Source: Psychroflexus gondwanensis ACAM 44
Lineage (GTDB): Bacteria; Bacteroidota; Bacteroidia; Flavobacteriales; Flavobacteriaceae
Reading direction: 5' to 3'
Assembly: GCF_000355905.1 (NCBI RefSeq)
Contig: NZ_APLF01000008.1
Span: forward strand, 1 to 64,000
DNA length: 64,000 nucleotides
Within the stretch, counting starts at the first letter, position 1, and every line of letters starts with the position of its first letter. Shown here one piece after another: positions 1 through 64,000 of the stretch. The notes beneath the pieces are model-generated. The model was not told where the DNA came from and ran no database searches. It worked only from the letters and a program-made list of their open reading frames with translations. Made by a program: the position numbers and the translations under genes.

Positions 1-1
1 C

Positions 2-165
2 CTGCAAATACAAATCCAAAAACTGCTATCGCATTTTTCTGTCTTTATTTGTTTCAGTAAAGTTTTAATCAAGTTTAGAATGGATTAACTAGCGTTGATC
101 CAGACTTGAATCCCGCTTCTGCAAATAGAAATCCAAAAACTGCTATCGCATTTTTCTGTCTTTTT
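2..165. repeat. Direct repeat pair (about 47 bp, two copies)
   Basis: A sequence beginning CTGCAAATA and running through AAATCCAAAAACTGC to TTTTTCTGTCTTT occurs at about 2-48 and again at 119-165. Only one or two bases differ within the shared part. The 70 bases between the copies are unrelated and no gene is visible. The left edge of the window prevents telling whether more copies lie upstream. No function is assigned. Confidence 0.7.
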
Positions 166-214
166 TATTTGTCATAAACCCTCAAGCAAGCTTGGGTTTA
201 TGACAAATAAAAAA
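161..214. terminator. 21-bp perfect inverted repeat, possible bidirectional terminator
   Basis: The left arm (161-181) starts TTTTTTATTTG and ends CATAAACCC. The right arm (194-214) is its exact reverse complement, with 12 bases between them. A T-run begins one arm and an A-run ends the other, so the structure could terminate transcription from either side. It lies next to a second, smaller hairpin that ends the tRNA unit. Confidence 0.55.
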
Positions 215-237
215 TCCAATGCTTTCACATTGGATTT
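204..237 (-). terminator. Rho-independent terminator of the tRNA-Val pair
   Basis: On the minus strand the arms AAATCCAATG and CATTGGATTT form a 10-bp perfect stem (212-237) with a 6-base loop. A run of T follows. It lies about 10 bases beyond the 3' end of the downstream tRNA, the place expected for the end of the tRNA transcript. It overlaps the right arm of the larger inverted repeat. Confidence 0.8.
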
Positions 238-247
238 CTGCTTGATG

Positions 248-322
248 TGGGTCATACTGGATTCGAACCAGTGACTTCTACCCTGTCAAGGTAACACTCT
301 GAACCAACTGAGTTAATGACCC
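248..322 (-). tRNA. tRNA-Val (anticodon GAC)
   Basis: The 75-base cloverleaf reads GGGTCAT at the 5' end and ATGACCC plus discriminator A at the 3' end, a perfect 7-bp acceptor stem. The anticodon stem TTACC/GGTAG encloses loop TTGACAG, giving anticodon GAC for valine codons GUC/GUU. The T-arm contains GGTTCGAATCC. The CCA end is not encoded. It is the second gene of a two-tRNA unit. Confidence 0.93.
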
Positions 323-361
323 GGTTTAAAAATAAAAAACCCTAACATTAGCTAGGGTTAG

Positions 362-436
362 TGGGCGATGAGGGGTTCGAACCCCCGACCCCCTCGGTGT
401 AAACGAGGTGCTCTGAACCAGCTGAGCTAATCGCCC
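362..436 (-). tRNA. tRNA-Val (anticodon TAC)
   Basis: The 75-base cloverleaf has acceptor arms GGGCGAT and ATCGCCC with discriminator A. The anticodon stem CCTCG/CGAGG has loop TTTACAC, giving anticodon TAC. The T-arm is GGGGGTTCGAACCCC. Together with the neighbouring GAC tRNA, 39 bases downstream, it covers the valine codon box. CCA is not encoded. Confidence 0.94.
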
Positions 437-449
437 CAAATTGGGATTG

Positions 450-478
450 TAAATATAAACCTTATTTTGATTTCACAA
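450..478 (-). promoter_or_regulatory. Probable promoter of the tRNA-Val unit
   Basis: On the minus strand a TTG (478-476) is followed after 18 bases by TATATTTA (457-450). This is close to the flavobacterial primary-sigma consensus TTG-N17-23-TAnnTTTG, with the last base deviating. It ends 13 bases before the first tRNA base, which fits a tRNA promoter. Confidence 0.5.
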
Positions 479-494
479 ACTAAAATTTCAATTT

Positions 495-1715
495 TTATAA
501 AATTTCTGCAACCGTAAACGTACTTCCTCCAATAAATATAACATCACTAGCTTTAGCAGCAAGTTTAGCGGTTTTAAAGGCGTCCACCACACTGGTAAAC
601 ACCCCACCATTCAAAAAGAAATCCTCAGCTTTTTTCTGTAAATACTCAGCATCCATTCCTCTAGGGACCTCTGGCTTACAAAAGTAATAGAGGGCTTGCT
701 TTGGAAATAAGGGCAAAATTTTATCCAGATCCTTGTCGTTTACAACGCCTAAAACGATGTGGAGTTGTTGGTAGGATTCCTGTAAAAGCTGTTTTATGAC
801 CAAACGCAGTCCTTCCTCATTATGTCCCGTGTCGGCAATAATCTTTGGTTGTTTACCTAAGATTTCCCATCGCCCTTGGAAGCGCGTGTTCAATTTGACG
901 TTTGCCAAGCCGTTTTCAATTTCTGCTTTTTTGATAGCCCACCCCTCGATCTTATTCAAGACCGCTAAGGCTTGCAAAGCAGTTCTGATATTGTTTTTTT
1001 GGTAGCTTCCTTTTAAATCGCAGTCAGGAAGTAAAGCCTCTAAGTCTCTTGCAAAATATATAGGAGCAGTTTCTGCTTTTGCTTTGTTTAGAAAAACGGA
1101 CTGAGTTTCTGGAACCGTTTCACCAATAACAACAGGAATGTTCTGCTTAATAATACCCGCTTTTTCACCGGCTATTTTTTCTAAAGTATCTCCTAAAAAA
1201 GCCATGTGGTCTAGTCCTATATTGGTGATGACCGAGAGGAGAGGAGTAATGATATTGGTAGAGTCCAGTCGACCCCCTAAGCCTACTTCAATAATGGCGA
1301 TATCGATTTGTTGTTTTGCAAAATAGTCGAAGGCCATGCCTACCGTCATTTCGAAAAAGGAAAGCTGCTGAGTTTCTAGAAATGTCTGGTGATGACCTAT
1401 AAAATCAACGACATCTTGCTCAGGGATTTCTTGGCCATTAATCTTGATGCGTTCCCGAAAATCTTTAAGATGGGGAGAGGTGTATAAGCCTACTTTATAG
1501 CCAGAAGTTTGTAAAATAGAGGCAAGCATATGGCTTACAGAACCCTTTCCATTGGTACCGCCTACGTGTATACTTTTAAACTGTTGTTCTGGAAACCCCA
1601 GTTCTTTGGATAACTCTAGGGTGTTGGTCAAATCTTTTTTGAAGGCTGCTTTTCCTAATCGCTGATACATCGGAAGTTTCTCAAACATCCACGTTAGCGT
1701 TTCCGAGTAATTCAT
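495..1715 (-). CDS. folC: Bifunctional folylpolyglutamate synthase / dihydrofolate synthase
   Basis: This 406-residue Mur-ligase-family enzyme adds glutamate to dihydropteroate and folates in the cytoplasm. The ATP-binding loop GGTNGKGSV lies at residues 52-60. The folate-binding element YTSPHLKDFRERI follows at about 79-91, and the EVGLGGRLDSTN segment near 143 is typical of FolC. The C-terminal half contains IADTGHNEEG, the Mur-ligase C-terminal domain signature. Length is normal for the family. The ATG start is two bases past the tonB stop, so it is probably the last gene of the exbB-exbD-tonB-folC transcript. Confidence 0.93.
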   Translation of the reverse strand: MNYSETLTWMFEKLPMYQRLGKAAFKKDLTNTLELSKELGFPEQQFKSIHVGGTNGKGSVSHMLASILQTSGYKVGLYTSPHLKDFRERIKINGQEIPEQDVVDFIGHHQTFLETQQLSFFEMTVGMAFDYFAKQQIDIAIIEVGLGGRLDSTNIITPLLSVITNIGLDHMAFLGDTLEKIAGEKAGIIKQNIPVVIGETVPETQSVFLNKAKAETAPIYFARDLEALLPDCDLKGSYQKNNIRTALQALAVLNKIEGWAIKKAEIENGLANVKLNTRFQGRWEILGKQPKIIADTGHNEEGLRLVIKQLLQESYQQLHIVLGVVNDKDLDKILPLFPKQALYYFCKPEVPRGMDAEYLQKKAEDFFLNGGVFTSVVDAFKTAKLAAKASDVIFIGGSTFTVAEIL

Positions 1716-1717
1716 AT

Positions 1718-2602
1718 CTATTCAGATAATTTAAAGACGTAAGTGATAAAACCAATTTGGGTGGTAGGGGCTTTGGCGTCGCTATTAAATTTGGTAGCTA
1801 AAGCTGCTCGTTTTGCAGGATCCAAAAGGCAAGAAGTGCTATTGGTAGTTCCTTTTACACCAGCTGTTGCTTTTACAACATCGCCATTTCGGTTGACTTC
1901 AATTCTTACGACGACCTCTCCAGATTCGTCACACTCCTGCACAAACTTTCGCTTACTTAAAGCTTTACGGCCTCCAAGGCGGTAATTGCCATCTCCGTCG
2001 AGACCTTTGCCTGTTCCATAATAATTGTTGGCATTAGGGTCTCCGTCAGGATCTCCCTTGTCCCCAACTTGGTTATCATCTCCTTCACCACCTTCAGCCT
2101 TACCATCGTTTTTAGGGCCATTCAAAAGGCTTTCCATAGCATCTGTAACAGATTTCTCTGGCTTCTGTTCAGGCTCGGGTTCAGGCTCGGGTTCTGGAGT
2201 AGGTTCAGGTTGAGTTTTTTCAACCTTCTGCTGTACCTTTTCTTTGGGTTTCTCGGGTTGCTTTTCAGTCTCCTTCACCACTTTTTCACTTTTCTCAATG
2301 ACGGGGGCTTCTTCAGTTTCTTGAGTGACGACTTCTTCTTTGATGTCTTCTGTAGTGCTGGTTTCTTCAACCTCCTGGGGAGGTGGAGTACTCGTTTTTT
2401 GAGGGGAGGTCTTGATAGGTTCAGTCGGCTGAACTTCTCCTGAGCCAAAATCGGTAGTTCCAAAATTCACGGCAATCCCACGTTCCTCTGGTGGGTCAAG
2501 ATATTGTAAACCAAAGAAAAACATCAATAAAATAAACAGGAGATAGAGTCCTGTAGTGATAAGGAATGATTTTTTCTCGTGTTTCGTTTTGAATATGCTC
2601 AA
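1718..2602 (-). CDS. tonB: TonB-family energy transducer
   Basis: The 294-residue protein has a short cytoplasmic N-terminus and one membrane helix (about residues 14-33). A long periplasmic linker is rich in Pro, Glu and Lys, including a run of PEPEPEPE near residue 140. The C-terminal domain has the VVVRIEVNRNGDVV strand pattern of TonB. It would carry proton-motive energy from ExbB/ExbD to outer-membrane receptors such as the two in this window. No ATG is available. A TTG codon three bases after the exbD stop is the only sensible start, consistent with translational coupling. Confidence 0.85.
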   Translation of the reverse strand: MSIFKTKHEKKSFLITTGLYLLFILLMFFFGLQYLDPPEERGIAVNFGTTDFGSGEVQPTEPIKTSPQKTSTPPPQEVEETSTTEDIKEEVVTQETEEAPVIEKSEKVVKETEKQPEKPKEKVQQKVEKTQPEPTPEPEPEPEPEQKPEKSVTDAMESLLNGPKNDGKAEGGEGDDNQVGDKGDPDGDPNANNYYGTGKGLDGDGNYRLGGRKALSKRKFVQECDESGEVVVRIEVNRNGDVVKATAGVKGTTNSTSCLLDPAKRAALATKFNSDAKAPTTQIGFITYVFKLSE

Positions 2603-2605
2603 AGC

Positions 2606-2998
2606 TTAATTGGGTTTAACTGCCAAAACTATTTTAAAGCGATTTCTATTAGCAATGTCCATAATGAGGACTGCTTTTTCTATAGGAACGCCTTCTTCAG
2701 CTCTCAAAATAATCGTAGGCTCTTCAATGCCATTCAATTTTGACTTTAGGGCATTCTCTATTTTGTTGGAATTTATTTTCTCATCATTGATGTAGAAGTC
2801 CAACTCTTTTGTGATGCTTACCGCTACATTTTGTTGAGACGTAGTTTTACCTTTAGCCTTTGGTAAAATCAAGTCTAGAGCCTCTGGAGTAATAACCGGA
2901 GACGTTAACATAAAAAAGATGAGTAGCAAGAAAACAATGTCCGTCATAGACGACATGCTAAAGGTGGCACTCACTTTATTTCTACCTCGTAAATTCAT
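2606..2998 (-). CDS. exbD: Biopolymer transport protein ExbD/TolR
   Basis: The 130-residue protein has one N-terminal transmembrane helix (about residues 17-37) beginning SMTDIVFLLLIFFML. It contains the conserved aspartate (D20) of ExbD/TolR proton channels. A small periplasmic domain follows, ending in the usual FKIVLAVKP strand. It forms the proton-driven motor with ExbB and works on TonB. It is flanked by exbB (2 bases) and tonB (3 bases), a tight operon. Confidence 0.9.
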   Translation of the reverse strand: MNLRGRNKVSATFSMSSMTDIVFLLLIFFMLTSPVITPEALDLILPKAKGKTTSQQNVAVSITKELDFYINDEKINSNKIENALKSKLNGIEEPTIILRAEEGVPIEKAVLIMDIANRNRFKIVLAVKPN

Positions 2999-3000
2999 AA

Positions 3001-3690
3001 TTAACTAGGTTCGTTCAATAAATCTAAGAAATCAACTGCAGTAGCTTCCATTTGGTGTACAACTTTATCGGTTCTTACCACCACGTGATTATAGGCGATA
3101 TAGGCGATAATCCCTACGATAAGACCTGCGACAGTCGTCAACATTGCGGTATAGATCCCCTCGGCAAGAGAACCCATCTGCGCTTGTCCGCTGCTGGTCG
3201 CCAATTCATGAAACGCTAAAACCATTCCAATCACGGTTCCTAAAAAACCAATCATGGGTGCTGCTCCTGCTATTGTCGCGAGTACACTTACGTTTTTCTC
3301 TAGCTTATAAACTTCCAGACGGCCCGCATTTTCAATAGCGGTATTGATATCTTCCAACGGAGATCCTATTCTGGAAATTCCTTTTTCGGTAAGTCTGGCA
3401 ACTGGAGAATTTTCTTGGGCACAGCGCATTTTGGCAGATTCGATATTGCCAGAAGTCACGCTATCTTTTATTTGATTCATAAAATTCTTATCGGTCTTCG
3501 AAGCGGCGTTGATGGCAAAAATGCGTTCAAAATAAATGTAAATGGCAAAAAACAGAAGAACTGCCAAAATCAATATAATAATAGTTCCTCCAGGACCTCC
3601 ACTAAAGATTAAATCGATGATGGATAAGGTTTTTTCTTCCACAAGTTCCTCTGCAACGTCAGGGGTTTGTTGAGCAAATGTTATAAGCAT
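3001..3690 (-). CDS. exbB: MotA/TolQ/ExbB proton channel protein
   Basis: The 229-residue inner-membrane protein has three predicted helices at about residues 33-52, 135-158 and 180-202. The MotA/TolQ/ExbB signature APMIGFLGTVIGMV lies in the second helix, and GLIVGIIAYIAYN in the third. A 25-residue N-terminal segment precedes the first helix, as in many Bacteroidota ExbB proteins. It is the first gene of the exbB-exbD-tonB set. TolQ is the alternative name, but the adjacent TonB favours ExbB. Confidence 0.9.
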   Translation of the reverse strand: MLITFAQQTPDVAEELVEEKTLSIIDLIFSGGPGGTIIILILAVLLFFAIYIYFERIFAINAASKTDKNFMNQIKDSVTSGNIESAKMRCAQENSPVARLTEKGISRIGSPLEDINTAIENAGRLEVYKLEKNVSVLATIAGAAPMIGFLGTVIGMVLAFHELATSSGQAQMGSLAEGIYTAMLTTVAGLIVGIIAYIAYNHVVVRTDKVVHQMEATAVDFLDLLNEPS

Positions 3691-3766
3691 GGGTTATAGG
3701 TTGTTAATGATATAGATAACGCTAAAGTAAACAATAAATTTCATCACTCAAGAACTATTTATAAGC

Positions 3767-4993
3767 TTAAATCAATTGTTTTAAAGCAATTTCAAAAGCG
3801 TGACTACTGATGTATTTTTTGTCATTATTTTGTTCAAAAGTGCGTTGAATAGCATTCTTTAAGGTGATAGAAATATCATTAAAAATAGCTTCGTCGGTCA
3901 TTGACACTTTGCGTTCCATAAAGTAAGCAAAGACACGAGCCATTCCACAATTGGCGATAAAATCTGGAATAACACTCGCTTTCTGGTCGGCGTATTCCAT
4001 AATAGGGCCAAAGAAGATTTCTTTATCGGCGAACGGCACATTTGCTCCACATGAAATAACTTCCAAGCCATGCTCTACCAAGCTATCGATTTGGTCTTTT
4101 TGGACCAATCGAGAAGCAGCACAAGGGGCAAAAATATCGGCGCCAAGCGACCAAAAAGCTTCGTTAGCCTCTTCAAAAGGAATAAGATCTTTACTCTTTA
4201 ACGTATTTCCTTTCTTTGCTAGAAACAAATCTTTGATCTCCTCATAACTATATCCATCTTTGTTAATAAGGCCTCCATCTCTATCTAGAATCCCAATGAT
4301 TTTAGCTCCCATTTTGGACAGATAAAAAGCAGCAGCCGAACCTACATTACCAAAGCCTTGGATAATGGCTGTTTTCCCTTTCACATCCCCTCCATAAATA
4401 TCGTAATAATGCTTCACCGACTCCGCAACTCCAAAACCGGTACACATATCTGCGATGGTATATTTACGGGATACATCTGGGCTATAATCGGTATTTTCGA
4501 TCACCTTAATCACCCCATGGCGTAATTGTCCAATCCTATTGATTTTATCGGCTTCGGTAGGGTGGAAGTGTCCATTAAAAACACCTTCCTGTGGATGCCA
4601 AACGCCACAGCTCTCCGTGATTGGAATCACTTCGTGAATTTCATCGACATTCAAGTCACCACCTGTGCCGTAATAGCTTTTTAATAATGGCGAAACTGCT
4701 TTGTACCAGCGTTCTAAAACGCCCTGTTTTCTGGGATCTTTAGGATCAAAATTAATTCCCGATTTGGCTCCACCAATGTCTGGGCCTGAAACCGTAAATT
4801 TTATTTCCATGGTTTTAGCCAGAGATAAGACTTCATTTTCATTTAAGCCTTCACGCATCCGTGTTCCTCCCCCAGCGGCGCCACCTCTTAAAGAGTTAAT
4901 TACCGTCCAGCCTTCAGCTTCAGTTTCTGAATCTCTCCAGTGGAAAACAATTTCTGGAGCTTTATCTTCATATTTAGTCAGTAATTCTTTCAT
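3767..4993 (-). CDS. Glu/Leu/Phe/Val dehydrogenase family protein
   Basis: A 408-residue NAD(P)-dependent amino-acid dehydrogenase that reversibly deaminates an L-amino acid to the 2-oxo acid. The N-terminal dimerisation/catalytic domain has GGAAGGGTRM (about 37-46), the glycine-rich PDIGGAKSGI with the catalytic-region lysine (about 71-80) and YGTGGDLNVDE. The Rossmann domain has GFGNVGSAAA near residue 205. Glutamate and leucine dehydrogenases share these motifs and I cannot choose between them. The open frame extends to a TTG, but ATG at 4993 is the better start. It is followed by a gap before exbB, so it is probably transcribed alone. Confidence 0.85.
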   Translation of the reverse strand: MKELLTKYEDKAPEIVFHWRDSETEAEGWTVINSLRGGAAGGGTRMREGLNENEVLSLAKTMEIKFTVSGPDIGGAKSGINFDPKDPRKQGVLERWYKAVSPLLKSYYGTGGDLNVDEIHEVIPITESCGVWHPQEGVFNGHFHPTEADKINRIGQLRHGVIKVIENTDYSPDVSRKYTIADMCTGFGVAESVKHYYDIYGGDVKGKTAIIQGFGNVGSAAAFYLSKMGAKIIGILDRDGGLINKDGYSYEEIKDLFLAKKGNTLKSKDLIPFEEANEAFWSLGADIFAPCAASRLVQKDQIDSLVEHGLEVISCGANVPFADKEIFFGPIMEYADQKASVIPDFIANCGMARVFAYFMERKVSMTDEAIFNDISITLKNAIQRTFEQNNDKKYISSHAFEIALKQLI

Positions 4994-5025
4994 AGGAAAC
5001 AATTCAAATATTAATTCTTTGGGGA

Positions 5026-5033
5026 CAAATATA
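5026..5033 (-). promoter_or_regulatory. -7 element for the amino-acid dehydrogenase
   Basis: The minus strand reads TATATTTG, an exact match to the flavobacterial -7 consensus TAnnTTTG, 32 bases upstream of the chosen ATG. No TTG is found at the expected -33 distance, so the assignment rests on the -7 element and position only. Confidence 0.45.
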
Positions 5034-5086
5034 GAGATTCGTAAAAGCTCTGTTTAGAGAAAGGTTCAAAAATTCCAAATTCTATA

Positions 5087-6142
5087 TTAAGGCAAATAGA
5101 TAAATCCTGCAGAATGGTCCTGCGAAGCACCTGTTACCGAGGCTAACACATTGGTTTCCTCACGCTCTCTTAAGACTCCCAGTAAGCCAAAAATGAGAGC
5201 TTCTTTATAATGAATAACTTTAGCTTCTGGGAGAATTAACTGGGCTTGAGTTTGCGAAGCGATGAGTTCTAATAGATAAGAATTTAAAGCACCACCGCCC
5301 GTAAAAAGCACTCGAGAGCTCTTGTGTATGGAGTTTTCAATCTGTTTGGCAAAGTGATGTGTGCAGGTGGCCATAATTTCTTCTGAAGATAATCCCGATA
5401 ATTCTAAAAGCGGAAAAAAATAGGCTTCCAACCATTCGATGCCTAAAGATTTTGGGGCTGTCTCGGAGTAATACTTGAGCGAATCGAGTTTTAAAAGAAG
5501 CTCTTCATTAGGACTTGAAGCTTTGGCGATTTGTCCTCCATCGTCAAATTCCACCCCTAAGGTATTGGCATAAGGATTCAAGACTTTATTCACAGGGCAG
5601 ATGTCGTAAGCAATGCGCTTGTCGTCTCTTTCAAAAGAAATATTTGCAAAGCCTCCTAGGTTGATACAGGCCTCGTAATCTCCGAATAACAGTCGATCGC
5701 CTAGAGGAACTAATGGAGCTCCTTGGCCTCCTAAAGCCACATCTTCAACTCTAAAATCGCAAATAACTTTGTGACCCGTTAGCTTCGCTAGTTTAGGTAA
5801 ATTTCCGATTTGATAGGTGAGCTGGCGTTCAGGTTGGTGTAAAACAGTATGTCCGTGAGAAGCTATAAAATCGATAGGAGGTAACGGGTGTTCTCTTAAG
5901 AATCGACCGATGTAATCTGCGAGTAGGATGGTGTATTCTTCATCCAACAAGTTTAGACTCTCCATAGATTGCTGGTGGGCCGTTTGCAACTTGTTTTCCC
6001 ATACTGAAGAATAAGGATAGGTGATAGCCGCCTTAATTTCAAAAGTCCACTTATTGGTATCGAAAGAGAATTGACAATGTGCAAGATCCACACCATCGAG
6101 AGATGTGCCAGACATTACTCCGATAACAGAATAGCTTTTCAT
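5087..6142 (-). CDS. anmK: Anhydro-N-acetylmuramic acid kinase
   Basis: The 351-residue ASKHA-fold sugar kinase hydrolyses and phosphorylates 1,6-anhydro-MurNAc to MurNAc-6-phosphate during peptidoglycan recycling. The family signature GVMSGTSLDGVDLA occupies residues 8-21. HGHTVLHQP near 95, INLGGFANIS near 160 (ATP/metal region) and LFTGGGALNSYLL near 275 follow. Length is slightly below the roughly 370 of enterobacterial AnmK but usual for Bacteroidota. It is monocistronic in appearance: a separate promoter-like -7 element precedes it and the next gene has its own. Confidence 0.92.
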   Translation of the reverse strand: MKSYSVIGVMSGTSLDGVDLAHCQFSFDTNKWTFEIKAAITYPYSSVWENKLQTAHQQSMESLNLLDEEYTILLADYIGRFLREHPLPPIDFIASHGHTVLHQPERQLTYQIGNLPKLAKLTGHKVICDFRVEDVALGGQGAPLVPLGDRLLFGDYEACINLGGFANISFERDDKRIAYDICPVNKVLNPYANTLGVEFDDGGQIAKASSPNEELLLKLDSLKYYSETAPKSLGIEWLEAYFFPLLELSGLSSEEIMATCTHHFAKQIENSIHKSSRVLFTGGGALNSYLLELIASQTQAQLILPEAKVIHYKEALIFGLLGVLREREETNVLASVTGASQDHSAGFIYLP

Positions 6143-6159
6143 ACTTCTAGAATTAACAT

Positions 6160-6167
6160 CAAAATTA
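6160..6167 (-). promoter_or_regulatory. -7 element upstream of anmK
   Basis: The minus strand reads TAATTTTG, matching TAnnTTTG, 18 bases before the anmK start. No properly spaced TTG was found. Confidence 0.4.
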
Positions 6168-6265
6168 GAATAAAGCAGACAAAGAAATTGAGTTTCAGGT
6201 AGAAACTTGAAAGGGATATCAAGGCTTACAACTTTTACACAAATCTTAAATTTTGATTGGTTACA

Positions 6266-6296
6266 TTGAAAAATATGTAGGTAAATCCTATATTTG
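6266..6296 (+). promoter_or_regulatory. Promoter of the acyl-CoA dehydrogenase gene
   Basis: TTG (6266-6268) is followed after exactly 20 bases by TATATTTG (6289-6296), a full match to the flavobacterial TTG-N17-23-TAnnTTTG promoter. The start codon lies 36 bases downstream of the -7 element. Confidence 0.75.
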
Positions 6297-6331
6297 CAAC
6301 AAATTTTTAATAAAACTGAAACAGTTACTAT

Positions 6332-7474
6332 ATGGATTTTAAATTATCAGAAGAACATGAGATGATTCGCCAGGCAGCGCGAGATTTTGCTAATAATGAA
6401 TTGAAGCCGGGAGTTATAGAACGTGACGAAAATGAAGAATTTCCAAAGGAGCAAATTAAAAAACTTGGTGAGCTTGGATTTATGGGCATGATGGCCTCAC
6501 CAGATTATGGTGGAGGAGGAATGGATACCGTTTCTTATGTCTTAGCGATGGAAGAACTTTCCAAAGTAGATGCTTCTGCATCGGTTGTCGTTTCAGTGAA
6601 TAATTCTTTGGTATGTTGGGGTTTAGATACATATGGTACAGAAGAACAAAAGAAAAAATACCTTTCTAAGTTGACTACTGGTGAGAAAATTGGTGCTTTT
6701 TGTTTAAGTGAGCCAGAAGCGGGCAGTGATGCAACATCTCAAAAAACGACAGCCATCGATATGGGGGATCACTATGTGATCAACGGGACTAAAAACTGGA
6801 TCACTAATGGTAACTCTGCAGAGGTTTACCTTGTGATTGCTCATACCGATAAAGACAAAAAACACAAAGGTATTAATGCTTTCATCATGGAGAAAAACAT
6901 GGAAGGCTTTGTCGTTGGACCTAAAGAGCGGAAAATGGGTATTCGTGGAAGCGATACGCACTCTCTGACTTTCAACGATGTGAAAGTGCCTAAAGAAAAT
7001 AGAATAGGAGAAGATGGATTTGGTTTCAAATTCGCTATGAAAACCCTAGCCGGTGGAAGAATTGGTATTGCAGCTCAAGCTCTTGGTATTGCTGCTGGAG
7101 CTTACGAACTAGCTAAAAGCTATTCTAAAATAAGAAAAGCATTTGGAACTGAAATTATGAATCATCAGGCTATCGCTTTCAAACTTGCAGATATGCATAC
7201 TAGTATTGAAGCAGCACGCCACATGGTGATGAAAGCAGCTTGGGATAAGGACAATGGTCTTAACTACGACCTTTCTGGCGCTATGGCAAAACTTTACGCT
7301 TCGCAAGTGGCAATGGATGTTACTATAGAAGCCGTTCAAGTCCACGGTGGAAATGGATATGTAAGAGAATACCACGTTGAGCGTATGATGAGAGATGCCA
7401 AAATCACACAGATTTATGAAGGCACTTCAGAAATACAAAAAATAGTGATCTCCAGAAGTGTTCTGGCAGATTAG
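6332..7474 (+). CDS. Acyl-CoA dehydrogenase (short/branched-chain type)
   Basis: The 380-residue FAD enzyme makes the first alpha,beta-desaturation of an acyl-CoA in fatty or branched-chain acid breakdown and passes electrons to ETF. FCLSEPEAGSDA (about 127-138) and the following WITNG motif bind FAD/substrate. The C-terminal domain ends with the classical [15 protein letters not shown], where the YEG glutamate is the usual catalytic base. Substrate length cannot be inferred. It has its own promoter and a strong terminator. Its last 204 bases are duplicated, with 94% identity, at 10281-10483. Confidence 0.93.
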   Translation: MDFKLSEEHEMIRQAARDFANNELKPGVIERDENEEFPKEQIKKLGELGFMGMMASPDYGGGGMDTVSYVLAMEELSKVDASASVVVSVNNSLVCWGLDTYGTEEQKKKYLSKLTTGEKIGAFCLSEPEAGSDATSQKTTAIDMGDHYVINGTKNWITNGNSAEVYLVIAHTDKDKKHKGINAFIMEKNMEGFVVGPKERKMGIRGSDTHSLTFNDVKVPKENRIGEDGFGFKFAMKTLAGGRIGIAAQALGIAAGAYELAKSYSKIRKAFGTEIMNHQAIAFKLADMHTSIEAARHMVMKAAWDKDNGLNYDLSGAMAKLYASQVAMDVTIEAVQVHGGNGYVREYHVERMMRDAKITQIYEGTSEIQKIVISRSVLAD

Positions 7475-7493
7475 GGAGTTGGTTTTATATAGT

Positions 7494-7532
7494 AAAGAGC
7501 TGTTTCACTTGTATGGGAAACAGCTCTTTTTT
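7494..7532 (+). terminator. Terminator of the acyl-CoA dehydrogenase
   Basis: AAAGAGCTGTTTC and GAAACAGCTCTTT form a 13-bp perfect stem with a 10-base loop. The stem ends in a T-run. It begins 20 bases after the stop codon. Confidence 0.9.
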
Positions 7533-7775
7533 ATGCTTTAATGTTGGCCTTGTAATTGAAATTTTATTCCTGAATTCAATAATTCAAACCAACAGCTAGA
7601 CTTCTTATGTTTTAATTTTTTATTGAGTGTTTAATTTCCCGATCTTCATTATCGAGATTCTTTAAAGTTTAGCCATTACATTAAAGAAAAAAATTTTTAA
7701 ATTATCAAATAAATGAATTAAATGTTAAATATTTTAATACTATTTAGCTTTTAGTTAACTTTAATAAAAATTATT

Positions 7776-8043
7776 ATGAAAAATCTATTACCCCCCACCA
7801 AAAAAAAATTTATTATTAATTCTAGTTTTCTTAGTTAGTGCTAATTCTTTTTCACAGCAGTACAAAGAATATTATATTGTTGAAAAAACACTTAATACTT
7901 TATCCTCTCAAAGCAAATCCTTAAATGTTGACGGCTCTTTAAGCTTAAGGTTTCAAGATACTGCTCATCAAGCAGGTACTTACTCTATTACTTTAGTTTC
8001 CGATGGTAATATTATAGAATCTAAAAATCTTATTAAAAACTAA
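7776..8043 (+). pseudogene. Small secreted protein gene with a +1 frameshift in a homopolymer
   Basis: The ATG frame starts MKNLLPPTKKK and stops at codon 15. The frame that continues downstream encodes a hydrophobic signal peptide (LLLILVFLVSANSFSQQ) and about 65 further residues. The tail, QAGTYSITLVSDGNIIESK, resembles C-terminal secretion/anchoring segments of Bacteroidota surface proteins. Removing one base from the A9 run at 7800-7808 (or from the adjacent C6 run) would join the two into an 88-residue secreted protein. It may be a true frameshift, a slipped-strand switch or an assembly error. It ends 5 bases before the next ATG, in the same accessory block. Confidence 0.55.
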
Positions 8044-8048
8044 CACCT

Positions 8049-8759
8049 ATGAAAACCATTACTCTTATTATATTTAGTTTGATAATTTACTCATTTCAAA
8101 GTCAAGCTCAGACACAAGAACTTCTAGACAATACTTGGTATCTCGAAAAGGTGGTGATTGAAGGGGAAGAATTTTTCGTTCCAAATCTTGGTTCTCCACC
8201 AATTGCTTACGCAGAATTTAATTTAGATTTCTTTAATACAGAATACTGTATGTCTTTATATGCTGATATAGAATATAGTGAACTTTCAAATTTTATTTTT
8301 ACAGGGCAAGGGCTTACTTTCGAGGGCTGTGGAGTTGAAGAATATGATATGTTTGATGCTGTATATTTTTATGATTATTTTGGTTTTGAAGTTGGGTTCT
8401 ATCAACCTTTTTCTTACGAAATTACAGAGGAGTCCTCCACTCTTAAAAAACTTACCATTACCAATACCAATGATGATAAGGCCGTTTACTATTCAGAAAC
8501 TTTGTCTACCCAGGATATAGATGGTTTTGGAACAGTAAGACTTTACCCTAATCCAGCTCAAAATGAGTTCTCAGTAGAAAGTGATGTAGATATAAAGCAA
8601 ATTAAAATGTATAATCAGTTAGGGCAAGTGGTGTTGGAGTTTGATGATATTAAACCACAGCCATCATATGACATCTCAGTACTGTCGAAAGGAATTTATT
8701 TTGTAGAGTTATCTTCTGTTCAAGGCAAGAAAACGGTGAAAAAGCTTGTAAAGCAGTAA
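8049..8759 (+). CDS. Secreted T9SS sorting-domain protein (paralogue 1 of 3)
   Basis: The 236-residue protein starts with a signal peptide ending FQSQAQ, followed by TQELLDNTWYLEKVVI, which resembles the opening of lipocalin-like/META-type secreted proteins. The C-terminus (about residues 163-236) is a type A T9SS sorting domain with LYPNPAQNEFSVES and a final KKTVKKLVKQ, so export across the outer membrane is expected. The central region (about 42-125) differs clearly from paralogues 2 and 3, although both ends are nearly identical to theirs. The function of the core is unknown. All three genes have the same AAAAACTAACACCT leader before ATG. Confidence 0.8.
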   Translation: MKTITLIIFSLIIYSFQSQAQTQELLDNTWYLEKVVIEGEEFFVPNLGSPPIAYAEFNLDFFNTEYCMSLYADIEYSELSNFIFTGQGLTFEGCGVEEYDMFDAVYFYDYFGFEVGFYQPFSYEITEESSTLKKLTITNTNDDKAVYYSETLSTQDIDGFGTVRLYPNPAQNEFSVESDVDIKQIKMYNQLGQVVLEFDDIKPQPSYDISVLSKGIYFVELSSVQGKKTVKKLVKQ

Positions 8760-8775
8760 GTAAAAACTAACACCT

Positions 8776-9504
8776 ATGAAAACCTTTACTCTTATATTAT
8801 TTTGTTTTTTATTCAATTCATTTCAAAGTCAAGCTCAGACACAAGAACTTCTAGACAATACTTGGTATCTCGAAAAGGTGGTTATTGATGAAGTTGAATA
8901 CTTAACTCCCAGTAATGATGAAATCAACCAGGTCATTCTTGATTTTGATACCGATTTTATCAATACATACCCAGCACCGTCGGCATGCTTTGCCTTTTTA
9001 GGTTCAATAGATTTTAACAACAATAACTCATCATTTTCAAATAGTGATGCTTCGCCATCTTTTCCAGAATGCAATCAAGAGGAAAACTCTAATTTTTATG
9101 TGTATTATATAGATGAATTTTATTGGCTAGAATCTGGAAATGAAACTCAAATTTTTGAATACAATATCACCGAAGAGTCCTCCACTCTTAAAAAACTTAC
9201 CATTACCAATACCAATGATGACAAGGCCGTTTACTATTCAGAAACTTTGTCAATTCAAGATGTGGATGGTTTTGGAACGGTAAAACTTTACCCTAATCCA
9301 GCTCAAAATGAGTTTTCTATTGAAAGTGATGTAGATATAAAACAAATTAAAATATATAATCAGTTAGGGCAAGTGGTGTTGGAGTTTGATGATATTAAAC
9401 CACAGCCATCATATGACATCTCAGTACTGTCGAAAGGAATTTATTTTGTAGAGCTATCTTCTGTTCAAGGCAAGAAAACGGTGAAAAAGCTTGTAAAGCA
9501 GTAA
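8776..9504 (+). CDS. Secreted T9SS sorting-domain protein (paralogue 2 of 3)
   Basis: The 242-residue protein has a signal peptide ending FQSQAQ, the same NTWYLEKVVI opening as paralogue 1, and a core rich in Asn, Ser, Asp and aromatic residues. The core has two cysteines (SACFAF and FPECNQ). A C-terminal T9SS sorting domain carries LYPNPAQNEF. It is almost base-for-base identical with the following gene through most of its length. The repeat period of 745 bp includes the 16-base spacer, showing a recent tandem duplication. No enzymatic motif was recognised. Confidence 0.8.
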   Translation: MKTFTLILFCFLFNSFQSQAQTQELLDNTWYLEKVVIDEVEYLTPSNDEINQVILDFDTDFINTYPAPSACFAFLGSIDFNNNNSSFSNSDASPSFPECNQEENSNFYVYYIDEFYWLESGNETQIFEYNITEESSTLKKLTITNTNDDKAVYYSETLSIQDVDGFGTVKLYPNPAQNEFSIESDVDIKQIKIYNQLGQVVLEFDDIKPQPSYDISVLSKGIYFVELSSVQGKKTVKKLVKQ

Positions 9505-9520
9505 GTAAAAACTAACACCT

Positions 9521-10249
9521 ATGAAAACCTTTACTCTTATATTATTTTGTTTTTTATTCAATTCATTTCAAAGTCAAGCTCAGACACAAGAACTTCTAGA
9601 CAATACTTGGTATCTCGAAAAGGTGGTTATTGATGAAGTTGAATACTTAACTCCCAGTAATGATGAAATCAACCAGGTCATTCTTGATTTTGATACCGAT
9701 TTTATCAATACATACCCAGCACCGTCGGCATGCTTTGCCTTTTTAGGTTCAATAGATTTTAACAACAATAACTCATCATTTTCAAATAGTGATGCTTCGC
9801 CATCTTTTCCAGAATGCAATCAAGAGGAAAACTCTAATTTTTATGTGTATTATATAGATGAATTCTATTGGCTAGAATCTGGGAATGAAACTCAAATTTT
9901 TGAATACAACATCACCGAAGAGTCCTCCACTCTTAAAAAACTTTCCATTACCAATACCAATGATGATCAGGCCGTTTACTATTCAGAAACTTTGTCAATT
10001 CAAGATGTGGATGGTTTTGGAACGGTAAAACTTTACCCTAATCCAGCTCAAAATGAGTTTTCTATTGAAAGTGATGTAGATATAAAACAAATTAAAATGT
10101 ATAATCAGTTAGGGCAAATGGTGTTGGGGTTTGATGATATTAAACCACAGCCATCATATAACATCTCCGTACTGTCGAAAGGGGTTTATTTTGTAGAGCT
10201 ATCTTCTGTTCAAGGCAAGAAATCAGTTAGGAAAATTATCAAAAAATAA
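9521..10249 (+). CDS. Secreted T9SS sorting-domain protein (paralogue 3 of 3)
   Basis: The 242-residue near-identical copy of paralogue 2 has the same signal peptide, cysteine pair and sorting domain. Differences are concentrated at the C-terminus, which ends KKSVRKIIKK rather than KKTVKKLVKQ, with scattered changes such as K to Q in the DDQAVYYSE segment. It is the last gene of the block. The decayed duplicate of the acyl-CoA dehydrogenase 3' end begins 31 bases after its stop. Confidence 0.8.
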   Translation: MKTFTLILFCFLFNSFQSQAQTQELLDNTWYLEKVVIDEVEYLTPSNDEINQVILDFDTDFINTYPAPSACFAFLGSIDFNNNNSSFSNSDASPSFPECNQEENSNFYVYYIDEFYWLESGNETQIFEYNITEESSTLKKLSITNTNDDQAVYYSETLSIQDVDGFGTVKLYPNPAQNEFSIESDVDIKQIKMYNQLGQMVLGFDDIKPQPSYNISVLSKGVYFVELSSVQGKKSVRKIIKK

Positions 10250-10280
10250 GTAATCTGCAAAGAATCTAGAAAACTAGGCT

Positions 10281-10483
10281 CTTTCTGCCGCTATGGAAAA
10301 ACTTTAGGCTTCGCAAGTGCAATGGATGTTACTATAGAAGCCGTTCAAGTCCACGGAGGATATGGATATGTAAGAGAATACCACGTTGAGCGTATGATGA
10401 GAGATGCCAAAATCACAAAGATTTATGAAGGCACTTCAGAAATACAAAAAATCGTGATTTCCAGAAGTATTCTAGCAGATTAA
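10281..10483 (+). pseudogene. Second, decayed copy of the acyl-CoA dehydrogenase 3' end
   Basis: The 203 bases match the last 204 bases of the gene ending at 7474 with about 12 substitutions (roughly 94% identity). A C-to-G change makes an in-frame TAG (10305-10307), and a one-base deletion near 10320 shifts the frame. It would read [19 protein letters not shown] where the intact gene has GGNGYV, a change also seen between ordinary homologues. This suggests a diverged allele rather than a fresh copy. Similarity starts abruptly and stops exactly at the stop codon. A terminator follows, as after a real gene. Confidence 0.9.
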
Positions 10484-10508
10484 ACTAAAATCTGATAACG
10501 TATTTTAG

Positions 10509-10536
10509 AGGTCAACAGCGATGTTGACCTTTTTTA
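10509..10536 (+). terminator. Terminator after the duplicated dehydrogenase 3' end
   Basis: AGGTCAACA and TGTTGACCT form a 9-bp perfect stem with a 4-base loop, followed by seven T. It is unrelated in sequence to the terminator after the intact dehydrogenase. Confidence 0.88.
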
Positions 10537-10574
10537 TTTTAAATAGTAGTAAACTTGCGCATTAAAAAGGAGCT

Positions 10575-10835
10575 ATGAAAATATCAGTAGAATTAACCCT
10601 TACACCCATCCAAGATGATTTTGAACCTGTCATTATAGACTTAATAAAAGCGTTGCGAGCTTCAGATTTAACTGTGATCGAGAATCCGCTGAGTACTCAA
10701 GTCTATGGAGACTATGATCGGGTGATGGAGGTTCTTCAGAAGGAGGTAAAAACTGCTTTTGAAGCCATGGATCGAGGCTTGTTATATATGAAAATAGTAA
10801 AGTCTGATAGAAGTGACTACACGCCTCATTTCTGA
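10575..10835 (+). CDS. MTH1187/YkoF-family thiamine-binding-type protein
   Basis: The 86-residue protein starts with the ISVELTLTPI strand and contains ENPLSTQVYGDYDRVM, both characteristic of the MTH1187/YkoF ferredoxin-like family that binds thiamine. It ends with IVKSDRSDYTPHF. A genuine Shine-Dalgarno-like AAGGAG precedes the ATG by two bases, unusual in this phylum. The next gene encodes a PnuC/PnuT-type transporter, which supports a role in thiamine (or pyridine nucleoside) uptake or salvage. That role is inferred from family and context. Confidence 0.75.
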   Translation: MKISVELTLTPIQDDFEPVIIDLIKALRASDLTVIENPLSTQVYGDYDRVMEVLQKEVKTAFEAMDRGLLYMKIVKSDRSDYTPHF

Positions 10836-10881
10836 TTTAAATTGAATGTATGGCTTCTCATCCTTATTTTAATAATAACCT

Positions 10882-10889
10882 TAAGTTTG
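10882..10889 (+). promoter_or_regulatory. -7 element before the PnuC/PnuT gene
   Basis: TAAGTTTG matches TAnnTTTG and lies 19 bases before the first start codon of the transporter gene, suggesting it has its own promoter. No -33 TTG is seen. Confidence 0.4.
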
Positions 10890-10908
10890 TGATTTCATAG
10901 TTTAAAAT

Positions 10909-11553
10909 TTGAATGTGGATCTATTATTAGATTGGTTATTTTTAGAATATCAAGACACGCCAACGCACTTTTTGGTCCTTGAGATTATCGCTATTATTTT
11001 CGGGTTTCTAAGCGTTTTGTTTTCAAAAAAGGATAACATTCTTGTATTCCCAACTGGTATTGTAAGTACGCTCATCTTTGTGTACATCCTTTATGAGTAT
11101 AGTTTGCTCGGTGATATGATGATAAACGCCTACTACTTCCTCATGAGTATTTATGGATGGTATGTATGGACTCAAAAGGTAGATGATTCTCATTTCATTC
11201 CTATTAAAAAGGCAACAAGAAGAGAAAACCAGCAATCTATTTTTATATTTATAGCAACTTCAGTCTTCGTCTGTATCGTTTATGAAGTATTCGATAAATG
11301 GGACGGTTGGGTAACCTATATGGATGTGATCACCACAGGAATATTTTTTGTAGGGATGTGGTTAATGGCCAAAAAAAGATTGGAGAATTGGATCTATTGG
11401 GTCATAGGAGATCTTATTTCAATTCCATTATATTATTACAAAGGTCTTACTTTTACCTCTTTTCAATATATACTTTTTACTATTATTGCCGTTTATGGAT
11501 TTATAGCATGGAAAAAGAACTTAGACAAACCCAAGACCAGCTTACTAAAATAG
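10909..11553 (+). CDS. PnuC-family transporter (thiamine PnuT or nicotinamide riboside PnuC)
   Basis: The 214-residue inner-membrane protein has about seven hydrophobic helices. It contains the family's NAYYFLMSIYGWYVW segment (about 74-88) and, near the C-terminus, WIYWVIGDLISIPLYYYKG, which lines the substrate path in PnuC proteins. The start is TTG here or GTG two codons later. No ATG is near the N-terminus. Position after a thiamine-binding-type protein and overlapping a kinase gene is the arrangement reported for PnuT thiamine transporters, but the substrate cannot be decided from sequence alone. Confidence 0.8.
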   Translation: MNVDLLLDWLFLEYQDTPTHFLVLEIIAIIFGFLSVLFSKKDNILVFPTGIVSTLIFVYILYEYSLLGDMMINAYYFLMSIYGWYVWTQKVDDSHFIPIKKATRRENQQSIFIFIATSVFVCIVYEVFDKWDGWVTYMDVITTGIFFVGMWLMAKKRLENWIYWVIGDLISIPLYYYKGLTFTSFQYILFTIIAVYGFIAWKKNLDKPKTSLLK

Positions 11554-12062
11554 TCCTTTATGGACCAGAATCTACAGGCAAAACGTCGCTTGCTAGAGCT
11601 CTAGCCCTTGAGTATAATACGGAGTGGGTGCCAGAATTTGCAAGGGATTATTTACAAGACAAATACAATACATCTGCAGAGATTTGTGAACCTGAAGACC
11701 TCATTCCTATTGCTAAAGGGCAACTACAATCTGAAAATTTTAAATCTCAAAATGCAAAGCAATACGTGTTCTGTGACACCAATGTTTTGCAAACTTTAGT
11801 CTATGCCAAAGCCTACTTCGAAAACTTTCAGAATAAGATTTTAGAGCAATGTGCAGAAGAGTGTCATTATGCTCATTACTTCTTAACTTATATAGACACT
11901 CCCTGGGTAGAAGATGATTTACGCGATAAACCCACCCAGAGAAAGTCTATGTTTACTATCTTTGAACAAGAGCTCATCCAAAGAAATCTACCTTATACTA
12001 TTTTAAAGGGAGATTTGAAGCAACGTTTACACCAATCCACATCTATTATTAAAACGCTTTAA
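11508..12062 (+). CDS. NadR/AAA-type ATP-binding kinase linked to PnuC/PnuT
   Basis: The 184-residue P-loop protein has Walker A GPESTGKTSLARAL near residues 19-32, then WVPEFARDYL, a segment typical of NadR-like ribosylnicotinamide kinases. VFCDTN near residue 88 has a Walker-B-like aspartate. The open frame extends upstream, but the ATG that lies inside the transporter gene, 46 bases before its stop, gives the expected protein. It probably phosphorylates the imported vitamin or nucleoside to trap it; thiamine and nicotinamide riboside are both possible. Confidence 0.75.
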   Translation: MEKELRQTQDQLTKIVLYGPESTGKTSLARALALEYNTEWVPEFARDYLQDKYNTSAEICEPEDLIPIAKGQLQSENFKSQNAKQYVFCDTNVLQTLVYAKAYFENFQNKILEQCAEECHYAHYFLTYIDTPWVEDDLRDKPTQRKSMFTIFEQELIQRNLPYTILKGDLKQRLHQSTSIIKTL

Positions 12063-12072
12063 TTATCAATTT

Positions 12073-13617
12073 ATGAAGTTTCATCCTAAAGACCTTCTTC
12101 ACATCGAGAACCACCATCTTTCTATAGAAAAGATAGAAAAAGACATTGACTATTTAAAGAGGGGGTTTCCCAATTTAGAAGTCGTAAAGCCAGCAACTCT
12201 AAATGACGGTATTATCATTCTTGACCCTCAGGAAGAAGACGAGTTGATTAGTATTTATCAAAAATCCAAGTTAGAGGCCATCAAATTTGTGCCTGCTAGT
12301 GGAGCTGCCTCTAGGATGTTTAGAATGCTCCACCAGTTTATGGAAGAATATCCAGCCTCACAGATAGACTTTGAAACTTTTCTTCACCAAGACGATTACA
12401 AAGATTTAGTCAGTTTCTTTGATGCTATCGAACATCTTCCATTTTATGAGGACTTAAAATTTGCTTTAAAGGGAAAAGGTGTAGATTTTGATAGCCTATC
12501 CCAAGGAGATAAAGCTTTGAGATTTACAAAACAAATGCTGTCTTCTGAAGGTTTTCACATGGCGAACATGCCTAAAGGGCTTATCCCATTTCATAAGTAT
12601 ACTGAAGAAAAACTAACCGCTTTTCAAGAGCATCTCTTTGAAGCGGCTAGGTATGTCGTGAAGGATAAAGAAGCAAAAGTGCATTTTACTATTTCCAAAG
12701 ACCATTTGGATAAGTTTCAAGAAAAACTCAAGGACATCAAGCCCGCAATAGAAGAAGCAACTGGAGTCAACTTCAAGGTAGAGTTTTCTTTCCAAAACCC
12801 CTCTACAGATACTGTTTGTTTAGATACCAACGGGGATCTTTACAGAGATGGTGAGGGCCATATTTTATTTAGACCTGCAGGGCATGGAGCTTTAATCCAG
12901 AATTTGAACGCATTGAAGGGAGACTTGGTATTTATCAAAAACATAGATAATGTTGCTCATCAAGACTCTGAGGAAGAAAAAAGTAAACCTACACATAAAT
13001 ATAAATCTATTCTTGCCGGGAAGCTCATTCAACTTCAGAAGAAAGCTTTTGGTTATTTGAAAGCCTTAGAAAAAGAAGCCTGTGATAAAACTATAGTGAA
13101 AGAAGCAAAAGCGTTCTTAAGACATCAGTTGAATATTCATGTTGAGCTCCAAACAAAAGAAGACGTTTTTTATTACCTCAACAGGCCTATACGAGTGTGT
13201 GGAATGGTGATTAATGAAGGAGCACCAGGAGGTGGGCCGTTTTGGATAAAAAATGAAGATAATAGTGTTTCTCTCCAAATTGTAGAAAAATCCCAAATAG
13301 ACTTATCTCAACCTGACCAAAAAGAAAAAATGGAAGCCTCTACTCATTTTAACCCTGTGGATATCGTTTGTAGTTTGAAAGATTATAAAGGTAAAACCTT
13401 TAATTTACAAGATTTCGTCGATACCAATAAAGGCTTTGTTGCAAATAAATTTGTAGGCGGTAAACCCGTAAAAGGATTGGAATTACCAGGCTTATGGAAT
13501 GGCGGTATGGCTTTCTGGAATACTGTATTTGTAGAAGTTCCTGCTCATACCTTTAATCCTGTAAAAACAGTTTTAGATTTGCTTAAACCTGGACACCAAC
13601 CCGAAAAAAATGTATAA
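12073..13617 (+). CDS. DUF4301 family protein
   Basis: The 514-residue soluble protein has no signal peptide. It matches the pattern of the Bacteroidota family DUF4301: FVPASGAASRMF near residue 77, GLIPFHKY, FRPAGHGALIQNLN near 270, and VCGMVINEGAPGGGPFW near 377. The glycine-rich motifs and PAGHGAL resemble nucleotidyltransferase-like folds, but no activity is established as far as I know. It starts 10 bases after the kinase and overlaps arfB by 8 bases, so it is co-transcribed with both. Confidence 0.75.
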   Translation: MKFHPKDLLHIENHHLSIEKIEKDIDYLKRGFPNLEVVKPATLNDGIIILDPQEEDELISIYQKSKLEAIKFVPASGAASRMFRMLHQFMEEYPASQIDFETFLHQDDYKDLVSFFDAIEHLPFYEDLKFALKGKGVDFDSLSQGDKALRFTKQMLSSEGFHMANMPKGLIPFHKYTEEKLTAFQEHLFEAARYVVKDKEAKVHFTISKDHLDKFQEKLKDIKPAIEEATGVNFKVEFSFQNPSTDTVCLDTNGDLYRDGEGHILFRPAGHGALIQNLNALKGDLVFIKNIDNVAHQDSEEEKSKPTHKYKSILAGKLIQLQKKAFGYLKALEKEACDKTIVKEAKAFLRHQLNIHVELQTKEDVFYYLNRPIRVCGMVINEGAPGGGPFWIKNEDNSVSLQIVEKSQIDLSQPDQKEKMEASTHFNPVDIVCSLKDYKGKTFNLQDFVDTNKGFVANKFVGGKPVKGLELPGLWNGGMAFWNTVFVEVPAHTFNPVKTVLDLLKPGHQPEKNV

Positions 13618-14014
13618 CAAGGAGGCATTGCTTAGAGAGTTAGAATTTCAATTTGCTTTAAGTGGCGGGCCAGGAGGTCAACATGTTAACAAGACAGAAA
13701 CCAAGGTGATCTTGATTTGGGATCTTCAGAAGTCTGGAGTCTTCTCAGCATCACAAAAAGAACGGTTGCAACAACGCCTTGCTTCTAAAATTAATTCTGA
13801 AGGGCTCCTGAAATTGAACGTTTCTAAAACCCGAAGCCAACATCAAAATAAGAAAATAGCAATTTTAAATTTTGAAGATTTAGTAAAGAAAGCTCTTCAG
13901 AAGAAGAAAAAGCGTATCAAAACAAAACCTTCGAGATCTGCCAAACTTAAACGCCTTCAGAAAAAGAAAAAAAATTCAGAAAAGAAAGCCAATCGCCAAA
14001 AGCCAGAACTTTAA
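13610..14014 (+). CDS. arfB: Alternative ribosome-rescue peptidyl-tRNA hydrolase ArfB
   Basis: The 134-residue protein carries the release-factor catalytic GGQ in LSGGPGGQHVNKTET (residues 18-32). There is no codon-recognition domain. Its Lys/Arg-rich C-terminal tail (about 98-134) enters the empty mRNA channel of stalled ribosomes. It releases the nascent peptide from ribosomes stalled without a stop codon. The start overlaps the DUF4301 stop by 8 bases, implying coupling. Its stop is one base from the end of the convergent ppc gene. Confidence 0.92.
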   Translation: MYNKEALLRELEFQFALSGGPGGQHVNKTETKVILIWDLQKSGVFSASQKERLQQRLASKINSEGLLKLNVSKTRSQHQNKKIAILNFEDLVKKALQKKKKRIKTKPSRSAKLKRLQKKKKNSEKKANRQKPEL

Positions 14015-14015
14015 C

Positions 14016-16523
14016 TTAAGCTGAATTTCGGCTTGCGTTGATATTTCCAAATAAAGCTCTGATTACCATTTTTTCGTAAGTGTTTTTATTTGGATCATTT
14101 TCTTGAATTTTTTGTAAAGCATATTGCTGAATGCTGAGCAATGGCAGTATGATATTCTCTCGCATACTAATGGATTTTCGGGCTAGTTCTTCATTTTCCA
14201 TCAGCTCTTTTTGTTTTGTAAGTTGAAGCACTAGTTTTTTCGTAAGCTCATATTCTTTACGTAACTCTTTCCAGAATTCACCATATTTCTTGTCATTCTT
14301 CATGTAGGAAGTCAATGGGAAATAGGATTTTTTCATGGACATAATACTGTTCAGTATTAAAGATCTAAAAAACGCAGAGTTTTCATACAAATCTTCAACG
14401 ACATGGAATTGGTCTGCAAATGCATTTAGCGCAGTTCCTAAACCGTAGTAGCCAGGAACATTTTGTCTAGCCAAACTCCAAGAACCAACAAACGGAATGG
14501 CTCTTAAATCTTTCAATTGAAGTTTAGCATCTTGGTTTCGCTTGGTTGGTCTACTGCCAATATTTGTTGCTCCATAATACTTAAGCGTTGTCATCTCTTC
14601 CAAGTAAGGAATAAACAACTCGTGCTCTTTTAAACTGATATATTTTTGGTAGCTTTTATCGGCTAATTGGGTGATTAATTCTTTGTGATTCGGCTTCCAT
14701 CTGTTGCGGTGTTTAGATTTTACACCTGCCAAAAGCAACTGTTCAAAATTGTAAGTGGCTTGCTCTTGGGTTCCAAAAAGACTGGTAATGGTTTGTCCTT
14801 GGATGGTCAATTGTATTTTTTCATTTGCAATTTCATTTCCTTGTGCGGCGTAAAATTGATGCGTTTTTCCACCTCCACGAGCTGGTGGGCCACCGCGGCC
14901 ATCAAAAAACACAACTCGGTAAGCCTTTTCTCTAGACAAGCGGGTTAAGCGTTCTTTGGTTCTGTAAATTTCCCAATTGGCTTTCAAATATCCACCATCT
15001 TTTGTGCCGTCAGAAAAGCCTAGCATAATGTGTTGTTCTTGATTTCTTTTTAGCAAGTGGTTTTTATAGGTTTCATTTTCGTAAAGCGCAGTCATCACAG
15101 ATTCAGAATTGTCCATTCCTTGCATGGTTTCAAATAAGGGAACAATATCGATACAGATTTCATCTTCTTTATAACCACAATACTTAAAAATTGCAAACAC
15201 ATGAAGAACATCAAAAATGCTTTCTGAATTGGAAATAATGTAGCGATGCAAACCACGCTGACCGTTTAATTCTTGAATTTCTTGAATTTGATATACGTTC
15301 CTTAGCGTATCGACCACCAAATCATCGGAATAATCGTCTGGATTTATTGCTAAAGAGTTTTGAGTTAAATAGGTTATCTTTTCTTCTGAAGTTAACTCAT
15401 CATAATTAACGTGGAACTCTTTATCGAATATGTCTCTTATAACTTGATTATGAACACTGCTGTCTTGTCGAATATCTAAGGTCGCAAAATGATTTCCAAA
15501 GAGATGAACCCTACCAATAAAATCGTCTATCAAATCTATATTAAGAGATCTGTAGTTTTCTTCCACAAGCTTCCTGACCTCATACATTATGTTCAAGATT
15601 TCCTGAGAAGTTAAACTGGTTTTCTTCTTGAAAATTTGTTTATATAGTTTAGCCTTAAGTTTATTAAGCGGCTCATTAACTTCTCGGAAAGTAAGTTTAC
15701 GCATCAAAACCTTTAGATGATTGTAGTAGCATTTCATGATGGTAATGCGCAGCTGAGTAGCAACTTCGTAGGTGGTTTCTTTGTTTACAAAAGGATTGCC
15801 ATCTCGGTCACCGCCTGGCCAAAATCCTAACTCTAACAAATTGGGATTAAAGTCTGGTGGTAAATTGGCTGTTTTTCCAACTTGATGATAAATTTTGCCT
15901 AGAGTTTCGTAATACACGTATCTCAAGTAAAAAATGATGCTTTGTGCTTCTTCAAAAGGAGTTGGTTTCTCTCTATTAATAAATGGCGTAAAAGCCAATT
16001 GCTGGAGTGTATTATCGATTTTCGTAATGCTATCATCCTGAATAGCATTGCGAAGCTCGTGCATAATTCCTTGCACATTATTAGGGTAAAACTGGGTTGG
16101 ATGGGCGGTAAAAACTACCCGTGCACTAAAGCGTTTCAAGTGTTGAACCAAATCTTTATAATTCTCGTTTCGAGGTTGTAAAACGTCTTCAAGTTTTTGT
16201 TTTTTGAAACTAGAAAAAGCGGCATCTTCAATGCTATCAAACAAAACAACTTGACGTTCGATGTATTGGATCATTCTGAATAATAAGTCAAATTTTTCCT
16301 TGTCGGTTTTTAGTTCTGTATGATTTGCTAAAAAATCTTCAATGACTTCCTTCGGTTCCGCATCTTTTTGGTAACCTTCTTTACTAAGCTTATGTAAAAG
16401 TGGAATGAAAATACCTGTATATGACAAGTCTTCGTTAGGCAAATTCAAAAATAAACTATTGTAAATCAAATATTTATTTTTTACGATCTGTCTGAATTTT
16501 TCTGCGCGTTTGTTGTTTTGCAT
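14016..16523 (-). CDS. ppc: Phosphoenolpyruvate carboxylase
   Basis: The 835-residue enzyme carboxylates PEP to oxaloacetate to refill the TCA cycle. Signatures are VFTAHPTQ near residue 137 (catalytic His), GFWPGGDRDGNPFV near 235, GFSDGTKDGGY near 500, FFDGRGGPPARGGG near 527 and IGSRPTKR near 646. The protein is about 50 residues shorter than the E. coli enzyme. It ends NINASRNSA rather than the usual GMRNTG, which is normal for many Bacteroidota forms. It converges with arfB with one base between stops. Confidence 0.93.
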   Translation of the reverse strand: MQNNKRAEKFRQIVKNKYLIYNSLFLNLPNEDLSYTGIFIPLLHKLSKEGYQKDAEPKEVIEDFLANHTELKTDKEKFDLLFRMIQYIERQVVLFDSIEDAAFSSFKKQKLEDVLQPRNENYKDLVQHLKRFSARVVFTAHPTQFYPNNVQGIMHELRNAIQDDSITKIDNTLQQLAFTPFINREKPTPFEEAQSIIFYLRYVYYETLGKIYHQVGKTANLPPDFNPNLLELGFWPGGDRDGNPFVNKETTYEVATQLRITIMKCYYNHLKVLMRKLTFREVNEPLNKLKAKLYKQIFKKKTSLTSQEILNIMYEVRKLVEENYRSLNIDLIDDFIGRVHLFGNHFATLDIRQDSSVHNQVIRDIFDKEFHVNYDELTSEEKITYLTQNSLAINPDDYSDDLVVDTLRNVYQIQEIQELNGQRGLHRYIISNSESIFDVLHVFAIFKYCGYKEDEICIDIVPLFETMQGMDNSESVMTALYENETYKNHLLKRNQEQHIMLGFSDGTKDGGYLKANWEIYRTKERLTRLSREKAYRVVFFDGRGGPPARGGGKTHQFYAAQGNEIANEKIQLTIQGQTITSLFGTQEQATYNFEQLLLAGVKSKHRNRWKPNHKELITQLADKSYQKYISLKEHELFIPYLEEMTTLKYYGATNIGSRPTKRNQDAKLQLKDLRAIPFVGSWSLARQNVPGYYGLGTALNAFADQFHVVEDLYENSAFFRSLILNSIMSMKKSYFPLTSYMKNDKKYGEFWKELRKEYELTKKLVLQLTKQKELMENEELARKSISMRENIILPLLSIQQYALQKIQENDPNKNTYEKMVIRALFGNINASRNSA

Positions 16524-16805
16524 GGCTTTAAGTTTAAAAATGTATAGTAAATACAGTCACAAAAAATATTCTACTTATTCTCAGAAATACAGAAAAACAA
16601 TCTAAAATTATTTGAGTTCATTGTTTTACTGCCCATTCCTAAATGCCTGAAACAGGTAAGTTTTTATTTGAAAACTGAGTGATAATTTTAAAAGCTAGTC
16701 TTCACTTGCACTAATTTAAATCTTAAATTTGAAATTTAATCTTTAAATTAAGTATTATTTTTTGAAGTCAATTCCAAATCATTTCTATAAGTTTGCACGA
16801 CGTCT

Positions 16806-16880
16806 CAAAGGGGTGTTTTGCAATAGCAAGACTGAGATTATACCCAATGAACCTGGGCAAGTAATGTTGCCAAGGGAAAA
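16806..16880 (+). ncRNA. TPP (THI-box) riboswitch
   Basis: The conserved core is readable: GGGGTG (16810-16815), CTGAGA (16832-16837), then ACCC, GAACCTG, and GGCAA-GTAATG-TTGCC with terminal AGGGA at 16873-16877. These correspond to the pyrimidine-sensor arm and pyrophosphate-sensor arm of thiamine-pyrophosphate riboswitches. The P1 closing helix looks weak. A terminator hairpin follows, so control is likely by premature transcription termination when TPP is abundant. The regulated gene is a TonB-dependent receptor rather than a thi biosynthesis gene. Confidence 0.88.
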
Positions 16881-16911
16881 TGACAACTAGAATTGTCATA
16901 CATTGCTTAGT

Positions 16912-16945
16912 ACTCCTGATGCCAGAATGGTTATCAGGTTTTTTA
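16912..16945 (+). terminator. Riboswitch expression-platform terminator
   Basis: CCTGAT-GCCA and TGGT-T-ATCAGG pair into a stem of about 10 bp with one bulge. Six T follow (16939-16944), about 50 bases before the receptor start. A second 7-bp hairpin (ATGACAA/TTGTCAT) lies between the aptamer and this terminator and could be part of the switching structure. Confidence 0.7.
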
Positions 16946-16994
16946 ATGTCCAATTTTGAATAATTGCCCCTTTTATTCGTAAATCATTTTACGA

Positions 16995-19370
16995 ATGAAA
17001 ACCAAATTATTTCTACTATGTTCGATCCTTTGGGGTTGGCAATCCTTCTCACAAAACTACACTGTAGAAGGACAAGTTACTGAAAACGGCAAACCGCTAA
17101 AAGATGTAAGTGTGTATGCTAAATCTACAAACTACGGCACCGTTACCGATGAGAATGGTGATTACCAACTAATTTTAGAAAAAGGCAACTACACCTTAGT
17201 ATTTGCCAATGGAAATCGCCGAGAAGTTAGGCTGAAGTTGATGTCTAACCAAACCTTGGATGTGGATATGGCCAAAGCCGAGGAATCTCTTGATGAGGTT
17301 TTAGTACAAGCCTTTAGAGTAGACGCAGACTCGCCCATCACTCACTCCAATTTTACTAAAAAAGATATTGAGAGCAGAAATCTAGGGCAGGATATCCCGG
17401 TCTTACTTAATGTGCTTCCTTCTGTAGTTTCCACTACCGATGCAGGTAATGGTATAGGCTATACGTCTATAAGAGTGAGGGGAAGTGATGCGTCTAGGGT
17501 AAATGTGACCTTAAACGGGATTCCTTTTAACGACCAGGAAAGTCAAGGTTCCTTTTGGGTCAACTTACCAGATTTTGCTTCCTCTACAGAAAATATTCAA
17601 TTGCAGAGAGGTGTAGGAACCTCCACCAACGGTTCTGGAGCATTTGGGGCCAGTCTTAATATCCTTACGGAAGCAAAGGATGACGAAGCAAGTGCAGAGA
17701 TTAGTAATTCTGTTGGATCGTTCAATACCAGAAGACATACGATTGAATTTGGAACGGGACTTTTGGAAGACAAGTTTACATTCTCTGGCCGACTATCTCA
17801 AATTAAATCAGATGGTTATGTAGACAGAGCTTCCTCCGATCTAAAGTCCTACTTTTTGCAAGGGACTTTCCAAGATGGAGGGACCTATATCAAGGCTCTT
17901 GCCTTTGGAGGTAATAATATTACCTACCAAGCTTGGTATGGTATAGACAGAGAAACCTTGGAAACCGATAGAACTTTCAATCCTTCAGGGATGTATACTG
18001 ATGAGAATGGAGATAGGCAGTTTTACGATAACGAAGTGGATAATTATAAGCAAGACCACTACCAATTACACTGGAATCAAAAATTAAATCAAAATTGGAC
18101 TAGTAACCTTAGTTTAAACTATACCTATGGTCGTGGTTATTTTGAACAGTACGAGGAAGATGCAGATTTAGCCTTTCATGAAATTGGACCAGTTCAAATA
18201 GGTGGGGAAACCGTAGAAAATTCAGATTTGATTCGCAGACGTTGGTTGGATAACGATTATTATGTGGTAAACGGCACGATAAATTATACAGATAACCAAC
18301 TTGATTTTACATCTGGATTATTTTATAGCCATTATACCAATGATCATTTTGGGGAAGTGATTTGGTCTAGGTTCGCTGGGAATTCAGAAATCCGAGACAA
18401 TTATTATTTCGGAACTGGAACCAAGCAAGAATTTACAGCCTTTACAAAGGCCACATGGAGGCTGGATGATCAATTGAGTTTTTTTGGTGATCTACAAGGA
18501 AGGTTTGTGAACTATACCACTAGGGGTTTGACATCGGATAAGGTTAATCTTTTGGTGGATGAAAACTTTAATTTTTTCAACCCCAAAGCAGGAGCTACCT
18601 TTCAAGTTAATAAAGATCAACAACTCTATGCTTCTTATGGTAAAGCCCAAAGAGAACCGAGACGTAGAGATTTTGAAAACGGTATCACCAATCCAGAGAT
18701 CCTTGACGATTTTGAATTGGGTTGGAGACTCGATTTAGGAAAGTCTTCGGTCAATACTAATTTATACTATATGTATTACAAAGACCAAATGGTTTTGACT
18801 GGTGCGTTGGATGATGTGGGTGCTCCTATAAGGGAGACTAGTGGCGAAAGTTACCGGTTAGGCTTAGAAATTGATGCTGATATAAAAGTGTCGAGATTAT
18901 TTTCTCTTAGGCCTAATTTGACCTTGAGCCGGAATAAAAACATCGATTTTAGAGCAAATTTAGGTGGTGAAATTCAAAACCTTGGTGAAACCAATATTTC
19001 CTATTCTCCAGAAATTATAGGAGCTAATCAGTTGATATTTCACCCTAGTGAGGTCTTTCAAGTAAGCTTAATTTCTAAATATGTTGGAGAACAGTATATG
19101 GGTAATATCGATAGTGAAGTCTCACGGCTAGATAGTTTTTTCACCAACGATTTGAACATTGTTTACGAGTGGGAAAATGCTCCCTTATTTAAGTCGGTAG
19201 TGTTTACGGGCTTAGTCAATAATATTTTTGATATTAAATACGAATCAAATGGTTATTTCTTCTTTGGTAATTTTCAAAACGATGCTGGTCAAACAGAGAC
19301 TTTTGAAGGTGCAGGTTATTATCCCCAAGCAGGCATTAATTTTTTAGCAGGCGTCACTCTTAAATTTTAA
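16995..19370 (+). CDS. TonB-dependent receptor, thiamine-regulated
   Basis: The 791-residue outer-membrane receptor has a signal peptide ending FSQ and a CarboxypepD_reg-like beta-sandwich (VEGQVTENGKPLKDVSVYA, about residues 24-90). A plug domain (about 110-225) includes TSIRVRGSDASRVNVTLNG and QLQRGVGTSTNGSGAFGAS. A 22-strand-type barrel ends in the aromatic LAGVTLKF. The TPP riboswitch immediately upstream predicts that it imports thiamine or a thiamine derivative, driven by the ExbB/ExbD/TonB motor. It is the only gene of its transcription unit, followed by a long repeat tract. Confidence 0.9.
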   Translation: MKTKLFLLCSILWGWQSFSQNYTVEGQVTENGKPLKDVSVYAKSTNYGTVTDENGDYQLILEKGNYTLVFANGNRREVRLKLMSNQTLDVDMAKAEESLDEVLVQAFRVDADSPITHSNFTKKDIESRNLGQDIPVLLNVLPSVVSTTDAGNGIGYTSIRVRGSDASRVNVTLNGIPFNDQESQGSFWVNLPDFASSTENIQLQRGVGTSTNGSGAFGASLNILTEAKDDEASAEISNSVGSFNTRRHTIEFGTGLLEDKFTFSGRLSQIKSDGYVDRASSDLKSYFLQGTFQDGGTYIKALAFGGNNITYQAWYGIDRETLETDRTFNPSGMYTDENGDRQFYDNEVDNYKQDHYQLHWNQKLNQNWTSNLSLNYTYGRGYFEQYEEDADLAFHEIGPVQIGGETVENSDLIRRRWLDNDYYVVNGTINYTDNQLDFTSGLFYSHYTNDHFGEVIWSRFAGNSEIRDNYYFGTGTKQEFTAFTKATWRLDDQLSFFGDLQGRFVNYTTRGLTSDKVNLLVDENFNFFNPKAGATFQVNKDQQLYASYGKAQREPRRRDFENGITNPEILDDFELGWRLDLGKSSVNTNLYYMYYKDQMVLTGALDDVGAPIRETSGESYRLGLEIDADIKVSRLFSLRPNLTLSRNKNIDFRANLGGEIQNLGETNISYSPEIIGANQLIFHPSEVFQVSLISKYVGEQYMGNIDSEVSRLDSFFTNDLNIVYEWENAPLFKSVVFTGLVNNIFDIKYESNGYFFFGNFQNDAGQTETFEGAGYYPQAGINFLAGVTLKF

Positions 19371-19383
19371 TCTATTGAACAGT

Positions 19384-20440
19384 AGGCGGGGAGGGGTGGT
19401 AGAGAAAAAAGACTGTTGAGGTGATTTAGAAAAAAGAGAATAGAGCAAAGAGAGGGAAGAAAAAAGACTGTTGAGGTGATTTAGAAAAAAGAGAATAGAG
19501 CAAAGAGGGGGAAGAAAAAAGACTGTTGAGGTGATTTAGAAAAAAGAGAATAGAGCAAAGAGAGGGAAGAAAAAAGACTGTTGAGGTGATTTAGAAAATA
19601 GAGAATAGAGCAAAGAGAGGGAAGAAAAAAGACTGTTGAGGTAATTTAGAAAAAAGAGAATAGAGCAAAGAGAGGGAAGAAAAAAGACTGTTGAGGTGAT
19701 TTAGAAAAAAGAGAATAGAGCAAAGAGAGGGAAGAAAAAAGAGTGTTGAGGTAATTTAGAAAAAAGAGAATAGAGCAAAGAGAAAAAAGACTGGAGAGTA
19801 GAGGTAGACAAAAGAGAATAGAGCAAAGAGAGGAAAGAAAAAAGAGAAAAGAACACAGGATAATGAATATTGAATACAGAACAGGGAATAATGAATGTTG
19901 AATAATGAATATTGAATACTGAACACAGAATAATGAATATTGAATAATGATTGCTGAATAATGAATATAGAATACTGAACACAGAATACTGATCACAGAA
20001 TAATGAATATTGAATAAAGAACAGGGAATAAGGATTGCTGAATACAGAATAATGTACGTCTCTTGTATATGTTGACCATTAAAAGAGCGGAAAACTATGA
20101 AAGCAAATGCACGGAATATTGGCAAGCAAGCTAAATACTCACAAGAATTCAAAAGTATATTGTCACTGAATTTGAGAAAGGAGACTGGGTAGTAGGTAGA
20201 GAAAAGAGAATAGAGAAAGGAGACTGGGTAGTAGGTAGAGAAAAGAGAATAGAGAAAAAAGACTGGAGAGTAGAGGTTGAAAAAAGAGAATAGAGAATAG
20301 AGAAAAGAGAAATAAGACTAGAGATGTAGAGAAAAGACAAAAGAGAATAGAGAAAAAAGAACAAAGATTGTGGAGGAGAGTTAGAGAAAAGACAAAAGAG
20401 AAAAAAGACTGAGTAATCTAGGTTGAAAAAAAAAGGGAAA
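19384..20440 (+). repeat. Purine-rich low-complexity tract 1
   Basis: About 1.05 kb of mostly A/G sequence on the plus strand between convergent genes. It consists of a 55-bp tandem array (separate entry) and a stretch of short units built on AATATTGAATA and GAATACTGAACACAGAA (about 19857-20052). About 105 non-repetitive bases follow (about 20053-20160), then further GAGAAAGGAGACTGGGTAG-type and GAAAAAAGACTG units. The apparent minus-strand open frames here (Leu/Phe/Ser/Tyr/Ile-only proteins) are artefacts of the composition. The words AGAGAATAGAG and GAAAAAAGA also occur in tracts 2 and 3. Confidence 0.9.
19411..19795 (+). repeat. 55-bp tandem array, seven copies
   Basis: Units begin GACTGTTGAGGTGATTTAG and continue with GAATAGAGCAAAGAGAGGGA. 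Starts fall at 19411, 19466, 19521, 19576, 19631, 19686 and 19741, exactly 55 bases apart. Copies differ by one to a few bases; the last starts GAGTG and loses its right end. There are no unique spacers, so this is not a CRISPR. Confidence 0.93.
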
Positions 20441-20497
20441 GAGGCTAGTCATTATTTTTGAGATAGCCTCCTTAGTCTTTACGTTTAGCTCTTTAAA

Positions 20498-21490
20498 TTA
20501 CTTTATAAAGGTCGCGGATCTTAAGATGGCTTCAATTTCGAACATTTGATTTCTTTTTGAAGAGGACGGTTTAAATACAAAGCCTTCTAAGATCACATAT
20601 CTGTCATTCTTGTCATCTCGAATAGCATAAGTTAAAAATGGACCTGCCATAAAAAAGCCTTTTACTTCCCAAGTTCCTTTGATTTCATAAGCAAATTTTC
20701 CATCGATTTCAGTTTCAAATAAATAAGGAGCATAGGCTTCTTCGGTAATCATATGCGTATCTTCATTGGGGCCGGGTATATTTTTCCCAACAGAATCCCT
20801 CATCTTAATCACATTAGCAATAACGTCTCCATTTCTATCAATAGTAGATTTTGGAACTTCATAAGCTAATAACTCCATACTGCCATTTTTGATGTCCTTC
20901 CGCATCCAGAAAAAGTTATCCTCCTGTTTTGCATATCTATAAGCTGATGGGAATAACATGGAAACTCCCAAGGATTTTATCAAGACATCCACTTTTTTTG
21001 GTGCTTTGCTCATACGTCTCCTTTTTTCTTTTAGTTCCGTATCATGTAATTTCTTCAAGAAAAAGTCTTTGTTTTGCTTTAATTCTTCTATTATAGCTTG
21101 TTGATTTGGACCAGTTATAGCTATACCAAGTTGAGGCTTTGCAAAAGAGTCTAATAAAAATTGATGTCCTGCTTTTTTAGATTTTTCAATCTTTAAGAAG
21201 GTTCTATTTTTTCTTGCAAAATCACTAAAAGCCGTTGGAGGGATTTGGCGTAAGGCATATTTTGGTTCTTGTTGAGGGAGGCCATCCACATCTGCTGCAA
21301 AAATCTCTCTAATCTGTTCTCCAATGGAGTCTTGCCAATCTTCATTGGTAATAATAACCGAAAGTTGATTGAGGTTTCCAGAAGATTCTGCTTTGTAAGC
21401 AGATGTATTGGTATCATTACAAGAACTAATGACTAAGATGGAGAGGGCGACTAGGCTATAGCTTATAGTCTTGGGTAAAGTATATTGCAT
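20498..21490 (-). CDS. DUF4837 family lipoprotein
   Basis: The 330-residue protein has a type II signal peptide with lipobox LVISSC (Cys 24). It should be anchored in a membrane facing the periplasm. The rest matches the Bacteroidota family DUF4837: NEDWQDSIGEQIREIF near residue 54, a basic KEKRRRMSKAPKK region, and a C-terminal block including GFFMAGPFLTYAIRDD. The family has no established function. It stands alone, converging on tract 1. Confidence 0.8.
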   Translation of the reverse strand: MQYTLPKTISYSLVALSILVISSCNDTNTSAYKAESSGNLNQLSVIITNEDWQDSIGEQIREIFAADVDGLPQQEPKYALRQIPPTAFSDFARKNRTFLKIEKSKKAGHQFLLDSFAKPQLGIAITGPNQQAIIEELKQNKDFFLKKLHDTELKEKRRRMSKAPKKVDVLIKSLGVSMLFPSAYRYAKQEDNFFWMRKDIKNGSMELLAYEVPKSTIDRNGDVIANVIKMRDSVGKNIPGPNEDTHMITEEAYAPYLFETEIDGKFAYEIKGTWEVKGFFMAGPFLTYAIRDDKNDRYVILEGFVFKPSSSKRNQMFEIEAILRSATFIK

Positions 21491-21562
21491 TTCGAAGTTG
21501 TTTTGAATTTAAAAGATGTAGCTAATATCGTTCCAAAACACAATTTACAATACTAAACTTGA

Positions 21563-22090
21563 TTAACCAGCTAGATTATTCATTAGTTTGAATCTATGTT
21601 CTTCTATAAATCTATTCAATCTTTGATTCCAGAATGGCACATTTTTATAAAAGTCAACACAATCTTCAAGCGTCTCTTGCTTTAATAATTGAGGCATTAT
21701 GAAGTCTTCAAAGTCGCGTTGTATCAATTCTAAAAATTCCTTTACATTATCTCCGTTTTTGATACAATACCCAATGCTGTTTTTATATTTATGAAATTGA
21801 ATGCTCTCTGGCAAATAACAATCCTGAGATACGCATACAGCGAGTTCGGTGATTTCAGGTCTTTTTTTAGATTTTTTATGGATAGGAGGAATCATCAAAC
21901 CTAAGTTAATCCTAAAATCAATCTTATCATCGGTGGACCACCAATAGTTTTGAAGTGTTAAAACCAATGAAAATTCTTCAGTAGATTTCCACCATATATC
22001 ACCTTCGTTATTAAAACCTGCATCTCTTAAAAGAGGAGTCAAGATTTCAGAATTCATTTTTTGTAAAATTTCAATTGCTTTCATAACCAA
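21563..22090 (-). CDS. DUF4304-like protein
   Basis: The 175-residue soluble protein begins ILQKMNSEILTPLLRDAGF and has paired strands LVLTLQNYWWS and FRINLGLMIP, an arrangement like DUF4304 proteins. There is no signal peptide or recognised catalytic motif. It is divergent from the decayed outer-membrane protein gene. Two palindromes in the shared upstream region (22135-22175) begin 45 bases from its start, so it may be regulated through them. The family assignment is moderate; the function is unknown. Confidence 0.55.
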   Translation of the reverse strand: MVMKAIEILQKMNSEILTPLLRDAGFNNEGDIWWKSTEEFSLVLTLQNYWWSTDDKIDFRINLGLMIPPIHKKSKKRPEITELAVCVSQDCYLPESIQFHKYKNSIGYCIKNGDNVKEFLELIQRDFEDFIMPQLLKQETLEDCVDFYKNVPFWNQRLNRFIEEHRFKLMNNLAG

Positions 22091-22134
22091 GGGTATTTGT
22101 CTATTCCAAAAATACGAGAGACTTTTGACTTTGC

Positions 22135-22175
22135 TTTACGGTTCAACCGTAAACATGTTACGGGAAAACCGTAAA
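22135..22175. promoter_or_regulatory. Tandem palindromic operator (TTACGG-N5-CCGTAA, two copies)
   Basis: The first palindrome is TTTACGG-TTCAA-CCGTAAA (22135-22153) and the second TTACGG-GAAAA-CCGTAA (22158-22174). Their centres are 22 bp apart, about two helical turns, so two dimers would bind the same face. They lie between divergent genes, as expected for a repressor or activator site. No regulator gene is adjacent. Confidence 0.5.
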
Positions 22176-22306
22176 TTTTTAAATTGATATTCTTTTTGAG
22201 TTTTTACAGCAAATGATGGGCTTAGATACTACTCTAACAGTATTATTCGATATTTTAAGAAGAATAATATTTTGAATATATATACTTTTGCTTCTTAAAT
22301 AATACT

Positions 22307-22918
22307 ATAAAACGTTACTTTTTATGCGTATTAGTTATTTTTTCGGTGACACATTTGAAAGCTCAAGACAAATTAGTTCCGTTCTCCTATGGGCTTAAAT
22401 TTGGGGTTTCTGTTTCAGAAGTTCAAGGTGCTGAGGAACTTAACTCTCTCAGGGCTTCAATATTAGCGGGTGTGCAGGCGGAATATAAATTTAATAAAAA
22501 AATTAGTATTCAACCTGAGTTGATCTATACCAGGCAAGGCAGTGTAAATAGAGGTAACTCCAATGGAACTCAAATTGATAATACGTTAAGATTAGATTAT
22601 CTAAATTTGCCGATTTTATTTAAATACTAAGTAGCGGAAGGCTTAGCACTGGAATTGGGGCCTGGAACGAGTTATCTCATCAATGCTCAATATAAAACTA
22701 TCGTAGGGCCTGAATCTTCTATTTTAGAAATTTCAAAACAGTTTAAGGATATAGACTACAGAGCTAATATTGGGGTCAATTATAAAACGGAATGGGGCTT
22801 TACTATTGGATTCAGATATGAAAGAAGGTTTATTGATATCAACAATGGAAGTAACTTGGAAACAGGTCAACTTTATAACACTTTGTTACAACTCAGTTTT
22901 GGATACTTTTTTAAATAA
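22307..22918 (+). pseudogene. Outer-membrane beta-barrel protein (PorT-like) with lost start and internal stop
   Basis: The reading frame encodes a signal peptide (KRYFLCVLVIFSVTHLKAQ) whose expected ATG is ATA at 22307. A typical eight-strand barrel follows (PFSYGLKFGVSVSE, QPELIYTRQGS, LDYLNLPILFKY). A TAA at 22628-22630 interrupts it directly after LFKY. The same frame resumes with VAEGLALELGPGTSYL and ends with FGYFFK, the usual C-terminal aromatic. One base change at each point would restore about 200 residues. A GTG or ATG further in could still give a truncated product, but without a complete barrel. Confidence 0.8.
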
Positions 22919-22947
22919 TACTAAATACTCAAGAGTCTAAAAAACAG

Positions 22948-22955
22948 TACCTTTG
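22948..22955 (+). promoter_or_regulatory. -7 element of the pseudouridine synthase gene
   Basis: TACCTTTG matches TAnnTTTG and ends 14 bases before the ATG at 22970. No -33 TTG at the right spacing. Confidence 0.4.
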
Positions 22956-22969
22956 CAAAAAATTTGAAA

Positions 22970-23788
22970 ATGAAAGATCCTAAAAAAAATAAAACCAATC
23001 CAAAGTCTTCTCCAAAGGCCAAATTCAGTAAGAAAGAAGTTGCGCAGTCCAAAGTAGATAAGCAAGTTAAGAATCCAAGTGCAGGCATGCGTCTTAATAA
23101 ATACATTTCCAACTCGGGAGTTTGCTCTCGTCGTGATGCCGATATCTATATAAAATCTGGTAACGTAACGGTAAATGGTGAGGTGGTTACAGAAATGGGA
23201 CACCATGTGAAGCTAGAGGATGAGGTCAAGTTCGACGGACGTAGAATCAATCCAGAGCCTAAAGCATACGTTTTGCTTAATAAACCTAAGAGTTTTTATG
23301 TAACGGGTAGTTACGAAAAAGGAAAGCTTACCGCTTTAGATTTAGTTCAAAATGCCTCTAAGTCTAAACTTGCACCAGTTGGTAAATTAGATACCAGTGC
23401 AATGGGACTTATCCTTTTTACAAACGACGGAACGCTGGCTAAAAAACTTTCTGGTCATAAAAACGGAGTTCGACAAATTTATCAAGTTGAATTAACAAAG
23501 CCCTTAAGAGAATCGGACTTGGAAGTAATTAAGGACGGTCCTTTTATCGAAGGTTCTAAAGTGACAATTGAAGAAGCGGCTTACGTCGACAATAGACCAA
23601 AGAATATTGTTGGCCTAGAACTTAGAAGCCAACGAGCTCATATTGTACAGAGGATTTTCAAAAAATTAGGTTACGAGATCGAAAAATTAGATCGCGTGAT
23701 TTATGCAAATCTAGATAAGAAAAATTTACCTAGAGGGCATTATCGTCACCTTACCAGACAAGAGGTCATCAATCTTGGAATGGTTTAA
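22970..23788 (+). CDS. RluB/RsuA-family rRNA pseudouridine synthase
   Basis: The 272-residue protein has a Lys/Ser-rich N-terminal extension (about 1-40), an S4 RNA-binding domain (MRLNKYISNSGVCSRRDADIY) and a pseudouridine synthase domain with the catalytic aspartate in VGKLDTSAMGLILFTND. It isomerises a specific uridine in large- or small-subunit rRNA. RluB-type is likelier than RsuA from the layout, but not certain. An upstream TTG at 22964 is in frame; the ATG is preferred. Confidence 0.88.
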   Translation: MKDPKKNKTNPKSSPKAKFSKKEVAQSKVDKQVKNPSAGMRLNKYISNSGVCSRRDADIYIKSGNVTVNGEVVTEMGHHVKLEDEVKFDGRRINPEPKAYVLLNKPKSFYVTGSYEKGKLTALDLVQNASKSKLAPVGKLDTSAMGLILFTNDGTLAKKLSGHKNGVRQIYQVELTKPLRESDLEVIKDGPFIEGSKVTIEEAAYVDNRPKNIVGLELRSQRAHIVQRIFKKLGYEIEKLDRVIYANLDKKNLPRGHYRHLTRQEVINLGMV

Positions 23789-23832
23789 AACATACTATTC
23801 TACAATTTGAGTCTTTACTTTAATATTTGGAA

Positions 23833-24009
23833 CTGTCTTGTCTTTTAGCATATTTAGCTCAAAATACGATAGCTTACAAAGCAATTTATAGTCGTCAAAT
23901 GGATGACATTGAATTTATGGAAAGGTAAAACGGTTCGGGTGTCTTATATGATATAAATAATAATATAAGCTTCGAAGGGCAATGGGAAAATGATAAACCT
24001 AATCGATAG
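23833..24009 (+). pseudogene. MORN-repeat protein fragment with an internal stop
   Basis: One frame reads a hydrophobic start (LSCLLAYLAQ), then YSRQMDDIEFMER, a TAA (23926-23928), and NGSGVLYDINNNISFEGQW followed by ENDKPNR and a stop. The NGxGVLYD...EGQW pattern is that of MORN repeats. There is no usable start codon and only one repeat, so it is a remnant. The rest of the 450 bases between the pseudouridine synthase and speA is AT-rich with nothing else recognised. Confidence 0.4.
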
Positions 24010-24239
24010 TAATTATATTTAAACAAATCAGGACCTTTAAATCTTAAAAAAGCATTATATTTTTAACAAATTATCACTTTTTTCTTAAGTTTAAATAAGC
24101 TTCATTTGTGTAACTTAAATATATATCCTTACTACTTGTTTTATGTGTATTTTTATTTCTTTTTCTTAATTAAGGTCGGTATCGATTTTCAAAACTATAT
24201 TTTTTTACCTAACTTTAAACCAATATTTAGCTATTATAA

Positions 24240-25640
24240 ATGAATACAAAGTACATTGACCTTATAAGTCAAACTTACGAATTTCCTCAAGACGAATTTC
24301 AACTTAAAGACGATCACCTAACATTCCACAACATCGACTTGATGGGATTGGTGGAACAATACGGGGCTCCTCTAAAATTCACCTACTTACCAAAAATTTC
24401 TGAAAATATTCACAGGGCTCAAAAGTGGTTTAAAGATGCCATTGAAAAGCACGATTATAAGGCGACTTACAATTATTGTTATTGTACCAAGAGCTCCCAT
24501 TTTAAGCATGTTCTAGATGAAGCACTCAAAAATGATATTCACATAGAAACGTCTTCAGCATTTGATATAGATATTGTCAATAGCCTTAAGGAACGGGGTA
24601 AGATCACTAAAGATACTTTTGTCATTTGCAATGGCTTCAAGAGAGATCAATATGTTACTAATATTGCTAATCTAATCAATAGTGGGCACCAAAACTGTAT
24701 CCCGGTGATCGATAACTATGAGGAAATCGACTTGTTAACCAAGGAGGTTGATAAAGATTTTAAAATCGGTATCCGAATTGCTTCAGAGGAAGAACCGAAG
24801 TTTGAGTTTTACACCTCAAGGTTAGGGATAGGCTATAAAAATATTATTCCGTTTTACGAAGATCAAATCAAAAATAATGATCAGATAGAATTGAAAATGC
24901 TTCATTTTTTTATCAACACAGGTATAAGAGATAATGCGTATTATTGGAACGAACTTCAGAAGTGTTTACGGGTATATACTCGCCTAAAGAAGGTATGTCC
25001 GAGTCTAGATAGTCTTAATATTGGTGGTGGTTTCCCTATAAAAAATTCACTGGCTTTTGAATATGATTACCAGTATATTATTGAAGAAGTCATCAGTCAA
25101 ATTAAATTGACCTGCGAAGAAGAAGAGGTTCCTGTTCCTCATATTTTTACTGAATTTGGAAGTTTTACGGTGGGTGAAAGTGGTGGTGCCATTTATGAAG
25201 TCTTGTACCAAAAACAACAAAATGATCGTGAAAAATGGAATATGATCAATTCTTCTTTTATCACAACTTTGCCAGATTCCTGGGCGATAAGTAAGCGTTT
25301 TATTATGCTAGCTTTAAACCGTTGGAACGATAGATACGAAAGGGTCTTGCTGGGAGGCTTAACCTGTGATAGTGATGATTATTACAATTCGGAACAACAC
25401 ATGAATGCCATTTATCTACCTAAATACGAAAAGGAAAATCCACTGTATATAGGCTTTTTCAATACAGGAGCCTACCAAGAAACCATAGGCGGTTTTGGCG
25501 GATTGCAGCACTGCTTAATCCCAAGCCCAAAACATGTTTTAATTCAAAAGAACGATGACGGAAGTCTATCAACAGAGCTATTTAGTGAACAACAAAAAAG
25601 TGAAGATTTACTCAAAATTTTAGGTTATCATGGCGTTTAA
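24240..25640 (+). CDS. speA: Arginine decarboxylase (PLP fold III type)
   Basis: The 466-residue enzyme converts arginine to agmatine. It is an alanine-racemase-fold decarboxylase with the PLP lysine in NYCYCTKSSHF (about 79-89), HIETSSAFDI, a GGGFP phosphate-binding loop near 262, and a C-terminal CDSDD motif with the active-site cysteine near 379. It lacks the large insertions of E. coli SpeA, as is usual in Flavobacteriaceae. It overlaps speB by 11 bases, a clear operon for the arginine-agmatine-putrescine route. Confidence 0.88.
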   Translation: MNTKYIDLISQTYEFPQDEFQLKDDHLTFHNIDLMGLVEQYGAPLKFTYLPKISENIHRAQKWFKDAIEKHDYKATYNYCYCTKSSHFKHVLDEALKNDIHIETSSAFDIDIVNSLKERGKITKDTFVICNGFKRDQYVTNIANLINSGHQNCIPVIDNYEEIDLLTKEVDKDFKIGIRIASEEEPKFEFYTSRLGIGYKNIIPFYEDQIKNNDQIELKMLHFFINTGIRDNAYYWNELQKCLRVYTRLKKVCPSLDSLNIGGGFPIKNSLAFEYDYQYIIEEVISQIKLTCEEEEVPVPHIFTEFGSFTVGESGGAIYEVLYQKQQNDREKWNMINSSFITTLPDSWAISKRFIMLALNRWNDRYERVLLGGLTCDSDDYYNSEQHMNAIYLPKYEKENPLYIGFFNTGAYQETIGGFGGLQHCLIPSPKHVLIQKNDDGSLSTELFSEQQKSEDLLKILGYHGV

Positions 25641-26505
25641 AAAAAATTATGCAGGAATTCCAGACAAGTATGCCCGTATCGACGAGGCGAAAGTCGTTTT
25701 AATTCCAGTTCCTTATGATGGAACAAGTTCTTGGCAAAAAGGAGCAGATAAAGGGCCGGAGGCTTTTCTTGAAGCTTCGGAAAATATGGAGCTGTACGAT
25801 ATTGAAACTCGTACTGAAGTCTATAAAAAAGGCATTTACCTTGCCCCAGCAGTTTCAGAGAATAGCTCTCCAGAAAAAATGGTAGAGGCAGTGCATAAAA
25901 CCACTAAGACTTATATCAATCAAGATAAATTCGTCACTATTTTTGGCGGAGAACATTCGGTTTCTATAGGAACCATAAGGGCTTTTCATGAACATTTTCC
26001 AGACCTAACTGTTGTTCAATTAGATGCTCATGCAGACTTGAGGCCTTCTTATGAAGGGAGTGCTTGCAATCATGCCTGTGCCCTTCATGAAGCTAGCAAA
26101 AAAGGGAATCTTCTTCAAGTTGGTATTCGGTCTATGGATGTTTCTGAAGTAGAGCATATGGATGAAAATCGGGTTTATTTTGCTCAAGACTTATATGAAG
26201 ATTGGACTGAAGATGCTATTGGACAAATGACCCCCAATGTTTTTATCACGATAGATCTAGATGCTTTTGATCCTTCTATTATGCCTTCTACAGGAACTCC
26301 AGAACCAGGTGGACTTTTTTGGTACGAGACTTTAGAATTCTTAAAAGAAATTTTTAAAAAGAAAAATGTGGTTGGATTTGATATTGTTGAACTCTGTCCT
26401 AATGAAAATGATAAATCTTCAGACTTTCTTGCAGCTAAATTGTATTATAAAATGTTGAGCTATAAGTTTAAATATGAAAATGGATCTGAAGAAGATGAGG
26501 AGTAG
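25630..26505 (+). CDS. speB: Agmatinase
   Basis: The 291-residue member of the ureohydrolase family cleaves agmatine to putrescine and urea. All manganese-ligand motifs are visible: GGEHSVSIG near residue 108, QLDAHADLRPSYEG near 134, and ITIDLDAFDPS near 211, followed by STGTPEPGG. The start lies inside the end of speA. The coding sequence is followed within about 10 bases by purine-rich tract 2. Confidence 0.9.
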   Translation: MAFKKNYAGIPDKYARIDEAKVVLIPVPYDGTSSWQKGADKGPEAFLEASENMELYDIETRTEVYKKGIYLAPAVSENSSPEKMVEAVHKTTKTYINQDKFVTIFGGEHSVSIGTIRAFHEHFPDLTVVQLDAHADLRPSYEGSACNHACALHEASKKGNLLQVGIRSMDVSEVEHMDENRVYFAQDLYEDWTEDAIGQMTPNVFITIDLDAFDPSIMPSTGTPEPGGLFWYETLEFLKEIFKKKNVVGFDIVELCPNENDKSSDFLAAKLYYKMLSYKFKYENGSEEDEE

Positions 26506-26519
26506 AGTTTAGACGGTGG

Positions 26520-27172
26520 ATAGAGAGGGTTGATAAAATAGAAAAAAGAGAATAGAGCAAGGAGAGAAAAGAGGAAAATAGAACAGGGAGAAGGAAGAGA
26601 GAGAAAATAGAAAAAAGAGCAAAGAGGAAAATAGAGAATAGATAATAGAAAAAAGAGAGAGAAAATAGAGAAATTAGAAAAAAGAGCAAAGAGGAAAAGA
26701 GAAAAAAAGAGAATAGAGAATAGTGAGAAAATAGAAAAAAGAGGAAGATAGAGAAAATAGAGAATAGAACAAGGAGAGGGAAGAGAGAGAAAATAGAGAA
26801 ATTAGAAAAAAGAGCAAAGAGGAAAATAGAAAAAAAAGAGAATAGAGAATAGTGAGAAAATAGAAAAAAGAGGAAGATAGAGAAAATAGAGAATAGAACA
26901 AGGAGAGGGAAGAGAGAGAAAATAGAAAAAAGAGAATAGAGCAAGGAGAGAGAAATTAGAAAAAAAAAGAGAATAGAGAATAGGGAGAAAATAGAAAAAA
27001 GAACAAGGAGGAAAATAGAGAATAGAACAAGGAGAGGGAATAGGGAGAAAATAGAAAAAAGAGCATAGAGCAAGGAGAGAGAGAATAGAATAAGTAGAAA
27101 ACAGGAACAAAGAGAGAGAAAATAGAGAATAGAAAAAAGAGGATAGAGAAAGAAAATAGAACTAGGGGATGT
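26520..27172 (+). repeat. Purine-rich low-complexity tract 2
   Basis: About 650 bases made almost only of A and G with regular ATA, built from variants of GAAAATAGAAAAAAGAG, GAATAGAGCAAGGAGAG and GGAAGAGAGAGAAAATAG. A longer internal duplication has a period of about 129 bases (for example GAGGAAGATAG at 26741 and 26870). C is nearly absent and T occurs mostly as single bases. It fills the gap between speB and the four-helix-bundle gene. The long minus-strand frames are composition artefacts. Confidence 0.92.
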
Positions 27173-27243
27173 AAGTGCAAAAAAATGATTTAAGTACTGA
27201 TGAAAATTTAAAGTTGAGTGTATTGTTATTAAAATCAATTCCG

Positions 27244-27597
27244 ATGGCTAAAAGGCACAACTATAAAAATTTGAGTATTTGGAAATTGGGTCTTGAAATT
27301 GCTTTCAATGTTTCTGATATTATAAAAAAATTCCCCGAAATTGAAAGATTTGCACTCTCCGATCAAATGAATCGTTGTTCGATTTCTATACCCAGTAATA
27401 TAGCTGAAGGTTCCGCTAGAAGTCAAAAAAGCTTTAAATATTATGTAAATATAGCAATGGGGTCTTCTTTTGAATTAGGCACACAATTACTTATTGCCAA
27501 GCATAGAGCATATATTACAGAAGCCGAATTTGAAATGATAGAGGCTAAGATTGAACATTTTCAAAGAATGGCATCTGGTTTTCAAAATCAGCTTTAA
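27244..27597 (+). CDS. Four-helix-bundle protein (23S rRNA IVP / S23 family)
   Basis: The 117-residue protein has the family's opening YKNLSIWKLGLEIAFNVSDI, the central SDQMNRCSISIPSNIAEG (about 42-59), and helices ending EFEMIEAKIEHFQRMASGF. Known members are encoded in 23S rRNA intervening sequences or as stand-alone genes of unclear function; the related Avd protein serves diversity-generating retroelements. Here it is alone. A GTG 69 bases upstream is in frame but the ATG gives the conserved N-terminus. Purine-rich tracts of about 650 bp lie on both sides, beginning within 3 bases of its stop. Confidence 0.88.
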   Translation: MAKRHNYKNLSIWKLGLEIAFNVSDIIKKFPEIERFALSDQMNRCSISIPSNIAEGSARSQKSFKYYVNIAMGSSFELGTQLLIAKHRAYITEAEFEMIEAKIEHFQRMASGFQNQL

Positions 27598-27599
27598 GT

Positions 27600-28262
27600 T
27601 AGGGAGAAGGACGGGAGAACAAAGACAAGAGAACAAGGAGAAAAGAACAAAGACAAGAGAACAAGGAGAAGAGAATAAAGAACAAGGAGAAGAGAATAGA
27701 ACAAAGAAGAACAAGGAGAAGAGAAAAAAAGAACAAAGAGAAGAGAAAATAGAAAAAAGAACAAAGAGAAGAGAAAATAGAAAAAAGAACAAAGAAGAGA
27801 ACAAAGAAGAAAGAACAACAAAGAACAAAGAACAAAGAAGAACAAAGACTGGAAGAACAAGGAGAAGAGAAAAAAAGAACAAGGAGAAGAGAAAATAGAA
27901 AAAAGAACAAAGAGAAGAGAACAAGTAGAAAAGAACAAAGAGAAGAGAACAAGGAGGAAAGAACAAAGATAGGAGAACAAGGAGAAAAGAATAAAAAACA
28001 AAGAACAAAGACAAGAGAACAAAGAACAAAGACAAGAGAACAAAGACAAGAGAACAAAGAACAAAGACTAGCAAAACAGAGACAAGAAGAACAAAGATTA
28101 GAAGAGAAAAAAGGTGGAAGAATAAGGAGAAAAGAACAAAGAAAAGAACAAAGAAGAGAACAAAGAAGAGAACAAAGAACAAAGACTAGCAAAGCAGAGA
28201 AGAAAGAACAAAGAAGAACAAAGACAAAGAAAGACAGAGAATAAAGAAAATAGAGTAAAGAA
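27600..28262 (+). repeat. Purine-rich low-complexity tract 3
   Basis: About 660 bases of A/G-rich units dominated by GAACAAAGA, GACAAGAGAACAAGGAGAA and GAAAATAGAAAAAAGAACAA. Unlike tract 2, C recurs once per unit. It begins immediately after the four-helix-bundle gene and ends about 140 bases before the deoxyhypusine-synthase-like gene. A plus-strand open frame through it gives only Glu/Lys/Arg/Asn/Gln/Thr and is not credible as a protein. Confidence 0.92.
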
Positions 28263-28404
28263 GTTAACCAATAAAAAAAATAGGTTTTTTAAAAAGGTAT
28301 TCAATGCCTAAAATCTATTTCTATAGAAATTTAAATATAATTACAAAACTCCTTTTTCTTAGTTCTAACTATTTTTCTATTGTTTAAATTATATAAAAAA
28401 AATT

Positions 28405-29373
28405 ATGAGTAAACCTATTACAGATTTTATTGAAAAGTACTATCTCCATTTTAATGCGGCTAGCTTAGTTGATGCTGCCAAAGGATACGAAAAGCAATTG
28501 GAGGGTGGGGCAAAAATGTTGGTGTCTTTAGCTGGTGCAATGAGTACGGCTGAACTTGGTAAAATATTTGCTGAGATGATTCGTCAGGACAAGGTGCATA
28601 TCATTTCTTGTACTGGAGCCAATTTAGAAGAAGACATCATGAACTTAGTGGCTCATTCTCATTATAAGCGTGTTCCAGAATACCGAGATTTGACACCTCA
28701 AGACGAATGGAATTTATTAGAAAAGGGTTTAAATAGAGTTACTGACACTTGTATTCCTGAAGAAGAAGCCTTTAGGCGTATACAGAAGCATATCGTTAAA
28801 ATTTGGAAAGAGGCGGAAGCAAACGGAGAACGTTATTTACCTCATGAGTATATGTATAAACTTCTGCTTTCGGGAGTTTTGGAAGAGCATTACGAAATTG
28901 ATATTAAAGACTCCTGGATGTATGCTGCTGCAGAAAAGAACTTGCCTATTGTAGTCCCAGGATGGGAAGATAGCACGATGGGAAATATATTTGCTAGCTA
29001 TGTCATGAAAGGAGAGCTTAAGGCCTCTACGGTTAAATCTGGGATTGAGTATATGACGTTTCTAGCCGATTGGTACACCGAAAATTCTAAACAAGGCATA
29101 GGATTTTTCCAAATTGGAGGCGGTATTGCTGGTGATTTTCCTATTTGTGTAGTTCCAATGCTTTACCAAGATATGGAAAGAACCGATACTCCTTTTTGGA
29201 GTTATTTCTGTCAAATATCAGATTCTACGACAAGTTATGGATCGTATTCTGGAGCAGTTCCTAATGAGAAAATCACTTGGGGAAAACTGGATATGAATAC
29301 TCCAAAATTTATTATTGAAAGTGACGCTACTATAGTAGCACCGTTAATTTTTGCTTACCTATTGGAGATGTAA
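28405..29373 (+). CDS. Deoxyhypusine synthase-like enzyme (possible homospermidine synthase)
   Basis: The 322-residue NAD-dependent enzyme is of the deoxyhypusine synthase fold. It contains SLAGAMSTAELGK, the HIISCTGANLEED nucleotide-binding segment (about 65-78), IGFFQIGGGIAGDFPI near 232, and PNEKITWGKLD near 292, where the WGK lysine matches the catalytic lysine of eukaryotic DHS. Bacteria lack eIF5A, so the known alternative is transfer of an aminobutyl group to another polyamine. The upstream arginine decarboxylase and agmatinase supply putrescine and support that role, but the product is inferred. Confidence 0.8.
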   Translation: MSKPITDFIEKYYLHFNAASLVDAAKGYEKQLEGGAKMLVSLAGAMSTAELGKIFAEMIRQDKVHIISCTGANLEEDIMNLVAHSHYKRVPEYRDLTPQDEWNLLEKGLNRVTDTCIPEEEAFRRIQKHIVKIWKEAEANGERYLPHEYMYKLLLSGVLEEHYEIDIKDSWMYAAAEKNLPIVVPGWEDSTMGNIFASYVMKGELKASTVKSGIEYMTFLADWYTENSKQGIGFFQIGGGIAGDFPICVVPMLYQDMERTDTPFWSYFCQISDSTTSYGSYSGAVPNEKITWGKLDMNTPKFIIESDATIVAPLIFAYLLEM

Positions 29374-29487
29374 TTTTAGTAATCTCTTTGCTAATTTTAC
29401 ATCAAAACCTTCAGAACTCATCTTCACTCTAGACGTTGCTTTAAAGTGAAGCTGAGTAGTGAAGCTTATTTTCTGAAAGCTTATAGC

Positions 29488-29495
29488 TAACTTTG
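29488..29495 (+). promoter_or_regulatory. -7 element of the GNAT-nitrilase gene
   Basis: TAACTTTG matches TAnnTTTG, 88 bases before the start codon. No correctly spaced TTG. A separate promoter here would uncouple the fusion gene from the DHS-like gene. Confidence 0.35.
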
Positions 29496-29583
29496 CACAA
29501 AATCTATTTAAAAAAAATTGTCAAGATTTTCTTCTGAAATTAATTCATATTAATTTTTAGATGTTAACCCAAATTACTTTTAT

Positions 29584-31122
29584 ATGTCCACTGAGAATTC
29601 TCCGAAAATTGAACAAATTGAATTAAAATACCTTTCCTTAAAAGATTTTGAGGCATTGAAAGAAGTCTTTATTGAAATTTATGGAGATTCTCCAGATGCG
29701 TATTGGAGAAAGGATGAGTTGAGGGGTTTGATAGATGTTTTCCCTGAAGGTCAAGTGGTGATTTTAATCAATGGGGACTTAGCTGGTTGTGCTTTTTCGA
29801 TAATAGTAGATTATGGAAAGTTGTCTGACCACCATACTTACGATGATATTGCTGGGGACAGAAAATTTAAAAACCACACCGAATTTGGTGACATGCTTTA
29901 CGGAATTGATGTCATTATAAAAAAAGAATATCGAGGTTTAAAGCTAGGAAGACGTCTTTACGATTACAGGAAAGAATTGACGGAGCAGCTGAACCTCAAG
30001 GGAATTGTCTTTGGTGGGCGAATCCCCAATTATTATAAGGTTTCTCATGAAATCACTCCCAAAGAATACATCCAAAAAGTGAGAACTAAGGAAATAAACG
30101 ATCCCGTTTTAAATTTTCAATTGTCCAATGACTTTAGGCCTGTCCGGATCTTATCCAACTATCTAGATGGAGACACAGACTCTAAGGAATATGCAGTGCT
30201 CATGCAATGGGACAACATTTATTATGAAAAAGAAACCAAAGTCCCTACCAGCCAAAAAAGCGAAGTAAGACTTGGGTTGGTCCAATGGCAGATGCGCTCC
30301 TACCGCAGCTTGGAAGAATTACTTCATCAGGTAGAGTATTTTGTAGAATCGCTTTCGGGCTACCGATCGGATTTTGCTTTGTTCCCTGAGTTTTTTAATG
30401 CGCCTTTGATGTCCAAGTACAACCACTTGAGCGAACCCGACGCGATTAGAGAATTGGCTAAGTATACCGAGCCTATCAAAAATAAAATGTCCGAGTTATC
30501 TATTGCTTACAACATCAATATTATTTCAGGAAGTATGCCTGAAGTGATTAATCACAAGCTATACAATGTTGGCTATTTATGTAAGAGAGACGGGACTACA
30601 GAACGCTATGAGAAGATACACGTCACTCCAGATGAAGCCAAGATTTGGGGAATGCAAAGAGGAAGTGAGTTTAAGGTTTTTGATACCGATTGTGGTAAAA
30701 TAGGGATCTTGATTTGCTATGATGTTGAGTTTCCAGAACTCTCTAGGATTTTGGCTAAAGAAGGAATGGATATTCTTTTTGTTCCCTTCCTCACCGATAC
30801 TCAAAATGGTTTTTCCAGAGTGAAACTTTGCGCCCAAGCTAGAGCCGTAGAAAATGAATGCTATGTGGCTATTGCAGGAAGTGTAGGTAATTTACCAAAG
30901 GTCCATAATATGGATATTCAATACGCTCAGTCTGCCGTTTTCACCCCTTCAGATTTTGCTTTTCCTAGTGATGGGATTAAAGCCCAGACTACACCAAATA
31001 CGGAGATGATCTTGATTGCCGATGTCGACCTATTGGCTTTAAGAGAACTCCATAATTTTGGAAGTGTCAAAAACTTAAAGGATATTAGAAACGACCTGTA
31101 TACGTTGACCAGGAAAGAGTAG
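29584..31122 (+). CDS. GNAT acetyltransferase - carbon-nitrogen hydrolase fusion
   Basis: The 512-residue two-domain protein has an N-terminal GNAT domain (about 8-215) with KEYRGLKLGRRLYDYR as the acetyl-CoA loop. The nitrilase-superfamily domain (about 225-510) has its catalytic Glu in ALFPEFFNAP, Lys in YEKIHVTPDE and Cys in GILICYDVEFPE. The superfamily hydrolyses amides, including N-carbamoylputrescine. Next to polyamine genes, an acylated polyamine or amino acid is a plausible substrate, but this is inference. The last 111 bases are duplicated at 37255-37365. Confidence 0.88.
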   Translation: MSTENSPKIEQIELKYLSLKDFEALKEVFIEIYGDSPDAYWRKDELRGLIDVFPEGQVVILINGDLAGCAFSIIVDYGKLSDHHTYDDIAGDRKFKNHTEFGDMLYGIDVIIKKEYRGLKLGRRLYDYRKELTEQLNLKGIVFGGRIPNYYKVSHEITPKEYIQKVRTKEINDPVLNFQLSNDFRPVRILSNYLDGDTDSKEYAVLMQWDNIYYEKETKVPTSQKSEVRLGLVQWQMRSYRSLEELLHQVEYFVESLSGYRSDFALFPEFFNAPLMSKYNHLSEPDAIRELAKYTEPIKNKMSELSIAYNINIISGSMPEVINHKLYNVGYLCKRDGTTERYEKIHVTPDEAKIWGMQRGSEFKVFDTDCGKIGILICYDVEFPELSRILAKEGMDILFVPFLTDTQNGFSRVKLCAQARAVENECYVAIAGSVGNLPKVHNMDIQYAQSAVFTPSDFAFPSDGIKAQTTPNTEMILIADVDLLALRELHNFGSVKNLKDIRNDLYTLTRKE

Positions 31123-31133
31123 GGTAAAAGAAG

Positions 31134-33125
31134 CTAAATTGTTTTATCAATATTGGAGATGAATTCATTAAGAGTTTGCTCTTTAGCGATAAACAATTTT
31201 TTCTTAAGTCTATATTTATGTTGATTCACAGATTTCGGCGAAATATTAAGGTATGTTGAGATCTCTTTTGTGTTATATTTTTGTCGGAGTAGGACGCAAT
31301 ACAAGATATCCTGTTCGGTCAAGTTTGGAGTTATTTCTTCTAGAGCAGACATAAAATGAGGCGAAATAGATTCTAACAAGCCTTTAAGGCTATTATTGAA
31401 TTTGGTAATAACTTCATTGGTTTGTAATTTTTTAATCAAGTGGCTTGCATCATTCACATTTTTATCTTTCAAGGCTGATAAAACTTCACCTAATAACTTT
31501 TCGCTAGATTGCTTCTCTAGTTTAGCAGCTTCTACTTCAAGTTGTTTTTGTTTTAGCTGTAGCTGAAGTACTTGCTTGCGTTTTACTTCATTATCGTATG
31601 CTAATTTAAGTATGTCTTCGTCTTTTTCCTTACTCCTCATTAGATTCTCTTTCAATCGATGTTCAGTCAACAATTTATGATAATGAGTTTCTTTCAATTG
31701 GAGCTTCGTTATTAAGACTTGCTTTTGCTTGCGTTTATAGATATAATAAGACATTAGAGAGATAAGCACAAAACAAATAGAAGTACTCAATAATTTAATT
31801 TGATAAGAATGCTCCTCGTTTATTATATTCAAAGTTGCTAATTTTTGTTTTTTATCGTAATTGGTTAAGTATAAATCCACATTGGCCTGCTTCTCTTCTA
31901 TGCTAAGTTGATTGCTGATTTTTTGATAATTATTTTGCATTAAGCTGTATTTGAGAACACTGTCATTGTTGGGAAGGCGCGAATAATAATCAACTAATGC
32001 TGAATTTATTTTTAGTTTGTTTTTTAAGTTTTCCACGGCTAATAATCCCGTTAAACTATCAATAACTTGAACATGACTAAACGCTGTGCCATTTTCAGAT
32101 TTCAGGTTTTGTAGTTGATATCTTTGCATAATACTGTGCGCAAGTAACAAGCCAGGTGCATGATGAATTTTACGCTTGTTCGTGTAAAAATAATTGATAG
32201 AGTTAATTAGAGATTCGGTGGCCAGTTGAGGGTTTTTTTCTAAATGTACTTTAGCTTTCAGTCGTTCTACAAAATGGTAGCGAGAGCTATTATCTGCTTT
32301 TTTATAAATAGATTGTGCTTTCTGAAAGTATTCCATCGCGGTTTCAGCTTCTTTTTGGAGTTGGTAATGCGTAAGTGCTTTAAACTCATAACTCACAGCC
32401 AGTCCAATTTTGTGCTTAAATTCGGGAAGAAATATCCCAATGGCAGAATCGGCATAGATTTCAGAATTTTCATAGTCTTTTAAAGTATAGTAACTGCTGC
32501 TTAAGGACTTTAAAACATGACCAGTTTTGAGTCGGTTTTTTGGATAATCTAAATTTTGAGCTACCTTTAAGGCTTGCATCAAATAAAAAATACTAGAGTT
32601 ATAATCGTTGTGGCTATCCGCACATTTTGAACGTTTTAGGAAGAAATTATAGGATTTGATCGTATTCGGTAAAGTCTTACCGAAAAATCTGGTTTGATCA
32701 TCTAGAAAATTGCAGGCCTCTTTTACACCACTGTTATATCGTAGATAAGTAAACTTTAAATTGGTAAAATGTATCCCTTTAGCTATGTCCTTATCTTTAA
32801 GTTCTATTTGATTCAAAAGTTCACCTAGAAATTCAAAAAATGAAGTTCCGTTGGTTTTCATATTTGATTGATAAAGCAAATAAGAAAGATGATCTAATCT
32901 AGAAGATATCTTAGATTTTTCTTCAAAAAGGTCTAGAAACAGTTTCGTATATTTTTCACGGTTTTCCAAATTACAAAATGCTTTTTGTAGGTAAGGATGT
33001 ACTGTTCGATATTGATTTTCAGTAGTTAATTTCTTATACTCATGGATTGATAATGCAGCTGAACAATCTGGATATGTATAGGCGTAGGAAGAATAAATTA
33101 AAAAACAGACTAGGATATATTTCAT
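31134..33125 (-). CDS. Membrane-bound TPR sensor with LuxR-type HTH
   Basis: The 663-residue protein has a signal peptide or first helix (residues 1-16) and a long helical periplasmic region with TPR-like repeats (about 150-430). A transmembrane helix (LLSTSICFVLISLMSYYIY, near 450) and a cytoplasmic coiled coil rich in Gln/Lys/Leu (about 480-560) follow. The C-terminal HTH contains LTEQDILYCVLLRQKYNTKE and ISTYLNISPKSVNQHKYRLK. This is a one-component regulator that signals from periplasm to DNA. It is divergent from the adhesin gene, which is its most likely target, and converges with the GNAT-nitrilase gene 11 bases away. Confidence 0.85.
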   Translation of the reverse strand: MKYILVCFLIYSSYAYTYPDCSAALSIHEYKKLTTENQYRTVHPYLQKAFCNLENREKYTKLFLDLFEEKSKISSRLDHLSYLLYQSNMKTNGTSFFEFLGELLNQIELKDKDIAKGIHFTNLKFTYLRYNSGVKEACNFLDDQTRFFGKTLPNTIKSYNFFLKRSKCADSHNDYNSSIFYLMQALKVAQNLDYPKNRLKTGHVLKSLSSSYYTLKDYENSEIYADSAIGIFLPEFKHKIGLAVSYEFKALTHYQLQKEAETAMEYFQKAQSIYKKADNSSRYHFVERLKAKVHLEKNPQLATESLINSINYFYTNKRKIHHAPGLLLAHSIMQRYQLQNLKSENGTAFSHVQVIDSLTGLLAVENLKNKLKINSALVDYYSRLPNNDSVLKYSLMQNNYQKISNQLSIEEKQANVDLYLTNYDKKQKLATLNIINEEHSYQIKLLSTSICFVLISLMSYYIYKRKQKQVLITKLQLKETHYHKLLTEHRLKENLMRSKEKDEDILKLAYDNEVKRKQVLQLQLKQKQLEVEAAKLEKQSSEKLLGEVLSALKDKNVNDASHLIKKLQTNEVITKFNNSLKGLLESISPHFMSALEEITPNLTEQDILYCVLLRQKYNTKEISTYLNISPKSVNQHKYRLKKKLFIAKEQTLNEFISNIDKTI

Positions 33126-33266
33126 GTTTCAAAAGTAGAAAAAAATCGAAAATAATTTAGAAGCAAAAAATAAAAATTAAAGGCAATAATATTTATTGTA
33201 GACTAATTGTAGATTAATGGATTAACGAAATATTCCTTTTAAAAATTAGTTTTGGTAAAAAAAACC

Positions 33267-36200
33267 ATGATAAAAATTTACACTTCTATTTTGTTTATCC
33301 TTTTATCCATTTCTCTAGGATATAGTCAAAACAATCCGCCAATTATTGAGCAAGAACCCAGTCTTGTGGTTTTACAAAATATTCCACAAAATTTGGACTT
33401 GGATGAATTAAATATCAATGTAACAGATTTAGATGATGACAACGTTATAGTATCTTCATCAGTTTCTCAATATGACTGTGACAATATTTCTGTACTTACT
33501 TTAGCTCAAGGATATGGTAATGGAGCATCTAATACACTTGGTGCGGGTAATGTACAAACCTTTAAATCTATTTCTACGGGCTTTATAACAAAGCTAGCTG
33601 TCGAATTTAGAGGAAGCTCAACTTCTACGACACAGGCAGAAATTGAAGTTTATCGGAATAATAATTTCGATCCAAATTCAGCAACAGATGTAGAGCTTAT
33701 TGGAACCCTAACCCTAAACATTCCAACTGGATTTAACGTAATGGGCGAAGGAATCTTTGACAAACCTATTTATCTAGAAGAAAATAGAATGTATGCATTT
33801 AGAAAGGTTTCTGGTCCTGGTATTCTCATGAGACAAGGCTCATTTTACTACCCAGGAAGAACTTTTAATCATGATTTTGATAATACATTGATTATTAATG
33901 AAAGTGGTGGGACCAATAATGATTGGAAGTTTTCAATTACTCAATACGCTTTGAGTGGCTTAAGCCCTCTTACAGTTCCAGTGACGGCAGATGATGGTAC
34001 AGATCAAACTACAGCTAATGTAGAAGTGTACCACCTTTCTGAAGTATTACCGACCATCATCACCCAAGATATTTCTGTTAATCTTGATGAAAACGGTAGT
34101 ATAAATATTACTCCACAGCAAATCGATAGTGGTTCAACTACTGCATGTGGCGGTAATTTAACTTTAACCTTAGATGTTGACAATTTTGATTGCACAACTA
34201 TTGGCCTCAACACGGTGACTTTAACTGGAGAAGACGAATTTGGAAATTCCGCAAGCGCTACTGCAATTGTTACAGTAGTAGATGATTTAGCTCCAGTGTT
34301 GAACTGCAACGAGGATATAGAAGTCACAACACTATCAAACTCCCAAATTGTGAATTACACACTTCCAACTTTCTCGGATAATTGCCTAGGTGAGAATCTA
34401 GAATTTCCTGCTTTATCTGGAGGATTTAGTCTTATGGGGACATTTAATAATCATACTTATTATATTTCAGATCAATCTTTTGAAGATATCCAAGATCATT
34501 TGAATACTATAAATGAAATAGACGAAGGATTTCCAGTTGCTATTAATTCAGCTCAAGAAAATGATTTTATTACATCTAAAATTGTAGAACTTGGTTTTAA
34601 TAATGTCCTTTTAGGAGCAATAAGGACAAGTCCTACCGATTTTGAATGGATAAACGGAGAACCTTTTATATATACCAATTGGTCAGATAATGAGCCTAAC
34701 AATTCTAATGGAGTTGAAGATAAAGTAGAAATACTAAACACTGGTTTGTGGAACGATGCTGGAGCAACACCTTTAGCTAGAAGAATAATTATTGAATTTC
34801 CTTTTACGCTTACTCAGACCGAAGGTTTAGCAAGCGGCTCGGAGTTTCCAAGAGGCACAACTACCAATACGTTTGAAGTTACTGACAGTTCTGGAAATAT
34901 AGGAAGCTGTAGTTTTGATGTGGATGTAGTTAAAATAGAAACTCCTGTAATCATTACTCAAGATATAGAAATTGCTCTGGATGAAAATGGAGCCGCAACA
35001 CTATCTCCCGAAGATATTGATAATGGCTCAACTAGTTTTAAAGTTGAAGAACAATACATACCAATAGCGAATCAATATGTTATTAGTTATAACGTGGATG
35101 ACTTTTTTGAAGAAATACCAGCTCAGGTAATAACTACTACTGAAGATTATACAGACCTCACTATTGACTTAGATTTAGCCACTTGTAAGCAAAATGGCTT
35201 AACAGGTGCAATACTTGAAATTGTTACGGTTGATCCTGCCACTGGAGAACCTCAGTTAGATAATGTTTTAGGAAGTTCCAGTGTAGATTCTTCACAAATT
35301 TATGGATGGGAAGGCTGTGTGCCCGGGACTTTTGGAAGAGTATCATTCGACTTTTCAGAGATAAATCTATCGGGTGGTACATATGCTTTAGTTTTAAGAA
35401 GCTCTGAATCTACTGGAGAAATTGCTTGGAGAAGATCATCCATACCAACGGATCCAAGTAACCCTTATAATGGAGGTAATCTTTGGACGTACGATTCTTT
35501 TTTTTCAGGCGAATGGATGGAGAATTCAAATTTAGATTTACAATTTATTCTCAAAACTTCAACGCTCCTAACAACAACTTTGGACATTACAGAATTCACC
35601 TGCGATAATCTTGGAGAAAATACAGTGACTCTAACTGGAGAAGATGATTTCGGAAATTCTGCAACTGCTACTGCAATTGTTACAGTAGTAGACAATCTTG
35701 CACCAACAGTTGTTACTCAAGATATTACCGTAGAACTAGATGAAACTGGATCTGTTTTCATCAGTGTTGACGACATAGATAACGGTTCATCAGATAATTG
35801 TAGTCTCACCAATTTATCTTTGGACATTACAGAATTCACTTGCGATAATCTTGGAGAAAATACAGTGACTTTGACCGGGGAAGACGATTTCGGAAATTCT
35901 GCAACTGCCACTGCAATTGTTACTGTAGAGGATAATCTTGCACCATCATTAACCACTCAGGATATTACTGTAGAACTAGATGAAACTGGATCTGTTTCCA
36001 TCAATGTTGACGGCATAGATAACGGTTCATCAGATAATTGTAGTCTCACCAATTTATCTTTGGACATTTCAGAATTCACTTGCGATAATCTTGGAGAAAA
36101 TACAGTGACTTTGACCGGGGAAGACGAATTTGGAAATTCCGCAAGCGCTACTGCAATTGTTACAGTTGTAGATAATCTTGCACCATCATTAACCATTCAG

Positions 36201-37145
36201 GATATTACCGTAGAACTAGATGAAACTGGATCTGTTTCCATCAATGTTGACGACATAGATAACGGTTCATCAGATAATTGTAGTCTCACCAATTTATCTT
36301 TGGACATTACAGAATTCACTTGCGATAATCTTGGAGAAAATACAGTGACTTTGACCGGGGAAGACGAATTTGGAAATTCTGCAACTGCTACTGCAATTGT
36401 TACAGTAGTAGACAATCTTGCACCAACAGTTGTTACTCAAGATATTACCGTAGAACTAGATGAAACTGGATCTGTTTTCATCAGTGTTGACGACATAGAT
36501 AACGGGTCATCAGATAATTGTAGTCTCACCAATTTATCTTTGGATATTACAGAATTCACTTGCGATAATCTTGGAGAAAATACAGTGACTTTGACCGGGG
36601 AAGACGAATTTGGAAATTCCGCAAGCGCTACTGCAGTGGTTACTGTAGAAGACAATTTGGCTCCATCATTAACCACTCAGGATATTACATTAGATTTAGC
36701 AGGAAATGCTTCAATAAGTATTTTGCCTAATGATGTTTTAGATCAAGTCACCGATAATTGTACAAATAGCGAGAACATAACTTTGAGTTTAGATGTTGAC
36801 ACATTTACTTCTACAGGCACCTATACAGTTAGTTTAACAGGGGTCGATGAAGAGGGAAATTCTATAAGTATGTCTGCTCAAGTAGTAGTTGATGATACCC
36901 TAGGTACAAATGATGTTAATTTTAATTCAGGCCTTTCGTTATATCCTAACCCTGCAATAGACAGGATTACAATTGAACATCAAAACAGCCCTATAGATCA
37001 AGTTGATGTTTTTGATATCAATGGGCGACTTGTTAAAGCTAGTAGAGAAGTTCAATTGGATGTGAGTTCACTGTCAAGTGGTGTGTATATTGTAAAAGTA
37101 AGATCGAACCAAAAACATGCTTTCATTCGCTTTATAAAGCAGTAA
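33267..37145 (+). CDS. Large modular T9SS-secreted adhesin with lectin-like insert and Ig-like repeats
   Basis: The 1292-residue secreted protein has a signal peptide ending GYSQ and HYR/Ig-like modules with the recurrent TVTLTGEDEFGNSA motif. A C-type-lectin-like domain (about 389-512) contains INGEPFIYTNWSDNEPNN. A beta-sandwich insert of about 185 residues lies near 590-775. Near-identical 80-residue repeats run from about 772 to 1138. The C-terminus is a T9SS sorting domain with LYPNPAIDRITIE. No ATG matches the first in-frame codon (TTG at 33252), so ATG at 33267, directly before the signal peptide, is preferred. A role in carbohydrate or surface binding is inferred from the domains. Confidence 0.88.
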   Translation: MIKIYTSILFILLSISLGYSQNNPPIIEQEPSLVVLQNIPQNLDLDELNINVTDLDDDNVIVSSSVSQYDCDNISVLTLAQGYGNGASNTLGAGNVQTFKSISTGFITKLAVEFRGSSTSTTQAEIEVYRNNNFDPNSATDVELIGTLTLNIPTGFNVMGEGIFDKPIYLEENRMYAFRKVSGPGILMRQGSFYYPGRTFNHDFDNTLIINESGGTNNDWKFSITQYALSGLSPLTVPVTADDGTDQTTANVEVYHLSEVLPTIITQDISVNLDENGSINITPQQIDSGSTTACGGNLTLTLDVDNFDCTTIGLNTVTLTGEDEFGNSASATAIVTVVDDLAPVLNCNEDIEVTTLSNSQIVNYTLPTFSDNCLGENLEFPALSGGFSLMGTFNNHTYYISDQSFEDIQDHLNTINEIDEGFPVAINSAQENDFITSKIVELGFNNVLLGAIRTSPTDFEWINGEPFIYTNWSDNEPNNSNGVEDKVEILNTGLWNDAGATPLARRIIIEFPFTLTQTEGLASGSEFPRGTTTNTFEVTDSSGNIGSCSFDVDVVKIETPVIITQDIEIALDENGAATLSPEDIDNGSTSFKVEEQYIPIANQYVISYNVDDFFEEIPAQVITTTEDYTDLTIDLDLATCKQNGLTGAILEIVTVDPATGEPQLDNVLGSSSVDSSQIYGWEGCVPGTFGRVSFDFSEINLSGGTYALVLRSSESTGEIAWRRSSIPTDPSNPYNGGNLWTYDSFFSGEWMENSNLDLQFILKTSTLLTTTLDITEFTCDNLGENTVTLTGEDDFGNSATATAIVTVVDNLAPTVVTQDITVELDETGSVFISVDDIDNGSSDNCSLTNLSLDITEFTCDNLGENTVTLTGEDDFGNSATATAIVTVEDNLAPSLTTQDITVELDETGSVSINVDGIDNGSSDNCSLTNLSLDISEFTCDNLGENTVTLTGEDEFGNSASATAIVTVVDNLAPSLTIQDITVELDETGSVSINVDDIDNGSSDNCSLTNLSLDITEFTCDNLGENTVTLTGEDEFGNSATATAIVTVVDNLAPTVVTQDITVELDETGSVFISVDDIDNGSSDNCSLTNLSLDITEFTCDNLGENTVTLTGEDEFGNSASATAVVTVEDNLAPSLTTQDITLDLAGNASISILPNDVLDQVTDNCTNSENITLSLDVDTFTSTGTYTVSLTGVDEEGNSISMSAQVVVDDTLGTNDVNFNSGLSLYPNPAIDRITIEHQNSPIDQVDVFDINGRLVKASREVQLDVSSLSSGVYIVKVRSNQKHAFIRFIKQ
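35581..36680 (+). repeat. 240-bp tandem repeats within the adhesin gene
   Basis: The sequence TGGACATTACAGAATTCAC (with one or two variant bases) recurs at 35581, 35821, 36061, 36301 and 36541, exactly 240 bases apart, each start of an 80-residue module. Some neighbours are almost identical and some share patches with non-adjacent units (for example the GTTTTCATCAGTGTTGACG variant in units 1 and 4). This indicates recombination among repeats. Confidence 0.92.
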
Positions 37146-37170
37146 ACACTATGATATAGTATTGTAATTA

Positions 37171-37198
37171 AAAACCACCTTTCAGGTGGTTTTTTTTT
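37171..37198 (+). terminator. Terminator of the adhesin gene
   Basis: AACCACCT and AGGTGGTT form an 8-bp perfect stem with a 3-base loop and a run of T directly after, 25 bases beyond the stop. Confidence 0.9.
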
Positions 37199-37254
37199 AT
37201 AAAGACAGATAATTTACCTGCCCAATTAAATTTTATAATGTGGCATCAATAATT

Positions 37255-37365
37255 TTGATTGCCGATGTCGACCTATTGGCTTTAAGAGAACTCCATAACT
37301 TTGGGAGTGTCAAAAACTTGAAGGATATTAGAAACGGCCTGTACACGTTGACCAGAAAAGAGTAG
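37255..37365 (+). pseudogene. Second copy of the GNAT-nitrilase 3' end
   Basis: The 111 bases match 31012-31122 with six substitutions (about 95% identity) and no gap, ending at the same TAG and sharing AGTAGGG there. One change alters Asp to Gly (NDL to NGL); the others are mostly silent. It has no start codon and cannot be expressed as a protein. The rest of the gap before the next gene (about 100 bases) has no recognised feature. Confidence 0.92.
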
Positions 37366-37467
37366 GGTTTTAATTTCTTGTTATTCTGAATTTGATAAAG
37401 ATTATAACGGGGGGTTTTCTATACTAATCTGTTTTGCTGTATTTTAGTCATTATAAAACGATGATTT

Positions 37468-38394
37468 ATGCATTGGACATTGAAGTATTTAGGTTTTTTT
37501 TTACTGAGTATCACTCTTGGGACTCCAGCTTCTGAGGAGAATACAGATGGAGATTGTTTATACAATTTGGATGAAATTGTAGGATTTTCTCAAACGGCTT
37601 GCAAGCCAGATCCGAATTACAGCTATTCCACAGATCCAGACTACTTAAATAATTTTTCAGAATTAGTTGTGCCTTTAGTGTTTTGGGGAATTAATCAAGA
37701 TGATGGAAGCAATGATGATTTTTTGACCGAATCTAAAGTTCGAGAGTCGGTTGATCTTTTAAATTCTGCTTTCGCAGATATGAATATTTGTTTTGAACTT
37801 CAAGAATTAAAGTATGTCAATGATTCTGAAATCTATTGGACAGATTATTATAAGTTTAATAAATATATTCGTGAAAACGACTATTCCAAACCTGCAACTT
37901 TAAATGTTTATATCCCCTATAGATTCACTAATAATAATAATAGCTTAAGGGGAGGAAAATGGTCTGCAAATCAATTTTCAGTTAATATGCTAAATTATAA
38001 TACGGGTATTCTTCCTCATGAAGTGGGTCATATTTTGGGGTTATTGCACACACATGCTGGAGCAAAAGCAGTTAATTGTGAGCAGGTAACTAGAAATGAA
38101 GATGATCCAGATTACAATGCCAAATGCTCTGGAGATAGGGTAACGGATACTAACGCCATGCCGAGTCTTTATGGTAAGTTTCACTTAATAGACACTCAAT
38201 GTGGCTATATTGGAGATGAAGTAGATTGTAAGGGAACACCTTATGCCATTTCAGAACAGGATGTTCGCAACTTTATGGCTTATACTCAGCATTCCTGTAG
38301 GTCGGTATTTACAGTTGGCCAAGGTATAAGAGTAAGGGAGTTTATTAAAAACAAAAGGGCTTCAAAGAAGTTGGAGTTTATAAGCGATAAATAA
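37468..38394 (+). CDS. Secreted M43-like zinc metalloprotease
   Basis: The 308-residue protein has a probable signal peptide (residues 1-22). The metzincin zinc motif HEVGHILGLLH has three histidine ligands and a catalytic glutamate near residue 187. A downstream NFMAYTQHSCRSVFT corresponds to the Met-turn segment of M43 (pappalysin-type) peptidases, where NIMDYS is usual. Ten cysteines suggest disulfides. There is no T9SS sorting domain or C-terminal extension, so it probably stays in the periplasm or leaves by another route. It is monocistronic. Confidence 0.82.
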   Translation: MHWTLKYLGFFLLSITLGTPASEENTDGDCLYNLDEIVGFSQTACKPDPNYSYSTDPDYLNNFSELVVPLVFWGINQDDGSNDDFLTESKVRESVDLLNSAFADMNICFELQELKYVNDSEIYWTDYYKFNKYIRENDYSKPATLNVYIPYRFTNNNNSLRGGKWSANQFSVNMLNYNTGILPHEVGHILGLLHTHAGAKAVNCEQVTRNEDDPDYNAKCSGDRVTDTNAMPSLYGKFHLIDTQCGYIGDEVDCKGTPYAISEQDVRNFMAYTQHSCRSVFTVGQGIRVREFIKNKRASKKLEFISDK

Positions 38395-38423
38395 AAAAGC
38401 GCATTGAAATTTCAATACGCTTT
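38391..38423. terminator. Bidirectional terminator between convergent protease genes
   Basis: AAAGCGCATTGAA and TTCAATACGCTTT pair over 13 positions with one mismatch and a 2-base loop. The A-run at 38391-38395 becomes a T-run on the minus strand, so it works best for the minus-strand gene. It also starts directly after the plus-strand stop. Confidence 0.8.
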
Positions 38424-38444
38424 CTAAATTATAATAAGATAACT

Positions 38445-39137
38445 CTAGTCCCTTCCTAAATAAATACTTAAGAAATAGAGTAAAGTAGCTAACGAACCTA
38501 TTGCTGCTACTACATAAGTTCTAGCAGCCCATTTCAACGAATCTTCGGACATTTTATACTCTTCTTGGTTCACTACATTGTGATCTTTCAGCCAAGCAAG
38601 GGCCCTGTTGCTAGCATCATATTCTACAGGTAATGTAATAAAACTGAAAAGAGTTCCCAGTCCAAACATGATAATTCCAGCTAGTAAAACCATTTGGCCA
38701 ACACCCACAGAAACCATAGTCATCAATATAAGACCTCCAAAAATGACCCATTGGCTCCACTGAGAAGCTACACTCACAAGGGGAACAAGTTGACTCCTCA
38801 TTTCCAGCCAAGAGTAGGCTTTAGCATGTTGTACAGCATGACCTACTTCGTGAGCAGCAACAGCTGCAGCCGCCGCATTTCTTTGGCTGTAAACACTCTC
38901 ACTGAGGTTGATTGTTTTTTTGGTGGGATGATAATGGTCGGTTAATTGTCCTGGTGTTGAAATGACTTTCACATCATAGATATGATGATCTTCTAGCATT
39001 TTCTTGGCGATTTCTGCACCACTCATTCCATTCTGAAGTTGAATTTTAGAATATTTTTTGAATTTTTTCTTCAGTGTATTACTCACATACCAGCTCACAA
39101 GTAGTATTGCTCCAATTAATATATAGTATCCTATCAT
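38445..39137 (-). CDS. YugP-family membrane zinc metallopeptidase
   Basis: The 230-residue integral membrane protein has an N-terminal helix (about 3-20). A soluble section contains the zinc motif AAHEVGHAVQH (about 94-104), preceded by NLSESVYSQRNAAAAAVA. Two to three further helices span about 120-230. It matches the COG2738/YugP neutral zinc metallopeptidase family, whose substrates are unknown. It is transcribed alone towards the shared terminator. Confidence 0.85.
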   Translation of the reverse strand: MIGYYILIGAILLVSWYVSNTLKKKFKKYSKIQLQNGMSGAEIAKKMLEDHHIYDVKVISTPGQLTDHYHPTKKTINLSESVYSQRNAAAAAVAAHEVGHAVQHAKAYSWLEMRSQLVPLVSVASQWSQWVIFGGLILMTMVSVGVGQMVLLAGIIMFGLGTLFSFITLPVEYDASNRALAWLKDHNVVNQEEYKMSEDSLKWAARTYVVAAIGSLATLLYFLSIYLGRD

Positions 39138-39200
39138 TTTGTTATAGTTTTTATGATAAATATCTTATCAAAAGTTTGACCAAAACCTCATTTGTCATGT

Positions 39201-39722
39201 CTATTTTTCAAATATAAATTCTAAAGTTTCTAGATCTGCATTTTCATTATTACTACTTCCAAGATCAAGATATTCGTTCACCTGAGCTCTAGTAATAGTA
39301 AATTTTAAAAGGTCGTTACTAAGCTGAACAGAAACACTTTCTGTTGTTGTAGAATTATCGATGGTGGTAGTGGCTGTCAAAGTGCCACTTTCTAAGCTGT
39401 AACTGCCAGTGTTAATAGTGTCTGTGCAGCTTAACTCATCGTTATTTTCTCCTATAAAATCAAGTTTTGGATAAGTAAATGAATAGGTGTCATTTTCAAA
39501 ATTAATTGCCATGGTTGAAAAGCAATCGGTTTCAAGCCTTAGATTTGTATTTGAAATCCCATCGTTATTTAGGTCTGTAGGTTCATTTGCATTCAGTTCA
39601 ACCAAAAACCAATTTCCTTGAATATCACTTTGGGATAATGCTTGTGGAGTGTTATCGTCGTTGCTACATCCCAAAAGAATAAGGCTTACTAAAAGGGTGG
39701 AAACATACTTTAATAAATTCAT
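39201..39722 (-). CDS. Lipocalin-like lipoprotein
   Basis: The 173-residue protein has a type II signal peptide (MNLLKYVSTLLVSLILLGC, lipobox ILLGC), an Asp/Asn-rich linker, then QGNWFLVELN. A single beta-barrel-like domain containing SYSLESGTLTAT follows, the layout of small lipocalin-like lipoproteins common in Bacteroidota. The open frame extends 25 codons upstream, but the ATG before MNLLKY gives a proper signal peptide. Function unknown. Confidence 0.72.
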   Translation of the reverse strand: MNLLKYVSTLLVSLILLGCSNDDNTPQALSQSDIQGNWFLVELNANEPTDLNNDGISNTNLRLETDCFSTMAINFENDTYSFTYPKLDFIGENNDELSCTDTINTGSYSLESGTLTATTTIDNSTTTESVSVQLSNDLLKFTITRAQVNEYLDLGSSNNENADLETLEFIFEK

Positions 39723-39800
39723 AAGTCTACTTTTTTGAGCTAATGTACTCTCTAAATACTTGAAGATAAATACACTTAACAAAATATTCTTGACCATACC

Positions 39801-39830
39801 TTGCTATATAAATTTATAATCGTAAATTTG
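39801..39830 (+). promoter_or_regulatory. Promoter of the rplM-rpsI unit
   Basis: TTG (39801-39803) and TAAATTTG (39823-39830) are separated by 19 bases, a full match to the flavobacterial promoter consensus. The leader to the rplM GTG is about 60 bases. Confidence 0.7.
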
Positions 39831-39891
39831 CATCCTTATTTTCAAGACCTTGAAAGTAAAAAGGAATGTTTAATTATTTAAAAATTTAAGT

Positions 39892-40347
39892 GTGGATACA
39901 TTAAGTTACAAAACGGTTTCTACCAACAAAGCAACTGCTGATAAGCAATGGGTTGTTGTAGATGCCGCCGGACAATCTCTTGGACGTGTATCTTCTATTG
40001 TTGCCAAATTTTTGAGAGGTAAGTACAAACCTAGTTTTAGCCCTCATGTAGACTGTGGAGACAACGTAATTGTTGTTAACGCTGAAAAAGTCAACTTGAC
40101 AGGTAAGAAGTGGGACTCAAAAAATTATATCCGATATACAGGATATCCAGGTGGACAAAGAAGTCTAACAGCTCAAGAAGTATTTGACAAGAGCCCAGAG
40201 CGTCTTGTTGAAAAATCTGTAAAGGGAATGCTACCTAAAAACAAATTAGGTTCAGCATTGTTTAGAAATCTTCGAGTCTTTACAGGCGCAGAGCACAGTT
40301 TAAGTGCTCAAAAACCAAAAGAAATTAATATAAACGAACTAGTGTAA
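39892..40347 (+). CDS. rplM: Ribosomal protein uL13
   Basis: The 151-residue 50S subunit protein has the L13 signatures WVVVDAAGQSLGRVSS near the N-terminus, GDNVIVVNAEKVNLTGKKW (about 57-75) and GMLPKNKLG near residue 113. The start codon is GTG; the encoded MDTLSYKTVS start is that of Bacteroidota L13. It abuts rpsI with no spacer, the conserved rplM-rpsI pair. Confidence 0.97.
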   Translation: MDTLSYKTVSTNKATADKQWVVVDAAGQSLGRVSSIVAKFLRGKYKPSFSPHVDCGDNVIVVNAEKVNLTGKKWDSKNYIRYTGYPGGQRSLTAQEVFDKSPERLVEKSVKGMLPKNKLGSALFRNLRVFTGAEHSLSAQKPKEININELV

Positions 40348-40734
40348 ATGGAGACAATTCACAAAATTGGCCGTAGAAAAACAGCCGTAGCTAGAGTTTA
40401 TCTTTCTGAGGGTAAAGGTGAAATTACAGTTAACAAGAAAAAAGCTAACGAGTATTTTACAACAGGACCTTTACTTTACAAAATAAATCAAGCCCTTACA
40501 TTGACAGGGAATGAGGATAAATTTGATATCAATGTAAATGTCTTTGGTGGAGGTATCACCGGACAAGCAGAAGCTATCAGACTTGCCTTATCCAGAGCAA
40601 TGTGCGAGCTAGACCCAGAAAATAGAGCTACTTTAAAACCAGAAGGATTACTTACTAGAGATCCTAGAATGGTTGAGCGTAAAAAATTCGGTCAGAAAAA
40701 AGCAAGAAAGAAATTCCAATTCTCAAAACGTTAA
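40348..40734 (+). CDS. rpsI: Ribosomal protein uS9
   Basis: The 128-residue 30S protein contains IGRRKTAVARVYL at the N-terminus, GGGITGQAEAIRLALSRA (about 67-84) and the typical basic C-terminus ending KKFQFSKR, which reaches the P-site tRNA. It begins at the base after the rplM stop. Confidence 0.97.
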   Translation: METIHKIGRRKTAVARVYLSEGKGEITVNKKKANEYFTTGPLLYKINQALTLTGNEDKFDINVNVFGGGITGQAEAIRLALSRAMCELDPENRATLKPEGLLTRDPRMVERKKFGQKKARKKFQFSKR

Positions 40735-40895
40735 TCGAGAATTTCCTTCACAAATTGAAATTATTAACAGTTCAATTTTTTGTTGTTATCTGGAGTACAA
40801 ACCCAGAGTTAGTTTAGCATCTAAATGAATAAGGCCAATACCAATTGCCACTTATTTATTGCTATCCCAACAGAAGAACGTAAACTAAAACAAAA

Positions 40896-41837
40896 ATGGC
40901 AAATCAAATAGTAGTCAAGGATTTACTTGACGCTGGTGTACATTTCGGACACCTTACCAGACGATGGAATCCAAACATGGCTCCCTATGTATACATGGAG
41001 CGTAATGGTATTCACATCATCAACCTTTACAAGACAGTTGCTAAAATGGAAGAAGCTGGAGAAGCTCTTTCTAAAATAGCAGCAAGCGGAAGAAAAATTC
41101 TTTTCGTCGCTACCAAAAAACAAGCTAAAGAAATTGTAGCTCAAGAATCTCTAAGAGCTCAGATGCCTTATATCACCGAAAGGTGGCCTGGTGGAATGTT
41201 GACGAATTTTGTCACCATTAGAAAATCGGTTAAAAAAATGGCAACCGTAGACCGTATGAAAAAAGACGGAACTTTCAATTCTCTTTCTAAAAAAGAAAGA
41301 TTGCAGGTTGACAGGATGAGAGCTAAACTTGAGAAAAACTTAGGGTCTATTTCAGAAATGTCTAGATTACCTGCTGCAATTTTCGTTGTAGATACTTTAA
41401 GAGAGCATATTGCGGTAAAAGAAGCACAAAAATTAAACATTCCTGTTTTTGCAATGGTAGATACCAACTCCAATCCTAGAGATGTGGATTATGCTATCCC
41501 AGCTAATGACGATGCTTCTAAATCTATCCATAAGATTATGTCCTATATGACAGACTCTATTCTTGAAGGTTTAAACGAACGTAAGGACGGTAAAGACAGT
41601 GGAGAAGCTAAGCCTGCTAAAGCTAAAAAAGAAGCGAGTACTGAAGCTAAGCCAGCTAAAGCTGAGAAAAAAGCAACAGTAAAAGAAGAAGCTTCTGAAG
41701 ATAAAACTAAAGAAGAAACAAGCACTGAGGCTAAACCAGAAAAAGTTGAGAAAAAAGGACCAGTAGTTGAAGAAGTTCCTACTGATAAAGCTGAGCCTGA
41801 AAAACCAGCTGGAGAAGAGAACAGAGTTTCAGAATAA
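40896..41837 (+). CDS. rpsB: Ribosomal protein uS2 with long acidic/basic C-terminal tail
   Basis: The 313-residue protein has a canonical S2 core (about 1-230) with LLDAGVHFGHLTRRWNP, ERWPGGMLTNFVTI near 92 and FAMVDTNSNPRDVDYAIPAN near 190. After it comes a tail of about 80 residues composed almost only of Ala, Lys, Glu, Pro and Thr, with repeated EAKPAKAEKK-type units. Most S2 proteins end near residue 225-255. The 161-base gap after rpsI contains an AT-rich leader with a small TCTGG/CCAGA hairpin but no clear regulatory element. Confidence 0.95.
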   Translation: MANQIVVKDLLDAGVHFGHLTRRWNPNMAPYVYMERNGIHIINLYKTVAKMEEAGEALSKIAASGRKILFVATKKQAKEIVAQESLRAQMPYITERWPGGMLTNFVTIRKSVKKMATVDRMKKDGTFNSLSKKERLQVDRMRAKLEKNLGSISEMSRLPAAIFVVDTLREHIAVKEAQKLNIPVFAMVDTNSNPRDVDYAIPANDDASKSIHKIMSYMTDSILEGLNERKDGKDSGEAKPAKAKKEASTEAKPAKAEKKATVKEEASEDKTKEETSTEAKPEKVEKKGPVVEEVPTDKAEPEKPAGEENRVSE

Positions 41838-41855
41838 AATAGACTAAACCATAAC

Positions 41856-41890
41856 AAGTCGCTTAAGTCTTTGCTTAAGCGACTTTCATG
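41856..41890 (+). promoter_or_regulatory. 12-bp hairpin between rpsB and tsf (possible attenuator)
   Basis: AAGTCGCTTAAG and CTTAAGCGACTT form a perfect 12-bp stem with a 6-base loop. Only a TTT follows, so full termination is unlikely. Partial termination or transcript processing between rpsB and tsf is more plausible. It sits 26 bases before the tsf ATG. Confidence 0.6.
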
Positions 41891-41911
41891 TTAACACAAA
41901 ATACATATATC

Positions 41912-42733
41912 ATGGCAAAAATTACGGCTGCTGAAGTCAATAAGCTTAGAAAAAGTACTGGTGCTGGAATGATGGATTGTAAAAAAGCTCTTGTAGAAAG
42001 CGAGGGTGATTTTGACAAGGCTATCGAAATCTTAAGAAAAAAAGGTCAAAAAGTAGCAGCAAAAAGAGCAGACAGAGATTCTTCTGAAGGTGCTGTTATT
42101 GCTTCTGTAAATGAGGACGCCACTAAAGGTGTAATTGTTTCTTTAAACTGTGAAACTGATTTCGTTGCTAAAAACGATTCGTTTACAAAAATGGCTCATG
42201 ATTTCGCAAACTTAGCACTTGGTGTCGAGACGAAAGAAGAGTTGCTTAAACTAGATTACAACGGAATTACAGTTGAAGAAAAATTAACTGAGCAAACCGG
42301 AGTTATTGGTGAGAAAATCGAAATTGGAGATTTTAGAATTTTAAAAGCAGCATTCGTTGGATCTTATATCCATGCTGGTAATAAAATTGCTGTTTTAACA
42401 GGTCTTTCTAAGCCTGCTGAAGGCGCAGAAGAAGTAGCTAAAGAAGTTTCTATGCAAGCTGCTGCTATGAATCCAGTAGCACTTAACGAAGCAGGTGTCG
42501 ATCAAACTACCATAGATAAAGAGATTGAAATTGCAAAAGATCAGTTGAGACAAGAAGGGAAACCTGAAAACATGCTAGACAAAATTGCTGAAGGAAAAAT
42601 TAAGCGTTTCTTTAAAGACAACACTCTAGTGAACCAAGACTTTATCAAAGACAATAAAATTTCTGTTGCCCAACACGTTAAAACATTGGGCGATGTCGAG
42701 ATTGTAGCTTTTGAAAGAGTTGCTTTAGGGTAA
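41912..42733 (+). CDS. tsf: Elongation factor Ts
   Basis: The 273-residue guanine-nucleotide exchange factor for EF-Tu starts with the UBA-like domain containing VNKLRKSTGAGMMDCKKAL. It carries the core motif CETDFVAKNDSF (about 79-90) with the TDFV residues that contact EF-Tu. HVAAMNP-type AAAMNPVALN lies near 190. An in-frame ATG eight codons upstream exists, but the MAKITAAEV start is the conserved one. It follows rpsB, the standard order. Confidence 0.96.
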   Translation: MAKITAAEVNKLRKSTGAGMMDCKKALVESEGDFDKAIEILRKKGQKVAAKRADRDSSEGAVIASVNEDATKGVIVSLNCETDFVAKNDSFTKMAHDFANLALGVETKEELLKLDYNGITVEEKLTEQTGVIGEKIEIGDFRILKAAFVGSYIHAGNKIAVLTGLSKPAEGAEEVAKEVSMQAAAMNPVALNEAGVDQTTIDKEIEIAKDQLRQEGKPENMLDKIAEGKIKRFFKDNTLVNQDFIKDNKISVAQHVKTLGDVEIVAFERVALG

Positions 42734-42753
42734 TCTTATAGTATAAATACAAT

Positions 42754-42786
42754 AAGCCCTTTCGTTTTTGCGAAGGGGCTTTTTTG
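42754..42786 (+). terminator. Terminator after tsf
   Basis: AGCCCTTTCG and CGAAGGGGCT pair across a TTTTTG loop with one G-U, followed by six T, 20 bases after the tsf stop. Confidence 0.85.
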
Positions 42787-42834
42787 TGTTTAAAAATGAG
42801 CAACATAACTCATTTATCAGAATAAGATAATCCC

Positions 42835-42842
42835 TATATTTG
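42835..42842 (+). promoter_or_regulatory. -7 element of the pyrH-frr unit
   Basis: TATATTTG matches TAnnTTTG, 23 bases before the pyrH ATG and after the tsf terminator, which fits a new transcription unit. No -33 TTG seen. Confidence 0.5.
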
Positions 42843-42865
42843 CAAAACTTTATTTAAAATTCACT

Positions 42866-43573
42866 ATGCAGTATAAACGTGTTTTACTCAAACTCTCCGG
42901 AGAAGCTCTAATGGGCGATCGCAAATATGGAATTGATCCTAAGCGATTAGACGATTACGCCAAGGAGATTAAAAGTATAATCGATAAAGGGGTGGAAGTC
43001 GCGATTGTGATAGGTGGAGGTAATATTTTTCGGGGTATAGCTGGTGCCAGTAAGGGTTTGGATCGAGTTCAAGGTGACCACATGGGCATGCTTGCCACTG
43101 TGATTAACGGTCTTGCCTTACAAAGCTCTTGTGAAGATAATGGAATGCAAACTAGGTTGCAGTCTGCCATTAAAATCAATGAAGTTGCAGAACCTTTTAT
43201 AAGACGTAAAGCGATAAGACACCTAGAAAAAGGAAGAGTAGTTATTTTTGGTGGAGGCACGGGCAATCCTTATTTTACAACAGATTCTGCTGCTGTGCTT
43301 AGGGCTATAGAAATGGAAGCCGATGTGATTTTGAAAGGAACACGAGTAGACGGTATTTACACATCAGATCCAGAAAGCAATACTGATGCAACAAAATTTG
43401 ATTTTATCAGTTTTGATGATGTATTAAGGAAGGGCTTAAAAGTGATGGATACCACTGCATTTACTTTAAGTCAAGAAAATAAGTTACCCATCATAGTATT
43501 TGATATGAACACCCCAGGAAATTTATTGAGAATTATTTCAGGAGAAAATATTGGAACTAAAGTTAATTTATAG
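42866..43573 (+). CDS. pyrH: UMP kinase
   Basis: The 235-residue amino-acid-kinase-fold enzyme phosphorylates UMP to UDP. Motifs are KLSGEALMG at the N-terminus, [10 protein letters not shown] near residue 48, [15 protein letters not shown] (about 129-143) and [13 protein letters not shown] (about 157-169). Feedback by UTP and activation by GTP are usual in bacteria. It is 11 bases from frr and presumably co-transcribed with it. Confidence 0.96.
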
Positions 43574-43584
43574 AATAAAAAGTC

Positions 43585-44139
43585 ATGAACGAAGAAATAG
43601 AATTTATTATAGATAGCACCAAAGAATCCATGGAGCAAGCTATCCAACATTTAAGAAAACAGTTGGCCAGCATTAGAGCAGGGAAAGCAAATCCTTCGAT
43701 GCTATCTTCGGTAATGGTAGAATACTATGGGGCTAAAACACCTATTAGTCAAGTGAGTAATATCAATACTCCAGATGCTAGAACCTTGACTATCCAACCC
43801 TTTGAAAAAAGTATTATGAAGGATATTGAAAAGGGGATTATGAATGCTAATTTAGGATTTAACCCAATGAACAATGGGGAAAGTGTTATCATAAATGTTC
43901 CTCCACTTACTGAAGAAAGGCGTCTTCAACTTTCTAAACAGGCTAAAGCTGAAGCTGAAGAAGCTAAAATTGGGGTTAGAAACGACAGAAGAAATGCTAT
44001 GAATGAGATTAAAAAAGCAGACCTTCCCGAAGATGTTCAAAAAGACACTGAAGACGATATACAGAAATTGACCGATTCTTTTATTGAAGAGATTGATAAA
44101 ATCTATAGCGGTAAAGAAAAAGAAATCATGACTGTTTAG
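43585..44139 (+). CDS. frr: Ribosome recycling factor
   Basis: The 184-residue factor splits post-termination ribosomes together with EF-G. It shows the two-domain RRF pattern: long helices with LRKQLASIRAGKANPSML (about 23-40), EYYGAKTPISQVSNI, IQPFEKS, PPLTEERRLQLSKQAK (about 109-124) and a C-terminal helix with IDKIYSGKEKEI. Normal length. Confidence 0.96.
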   Translation: MNEEIEFIIDSTKESMEQAIQHLRKQLASIRAGKANPSMLSSVMVEYYGAKTPISQVSNINTPDARTLTIQPFEKSIMKDIEKGIMNANLGFNPMNNGESVIINVPPLTEERRLQLSKQAKAEAEEAKIGVRNDRRNAMNEIKKADLPEDVQKDTEDDIQKLTDSFIEEIDKIYSGKEKEIMTV

Positions 44140-44173
44140 TCTCAACGAACAATTCGTTTTAAAAGTTCAGCAT

Positions 44174-46477
44174 TTGAATATACAACATCTCTTCACTTTT
44201 TTTCTATTCATCCTTGTGTTGAGCTCCAATGCTCAATCTATAGTTTCTGGAAAAATTGTTGAAAATACAAAAGAAGAGACCTCCATCTCCAACGCTGTTT
44301 TGATCACCAATCAACAGCGTTATTTTTTTTCCAACCATGCGGGAGAGTTTAGTTTTGAATTGAATCCCAATGAGCATGTAGACCAAATCTTAGCGAAAGG
44401 CTATTTGGTTTATAATCAGGAAAATCTTTCTTCTCTTATCAAAATGCAACCTTCCGAAGCCTCCATAGGAACACGACTAAAAGGTTCGGAAATTGCTGAA
44501 GTAACCAAACAGCAAGTAGCTTCTTCGAACTTCCAGTTCAAGAGCTTTAGTAAAACGGTAATCAGCAACGAAGCTCCCGATTTTGTATTGAGAAAAGACT
44601 TAGATTTTAGATTAACTCAGAGTAGAGGTCTTCAGCAAAAGATCAATGCAATATCAGTAGAAGGTCTTGAAGGGGTAATTCCAAAAATGGTAAATAAAGA
44701 CATCCACTTTTTTAATTGGTTTCAAACTTATGTCAAAATTTTCGAAGACCAATTTGTCTCTCCGTTTAACAACTTGAATAAATCCATTTATGAATTTTAT
44801 TCGATTTACGAAGATGCTCAAGTAGAAATCATAAGCATTGAGCCTCTCTTAAAAGGATTTCAGAGATCGTTTAAAGGGGTTTTGGTTTTAGATAAATCTT
44901 CTTTGAAATTTAAAAAAATTCAAGTCACTCTCTATGCAGATTACAAGTTGACCCTGTCAACAGAATTTGATAACAAGTTAGGATTACCATCAGCCACAGA
45001 GCTATACATTTCCCCAGGAGATGGAGGTAAAAAAGTGTCGTTTTTTGGAGGAGGTTTAGATTTTGGACGTATCCAAAAGAAAAATCCAAAACAAGATAAG
45101 GCTAAATTAGTCCACCAACAGATTTACTTTGACTATAAAAGCGGAGATACTATAAGTCCTTTCTCTAAGCAACTAAGTAAAATCCTTGAGGATCGAGACT
45201 ATACGGTTCCATATACGTATTGGGAGGAATTGGACTATGACTTCATCAAAGGAAAAGCTCTGGATACATTAGCTTTGAGGCTATACGTCGACAAGGAAAA
45301 TGTAAAGAATCGAGTTAAGAGAATCTCAGCATTCGATGCTGGTTATCTTCCTGTAGGTATCGTAGATATTGATTTAACACGCCTGATTAAGGTAAATAAC
45401 TACGAAGGCCTAAGGCTTGGGTTAGGTTTACAGACCAATCAATCTTTTTCTGAAAAATATAGGATTGGTGGTTTTACAGCTTATGGAACTCAAGATGAAA
45501 ACATTAAATATGGTCTCAATGTCGGGAAATTACTCAATGCCAACACAAGCACATGGTTAAATGCTTTTTACGACAACGATATTGAAGAGGTAGGAACCAA
45601 TAGTTACCTCACCGATCAACGCGTCTATTCTTTGTTTGAACCTAGATTGGTTAATATTACTTTTTTCTATAAGTATGAAAAATACGGGTTAAGCTTGCAG
45701 CATAACTTTACACCGCAGCTAATGTCGGAGTTGAAAGTGGATAAAAACAGCATATCTCAAACACGAGCCTATGCTTTTGAAAACGATGGGAATTTGTTTG
45801 AGAATTATAACTTAGCTACGGCGACCTTAGGGTTAAGGTGGACACCAAACTATACCTATTCCAAAGTTGGTAGAAGAATTTATATCGATAACGAGTTCAC
45901 CCCAGAAATTACAGCACAACTAAGCCAAAGTATTGAAGGGGTTTTAGACGGTGACTTCAGTTTTACAAAGCTAAGTGCAAAAATAGATTACGATTTTCAA
46001 CATAGCTGGGGGAGTCTGTCTAGCATAGAGCTTGGAGGTGATTTGGGATTTGGCGACATCCCTTTAATGCATACGTTTCACGCTTTTCCCAATAGTCCAA
46101 ACAAGCCGACAGTATTGAATAGATTTTCAGTTGCTGGTATAAAAAGTTTTGAAACTATGTATTTCAACGAGTTTTTCAGCACCAAATTAGCAACGCTTCA
46201 TCTTAAACATAGACTTGCTCCTTTTAAACTTTCAAATACAATTCAACCCGAATTAGTTTTGATTTCTCGACATGCTATTGGTGATTTCCAAAATCCAGAA
46301 CGTCACCAAAACATTGCTTTCAATACCTTGTCCCAAGGCTATAACGAAGCGGGGCTAGAAATCAATAAATTACTTTTCGGATTTGGTTTGAGTTTTGCTT
46401 ACCGCTATGGGGCTTACCATTTGCCAGAATTTGAAGATAATCTTTCTCTTAAATTTACTTTCTATCTAAAGCTTTAA
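44174..46477 (+). CDS. DUF5686 family outer-membrane protein
   Basis: The 767-residue protein has a signal peptide ending SSNAQ and a carboxypeptidase-regulatory-like domain (about 22-85). A middle region contains NDIHFF-type DIHFFNWFQTYVKIF and LDFGRIQKK. The C-terminal half is a beta-barrel of the surface-antigen/D15 type with periodic aromatic residues and a final FTFYLKL. It matches DUF5686 proteins of Bacteroidota; function unknown, possibly in outer-membrane biogenesis. There is no ATG near the start and TTG is used; the gene begins 34 bases after frr and may be transcribed with it. Confidence 0.78.
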   Translation: MNIQHLFTFFLFILVLSSNAQSIVSGKIVENTKEETSISNAVLITNQQRYFFSNHAGEFSFELNPNEHVDQILAKGYLVYNQENLSSLIKMQPSEASIGTRLKGSEIAEVTKQQVASSNFQFKSFSKTVISNEAPDFVLRKDLDFRLTQSRGLQQKINAISVEGLEGVIPKMVNKDIHFFNWFQTYVKIFEDQFVSPFNNLNKSIYEFYSIYEDAQVEIISIEPLLKGFQRSFKGVLVLDKSSLKFKKIQVTLYADYKLTLSTEFDNKLGLPSATELYISPGDGGKKVSFFGGGLDFGRIQKKNPKQDKAKLVHQQIYFDYKSGDTISPFSKQLSKILEDRDYTVPYTYWEELDYDFIKGKALDTLALRLYVDKENVKNRVKRISAFDAGYLPVGIVDIDLTRLIKVNNYEGLRLGLGLQTNQSFSEKYRIGGFTAYGTQDENIKYGLNVGKLLNANTSTWLNAFYDNDIEEVGTNSYLTDQRVYSLFEPRLVNITFFYKYEKYGLSLQHNFTPQLMSELKVDKNSISQTRAYAFENDGNLFENYNLATATLGLRWTPNYTYSKVGRRIYIDNEFTPEITAQLSQSIEGVLDGDFSFTKLSAKIDYDFQHSWGSLSSIELGGDLGFGDIPLMHTFHAFPNSPNKPTVLNRFSVAGIKSFETMYFNEFFSTKLATLHLKHRLAPFKLSNTIQPELVLISRHAIGDFQNPERHQNIAFNTLSQGYNEAGLEINKLLFGFGLSFAYRYGAYHLPEFEDNLSLKFTFYLKL

Positions 46478-46506
46478 CTTTGAAACGGTTTACACATTTG
46501 ATTTTT

Positions 46507-46514
46507 TACATTTG
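46507..46514 (+). promoter_or_regulatory. -7 element of the MMPL transporter gene
   Basis: TACATTTG matches TAnnTTTG, 19 bases before the ATG; a TTG occurs 24 bases upstream, slightly beyond the usual spacing. Confidence 0.45.
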
Positions 46515-46533
46515 CAAATTCAGATTATAATTT

Positions 46534-48930
46534 ATGCATAAGGTGTTTAGCTTTGGATTTTGGAATTTTATCGCTAGTAGGATTCTCAGAAATAGGATTG
46601 TCATTATTCTTATCCTTCTAGGAATAACTGTATTTCTAAGTATGCAGTGGCAGCACATGCAGTTTTCTTATTCTGAAGCTAATATGCTTCCAGATGATGC
46701 TCCTATCAATCAACAATATGCAGATTTTGAAGAGAAATTTGGATCTGATGGGAATGTGATTATGCTCGCCACAGATGATGAGGATTTATTCACGCTGGAA
46801 AAGTTTAAAGCTTGGAAAACACTATCTGATACTCTTGCTACCTTTCCTGAAATAAAATCTGTTATTGGGATTCATAATCTTCAAGAATTGATAAAACTTG
46901 AAAATCCTAAGCGTTTTGAAATGCAACAGATTTTAAGCAAAAGCACTGATATTTCAAAACAACAGCTGGAAGCTTACAGCAAGTCTCTATTCACAGATTA
47001 CCCTTTTTATGATGGATTGATTTTCAATTCTAAAAATAAAACTGTGCAAACTGTAGCGTATATGCAAGACAGCATAGTCAACGCTGAAGGGCGTAAGGTT
47101 TTTATCATGGAGAAGTTTGTTCCCTTGATAGAGTCGTTTAAGAAAAACCACAATATCGAGCTTCATGTTTCCGGGATGCCCTACATACGAACTCTCAATT
47201 CGCAAAATATTGTAGATGAAATCCAATGGTTTGTATTAGCAGCTTTATTGGTAACCTCAGTTATATTCTTCTTCTTTTTTAGGTCATTTCGTGCCACATT
47301 AATTTCAATGTTAACCGTTATAATTGGTGTGATGTGGGCTTTTGGATTTATGGGCCTCCTTGGTTTCGAAATTACTGTCTTAACTGCTGTCATCCCGCCA
47401 CTTATTATCATTATAGGGATTCCAAACTGTATTTTCTTGATCAATAAATACCAGCATGAAATCAAAAAACATGGTAACCAGGCAAAGTCTCTTCAGCGTG
47501 TAATTACTAAAATTGGAAATGCCACACTGATGACTAATGTCACTACAGCTTCGGGATTTGCAACCTTCATTTTCACTCAAAGTGAATTACTAAAAGAGTT
47601 TGGGATTTTAGCTTCCATCAACATTATTGCCATTTTTATTTTGAGTCTTCTTATTATACCTATTATCTATAGTTACATGCCATTGCCCAATGATAAGCAC
47701 CTAAGACATCTTGGTAAACAATGGATAGAAGGCTTTGTAGAATGGATTGTGAAGATGGTAAGGGATAAAAGAATTACTATTTACTTCACCTCTGTAGCCG
47801 TTTTAGGGATAAGCATCATAGGTATTTTCAATATTAAAATTTCTGGGAGTCTACTTGAGGATATGCCACAAAATGCTGAATTCTTTGAGGATATTAAATT
47901 CTTTGAAGATAAGTTTGATGGTGTTTTACCCCTAGAAATTATGATTAACACTAAAAGGCCAAATAGTGTGATCAAGTTATCAACTTTGAAAAAGATGGAT
48001 CAATTGGCCTCCGAAATTGTTGATATTAAAGAGCTTTCGGCGCCTTTATCGGTCGTTAATCTGGCTAAATATTCCAAGCAAGCCTTTTATAATAATAACC
48101 CCAAGTACTACCAATTACCAACCTCTCAGGAGCAAACTTTTATGTCGCCGTACCTCAAGAGTATGGAAAATATGAAAGGAGCTGGAATCAGTTCGTATGT
48201 GGATTCTACAGGACAATTTGCGAGGATGACCATGTTTATGAAGGATATCACGACAGAGGAAATCAAAAAAATTGAAGATAGGCTCTTACCCAAGATCCAA
48301 AAGATATTTCCAGAAGACCGTTATGAAGTGACTATGACAGGAAAAGCTCTGGTTTATCAAAAAGGGACGCATTATTTGGTAGACAATTTAGTCTTATCTC
48401 TTTCCTTAGCTATTTTGCTAATTGCTCTATTTATGGCCTGGATGTTTCGTTCTTTTAGGATGATTTTGATTTCCCTTATTCCTAATCTACTGCCTTTATT
48501 GATGACCGCTGGTATGATGGGCTTTCTAGGGGTTCCTATAAAGCCATCTACAATTCTTGTCTTCAGCATAGCGTTTGGGATAAGCGTAGACGATACCATC
48601 CACTTTTTGGCAAAATACAGGCAAGAGTTAAAGGCGAATCATTGGAAAATAAAGCGGTCTGTATATCCAGCTTTAAGGGAAACTACCGTGAGTATGTTTT
48701 ATACCTCTATCGTTTTATTCTTCGGGTTTTCAGTGTTTATGATCTCAAGTTTTGGAGGAACCGTTGCCCTAGGAGGCTTAGTTTCTGCAACACTCCTTTT
48801 TGCTATGCTGGCTAATTTACTGTTGTTGCCTTCTTTATTGCTTTCATTAGAAAGAAGCATCGCCAATCAAAAAACAATGAAGGAGCCTCAAATGAGCATC
48901 ATCGATGAAGAAGACGAAGAACTGTTATGA
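46534..48930 (+). CDS. MMPL/RND-family transporter
   Basis: The 798-residue inner-membrane protein has the duplicated RND plan. The first helix (about 19-37) precedes a periplasmic domain, then five helices (about 227-380) with AVIPPLIIIIGIPN. A second helix (about 420-440) and periplasmic domain follow, then five further helices (about 625-780) with FSIAFGISVDDTIHFLAKY, where the acidic pair in the helix is typical of proton-driven MMPL/patched-like carriers. Substrate unknown; lipids or hydrophobic compounds are typical. It overlaps the next gene by 4 bases. Confidence 0.85.
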   Translation: MHKVFSFGFWNFIASRILRNRIVIILILLGITVFLSMQWQHMQFSYSEANMLPDDAPINQQYADFEEKFGSDGNVIMLATDDEDLFTLEKFKAWKTLSDTLATFPEIKSVIGIHNLQELIKLENPKRFEMQQILSKSTDISKQQLEAYSKSLFTDYPFYDGLIFNSKNKTVQTVAYMQDSIVNAEGRKVFIMEKFVPLIESFKKNHNIELHVSGMPYIRTLNSQNIVDEIQWFVLAALLVTSVIFFFFFRSFRATLISMLTVIIGVMWAFGFMGLLGFEITVLTAVIPPLIIIIGIPNCIFLINKYQHEIKKHGNQAKSLQRVITKIGNATLMTNVTTASGFATFIFTQSELLKEFGILASINIIAIFILSLLIIPIIYSYMPLPNDKHLRHLGKQWIEGFVEWIVKMVRDKRITIYFTSVAVLGISIIGIFNIKISGSLLEDMPQNAEFFEDIKFFEDKFDGVLPLEIMINTKRPNSVIKLSTLKKMDQLASEIVDIKELSAPLSVVNLAKYSKQAFYNNNPKYYQLPTSQEQTFMSPYLKSMENMKGAGISSYVDSTGQFARMTMFMKDITTEEIKKIEDRLLPKIQKIFPEDRYEVTMTGKALVYQKGTHYLVDNLVLSLSLAILLIALFMAWMFRSFRMILISLIPNLLPLLMTAGMMGFLGVPIKPSTILVFSIAFGISVDDTIHFLAKYRQELKANHWKIKRSVYPALRETTVSMFYTSIVLFFGFSVFMISSFGGTVALGGLVSATLLFAMLANLLLLPSLLLSLERSIANQKTMKEPQMSIIDEEDEELL

Positions 48931-49652
48931 AAAATGATATTTTCCATTTCAAAGAGTTTGATGTTATCCAATCGAAATCTGCCATGAAGATTGGCACGGA
49001 CGCTGTATTGCTAGGAGCATGGGTACCATTAACTCATACTGAACTTAAAGTATTAGATATTGGAGCGGGAACTGGGGTTCTAAGCCTTCAGATAGCACAA
49101 CGCTCCATCGCAGATACAATAGACGCAGTGGAAATTGATCCAGATGCTTTTGAAGAATGTGTTACCAATTTTGAAAATAGCCCTTGGGGAGATAGATTGT
49201 TTTGTTATCATGCCGGGTTCGTAGAATTCTATTCTGAAATGGAGGAGACCTACGACCTAATTATTTCGAATCCCCCCTTTTTTCAGTCCCCGTTAAATTC
49301 TGAATCCAAAATTAACTCAAGAGAAACGGCAAGATTTCAAGACCGTCTTAATTTTGAGGAGTTGTTAAAAGGGGTGTCTGTTTTATTAGCAGAAGATGGT
49401 CAGTTTAGCCTTATACTCCCTTATCCAAAAATGGAAGAATTCATACAAAAGGCAGAAGACTACGCTTTATTTCCAACAACAATTCTAAATGTAAGAGGCC
49501 ATTCATCTTCCCCCCTTAAGCGATCGCTTATTACTTTCAGAAGAAATAAAGAAGAGACTATTAAGCAAAACGAATTGATTATTGAGTTGGAAAGGCACCA
49601 CTATACCCAAGATTATATAGATTTAGTAAAAGATTTCTACTTAAAGATGTGA
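48927..49652 (+). CDS. trmN6: tRNA1(Val) N6-adenosine methyltransferase-type protein
   Basis: The 241-residue class I SAM methyltransferase has SAM-binding LDIGAGTGVLSLQIAQR (about 44-60), the acidic strand end DAVEIDPDAFEE and the N6-adenine motif ISNPPFFQSPL (about 112-122). This combination is that of YfiC/TrmN6, which methylates A37 of tRNA1(Val). The window also carries two tRNA-Val genes, though that closeness is probably accidental. It starts within the transporter stop (ATGA overlap). Confidence 0.85.
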   Translation: MKNDIFHFKEFDVIQSKSAMKIGTDAVLLGAWVPLTHTELKVLDIGAGTGVLSLQIAQRSIADTIDAVEIDPDAFEECVTNFENSPWGDRLFCYHAGFVEFYSEMEETYDLIISNPPFFQSPLNSESKINSRETARFQDRLNFEELLKGVSVLLAEDGQFSLILPYPKMEEFIQKAEDYALFPTTILNVRGHSSSPLKRSLITFRRNKEETIKQNELIIELERHHYTQDYIDLVKDFYLKM

Positions 49653-49712
49653 TTATTTACGATTTAGTCAAAATAATAACAAAGCTTCACAAGTGTTCAG
49701 AATTCTATTCCT

Positions 49713-49720
49713 TAAATTTG
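49713..49720 (+). promoter_or_regulatory. -7 element of the glutaryl-CoA dehydrogenase-like gene
   Basis: TAAATTTG matches TAnnTTTG, 24 bases before the ATG; no TTG at the -33 distance. Confidence 0.45.
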
Positions 49721-49744
49721 TATTACACTTTTTGACATAACATT

Positions 49745-50923
49745 ATGAGACAAGATACTTTCCAAGCCCCAGATTACTACGAAATCGACGATTTGCTAAC
49801 CGAAGAACACCGGATGATTCGTCAAGCTGCTCGTGACTGGGTAAAGCGCGATGTAAGTCCAATTATAGAAGAGGCTGCACAAAAAGCAGAATTTCCAAAA
49901 TCAATTATCAAAGGTTTATCAAGTATTGGTGCTTTTGGTCCTTATATTCCCGAAGAATATGGCGGTGCAGGACTTGACCAGATTTCTTATGGATTAATCA
50001 TGCAAGAAATAGAACGAGGTGATAGTGGCGTAAGGTCCACAGCTTCTGTTCAATCTTCTTTGGTCATGTTTCCTATTTATGAATATGGGACTGAAGAGCA
50101 GCGTAAGAAATTTTTACCCAAATTAGCCTCGGGTGAATTTATGGGATCGTTTGGGTTAACCGAACCTGATCATGGTTCTAACCCAAGTGGTATGACAACT
50201 CACTTTGTAGATAAAGGGGATCATTATTTACTTAACGGAGCGAAAATGTGGATTTCTAACTCCCCATTTTGCGATGTTGCGGTGGTCTGGGCTAAAAGTG
50301 AAGAAGGTAGAATACATGGACTTATCGTAGAGCGAGGTATGGATGGGTTTTCCACTCCTGAAACTCATAACAAATGGTCGCTTAGAGCTTCTGCAACTGG
50401 TGAATTGATTTTTCAAGACGTGAAAGTTCCTAAAGAAAATTTGCTTCCAGGTAAAAGCGGCTTAGGTGCACCATTGTCATGTTTAGATTCAGCTCGATAT
50501 GGTATAGCCTGGGGTGCTATTGGAGCAGCAATGGATTGTTACGATACTGCTTTGCGTTATTCTAAAGAACGTATTCAATTTGGAAAACCTATCGCTGGTT
50601 TTCAATTACAACAAAAGAAACTCGCTGAAATGATTACTGAAATCACAAAAGCACAGCTTTTGGCATTGAGATTGGGTCAGTTGAAAAATGAAGGTAAAGC
50701 TTCGACAGCTCAAATTTCTATGGCTAAACGAAATAATGTAGAAATGGCTATACATATTGCCAGAGAATCTCGGCAAATCCTCGGCGGAATGGGAATTACA
50801 GGAGAATATAGCATCATGCGCCATATGATGAATCTCGAGAGTGTAATTACTTACGAAGGCACTCACGATATCCATTTATTGATTACAGGTCTAGACATTA
50901 CAGGCTTATCTGCGTTCAAATAA
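49745..50923 (+). CDS. Glutaryl-CoA dehydrogenase-like acyl-CoA dehydrogenase
   Basis: The 392-residue FAD enzyme has the GCDH-type segment GVRSTASVQSSLVMFPIY (about 95-112). FGLTEPDHGSNPSGM (about 138-152) is the FAD/substrate loop, and MLGG-type QILGGMGITGEYSIMRHMMN follows. The catalytic base is in VITYEGTHDIH (about 369-379). GCDH oxidises and decarboxylates glutaryl-CoA to crotonyl-CoA in lysine and tryptophan degradation. It is distinct from the other acyl-CoA dehydrogenase in this window (different C-terminal signature). Confidence 0.88.
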   Translation: MRQDTFQAPDYYEIDDLLTEEHRMIRQAARDWVKRDVSPIIEEAAQKAEFPKSIIKGLSSIGAFGPYIPEEYGGAGLDQISYGLIMQEIERGDSGVRSTASVQSSLVMFPIYEYGTEEQRKKFLPKLASGEFMGSFGLTEPDHGSNPSGMTTHFVDKGDHYLLNGAKMWISNSPFCDVAVVWAKSEEGRIHGLIVERGMDGFSTPETHNKWSLRASATGELIFQDVKVPKENLLPGKSGLGAPLSCLDSARYGIAWGAIGAAMDCYDTALRYSKERIQFGKPIAGFQLQQKKLAEMITEITKAQLLALRLGQLKNEGKASTAQISMAKRNNVEMAIHIARESRQILGGMGITGEYSIMRHMMNLESVITYEGTHDIHLLITGLDITGLSAFK

Positions 50924-50959
50924 GTAGGATACTTTTTAAATAGAATATAAAAACTGCAG

Positions 50960-50989
50960 CCAGTTGAACTTGTTTCGACTGGTTTTTTT
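50960..50989 (+). terminator. Terminator of the glutaryl-CoA dehydrogenase-like gene
   Basis: CCAGTTGA and TCGACTGG pair over 8 positions (one T-G) with a short loop and seven T after the stem. Confidence 0.8.
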
Positions 50990-51012
50990 AATTTTGGAAA
51001 AATAATAGAAAG

Positions 51013-51798
51013 ATGAAGCAGGTTGAGCAGGTAAAAGAAAGTTTAAAAGGGCTAAGAGACCAACTTATGGCTCACAAGCTATATAAAGATGTAGAAAGCC
51101 CACAGGATTTAAAAATCTTTATGAAGCACCATGTTTTTGCAGTTTGGGATTTTATGTCACTATTAAAGTCGCTTCAAACTCAACTCACCTGTACCACTTC
51201 ACCATGGGTTCCTCTAGGAAATCCGAAGCATAGATATCTCATAAATGAAATTGTCTTGGCAGAAGAAACAGATCTCAATTGTTATGGTGAGCGCCAAAGC
51301 CATTTTGAGATGTATTTGGATGCCATGAAAAAGGCTGAATCCTCCACCAATGCAATTCATGAGTTTGTTAGCCAAGTACAGCACGGGACTGATATCTTTT
51401 TGGTGATTTCAACCAGTGACTTACCAATTTCTGTCAAAGAATTTCTATTGTTTACATTTAATGTTATCAAAAGAAACAAACCTCATGAGATTGCTGCTTG
51501 CTTTACTTTTGGTAGAGAAGAATTGATTCCAGATATGTTTACCTCTATCATAGGTGAAATACAAAAGAACTTTCCAAAAGAGGATTTAAGTTTGTTTAAA
51601 TACTATTTCGATAGGCATATTGAATTGGATGCAGACGAACATGGTCCTATGGCTTTAGAATTAATCACCGAGTTGTGTGGGTCAGATAAAGAAAAGTGGA
51701 AAGAAGTAGAGATTTGCTCTCGAGAAGCTTTAGAAAAGAGGCTAGGTTTATGGAACGGGATCGCTAAAGAAATAAATTACTACAAGGCTATTGCTTAA
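51013..51798 (+). CDS. DUF3050 family protein
   Basis: The 261-residue all-helical soluble protein contains LMAHKLYKDVESPQDLKIFM, FMKHHVFAVWDFMSLLKSLQ (about 36-55), LINEIVLAEETD and HIELDADEHGPMALE. The spaced His and Glu residues are like those of the heme-oxygenase-like diiron fold, to which DUF3050 has been compared. No reaction is established. It is transcribed alone. Confidence 0.82.
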   Translation: MKQVEQVKESLKGLRDQLMAHKLYKDVESPQDLKIFMKHHVFAVWDFMSLLKSLQTQLTCTTSPWVPLGNPKHRYLINEIVLAEETDLNCYGERQSHFEMYLDAMKKAESSTNAIHEFVSQVQHGTDIFLVISTSDLPISVKEFLLFTFNVIKRNKPHEIAACFTFGREELIPDMFTSIIGEIQKNFPKEDLSLFKYYFDRHIELDADEHGPMALELITELCGSDKEKWKEVEICSREALEKRLGLWNGIAKEINYYKAIA

Positions 51799-51852
51799 GT
51801 ATTAAAACCCTCATTATTACTAAATTAAGACACTTGCAGATCTAGTTCAAAT

Positions 51853-52182
51853 TTACTCCTCACTAGGAGCTATCTCAATTTTAAGACCCTCCATACGTTC
51901 AGTAATAGGGAGTTGACAGCTTAATCTGCTATTATCTTCTACATAGAAAGCTTCAGCAAGCATAGCTTCCTCTTCATCACCCTTTTCTGGGAGTGGAGTG
52001 TTGGATTGGACATAGCACTGGCAAGACGCACACATGGCCATACCTCCACAGATGCCAATAGTACCTTCAGGTGCAAGTTCATAAGAACGAATAACCTCCA
52101 TGAGATTCATAGCCATATCCGTGGGAGCATCTACTTGGTGGGACGTTCCTTCCCGATCGACTATTGTAATTTTTACATCCAT
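51853..52182 (-). CDS. 2Fe-2S ferredoxin
   Basis: The 109-residue electron carrier has the adrenodoxin-type cluster motif GICGGMAMCASCQC (Cys spacing C-x5-C-x2-C) and a fourth cysteine in RLSCQLPI about 37 residues later. The ATG at 52182 follows an AGGAG Shine-Dalgarno-like sequence and yields MDVKITIV, the normal first strand; the longer open frame starts without these. A reductase gene of FNR type lies just upstream, its likely partner, with a terminator between them. Confidence 0.9.
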   Translation of the reverse strand: MDVKITIVDREGTSHQVDAPTDMAMNLMEVIRSYELAPEGTIGICGGMAMCASCQCYVQSNTPLPEKGDEEEAMLAEAFYVEDNSRLSCQLPITERMEGLKIEIAPSEE

Positions 52183-52265
52183 AAGAATTCTCCTATCAAA
52201 GTTTAATTTGGTAAACAAAAGTACTAGGTCTGTAGCTACATGGTTAGTACTTTCGTGATGATTTT

Positions 52266-52303
52266 AAATAAAACACCTTGCTAAGATGTTTCCTAGCAAG
52301 GTG
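52266..52303 (-). terminator. Terminator of the ferredoxin reductase gene
   Basis: CACCTTGCTA and TAGCAAGGTG form a 10-bp perfect stem with a 10-base loop. On the minus strand it is followed by TTTTATTT. It separates the reductase transcript from the ferredoxin gene. Confidence 0.85.
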
Positions 52304-52323
52304 AGTTCGTTTGTAATATACTA

Positions 52324-53385
52324 TCAATCAATACTTCTTATTACGGCCTTAGGAGCCTCTTTTCTAGTGCCATCAAATCCAGTCACACCACCTACTGTTG
52401 TATACTTCATCACATAGCGTTTATCAGGATGGATTCTCCGAAAAGCGCTCTGACACATAAGCGTAGCTTCATGGAAACCACATAAAATTAATTTCAATTT
52501 TCCAGGATAGGTATTCACATCTCCAATAGCGTATATTCCAGGAATATTAGTTTGATAATCTAAGGTATTATCGACTTTTATAGCATTCTTTTCAATTTCT
52601 AATCCCCAGTCGGCAATAGGTCCTAATTTAGGGGACAAACCAAATAATGGGATAAAATAATCTGTATCTAATTCGAAATCCTCCTCAGGATTATTGTTCA
52701 TTCTTATAGACACGGACTCCAAGTGCTCGCCTCCGTGAACATCTACAATCTCTGCTGGAGTGATCAATTTTATTTTACCGATATCTTTTAATTCTTTCAC
52801 ACGATCTACGGACTCTAGAGCTCCTCTGAATTCATTTCGCCTATGGACTAAAGTTACTTCAGAAGCAATATCTGCCAAGTAAATACTCCAGTCCAAAGCA
52901 GAATCTCCACCACCTGCAATAACCACAGATTTATCTCTGAACTGCTCAGGGTCTTTTACCATGTAGTGAACTCCTTTATTTTCAAACAAAGAAAGATTAG
53001 CAATAGGTGGCTTTCTCGGTACAAAGCTCCCTAGACCTCCAGCAATCGCAATGATAGGGGCATGGTGTTTTGTTCCATGGTCTGTAGTGACAATAAAGCT
53101 TCCATCTTCTTGCTTTTCAATATCTTGAGCTTTTTCGCCCAAAGTAAATCCTGGTTGGAAAGATTTGATTTGCTCCATCAAGTTATCGACCAGTTGTCCA
53201 GCTTTTACCTCAGGAAATCCTGGGATATCATAGATAGGTTTCTTCGGATAAAGCTCAGATAATTGTCCTCCAGGTTGTGGTAGGGCATCTATGATATGAC
53301 ACTTCAGCTTTAATAAACCTGCTTCAAATACTGCAAAAAGTCCCGTTGGACCGGCGCCTATAATTAGAATATCAGTTTTAATCAT
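52324..53385 (-). CDS. Ferredoxin-NADP reductase (thioredoxin-reductase-like type)
   Basis: The 353-residue flavoprotein has FAD-binding IIGAGPTGLFAVFEAG (about 7-22), NADP-binding VVIAGGGDSALDWSIYL (about 154-170) and YAIGDVNTYPGK (about 288-299). There is no CxxC redox pair, which distinguishes it from thioredoxin reductase and matches the FNR group of Bacillus/Chlorobium type. It moves electrons between NADPH and ferredoxin. Downstream of nifU-mrp and next to ferredoxin, it fits iron-sulfur assembly or related redox supply. Confidence 0.87.
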   Translation of the reverse strand: MIKTDILIIGAGPTGLFAVFEAGLLKLKCHIIDALPQPGGQLSELYPKKPIYDIPGFPEVKAGQLVDNLMEQIKSFQPGFTLGEKAQDIEKQEDGSFIVTTDHGTKHHAPIIAIAGGLGSFVPRKPPIANLSLFENKGVHYMVKDPEQFRDKSVVIAGGGDSALDWSIYLADIASEVTLVHRRNEFRGALESVDRVKELKDIGKIKLITPAEIVDVHGGEHLESVSIRMNNNPEEDFELDTDYFIPLFGLSPKLGPIADWGLEIEKNAIKVDNTLDYQTNIPGIYAIGDVNTYPGKLKLILCGFHEATLMCQSAFRRIHPDKRYVMKYTTVGGVTGFDGTRKEAPKAVIRSID

Positions 53386-53427
53386 ACTTAAAAGTAACGT
53401 TTGAATAAAAATTAAAAAATCTCACTT

Positions 53428-53691
53428 TTATTTGTTAGCAAATTGACCTGCCTTCACATTTATCACCTCTTTTATTTGAGGGGCATGTTTTTTTATCGTC
53501 ATCTCTACTCCAGACTTTAAGGTCATTTGGTTGACTGTGCAGTCTACGCAAGTTCCTAAAAGTTGAACTTTAACCAGTGAGTCGTCTTCAATAGATAATA
53601 GCTCGATATCTCCACCATCACTTTTCAAAAAAGGACGAATTTCATCTAAAGCAACCTCTATTGTTCTTCTTAATTCTTGACCAGTTATCAT
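53428..53691 (-). CDS. NifU-type iron-sulfur scaffold protein
   Basis: The 87-residue protein consists only of the NifU C-terminal domain. It contains IRPFLKSDGGDIELLSI and the cluster-binding CVDC in LLGTCVDCTVNQMTLKSGVE (about 45-64). It transiently carries Fe-S clusters. Its start overlaps the stop of the Mrp ATPase gene by 4 bases, so the two are coupled and probably act together. Confidence 0.93.
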   Translation of the reverse strand: MITGQELRRTIEVALDEIRPFLKSDGGDIELLSIEDDSLVKVQLLGTCVDCTVNQMTLKSGVEMTIKKHAPQIKEVINVKAGQFANK

Positions 53692-54833
53692 ATTTTCTTA
53701 TTTTTTACGGCACTACAACCTGCCATGGTTGTTATCTTAATGGCTTCTGTAGGCGGTAAGTTGTTATTTCTATTCACCACTTGTTGTACAGTGTTTCTTG
53801 TTAATTCCTTGAAAGACTCACTAAGCGGTGTTCCATCTTGTAAAGCTGCAGGTCGACCGATATCGCCAGATTCTCTCAAGCTTTGTACCAAAGGAATCTC
53901 ACCTAAGAAAGGCACCCCGATATCATCAGCAAGGTATTTAGCTCCTTTTTCTCCAAAGATGTAATATTTGTTATCGGGTAATTCCTCTGGAGTGAAATAG
54001 GCCATATTTTCGCAGATACCTAAAACAGGAACGTTGATGCTTTCCTGTTGAAACATAGACACTGCTTTTTTGGCGTCTGCCAAAGCCACATTTTGAGGTG
54101 TGCTCACAATTAAAGCTCCTGTAATGGGCATGGACTGCATAATTGATAAATGAATATCTCCTGTTCCTGGAGGAAGATCAACTAATAAGAAATCGAGTTC
54201 TCCCCAATCTGCATCAAAAATCATTTGATTGAGAGCCTTTGCGGCCATAGGTCCTCTCCAAATAACAGCTTGATCGGGTTTGGTGAAAAATCCTATCGAC
54301 AATATTTTGACACCATAATTCTCAACTGGCTTCATTTTAGATTTACCGTCCTTGGTTACCGAAAGTGGCTTCTCATTAGCAACGTCAAACATTATTGGAC
54401 CAGATGGGCCATAAATATCAGCATCCAAAAGCCCTACTTTAAATCCCATCTTAGTTAGAGTTACCGCAAGATTTGCAGTGACTGTAGATTTTCCAACGCC
54501 TCCTTTGCCAGAAGCGACGGCTATGATATTTTGAATCCCAGGGATGGGTTTGCCTTTTATTTCATTGGTGGCTTTTTTCTCTTTAGCCTCCACACTAATT
54601 TTTACTTCAACTTTGGCTTTTGCGTAAACGTGCTTATGGATAGCCTTCATTACATCTACCTCTGCACGTTTCTTAATATGTAGGGCTGGAGTAGATAGTT
54701 TTAGATCTATAACAACCTCATCGCCAAAAGTGACAATATTTTGTAAAGCTCCACTTTCTACTATGTTTTGACCTTCACCTGCAACGCTTATAGTTTCAAG
54801 AGCCTTTTTAATGTCGTCTTTATTGAGTTTCAT
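53688..54833 (-). CDS. Mrp/ApbC-type iron-sulfur carrier ATPase
   Basis: The 381-residue protein has an N-terminal MIP18/DUF59-like domain (about 1-90) and a P-loop ATPase with ASGKGGVGKSTVTANLAV (about 107-124, deviant Walker A). LLDADIYGPSGP and DLPPGTGDIHLSI follow. The C-terminus contains AGCSA rather than the full CxxC that some Mrp proteins carry. It loads Fe-S clusters onto target proteins. First gene of the mrp-nifU pair. Confidence 0.92.
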   Translation of the reverse strand: MKLNKDDIKKALETISVAGEGQNIVESGALQNIVTFGDEVVIDLKLSTPALHIKKRAEVDVMKAIHKHVYAKAKVEVKISVEAKEKKATNEIKGKPIPGIQNIIAVASGKGGVGKSTVTANLAVTLTKMGFKVGLLDADIYGPSGPIMFDVANEKPLSVTKDGKSKMKPVENYGVKILSIGFFTKPDQAVIWRGPMAAKALNQMIFDADWGELDFLLVDLPPGTGDIHLSIMQSMPITGALIVSTPQNVALADAKKAVSMFQQESINVPVLGICENMAYFTPEELPDNKYYIFGEKGAKYLADDIGVPFLGEIPLVQSLRESGDIGRPAALQDGTPLSESFKELTRNTVQQVVNRNNNLPPTEAIKITTMAGCSAVKNKKI

Positions 54834-54871
54834 ACACTTATAAAAATTCTAATTAAGATTTAATCTAAATG

Positions 54872-54879
54872 CAAATATA
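54872..54879 (-). promoter_or_regulatory. -7 element of the mrp-nifU unit
   Basis: The minus strand reads TATATTTG (TAnnTTTG), 39 bases before the mrp start. No -33 TTG seen. Confidence 0.45.
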
Positions 54880-54977
54880 CAAGTTAATCATCTATTTGCT
54901 TATTTTATAAGCTATTTTACAAGATTTCTTAGGGATAAATTAACGTGTTGAAAAGTTTAGAGCTAAATCTTATCTTA

Positions 54978-55961
54978 TTAGAGAACCAGCAAATTGCAAC
55001 CTCGAATATCACTTTGATCAAAACGTCCTAAAATTTCAAATTCTGTTGCATTGATTTGCTTGCCAAGATCTTGAGTGGCGATAAAGGGGCAGGAGTCGAA
55101 ATTGGCCAGATCAATTACATTTATTCCACCTGTGCTTCCAAGGCCGAGATAGCAAAAGGGATCTTCGGTATCTCTTATCATGATTTTCATGTGTGCAGGA
55201 CACTGGAACTTGCTTTGCCCTTTAGAATAGGCCTGAGACAGGAGTTCTGTCATTCCATATTCGCTGTGAATATTCTTCATTCCAAACCCTTTAGAAAGGA
55301 TAGCATGAAGCTCTTTACGAATCATTTCTTTACGTCTGCCTTTCATTCCCCCTGTTTCCATCACAATGCTATGCTTCAATTGAAATTTTTTCTTTTCAAC
55401 CAAATCTAATAGGGCAAACGAAACTCCTATGAGTAGTATGTTATGTCCAGTATCGTCTAGTTTTTGAAGTGTTTCCGAAAGCTGTTCTATTTCATCTAAA
55501 TAAAAGCCACTCTCTTTAAATTTGCTTTTTTTTATAAAATGATCTACCATATAAATCAGCGAAGACCCCTCTCTTTCTAGGTAGGAAGGCAGTAAGCCTA
55601 AAATGACATAGTCTTCTATAGGACCATAAGCTTCTTCAAAAGTATGGATAAAGCTATCCTCATAAACCTTGAGGTCCTTAACGTAATGGCGACTTTGTTG
55701 TTGACCTGTGGTTCCACTGCTCAAAAAAGTCATTTCAGGAGTAAACTCTTTCGTTTTGACCTGGTGAGTCTTAAAGAATTCAATGGGTAAAAAAGGGATT
55801 TCCTTTAAGGTTTGAACCTTTTGTTCATTGATGTTTAAGTAACTACAAAATTCCTTATAAACAGAATTATACTGAATTTGTTCCTTAAAAAGCTTTAGAG
55901 CTATAGTTTCAAAATCTTTTTCTGATTGTATTGAAAAAGGAAAGGCAGAAGTCATATACAT
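54978..55961 (-). CDS. LuxE/PaaK-like acyl-protein synthetase
   Basis: The 327-residue member of the ANL-related LuxE family has FLPIEFFKTHQVKT (about 57-70), the AMP-binding loop FLSSGTTGQQQSRHYV (about 82-97), YMVDHFI and SEYGMTELLSQAY (about 237-249). LuxE activates fatty acids as acyl-AMP and holds them as a thioester; in non-luminous Bacteroidota the role is unknown, possibly acyl transfer for surface glycolipids. No luxC/D partner is nearby. The open frame starts at TTG; ATG at 55961 (or 55955) is preferred. Confidence 0.78.
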   Translation of the reverse strand: MYMTSAFPFSIQSEKDFETIALKLFKEQIQYNSVYKEFCSYLNINEQKVQTLKEIPFLPIEFFKTHQVKTKEFTPEMTFLSSGTTGQQQSRHYVKDLKVYEDSFIHTFEEAYGPIEDYVILGLLPSYLEREGSSLIYMVDHFIKKSKFKESGFYLDEIEQLSETLQKLDDTGHNILLIGVSFALLDLVEKKKFQLKHSIVMETGGMKGRRKEMIRKELHAILSKGFGMKNIHSEYGMTELLSQAYSKGQSKFQCPAHMKIMIRDTEDPFCYLGLGSTGGINVIDLANFDSCPFIATQDLGKQINATEFEILGRFDQSDIRGCNLLVL

Positions 55962-55984
55962 CAATTGACTTCAAAAGTAATAAA

Positions 55985-56010
55985 AAAACACCCTGTAGAA
56001 AGGGTGCTTT
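55985..56010 (-). terminator. Terminator of the T9SS surface-protein gene
   Basis: On the minus strand AAAGCACCCT and AGGGTGTTTT pair over about 10 positions (one G-U). Seven T follow, 20 bases after the stop. Confidence 0.85.
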
Positions 56011-56030
56011 AGTTTTAAAAGTATTTCAGT

Positions 56031-58076
56031 TTAGTTTATAACAATCTTTTTCGTAATAAAAGAGGCTCCTTGAATTACTCTTACAAGATAAACCCCAGTA
56101 TTGAGGTCTGATACATTTATAGATCCCAAAGCTTTTGAAGTTAACACGCGTTGTCCAAGCATATTGAAAAGCTGAACTTCCAAGTCAGCAGTTGTTGAAG
56201 ATTCAACTGTCAACATTCCATTAGATACTGGGTTTGGATAAATTTTAATGCTGGTGGAGTCAAAATTATTTAGACCTAAAGTTGTAGTAAAGGTTCCGAT
56301 TGGCCATGGATTTGTGGCAGCACCTTGTGAAGTGTCATCTTCATTTTCACCAGGACCGCTAAACTCCCAATTGTTGAGTACAAATGTTGCCCCATCTGGT
56401 CCGGAATTGTTAAGCCTATAGGTCCAACCATCTGTATATTCCCATGCTTCATCAGTCCCATCAGTATCTATATCTCCAAAAGTATCTATGACTTCTCCAT
56501 TTTGAAAAAGTTCTACAGCATCATCGCCATTGTTGTTGGCTACATTGGACGTGTAATCTGGATCAAACCCGAAAAACGCATTAAAATTAGGTTGTTCTGA
56601 AGCGATGTAGATATAGTCTCCAACAGAAGCAGCAACATTTGGAAAAGTAAATTCTTGCCCATCTGAACCACCACCATTATTGGCACTTCCCACTCCAAAA
56701 ACGCTCAAATCTGAAATATCTCTAATCACAAAGAGCTCAATAACCTTAGGCGTTCCTCCAGTTAAAGGCCCATCAAAAACTCCAGTAATCACCATATCGC
56801 TGGTCAACTCTCCCAATACATTACCACTAAGCGCTATAGTTTCTGAAGTTGCATTAGCACTACTTACCTCCAAACTTCCAGAATAGGGGCCTTCGGTAAG
56901 TCCGCTTGCTAATCTTACATATACAGTAGCACTAGCATTGCCACCAGTCTGAAGAATATCTACAGAAGTCGTAAATCCTGTACCCGTAGATAGGGAGACT
57001 TCAAAATTTTCAGAGACAGATATATTGATATCATCAATTAAAAATAGTCCTTCGACTCCAAAGCTTTCTTCTTCTGATGGACCCTCGCCTAGGTCGTAAT
57101 TTAAACCCAAAATATCTCCAGTTTGGACATCTAGTAGAGGTGTGACAGAAAGCACCTCTCCGCTCACGTTGACATTTTCTGTCAATCCATCAGCTACTGC
57201 GGTTATATCCCCATCATAAAACCCTGCAGATAAACCTGTCTGTAATCTTACGAAAATTTCAGTAGCGGGAACTTCTCCACTAGTTTGTGTTAAGGTTAGG
57301 GAGTTTGAGAATGTGCCTTGAGACGTTAGCGAAAGTTCAAAATTTGCAGGAGAGGAGACGCTGAGGTCCTCGGTGAGATTTAAGCCTTGAACAGTGAATG
57401 ATCCTTCAGCATTGATGGTATCAAAATTTCCTTCAAAATAAAATAAGCCAGCAACATCTGCACTGGTTACTATGGAAGCATTTCCGCTTCCAGTAGGACT
57501 AAACGTCCCAAAGGGCACCACAGTATCAAATCCATCTCCTCCGTTACAAAGGCCTTCTCCATCTAAAATGCCAACACCGCCAAAAAGCCAGTTTGCAGGA
57601 TTAAAATTACCTGCATTTGGAGTGGCACCATTTAATCTATAGGTGTAGCTATCCAAGTGATCCCAGGCAGTATTGGACCCGTCAATTCCATCTTCTCCAA
57701 ACCTATCGATGACTACATTATCTGGGTTGCTAATTTGGAAACCATCATTGCCATTACTGTTTATAGAACCATTGACAAGAACATTAGCTGTGATACCAAA
57801 TTCTTGTAGGAGAATAGTCTCGTCATTTGTAATGTAAACAAAATCATCATTTACAGTTCCTAAAGCTGAAATATCAATATTGGTGGTAAATCCACCTCCA
57901 TTAGACTGTCTTACGATGTTCCAACCTGCAAAATCGACACTACCCTCTACATATATTTCCAGAGTTCTACCATCGGCACCAGGGCAGGTAGAATCTATAT
58001 AACCTGTTATAATAGGATTCTGCGCAAAAGCAAAAGAGGAGAGTAATAAAATAAGTAAAAAAGTAATTTTTTTCAT
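56031..58076 (-). CDS. T9SS-secreted protein with two lamin-tail-like domains
   Basis: The 681-residue protein has a signal peptide ending FAFAQ. An N-terminal beta-sandwich domain (about 22-185) starts PIITGYIDSTCPGADGRTLE. Two central Ig-like repeats with VSSPANFELSLTSQGTFS and VSENFEVSLSTGTGFTTS follow. A second copy of the first domain (about 430-590, MVITGVFDGP to TYRLNNSGPDG) precedes a T9SS sorting domain with IYPNPVSNGMLTVESS. The end domains resemble lamin-tail domains common in secreted nucleases and phosphatases, but no catalytic domain is present. It is divergent from a TonB-dependent receptor gene. Confidence 0.8.
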   Translation of the reverse strand: MKKITFLLILLLSSFAFAQNPIITGYIDSTCPGADGRTLEIYVEGSVDFAGWNIVRQSNGGGFTTNIDISALGTVNDDFVYITNDETILLQEFGITANVLVNGSINSNGNDGFQISNPDNVVIDRFGEDGIDGSNTAWDHLDSYTYRLNGATPNAGNFNPANWLFGGVGILDGEGLCNGGDGFDTVVPFGTFSPTGSGNASIVTSADVAGLFYFEGNFDTINAEGSFTVQGLNLTEDLSVSSPANFELSLTSQGTFSNSLTLTQTSGEVPATEIFVRLQTGLSAGFYDGDITAVADGLTENVNVSGEVLSVTPLLDVQTGDILGLNYDLGEGPSEEESFGVEGLFLIDDINISVSENFEVSLSTGTGFTTSVDILQTGGNASATVYVRLASGLTEGPYSGSLEVSSANATSETIALSGNVLGELTSDMVITGVFDGPLTGGTPKVIELFVIRDISDLSVFGVGSANNGGGSDGQEFTFPNVAASVGDYIYIASEQPNFNAFFGFDPDYTSNVANNNGDDAVELFQNGEVIDTFGDIDTDGTDEAWEYTDGWTYRLNNSGPDGATFVLNNWEFSGPGENEDDTSQGAATNPWPIGTFTTTLGLNNFDSTSIKIYPNPVSNGMLTVESSTTADLEVQLFNMLGQRVLTSKALGSINVSDLNTGVYLVRVIQGASFITKKIVIN

Positions 58077-58271
58077 AATAGTTTCTTTAAAGCTTACTTA
58101 AAAATAATACATTTTTTATAAAAATAAAAGTCTTCTTATCACAATATCAATGAATTAACGCTTTGGTAAACTTGAAATCCAGTAAGAGAAGGAGCTTTCA
58201 AAATTCAAAATAGACAAGGTTAAGACAGTATTAATAAACCGAGAATCTATTAATCTTAATGAAATCTTTTG

Positions 58272-58316
58272 TTAACATCGAGATAACATCGACAGGAGGC
58301 TTGAAACTTAGATTTG
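58272..58316 (+). promoter_or_regulatory. PhoB-like direct-repeat operator and -7 element
   Basis: Two 11-bp direct repeats, TTAACATCGAG (58272-58282) and ATAACATCGAC (58283-58293), share TAACATCGA. They end 15 bases before TAGATTTG (58309-58316), a -7 match to TAnnTTTG. No -33 TTG is present; instead the repeats occupy that position. An 11-bp period is the pattern bound head-to-tail by PhoB/OmpR-type regulators acting as activators. A PhoB-type regulator gene lies 5 kb downstream. Confidence 0.6.
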
Positions 58317-58335
58317 CGTCAAAATTAAAACAGGA

Positions 58336-61131
58336 ATGCACAAACGATTAGTTATAATTTTAAGCTTAATATCTGCTATAGGTTTTTCTCAAAATTCTAA
58401 TAAAGGGACTCTCGTCGGAAAATTACTTGATAAAGATTTAGGGAATCAATCTTTACCATTTGCTAATGTTCAAATAAAAGGAACCTTAAAAGGGGCTACA
58501 ACGGATTTTGATGGTTTATATAAAATTGAAAACTTAGATCCTGGAACCTATACGGTCGTTTTTAGTTTTGTTGGGTATACTTCTGTGGAAGTTCCCGATG
58601 TAGAAATTGTTGCTGATAAAGTCACAGAAGTGAATACGACTTTGACATCCAGTGCTGCCTCTCTTCAAGAAGTGGTCATTACTACTGTATCTAGAAAAGA
58701 TTCTGAAGTTGCTCTTCTGTTAGAGCAAAAAGGAGCTATAAGTATTAAGGAAAGTATAGGGTCTCAGCAGTTAGCTAAATTGGGAGTTTCCGATGCAGCA
58801 GTGGCTACCACTAAAATTTCTGGGGTCTCCAATAGTGAAGGCTCAGGCGATATTTATGTAAGAGGTTTGGGAGATCGGTACTTACTAACCACCCTAAATG
58901 GATTGCCAATTCCATCGGATGATGTAGAAAAGAAGAATATCGATTTAAGTTTATTTCCTACTAGACTGGTTCAGAATATTTCCATCAGTAAGGCGTATTC
59001 TGTCAATATGTATGGTGACCAGGCTTCGGGAAATGTAGATATCACTTCTAGAGAATTAGTTGGTAATGAAGAGTATTCACTAGGTTTTTCTACGGGGATC
59101 AATACAGAAGCCGTTGGAGCAAATGATTTTAAACTAGGAGCTTATCAAAGTGATGTTAACCTAGGATTTTATAATAATTATCCCAACAATTTTGATGCGT
59201 TAACTCAGCAAAGCTGGAATACAGAATCTGTAGAGGCTCCTGTCAATCAAAATTTCAACTTTACTGCAGGTAAAAAGTTCGGAGATAAGTTTAGAACTTT
59301 AGTGACGGCTTCTCAAAAATCTAACTTCGAGTTTAGATCAGGAACTTTTCAGGAATACGATAACAATAACTTTAGAGATGGTTTTACCGATGTAGAAGAG
59401 TACAGAAAAGAGGTAACAACTTCTGCTTTGTTGGATTTGAGTTACAGATTTAACGATAAAAACAAAGTCAAATTTACTAGCTTATTTGTTAATAAATTAT
59501 CTGGGCAGGTTTTTGAAGCTGGAAGAAATGGAGAGGGCGTTGTCTTCGACGAAGTGGATCCTCAATCAGAATTGAATCAATTTATAAGAGATCAAAATAT
59601 CAAGAAAACCCAGCTGTGGGTGAATCAACTTATTGGCGAAAGTGAAATGGGAGTTCACAATATTGATTGGGCTGTTGGTTTAAACACCGTCAATGCCGAT
59701 GAACCTAACCGAATCAGAAATGAGATAAACTTTACCGACACCAGAGTAGAGTTAGGGAGAACGGGTGGTTTTCAGCAACGTAAAAGTAATCAAATCATAG
59801 ACGATTACGAAGTGAATGCAAGAATCAATGACTCCTTTAAAGTCACAAATTTAAAAGAAGAGGAAAACGATTTTGGATTGAAAGTGGATGTTGGTGGTAA
59901 CTTCAGATTCAAAGAAAGAGATTTCGCTTCACAGTTTACTGGGATCCAAGAAACCAATTTAAATAACGTTAACCCACCAAGCATAGATGATTTATCATCC
60001 GTATTTACTTTGGATAATGTAGAAAATGGATTGTTGGCTTACGTATCGCAACAGCCAGATTCCTATTTAGGCGAACTTGAAAGCTTAGGGGCTTATGCAC
60101 TTTTTAACTACAAAATGGAAAAATGGAATTTCAATTTCGGTGGACGTTTTGAATCCAATACTATAAATGTAAATTGGAATGTTAATAATTTTCCTGGAAG
60201 AATAGGAGCTGCTGTAAAGGAATACGAAAACTTCCTCCCTAGTTTGAATTTAAAATATGAGCTTAATGATAATAACAACTTAAGACTTTCTGCAAGTAAA
60301 ACCATTACGTTACCAGAATTCAAAGAAATCTCTCCTTTCGAATATGTTTCACCAAACGGACAAGTGACTAGAGGGAATCCTAACCTGGAGGCCAGTGAGA
60401 ATTACAACTTAGACTTAAAGTGGGAAATGTTCCCTTCCAATGGGGAGCTTATATCTGTCGCTGGTTTCTACAAGCAAATCAATGACCCTATCAACAGAGT
60501 TTTAACGAGAGGTGCTGCAGGTATTTTCTCTTACTTCAACTCTGGTGAACAAGCAGAAATTTACGGTCTTGAACTAGACACAAAACTGGATGTGATAGCA
60601 CGAGATAAAGATTTAGGTTATATGGTTAACGTCAACTTTAATGCAACTAGAATGTGGCATGAACAAGATCTCAAAGAAGTTTTTGAAATTATAAATGGAG
60701 AAAATAGATTGACTAGAACGTTTAGATACAACGGTAAAACCAAAACAGATCTACAAGGAGCTTCAGATTGGATTTTTAATGCCAATACTACTTTTGAGAC
60801 CACTGGAGAGAATCCATTTGTAGCCAATATTTCAGCTAATTATGCTTCTGAGAAAATATTTGCTTTAGGAAATCCAGACAACCAAGTGAATCCCGACGAG
60901 TTTTTTAATGAAGAAATACGGGAGCAAGGCTTTGTCGTTTTAAATGCAGTATTGAGAAAAGACATCAATGAAAACCTAAGTGTACAACTTATAGGTAAAA
61001 ATCTTTTGAATCCTCAAATTGAAAGGACTCAAACCATAAAACCCCTTAGTACGGGTGTTTCAAGAGAAGAAGTAGTTAGATCTTATACTAGAGGGGCGCA
61101 ACTATCTATAGGGTTTAATTATAATTTTTGA
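58336..61131 (+). CDS. TonB-dependent receptor
   Basis: The 931-residue outer-membrane receptor has a signal peptide ending GFSQ and a CarboxypepD_reg-like domain (about 25-105, with GATTDFDGLYKIENLDPGTY). A plug domain contains VRGLGDRYLLTTLNGLPIPS near 175. The barrel ends LSIGFNYNF. Substrate is unknown. It precedes a surface lipoprotein gene by 40 bases, so the two form an uptake pair, and it carries a direct-repeat operator at its promoter, consistent with control by a response regulator. The layout resembles phosphate-controlled receptor loci in Bacteroidota, but that is inference. Confidence 0.88.
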   Translation: MHKRLVIILSLISAIGFSQNSNKGTLVGKLLDKDLGNQSLPFANVQIKGTLKGATTDFDGLYKIENLDPGTYTVVFSFVGYTSVEVPDVEIVADKVTEVNTTLTSSAASLQEVVITTVSRKDSEVALLLEQKGAISIKESIGSQQLAKLGVSDAAVATTKISGVSNSEGSGDIYVRGLGDRYLLTTLNGLPIPSDDVEKKNIDLSLFPTRLVQNISISKAYSVNMYGDQASGNVDITSRELVGNEEYSLGFSTGINTEAVGANDFKLGAYQSDVNLGFYNNYPNNFDALTQQSWNTESVEAPVNQNFNFTAGKKFGDKFRTLVTASQKSNFEFRSGTFQEYDNNNFRDGFTDVEEYRKEVTTSALLDLSYRFNDKNKVKFTSLFVNKLSGQVFEAGRNGEGVVFDEVDPQSELNQFIRDQNIKKTQLWVNQLIGESEMGVHNIDWAVGLNTVNADEPNRIRNEINFTDTRVELGRTGGFQQRKSNQIIDDYEVNARINDSFKVTNLKEEENDFGLKVDVGGNFRFKERDFASQFTGIQETNLNNVNPPSIDDLSSVFTLDNVENGLLAYVSQQPDSYLGELESLGAYALFNYKMEKWNFNFGGRFESNTINVNWNVNNFPGRIGAAVKEYENFLPSLNLKYELNDNNNLRLSASKTITLPEFKEISPFEYVSPNGQVTRGNPNLEASENYNLDLKWEMFPSNGELISVAGFYKQINDPINRVLTRGAAGIFSYFNSGEQAEIYGLELDTKLDVIARDKDLGYMVNVNFNATRMWHEQDLKEVFEIINGENRLTRTFRYNGKTKTDLQGASDWIFNANTTFETTGENPFVANISANYASEKIFALGNPDNQVNPDEFFNEEIREQGFVVLNAVLRKDINENLSVQLIGKNLLNPQIERTQTIKPLSTGVSREEVVRSYTRGAQLSIGFNYNF

Positions 61132-61171
61132 ACTTAAACTTAATATAAAAATAACACTTAAACTTAGACAC

Positions 61172-63091
61172 ATGAAAACAACAATGAAATCTTTAACTTA
61201 TTTTTTCGCATTGGCTTGCTTTACTTTAGTAGCATCAAGCTGCAGTAGTGACGATGATGTTCCTGTTGGTCCTGAACCAGGTTCTGAACTTGAATTGGAA
61301 GGGAGTATTTCCTCCGATGTAGCTTTAGATTCTAGCCTCGAGTATACTTTAAATGGAACTTTAAGTGTAGAAGCGGGAGCTAGCTTAACCATACCTGCAG
61401 GAACAAATATTGCTACAGGAACAGGGACAGATGTTTATATTATCGTTCAAAAAGGTGCGACTATTGATATTGCGGGGACACCATCTAATCCAGTGATTAT
61501 GAGCCCAGCGAGTTCAGGATCTTGGGGGGGGTTAGTAATCGCCGGAAACGCAGAAACTACTGAAGGTATAGATGCTATAGCAGAAGTAGGTGGAATTCTT
61601 TACGGAGGCACCAATGCGGAGGATAATTCTGGTAGCGTTGAGTATTTGATTTTAAGACAAACGGGAGCACAAATTAATGCAGAATCCCAATTTAATGGTC
61701 TTACGCTTTATGCTGTTGGAAGCGGAACCACATTAAATAATATCGCCATTTTTAATGGACAAGATGATGGTGTAGAATTTTTTGGAGGATCTGCAAATCT
61801 TACTAACTTTTATGCTGAAAACCTACAAGATGATGCTGTAGACTGGACTGAAGGTTGGAACGGAGTCCTAACAAATGCCTACGTGCTTCATACCGATGAA
61901 AACTTTTCTACTGCAGTAGAAGCTGACGGTATAAATGGAAATCCAACTTTGACCAATTTTACTGCAATATCTACAGTCGGAGGAACAGCCTTACAATTTA
62001 AAGTAGAATCTGGAGCAACTATTACAGGACTTTCTTTATCAGGTTACGGAACTTCCGTTGATATGAGAGACAATGGTGCACTTTCTAACGTGCAAATTGA
62101 AGGCGAAAATGCTGATCCTAACTTACCTTACACTGGTCCAGCAACTGTAAATGTTAGTGATTTTGATTGGGCAACTGAAGCCAATAGCAACGTCAATAAC
62201 GTGTTGAGTGGTGAGATTACTGGTAACGTTACTTTAGACTCAAGTATAAGCTATAGCTTACCAGGTGTCCTAAGTGTTGAATCTGGTGCTACATTAACTA
62301 TCCCAGCAGGAACAACAATTACAACAGGTACTGGAACAGATGTCTATATGGTAGTTCAAAAAGGAGGAACAATCAATATTAATGGTACTGAAACTAGCCC
62401 AGTAGTTATGGCTCCAAGTGGAGAAGGAGCTTGGGGAGGTTTGGTGATTGCTGGAAAAGCTGAAACTACTGAAGGAATTGATGCAATCGCAGAAGTAGGA
62501 GGGATAGTATATGGTGGTACTGATGTTGAAGATAATTCAGGAACTATCACTTACTTAATCCTAAGACAAACAGGTTCTCAAATCAACGCTGAATCTCAGT
62601 TCAATGGTTTAACGCTTTATGCGGTAGGCAGTATGACTACCTTAGAAAATATTGCAGTGATTGGTGGACAAGATGATGGTGTAGAGTTCTTTGGAGGATC
62701 TGCTAATCTTACCAATTTTTATGCTGTAGATACTGAAGATGATGCAGTAGACTGGACTGAAGGTTGGAACGGAGTTTTAACCAATACATTTGTAAAACAT
62801 ACGCTAGAGAACTTTTCTACAGCAGTAGAAGCTGACGGTATAAATGGAAACCCAACCATTATTAACTTTGCAGCAGTTTCAGAAACAAATACGGGAACAG
62901 CATTACAATTTAAAGCTAATTCAGGAGCAACAATTACTGGTTTGTCTCTTACAGGATATCAAACAATTATTGATATGAGAGATGATGGGCCATTAGAAAA
63001 TGTTGTAATTGATGGTGCTACAGGAGATCCAAGTGTTGTTTATGACACAGCAACAGTTGTGGAATCAGATTTCAGTTGGGCAACTAACTAA
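61172..63091 (+). CDS. Surface lipoprotein with two tandem right-handed-repeat domains
   Basis: The 639-residue lipoprotein has lipobox VASSCSSDDD (Cys 24). Two homologous halves follow, offset by about 303 residues (909 bases at DNA level). Each has a TIPAGT-type start, WGGLVIAG, DAIAEVGGI, QDDGVEFFGGSANLTNFYA, and AVDWTEGWNGVLTN ending SDFxWATN. The repeated short strands suggest a right-handed beta-helix. Such proteins are often mis-annotated as multidrug transporters; no transport motif is seen. It is probably the surface partner of the upstream receptor. Confidence 0.8.
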   Translation: MKTTMKSLTYFFALACFTLVASSCSSDDDVPVGPEPGSELELEGSISSDVALDSSLEYTLNGTLSVEAGASLTIPAGTNIATGTGTDVYIIVQKGATIDIAGTPSNPVIMSPASSGSWGGLVIAGNAETTEGIDAIAEVGGILYGGTNAEDNSGSVEYLILRQTGAQINAESQFNGLTLYAVGSGTTLNNIAIFNGQDDGVEFFGGSANLTNFYAENLQDDAVDWTEGWNGVLTNAYVLHTDENFSTAVEADGINGNPTLTNFTAISTVGGTALQFKVESGATITGLSLSGYGTSVDMRDNGALSNVQIEGENADPNLPYTGPATVNVSDFDWATEANSNVNNVLSGEITGNVTLDSSISYSLPGVLSVESGATLTIPAGTTITTGTGTDVYMVVQKGGTININGTETSPVVMAPSGEGAWGGLVIAGKAETTEGIDAIAEVGGIVYGGTDVEDNSGTITYLILRQTGSQINAESQFNGLTLYAVGSMTTLENIAVIGGQDDGVEFFGGSANLTNFYAVDTEDDAVDWTEGWNGVLTNTFVKHTLENFSTAVEADGINGNPTIINFAAVSETNTGTALQFKANSGATITGLSLTGYQTIIDMRDDGPLENVVIDGATGDPSVVYDTATVVESDFSWATN

Positions 63092-63117
63092 TTATTCTTT
63101 TACTACCAATTAGCCGA

Positions 63118-63147
63118 AAGCTGCTCCATTTGGAGCAGTTTTTTTTG
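63118..63147 (+). terminator. Terminator of the receptor-lipoprotein unit
   Basis: CTGCTCC and GGAGCAG form a 7-bp perfect stem with an ATTT loop and eight T after it, about 27 bases beyond the stop. The remaining bases up to the response regulator are AT-rich, with one motif shared with 37221-37260. Confidence 0.9.
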
Positions 63148-63369
63148 TTCCTAATTCCAATTTAAATTTATAATGTCGCATAAATAAATTGAATTGCTTT
63201 TTAGGTGATTGAAGTTAAAATAATTAGCATAGCCTTAGCTTCAGTACTTATATTTTAAAAAATAAAACGAAAAAAGCCAGTGCCGAATTCGTTTTGGTAA
63301 AACGATTTATTAGGGCATCACAGTTTTAAATTGGTATTAACCTTAACTTTATGCTAATATTCGATTTGC

Positions 63370-63377
63370 TAAATTTG
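63370..63377 (+). promoter_or_regulatory. -7 element of the response regulator gene
   Basis: TAAATTTG matches TAnnTTTG, 22 bases before the ATG; TTAACCTTAAC lies about 26 bases upstream and may be part of an activator site. No -33 TTG at the right distance. Confidence 0.45.
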
Positions 63378-63399
63378 TCAATATTAAAACTTAAACTAC

Positions 63400-64000
63400 A
63401 TGAAGAAATCTGACATCACTATCCTTGTTGTAGACGACGATCCGGATATTTTGGAAATATTGAGTTACAATCTCAATGCTGAAGGCTACAAAGTGATTAC
63501 TGCGGAAGATGGCGTCCAGGCTGTAAAAAAAGCTAAAAAGAAAAAGCCTCATTTGGTAATTTTGGATGTGATGATGCCAGAGATGGATGGTATAGAGGCC
63601 TGCGAACAAATTAGAGAGACCAAAGGCCTAGAAAACACCGTCATTACCTTTTTAACGGCTAGAGGAGAAGATTATTCTCAAATGGCAGGCTTCGATGCGG
63701 GTGCAGACGATTATATAACCAAACCTGTAAAGCCTAAAGTGTTGATGAGTAAAGTAAAAGCTTTGCTTAGACGGTTTAAGTCCAATGCTTCTGAGGAAAA
63801 CATCTATAAAATCGGGGGTATCGTGATCAACCGCGATGAGTATAAAATTTCCAGTGATGGTGTAGAAATGACTTTACCAAGAAAAGAATTTGAATTGCTA
63901 TCTTTACTCACTTCAGAACCTAATAAAGTATTTAAAAGAGATGATATTTTGAACACCGTTTGGGGAAATGAAGTGGTGGTTGGTGGAAGAACCATCGATG
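63400..64000 (+). CDS. PhoB/OmpR-type response regulator (3' end outside window)
   Basis: Two hundred codons are present before the window ends. The receiver domain has the acidic pair VVDDDPD, the phospho-acceptor aspartate in VILDVMMPEMDG, the switch Thr in FLTARGEDY and the lysine in YITKPVKPKV. The DNA-binding winged helix begins after residue 140 (LPRKEFELLSLLTSEPNKVF) and reaches VWGNEVVVGGRTID, most of the recognition helix. It would dimerise on 11-bp direct repeats. It is the plausible regulator of the upstream receptor-lipoprotein unit. A partner histidine kinase would be expected next. Confidence 0.9.
   Translation, partial: MKKSDITILVVDDDPDILEILSYNLNAEGYKVITAEDGVQAVKKAKKKKPHLVILDVMMPEMDGIEACEQIRETKGLENTVITFLTARGEDYSQMAGFDAGADDYITKPVKPKVLMSKVKALLRRFKSNASEENIYKIGGIVINRDEYKISSDGVEMTLPRKEFELLSLLTSEPNKVFKRDDILNTVWGNEVVVGGRTID

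Follow-up and report, generated by a model that had tools for sequence, protein, structure and literature searches.

The window, by which we mean the whole 64,000-nucleotide stretch of Psychroflexus gondwanensis ACAM 44 DNA that was analysed, contains a polyamine gene cluster with Pfam matches to a decarboxylase, an agmatinase-like, a deoxyhypusine-synthase-like (DHS-like) and a C-N hydrolase gene (Table 1). A sequence-only reading of this DNA had described a block interrupting such a cluster, and these matches bear it out. Between the agmatinase-like and DHS-like genes we found an IVP/S23-family gene, and its PF05635 match confirms the 117-codon four-helix-bundle gene proposed in the same reading; the open reading frame spans 27175–27597 (+) from a GTG, and the ATG form is listed in Table 1. 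Purine content reaches 85% or more per 100 bp from 26497 to 27188 and from 27590 to 28267, with purine fractions of 0.883 and 0.885, so the two long purine tracts described earlier are present (~670 bp and 88% purine each) and only the term "near-pure" was slightly generous. In dinucleotide-shuffled windows (n = 5), the maximum was 77 purines per 100 bp and was never exceeded. The repeats reported by Tandem Repeats Finder in the tracts include periods of 7, 9, 14 and 28 as well as 4.3 copies of a 129-bp unit.

Table 1. Features of the interrupted polyamine operon and of the related repeat tract in the window.
Feature	Position	Strand	Support
Solo repeat tract without IVP gene; 18-mers in common with the upstream arm	19403..20413	not assigned	Tandem Repeats Finder
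Pyridoxal-dependent decarboxylase gene, host polyamine operon, upstream context	24240..25640	+	PF02784 E=7e-15
Agmatinase/arginase-family gene; its stop marks the left edge of the insert	25630..26505	+	PF00491 E=1e-62
Upstream arm: degenerate ~7-nt words (AGAATAG, GAAAATAG), purine tract, GC skew +0.84	26506..27188	+	
IVP/S23-family four-helix-bundle gene, 117 codons, pI 9.1	27244..27597	+	PF05635 E=4e-29; PDB 2gsc E=1.7e-14
Downstream purine tract, on the same strand as the upstream one; words GAACAAA / GACAAGA	27600..28267	+	
Terminal pyrimidine segment: short downstream arm, complementary to upstream-tract words	28349..28395	+	shuffle test
DHS-like gene; its start marks the right edge of the insert	28405..29373	+	PF01916 E=2e-44

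The only Pfam matches of the framed gene are PF05635 and a weak resemblance to bAvd (PF22296, E = 6e-5, 23.9 bits; curated cut-off 40). The PDB entry that its protein matches, 2gsc, is XCC0516, which we take to be the Xanthomonas campestris S23p reported as a toroidal homopentamer in PMC4990558. The same paper describes IVP/S23 proteins as having no known function, and four-helix genes are listed in PMC5524665. The protein is basic like most of its family, in which pI exceeds 7 for 102 of 124 members.

Two features of the window were absent from the sequence-only reading: the pyrimidine segment near the right border and the repeat tract at 19403–20413. When we compared the pyrimidine segment to the upstream tract, the complementarity score was reached in 5 of 1000 shuffles, and when we compared it to the downstream tract, the score was reached in 57 of 1000. 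The 19403–20413 tract shares 9 of 480 distinct 18-mers with the upstream arm and 0 of 492 with the downstream tract, and an HMM scan found no IVP remnant in it. A search of the genome with the tract-word pattern (at most 3 mismatches) gave 15 matches, all inside these three tracts. The 19403–20413 tract lies ~6 kb from the upstream arm, between a TonB-receptor-like gene (identified by eye) and a convergent gene, and is made of several word families, including a 55-bp unit repeated 8 times and 14-bp units. Elsewhere in the window, a large protein gene contains a 240-bp unit repeated 4.6 times (35578–36688).

We found the DHS-like gene in 39 genomes of a family set of 60 and in 20 of a genus set of 27 (the P. 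gondwanensis genome is counted in both), and we surveyed its upstream junction in 50 loci scanned by script, with 15 spacers read. The same junction occurs without the insert in related genomes. Of 29 loci from the family's other genera, 25 have a DHS-like start that directly adjoins or overlaps the agmatinase stop (gap –5 to +1); the remaining four comprise one 65-bp spacer, one locus with another gene and two without an upstream agmatinase match. Members of the genus itself often have an expanded junction. An orthologue of the IVP gene occurs in L171 (96.6% identical), L173, L174 and L176, with shorter tracts and related words; in eight other genus loci the spacer measures 17 to 291 bp and lacks the gene, and remnants of repeated words persist in some of these (L172, L175, L177); and three keep the overlap (L185, L186, L187). 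In another genus member, L181, the same junction holds a different insert (0–938 past the agmatinase stop) with heptamer-like words at both borders and two small ORFs that by eye resemble a toxin-antitoxin or PIN-type pair. In the loci with the gene, the segment that immediately precedes the DHS-like gene complements the upstream tract, and the observed score was reached in 2 (L171), 0 (L173), 2 (L174) and 2 (L176) of 500 shuffles; in five gene-free loci, the corresponding counts were 2 (L172), 20 (L175), 46 (L177), 99 (L178) and 152 (L179) of 500. Because the terminal segment complements the upstream tract both here and in the orthologous loci, we read the order at this locus as purine tract, gene, purine tract and short pyrimidine arm.

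Of 60 family genomes, 45 contain a PF05635 match, as do 45 of 61 genomes of the phylum Bacteroidota (44 of 61 over the cut-off); there are up to 16 per genome and 7 in P. gondwanensis. Inspection of IVP flanks by eye, in part of the loci, suggested arrays of words that change from one locus to the next, the words downstream being reverse complements of those upstream. To quantify this, we scored the upstream flank against the reverse-complemented downstream flank and obtained a median of 18 for 54 IVP genes as compared to 11 for 894 other genes in the same 60 stretches; 16 of the 54 were above the 99th percentile of the control genes. We then collected loci more widely. The HMM was built from proteins of 100–160 aa (a 27-sequence alignment, A1, had proved too diverse for locus scans), the ORF picker took the wrong frame in a few cases, and 167 IVP hits gave 124 unique loci with at least 300 bp on both sides. 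The early loci were the best match per genome, later ones came from further down the lists, and one set was the best 80 of 588 relatives; removing near-identical genes took the full set from 218 to 205. Nominal p-values overstate independence here, because loci share orthologous sites.

In the 205 loci, the inverted-arm median was 36 for matched pairs and 22 for mismatched pairs, on a score scale that differs from that of the 894-gene control. Inverted-arm scores exceeded the 95th percentile of the mismatched pairs at 131 of the 205 loci and the 99th at 83, leaving 74 that do not pass the 95th; direct arm similarity exceeded the 95th percentile in 41. Among 82 ORFs with 200-bp flanks (from 87), sorted by record title, inverted arms passed in 28 of 48 loci labelled Bacteroidota and in 26 of 34 not so labelled, the latter including 2 Ignavibacteria and 4 without a named phylum. 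On cyanobacterial plasmids, 7 of 12 IVP loci passed (12 fetched of 28 plasmid records with a match). In three plasmid loci (L352, L354, L361), the IVP gene lies inside an annotated CRISPR-cas operon, twice with cas6/cas4 and once with cmr2/cmr3. That a framed gene and its flanking repeats form one unit, as had been suggested for this locus alone, is thus supported on a wider scale than could be seen from the window.

IVP flanks also have a characteristic period. In the lag spectrum of 120-bp flanks from 206 loci, we found peaks at 7, 14, 21 and 28 (0.367, 0.348, 0.341 and 0.309) over values of roughly 0.28–0.30, and in the same spectrum the IVP genes themselves have no peaks at these lags. On the sense strand of the upstream arm, G outnumbers C in 117 of the 131 passing loci, C outnumbers G in 10 and the two are equal in 4. 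Arms are G-rich after a stop (skew +0.38) and C-rich before a start (–0.36; 79 loci). With neighbouring genes called by a simple ORF picker, 104 of 121 IVP genes have co-directional neighbours, as compared to 325 of 537 controls, and the median gaps to those neighbours are 59 and 47 bp. At 17 loci with non-co-directional neighbours, several of which are one site in different genomes, the upstream skew is positive in 13 and the downstream skew negative in only 9. What IVP loci have in common is the 7-nt period and the inverted, locus-specific words; the purine make-up is peculiar to the P. gondwanensis site. Purine-richness, taken from this locus as a possible shared feature, had to be rejected as such, since a purine-rich stretch is found in only 6 of 206 IVP loci and 4 of the 6 are one site (this locus and three relatives).

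We also searched for other small gene families with the same arms. By eye, 29 genes singled out of 624 control genes (L081–L123) contained no other recurrent family, and 5 of the 29 had heptamer arrays within 150 bp on both sides, at 42 to 216 bp from an IVP gene, with one at 1288 bp.

To compare genome sets, we counted intergenic 7-nt arrays with one fixed detector. In 786 kb of IVP-bearing stretches there were 28 arrays at no more than 250 bp from an IVP gene and another 28 at greater distances; random stretches of 16 IVP-bearing genomes had 2 in 400 kb, and eight genomes without an IVP match had 0 in 400 kb. For P. gondwanensis, there were 11 arrays in 54 kb of IVP stretches and 0 in 340 kb of random stretches. 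In the IVP-bearing stretches, lag 7 accounted for 56 arrays and lag 8 for 11, as compared to 0 to 2 for each of lags 4–6 and 9–12. The farther arrays tend to resemble the IVP arms of their own stretch, which ranked first of 41 in 9 of 33 cases and in the top three in 16. On contig C9 of P. gondwanensis (L121, 1076–4661), four CACTCAC-type arrays follow one another in one gene cluster, as if the words had spread between neighbouring junctions.

Perfect arrays, defined as three copies of TAACTGA or GAACAAA, were found in 18 (TAACTGA) and 3 (GAACAAA) of 395 genomes scanned. We examined 23 distinct places, which are part of the perfect-array sites in those genomes, and found that 21 have no IVP gene within 1.5 kb and only 2 have one; therefore, solo arrays are the rule for perfect arrays. 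Of the 21 array-bearing genomes, 18 have an IVP match and 16 have one over the curated cut-off, only slightly more than the background frequencies (45 and 44 of 61). The enrichment of repeats beside this gene family proposed in the sequence-only reading holds for arrays within 250 bp (21 of 48 IVP genes and 42 of 515 distant genes), but most perfect arrays are elsewhere. At the 18 solo TAACTGA places, a strong inverted partner (score 24 or more) lay on the convergent side in 6 and on the divergent side in 0; a simple comparison of the two sides gave 10 convergent, 7 divergent and 1 equal (Wilcoxon p = 0.044). Solo-array geometry thus partly agrees with that of IVP arms.

To follow the arms through time, we compared loci at three orthologous sites (18, 16 and 7 loci). 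Arm match within a locus was 31.2, 36.0 and 41.1, as compared to 22.2, 23.8 and 31.1 between loci; therefore, both arms change words together. On a weakly resolved tree, site 3 needs 1 change among grouped rows and 3 counting all rows, and the 18 genes of site 1 need 7 and 9 (shuffled mean 14.5); with few changes at one site and more at the other, junctions seem to be both inherited and revisited. A single IVP origin at site 1, the commonest junction, is unsupported by these 7 (9) changes on a poorly resolved tree. Sites 1 and 2 (for example L101, L103, L108, L112) are by eye junctions of a beta-oxidation-like operon that hold IVP units in 18 and 16 of the 206 loci, an apparent insertion hot spot.

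The IVP protein is under purifying selection: same-site pairs, defined by a similar neighbour on either side, have a median dN/dS of 0.12 and a maximum of 0.28 (79 of 106 pairs with usable dS). Closely related IVPs at different sites sometimes have words in common. Mean word similarity is 18.8 at 40–50% identity, 22.0 at 60–70% and 38.6 above 70%, the last from only 10 pairs, of which one is truly the same site and several others are unalike. A few pairs (L241/L242) suggest that the unit may have moved to a new site. A telomerase-like word template, one per genome, is not supported, as 100 same-genome pairs have a mean similarity of 23.2 and 4595 different-genome pairs one of 24.0.

The best reading of these data, to which we give about an even chance of being correct, is a widespread IVS-like insertion unit in which an IVP/S23 gene lies between foldback arms of ~7-nt words, the upstream arm G-rich on the sense strand and the downstream arm reverse-complementary to it, inserted at operon junctions. 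The P. gondwanensis locus is then best explained as an overgrown copy of such a unit, and in this account as a whole our confidence is evenly balanced. The arms would be copied and matched at the DNA level, by slippage in a 7-nt register and by foldback copying of one arm from the other. In P. gondwanensis, tandem duplication may have expanded each arm to ~670 bp, leaving a further tract on the same strand ahead of a short complementary terminus. The basic protein, with a relative reported as a ring-shaped homopentamer, would putatively bind folded arms, single-stranded DNA or the transcript, and such binding may help the unit persist or spread. Counting against the insertion unit, the main downstream tract of the window's locus is direct rather than inverted and its terminal arm is short, and most perfect arrays are solo, with 3 of 21 array genomes lacking an IVP match and 5 having none over the curated cut-off.

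The arms could instead act in the transcript: paired as a panhandle in the mRNA, they would be cut by RNase III, and removal or neutralisation of the insert would make it tolerable to the host operon. This anatomy is that of rRNA IVS (PMC4990558), and both the sense bias inside operons (104/121) and the complementarity of the arms (131/205) fit it. RNA pairing would be expected to tolerate G-U mismatches, but these were not enriched over the mirror class (319 vs 349, p = 0.26, 205 loci; 161 vs 184 in the 124-locus sample; 237 vs 230 in the 83 best loci), and the G-rich arm is still upstream of the IVP gene at 13 of the 17 sites with non-co-directional neighbours. RNA pairing as keeper of the arm match was therefore set aside, on a test blind to selection for near-perfect duplexes, and we infer that DNA copying is favoured. 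Arms that diverge between species yet remain complementary are a case of concerted evolution in which RNA pairing does not look like the driving force. We consider the transcript-level account unlikely, if still a serious contender.

A passive origin, in which polymerase slippage makes heptamer arrays at junctions that tolerate them and IVP genes simply arrive or persist at those places, we regard as improbable. Solo arrays are indeed plentiful (21 of the 23 perfect-array places), slippage of 7-nt units was proposed earlier, according to PMC4679880 and PMC4692102, and the 129-bp unit points to tandem growth in the window's tract. Slippage alone leaves unexplained why arms around IVP genes are inverted and mutually matched, why their strand bias is tied to IVP orientation and why both arms change jointly at orthologous sites. 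That the protein is an Avd-like partner of a reverse transcriptase writing words in trans, as the weak bAvd resemblance (23.9 bits, below the cut-off of 40) might hint, is very improbable and for RVT_1-type enzymes largely refuted: words are not shared within a genome, RVT_1 matches occur in only 19 of 60 family genomes, and since the IVP-rich genomes G006, G007, G019, G027, G028 and G031 have none, a reverse transcriptase seems unneeded.

Heptamer repeats of Cyanobacteria are known as STRR. Extending the insertion unit to such repeats, we tentatively propose, with less than even confidence, that a bacteria-wide class of foldback elements has its autonomous, protein-coding form in the PF05635 IVP genes, and that the solo arrays and hairpins of this class would be the heptamer repeats (STRR, TAACTGA, GGGAATC); the protein would act on its own arms, which would be rewritten together at the DNA level so that each copy has a private word. 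The arms found on both sides of most of ~200 IVP relatives, from many kinds of bacteria, suggest a protein partner for heptamer repeats.

Among known systems, REP sequences accompany RAYT proteins, which are Y1/HUH transposases. The sequence-only reading had likened this locus to them, and the logic agrees, with a repeat-framed gene and, elsewhere, solo arrays of which some may be hairpins; membership does not, since the framed gene is not a Y1/HUH transposase and words are not conserved within a genome. The protein belongs to a four-helix family related to DGR Avd, but its bAvd match is below the cut-off, there is no adjacent reverse transcriptase gene and the genome's sole RVT_1 match is on contig C29. 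The likeness to rRNA IVS, also raised at the outset, is closer in anatomy: as described in PMC4990558, an IVS has an IVP-family ORF between complementary terminal arms, and here too a PF05635 ORF over the cut-off lies between complementary termini (131/205 loci; at the window's locus, the short terminal arm at 5/1000 shuffles). As to membership, the unit differs, in that it sits in a protein-coding operon with agmatinase-like and DHS-like neighbours and not in 23S rRNA, and its class has arms that are 7-nt-period arrays of locus-specific words.

The other half of the comparison is with heptamer repeats, which PMC4679880 and PMC4692102 describe without a protein or mechanism. In PMC4679880, TAACTGA arrays of one Beggiatoaceae genome are mostly just 5' of start codons and also occur in Cyanobacteria and Bacteroidetes, with no evident transfer mechanism. 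In PMC4692102, the heptamers GGGAATC and GGGGA(C/T)T lie within 50 bp after stops (sense) or before starts (antisense), convergent pairs are reported in Xanthomonas, and the heptamers have no known function. A term search of the main texts of both papers found no mention of S23 or four-helix, and a search of mainly open-access literature, in part limited to the top-ranked matches, found no paper joining IVP genes to heptamer arrays. Like these repeats and the cyanobacterial STRR, the arrays described here consist of 7-nt words, are mostly intergenic between aligned genes and have their G-rich strand in sense orientation downstream of a stop or in antisense orientation upstream of a start (+0.84 in the window's upstream tract); periods of 7, 14 and 28, among others, recur in its tracts as in STRR-type repeats. 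Unlike them, the arrays here frame IVP genes and use many different words. IVP/S23 proteins are widespread (45 of 61 Bacteroidota genomes sampled), and if IVP genes and heptamer repeats are halves of one unit, both puzzles could be tested with one purified protein and one deletion.
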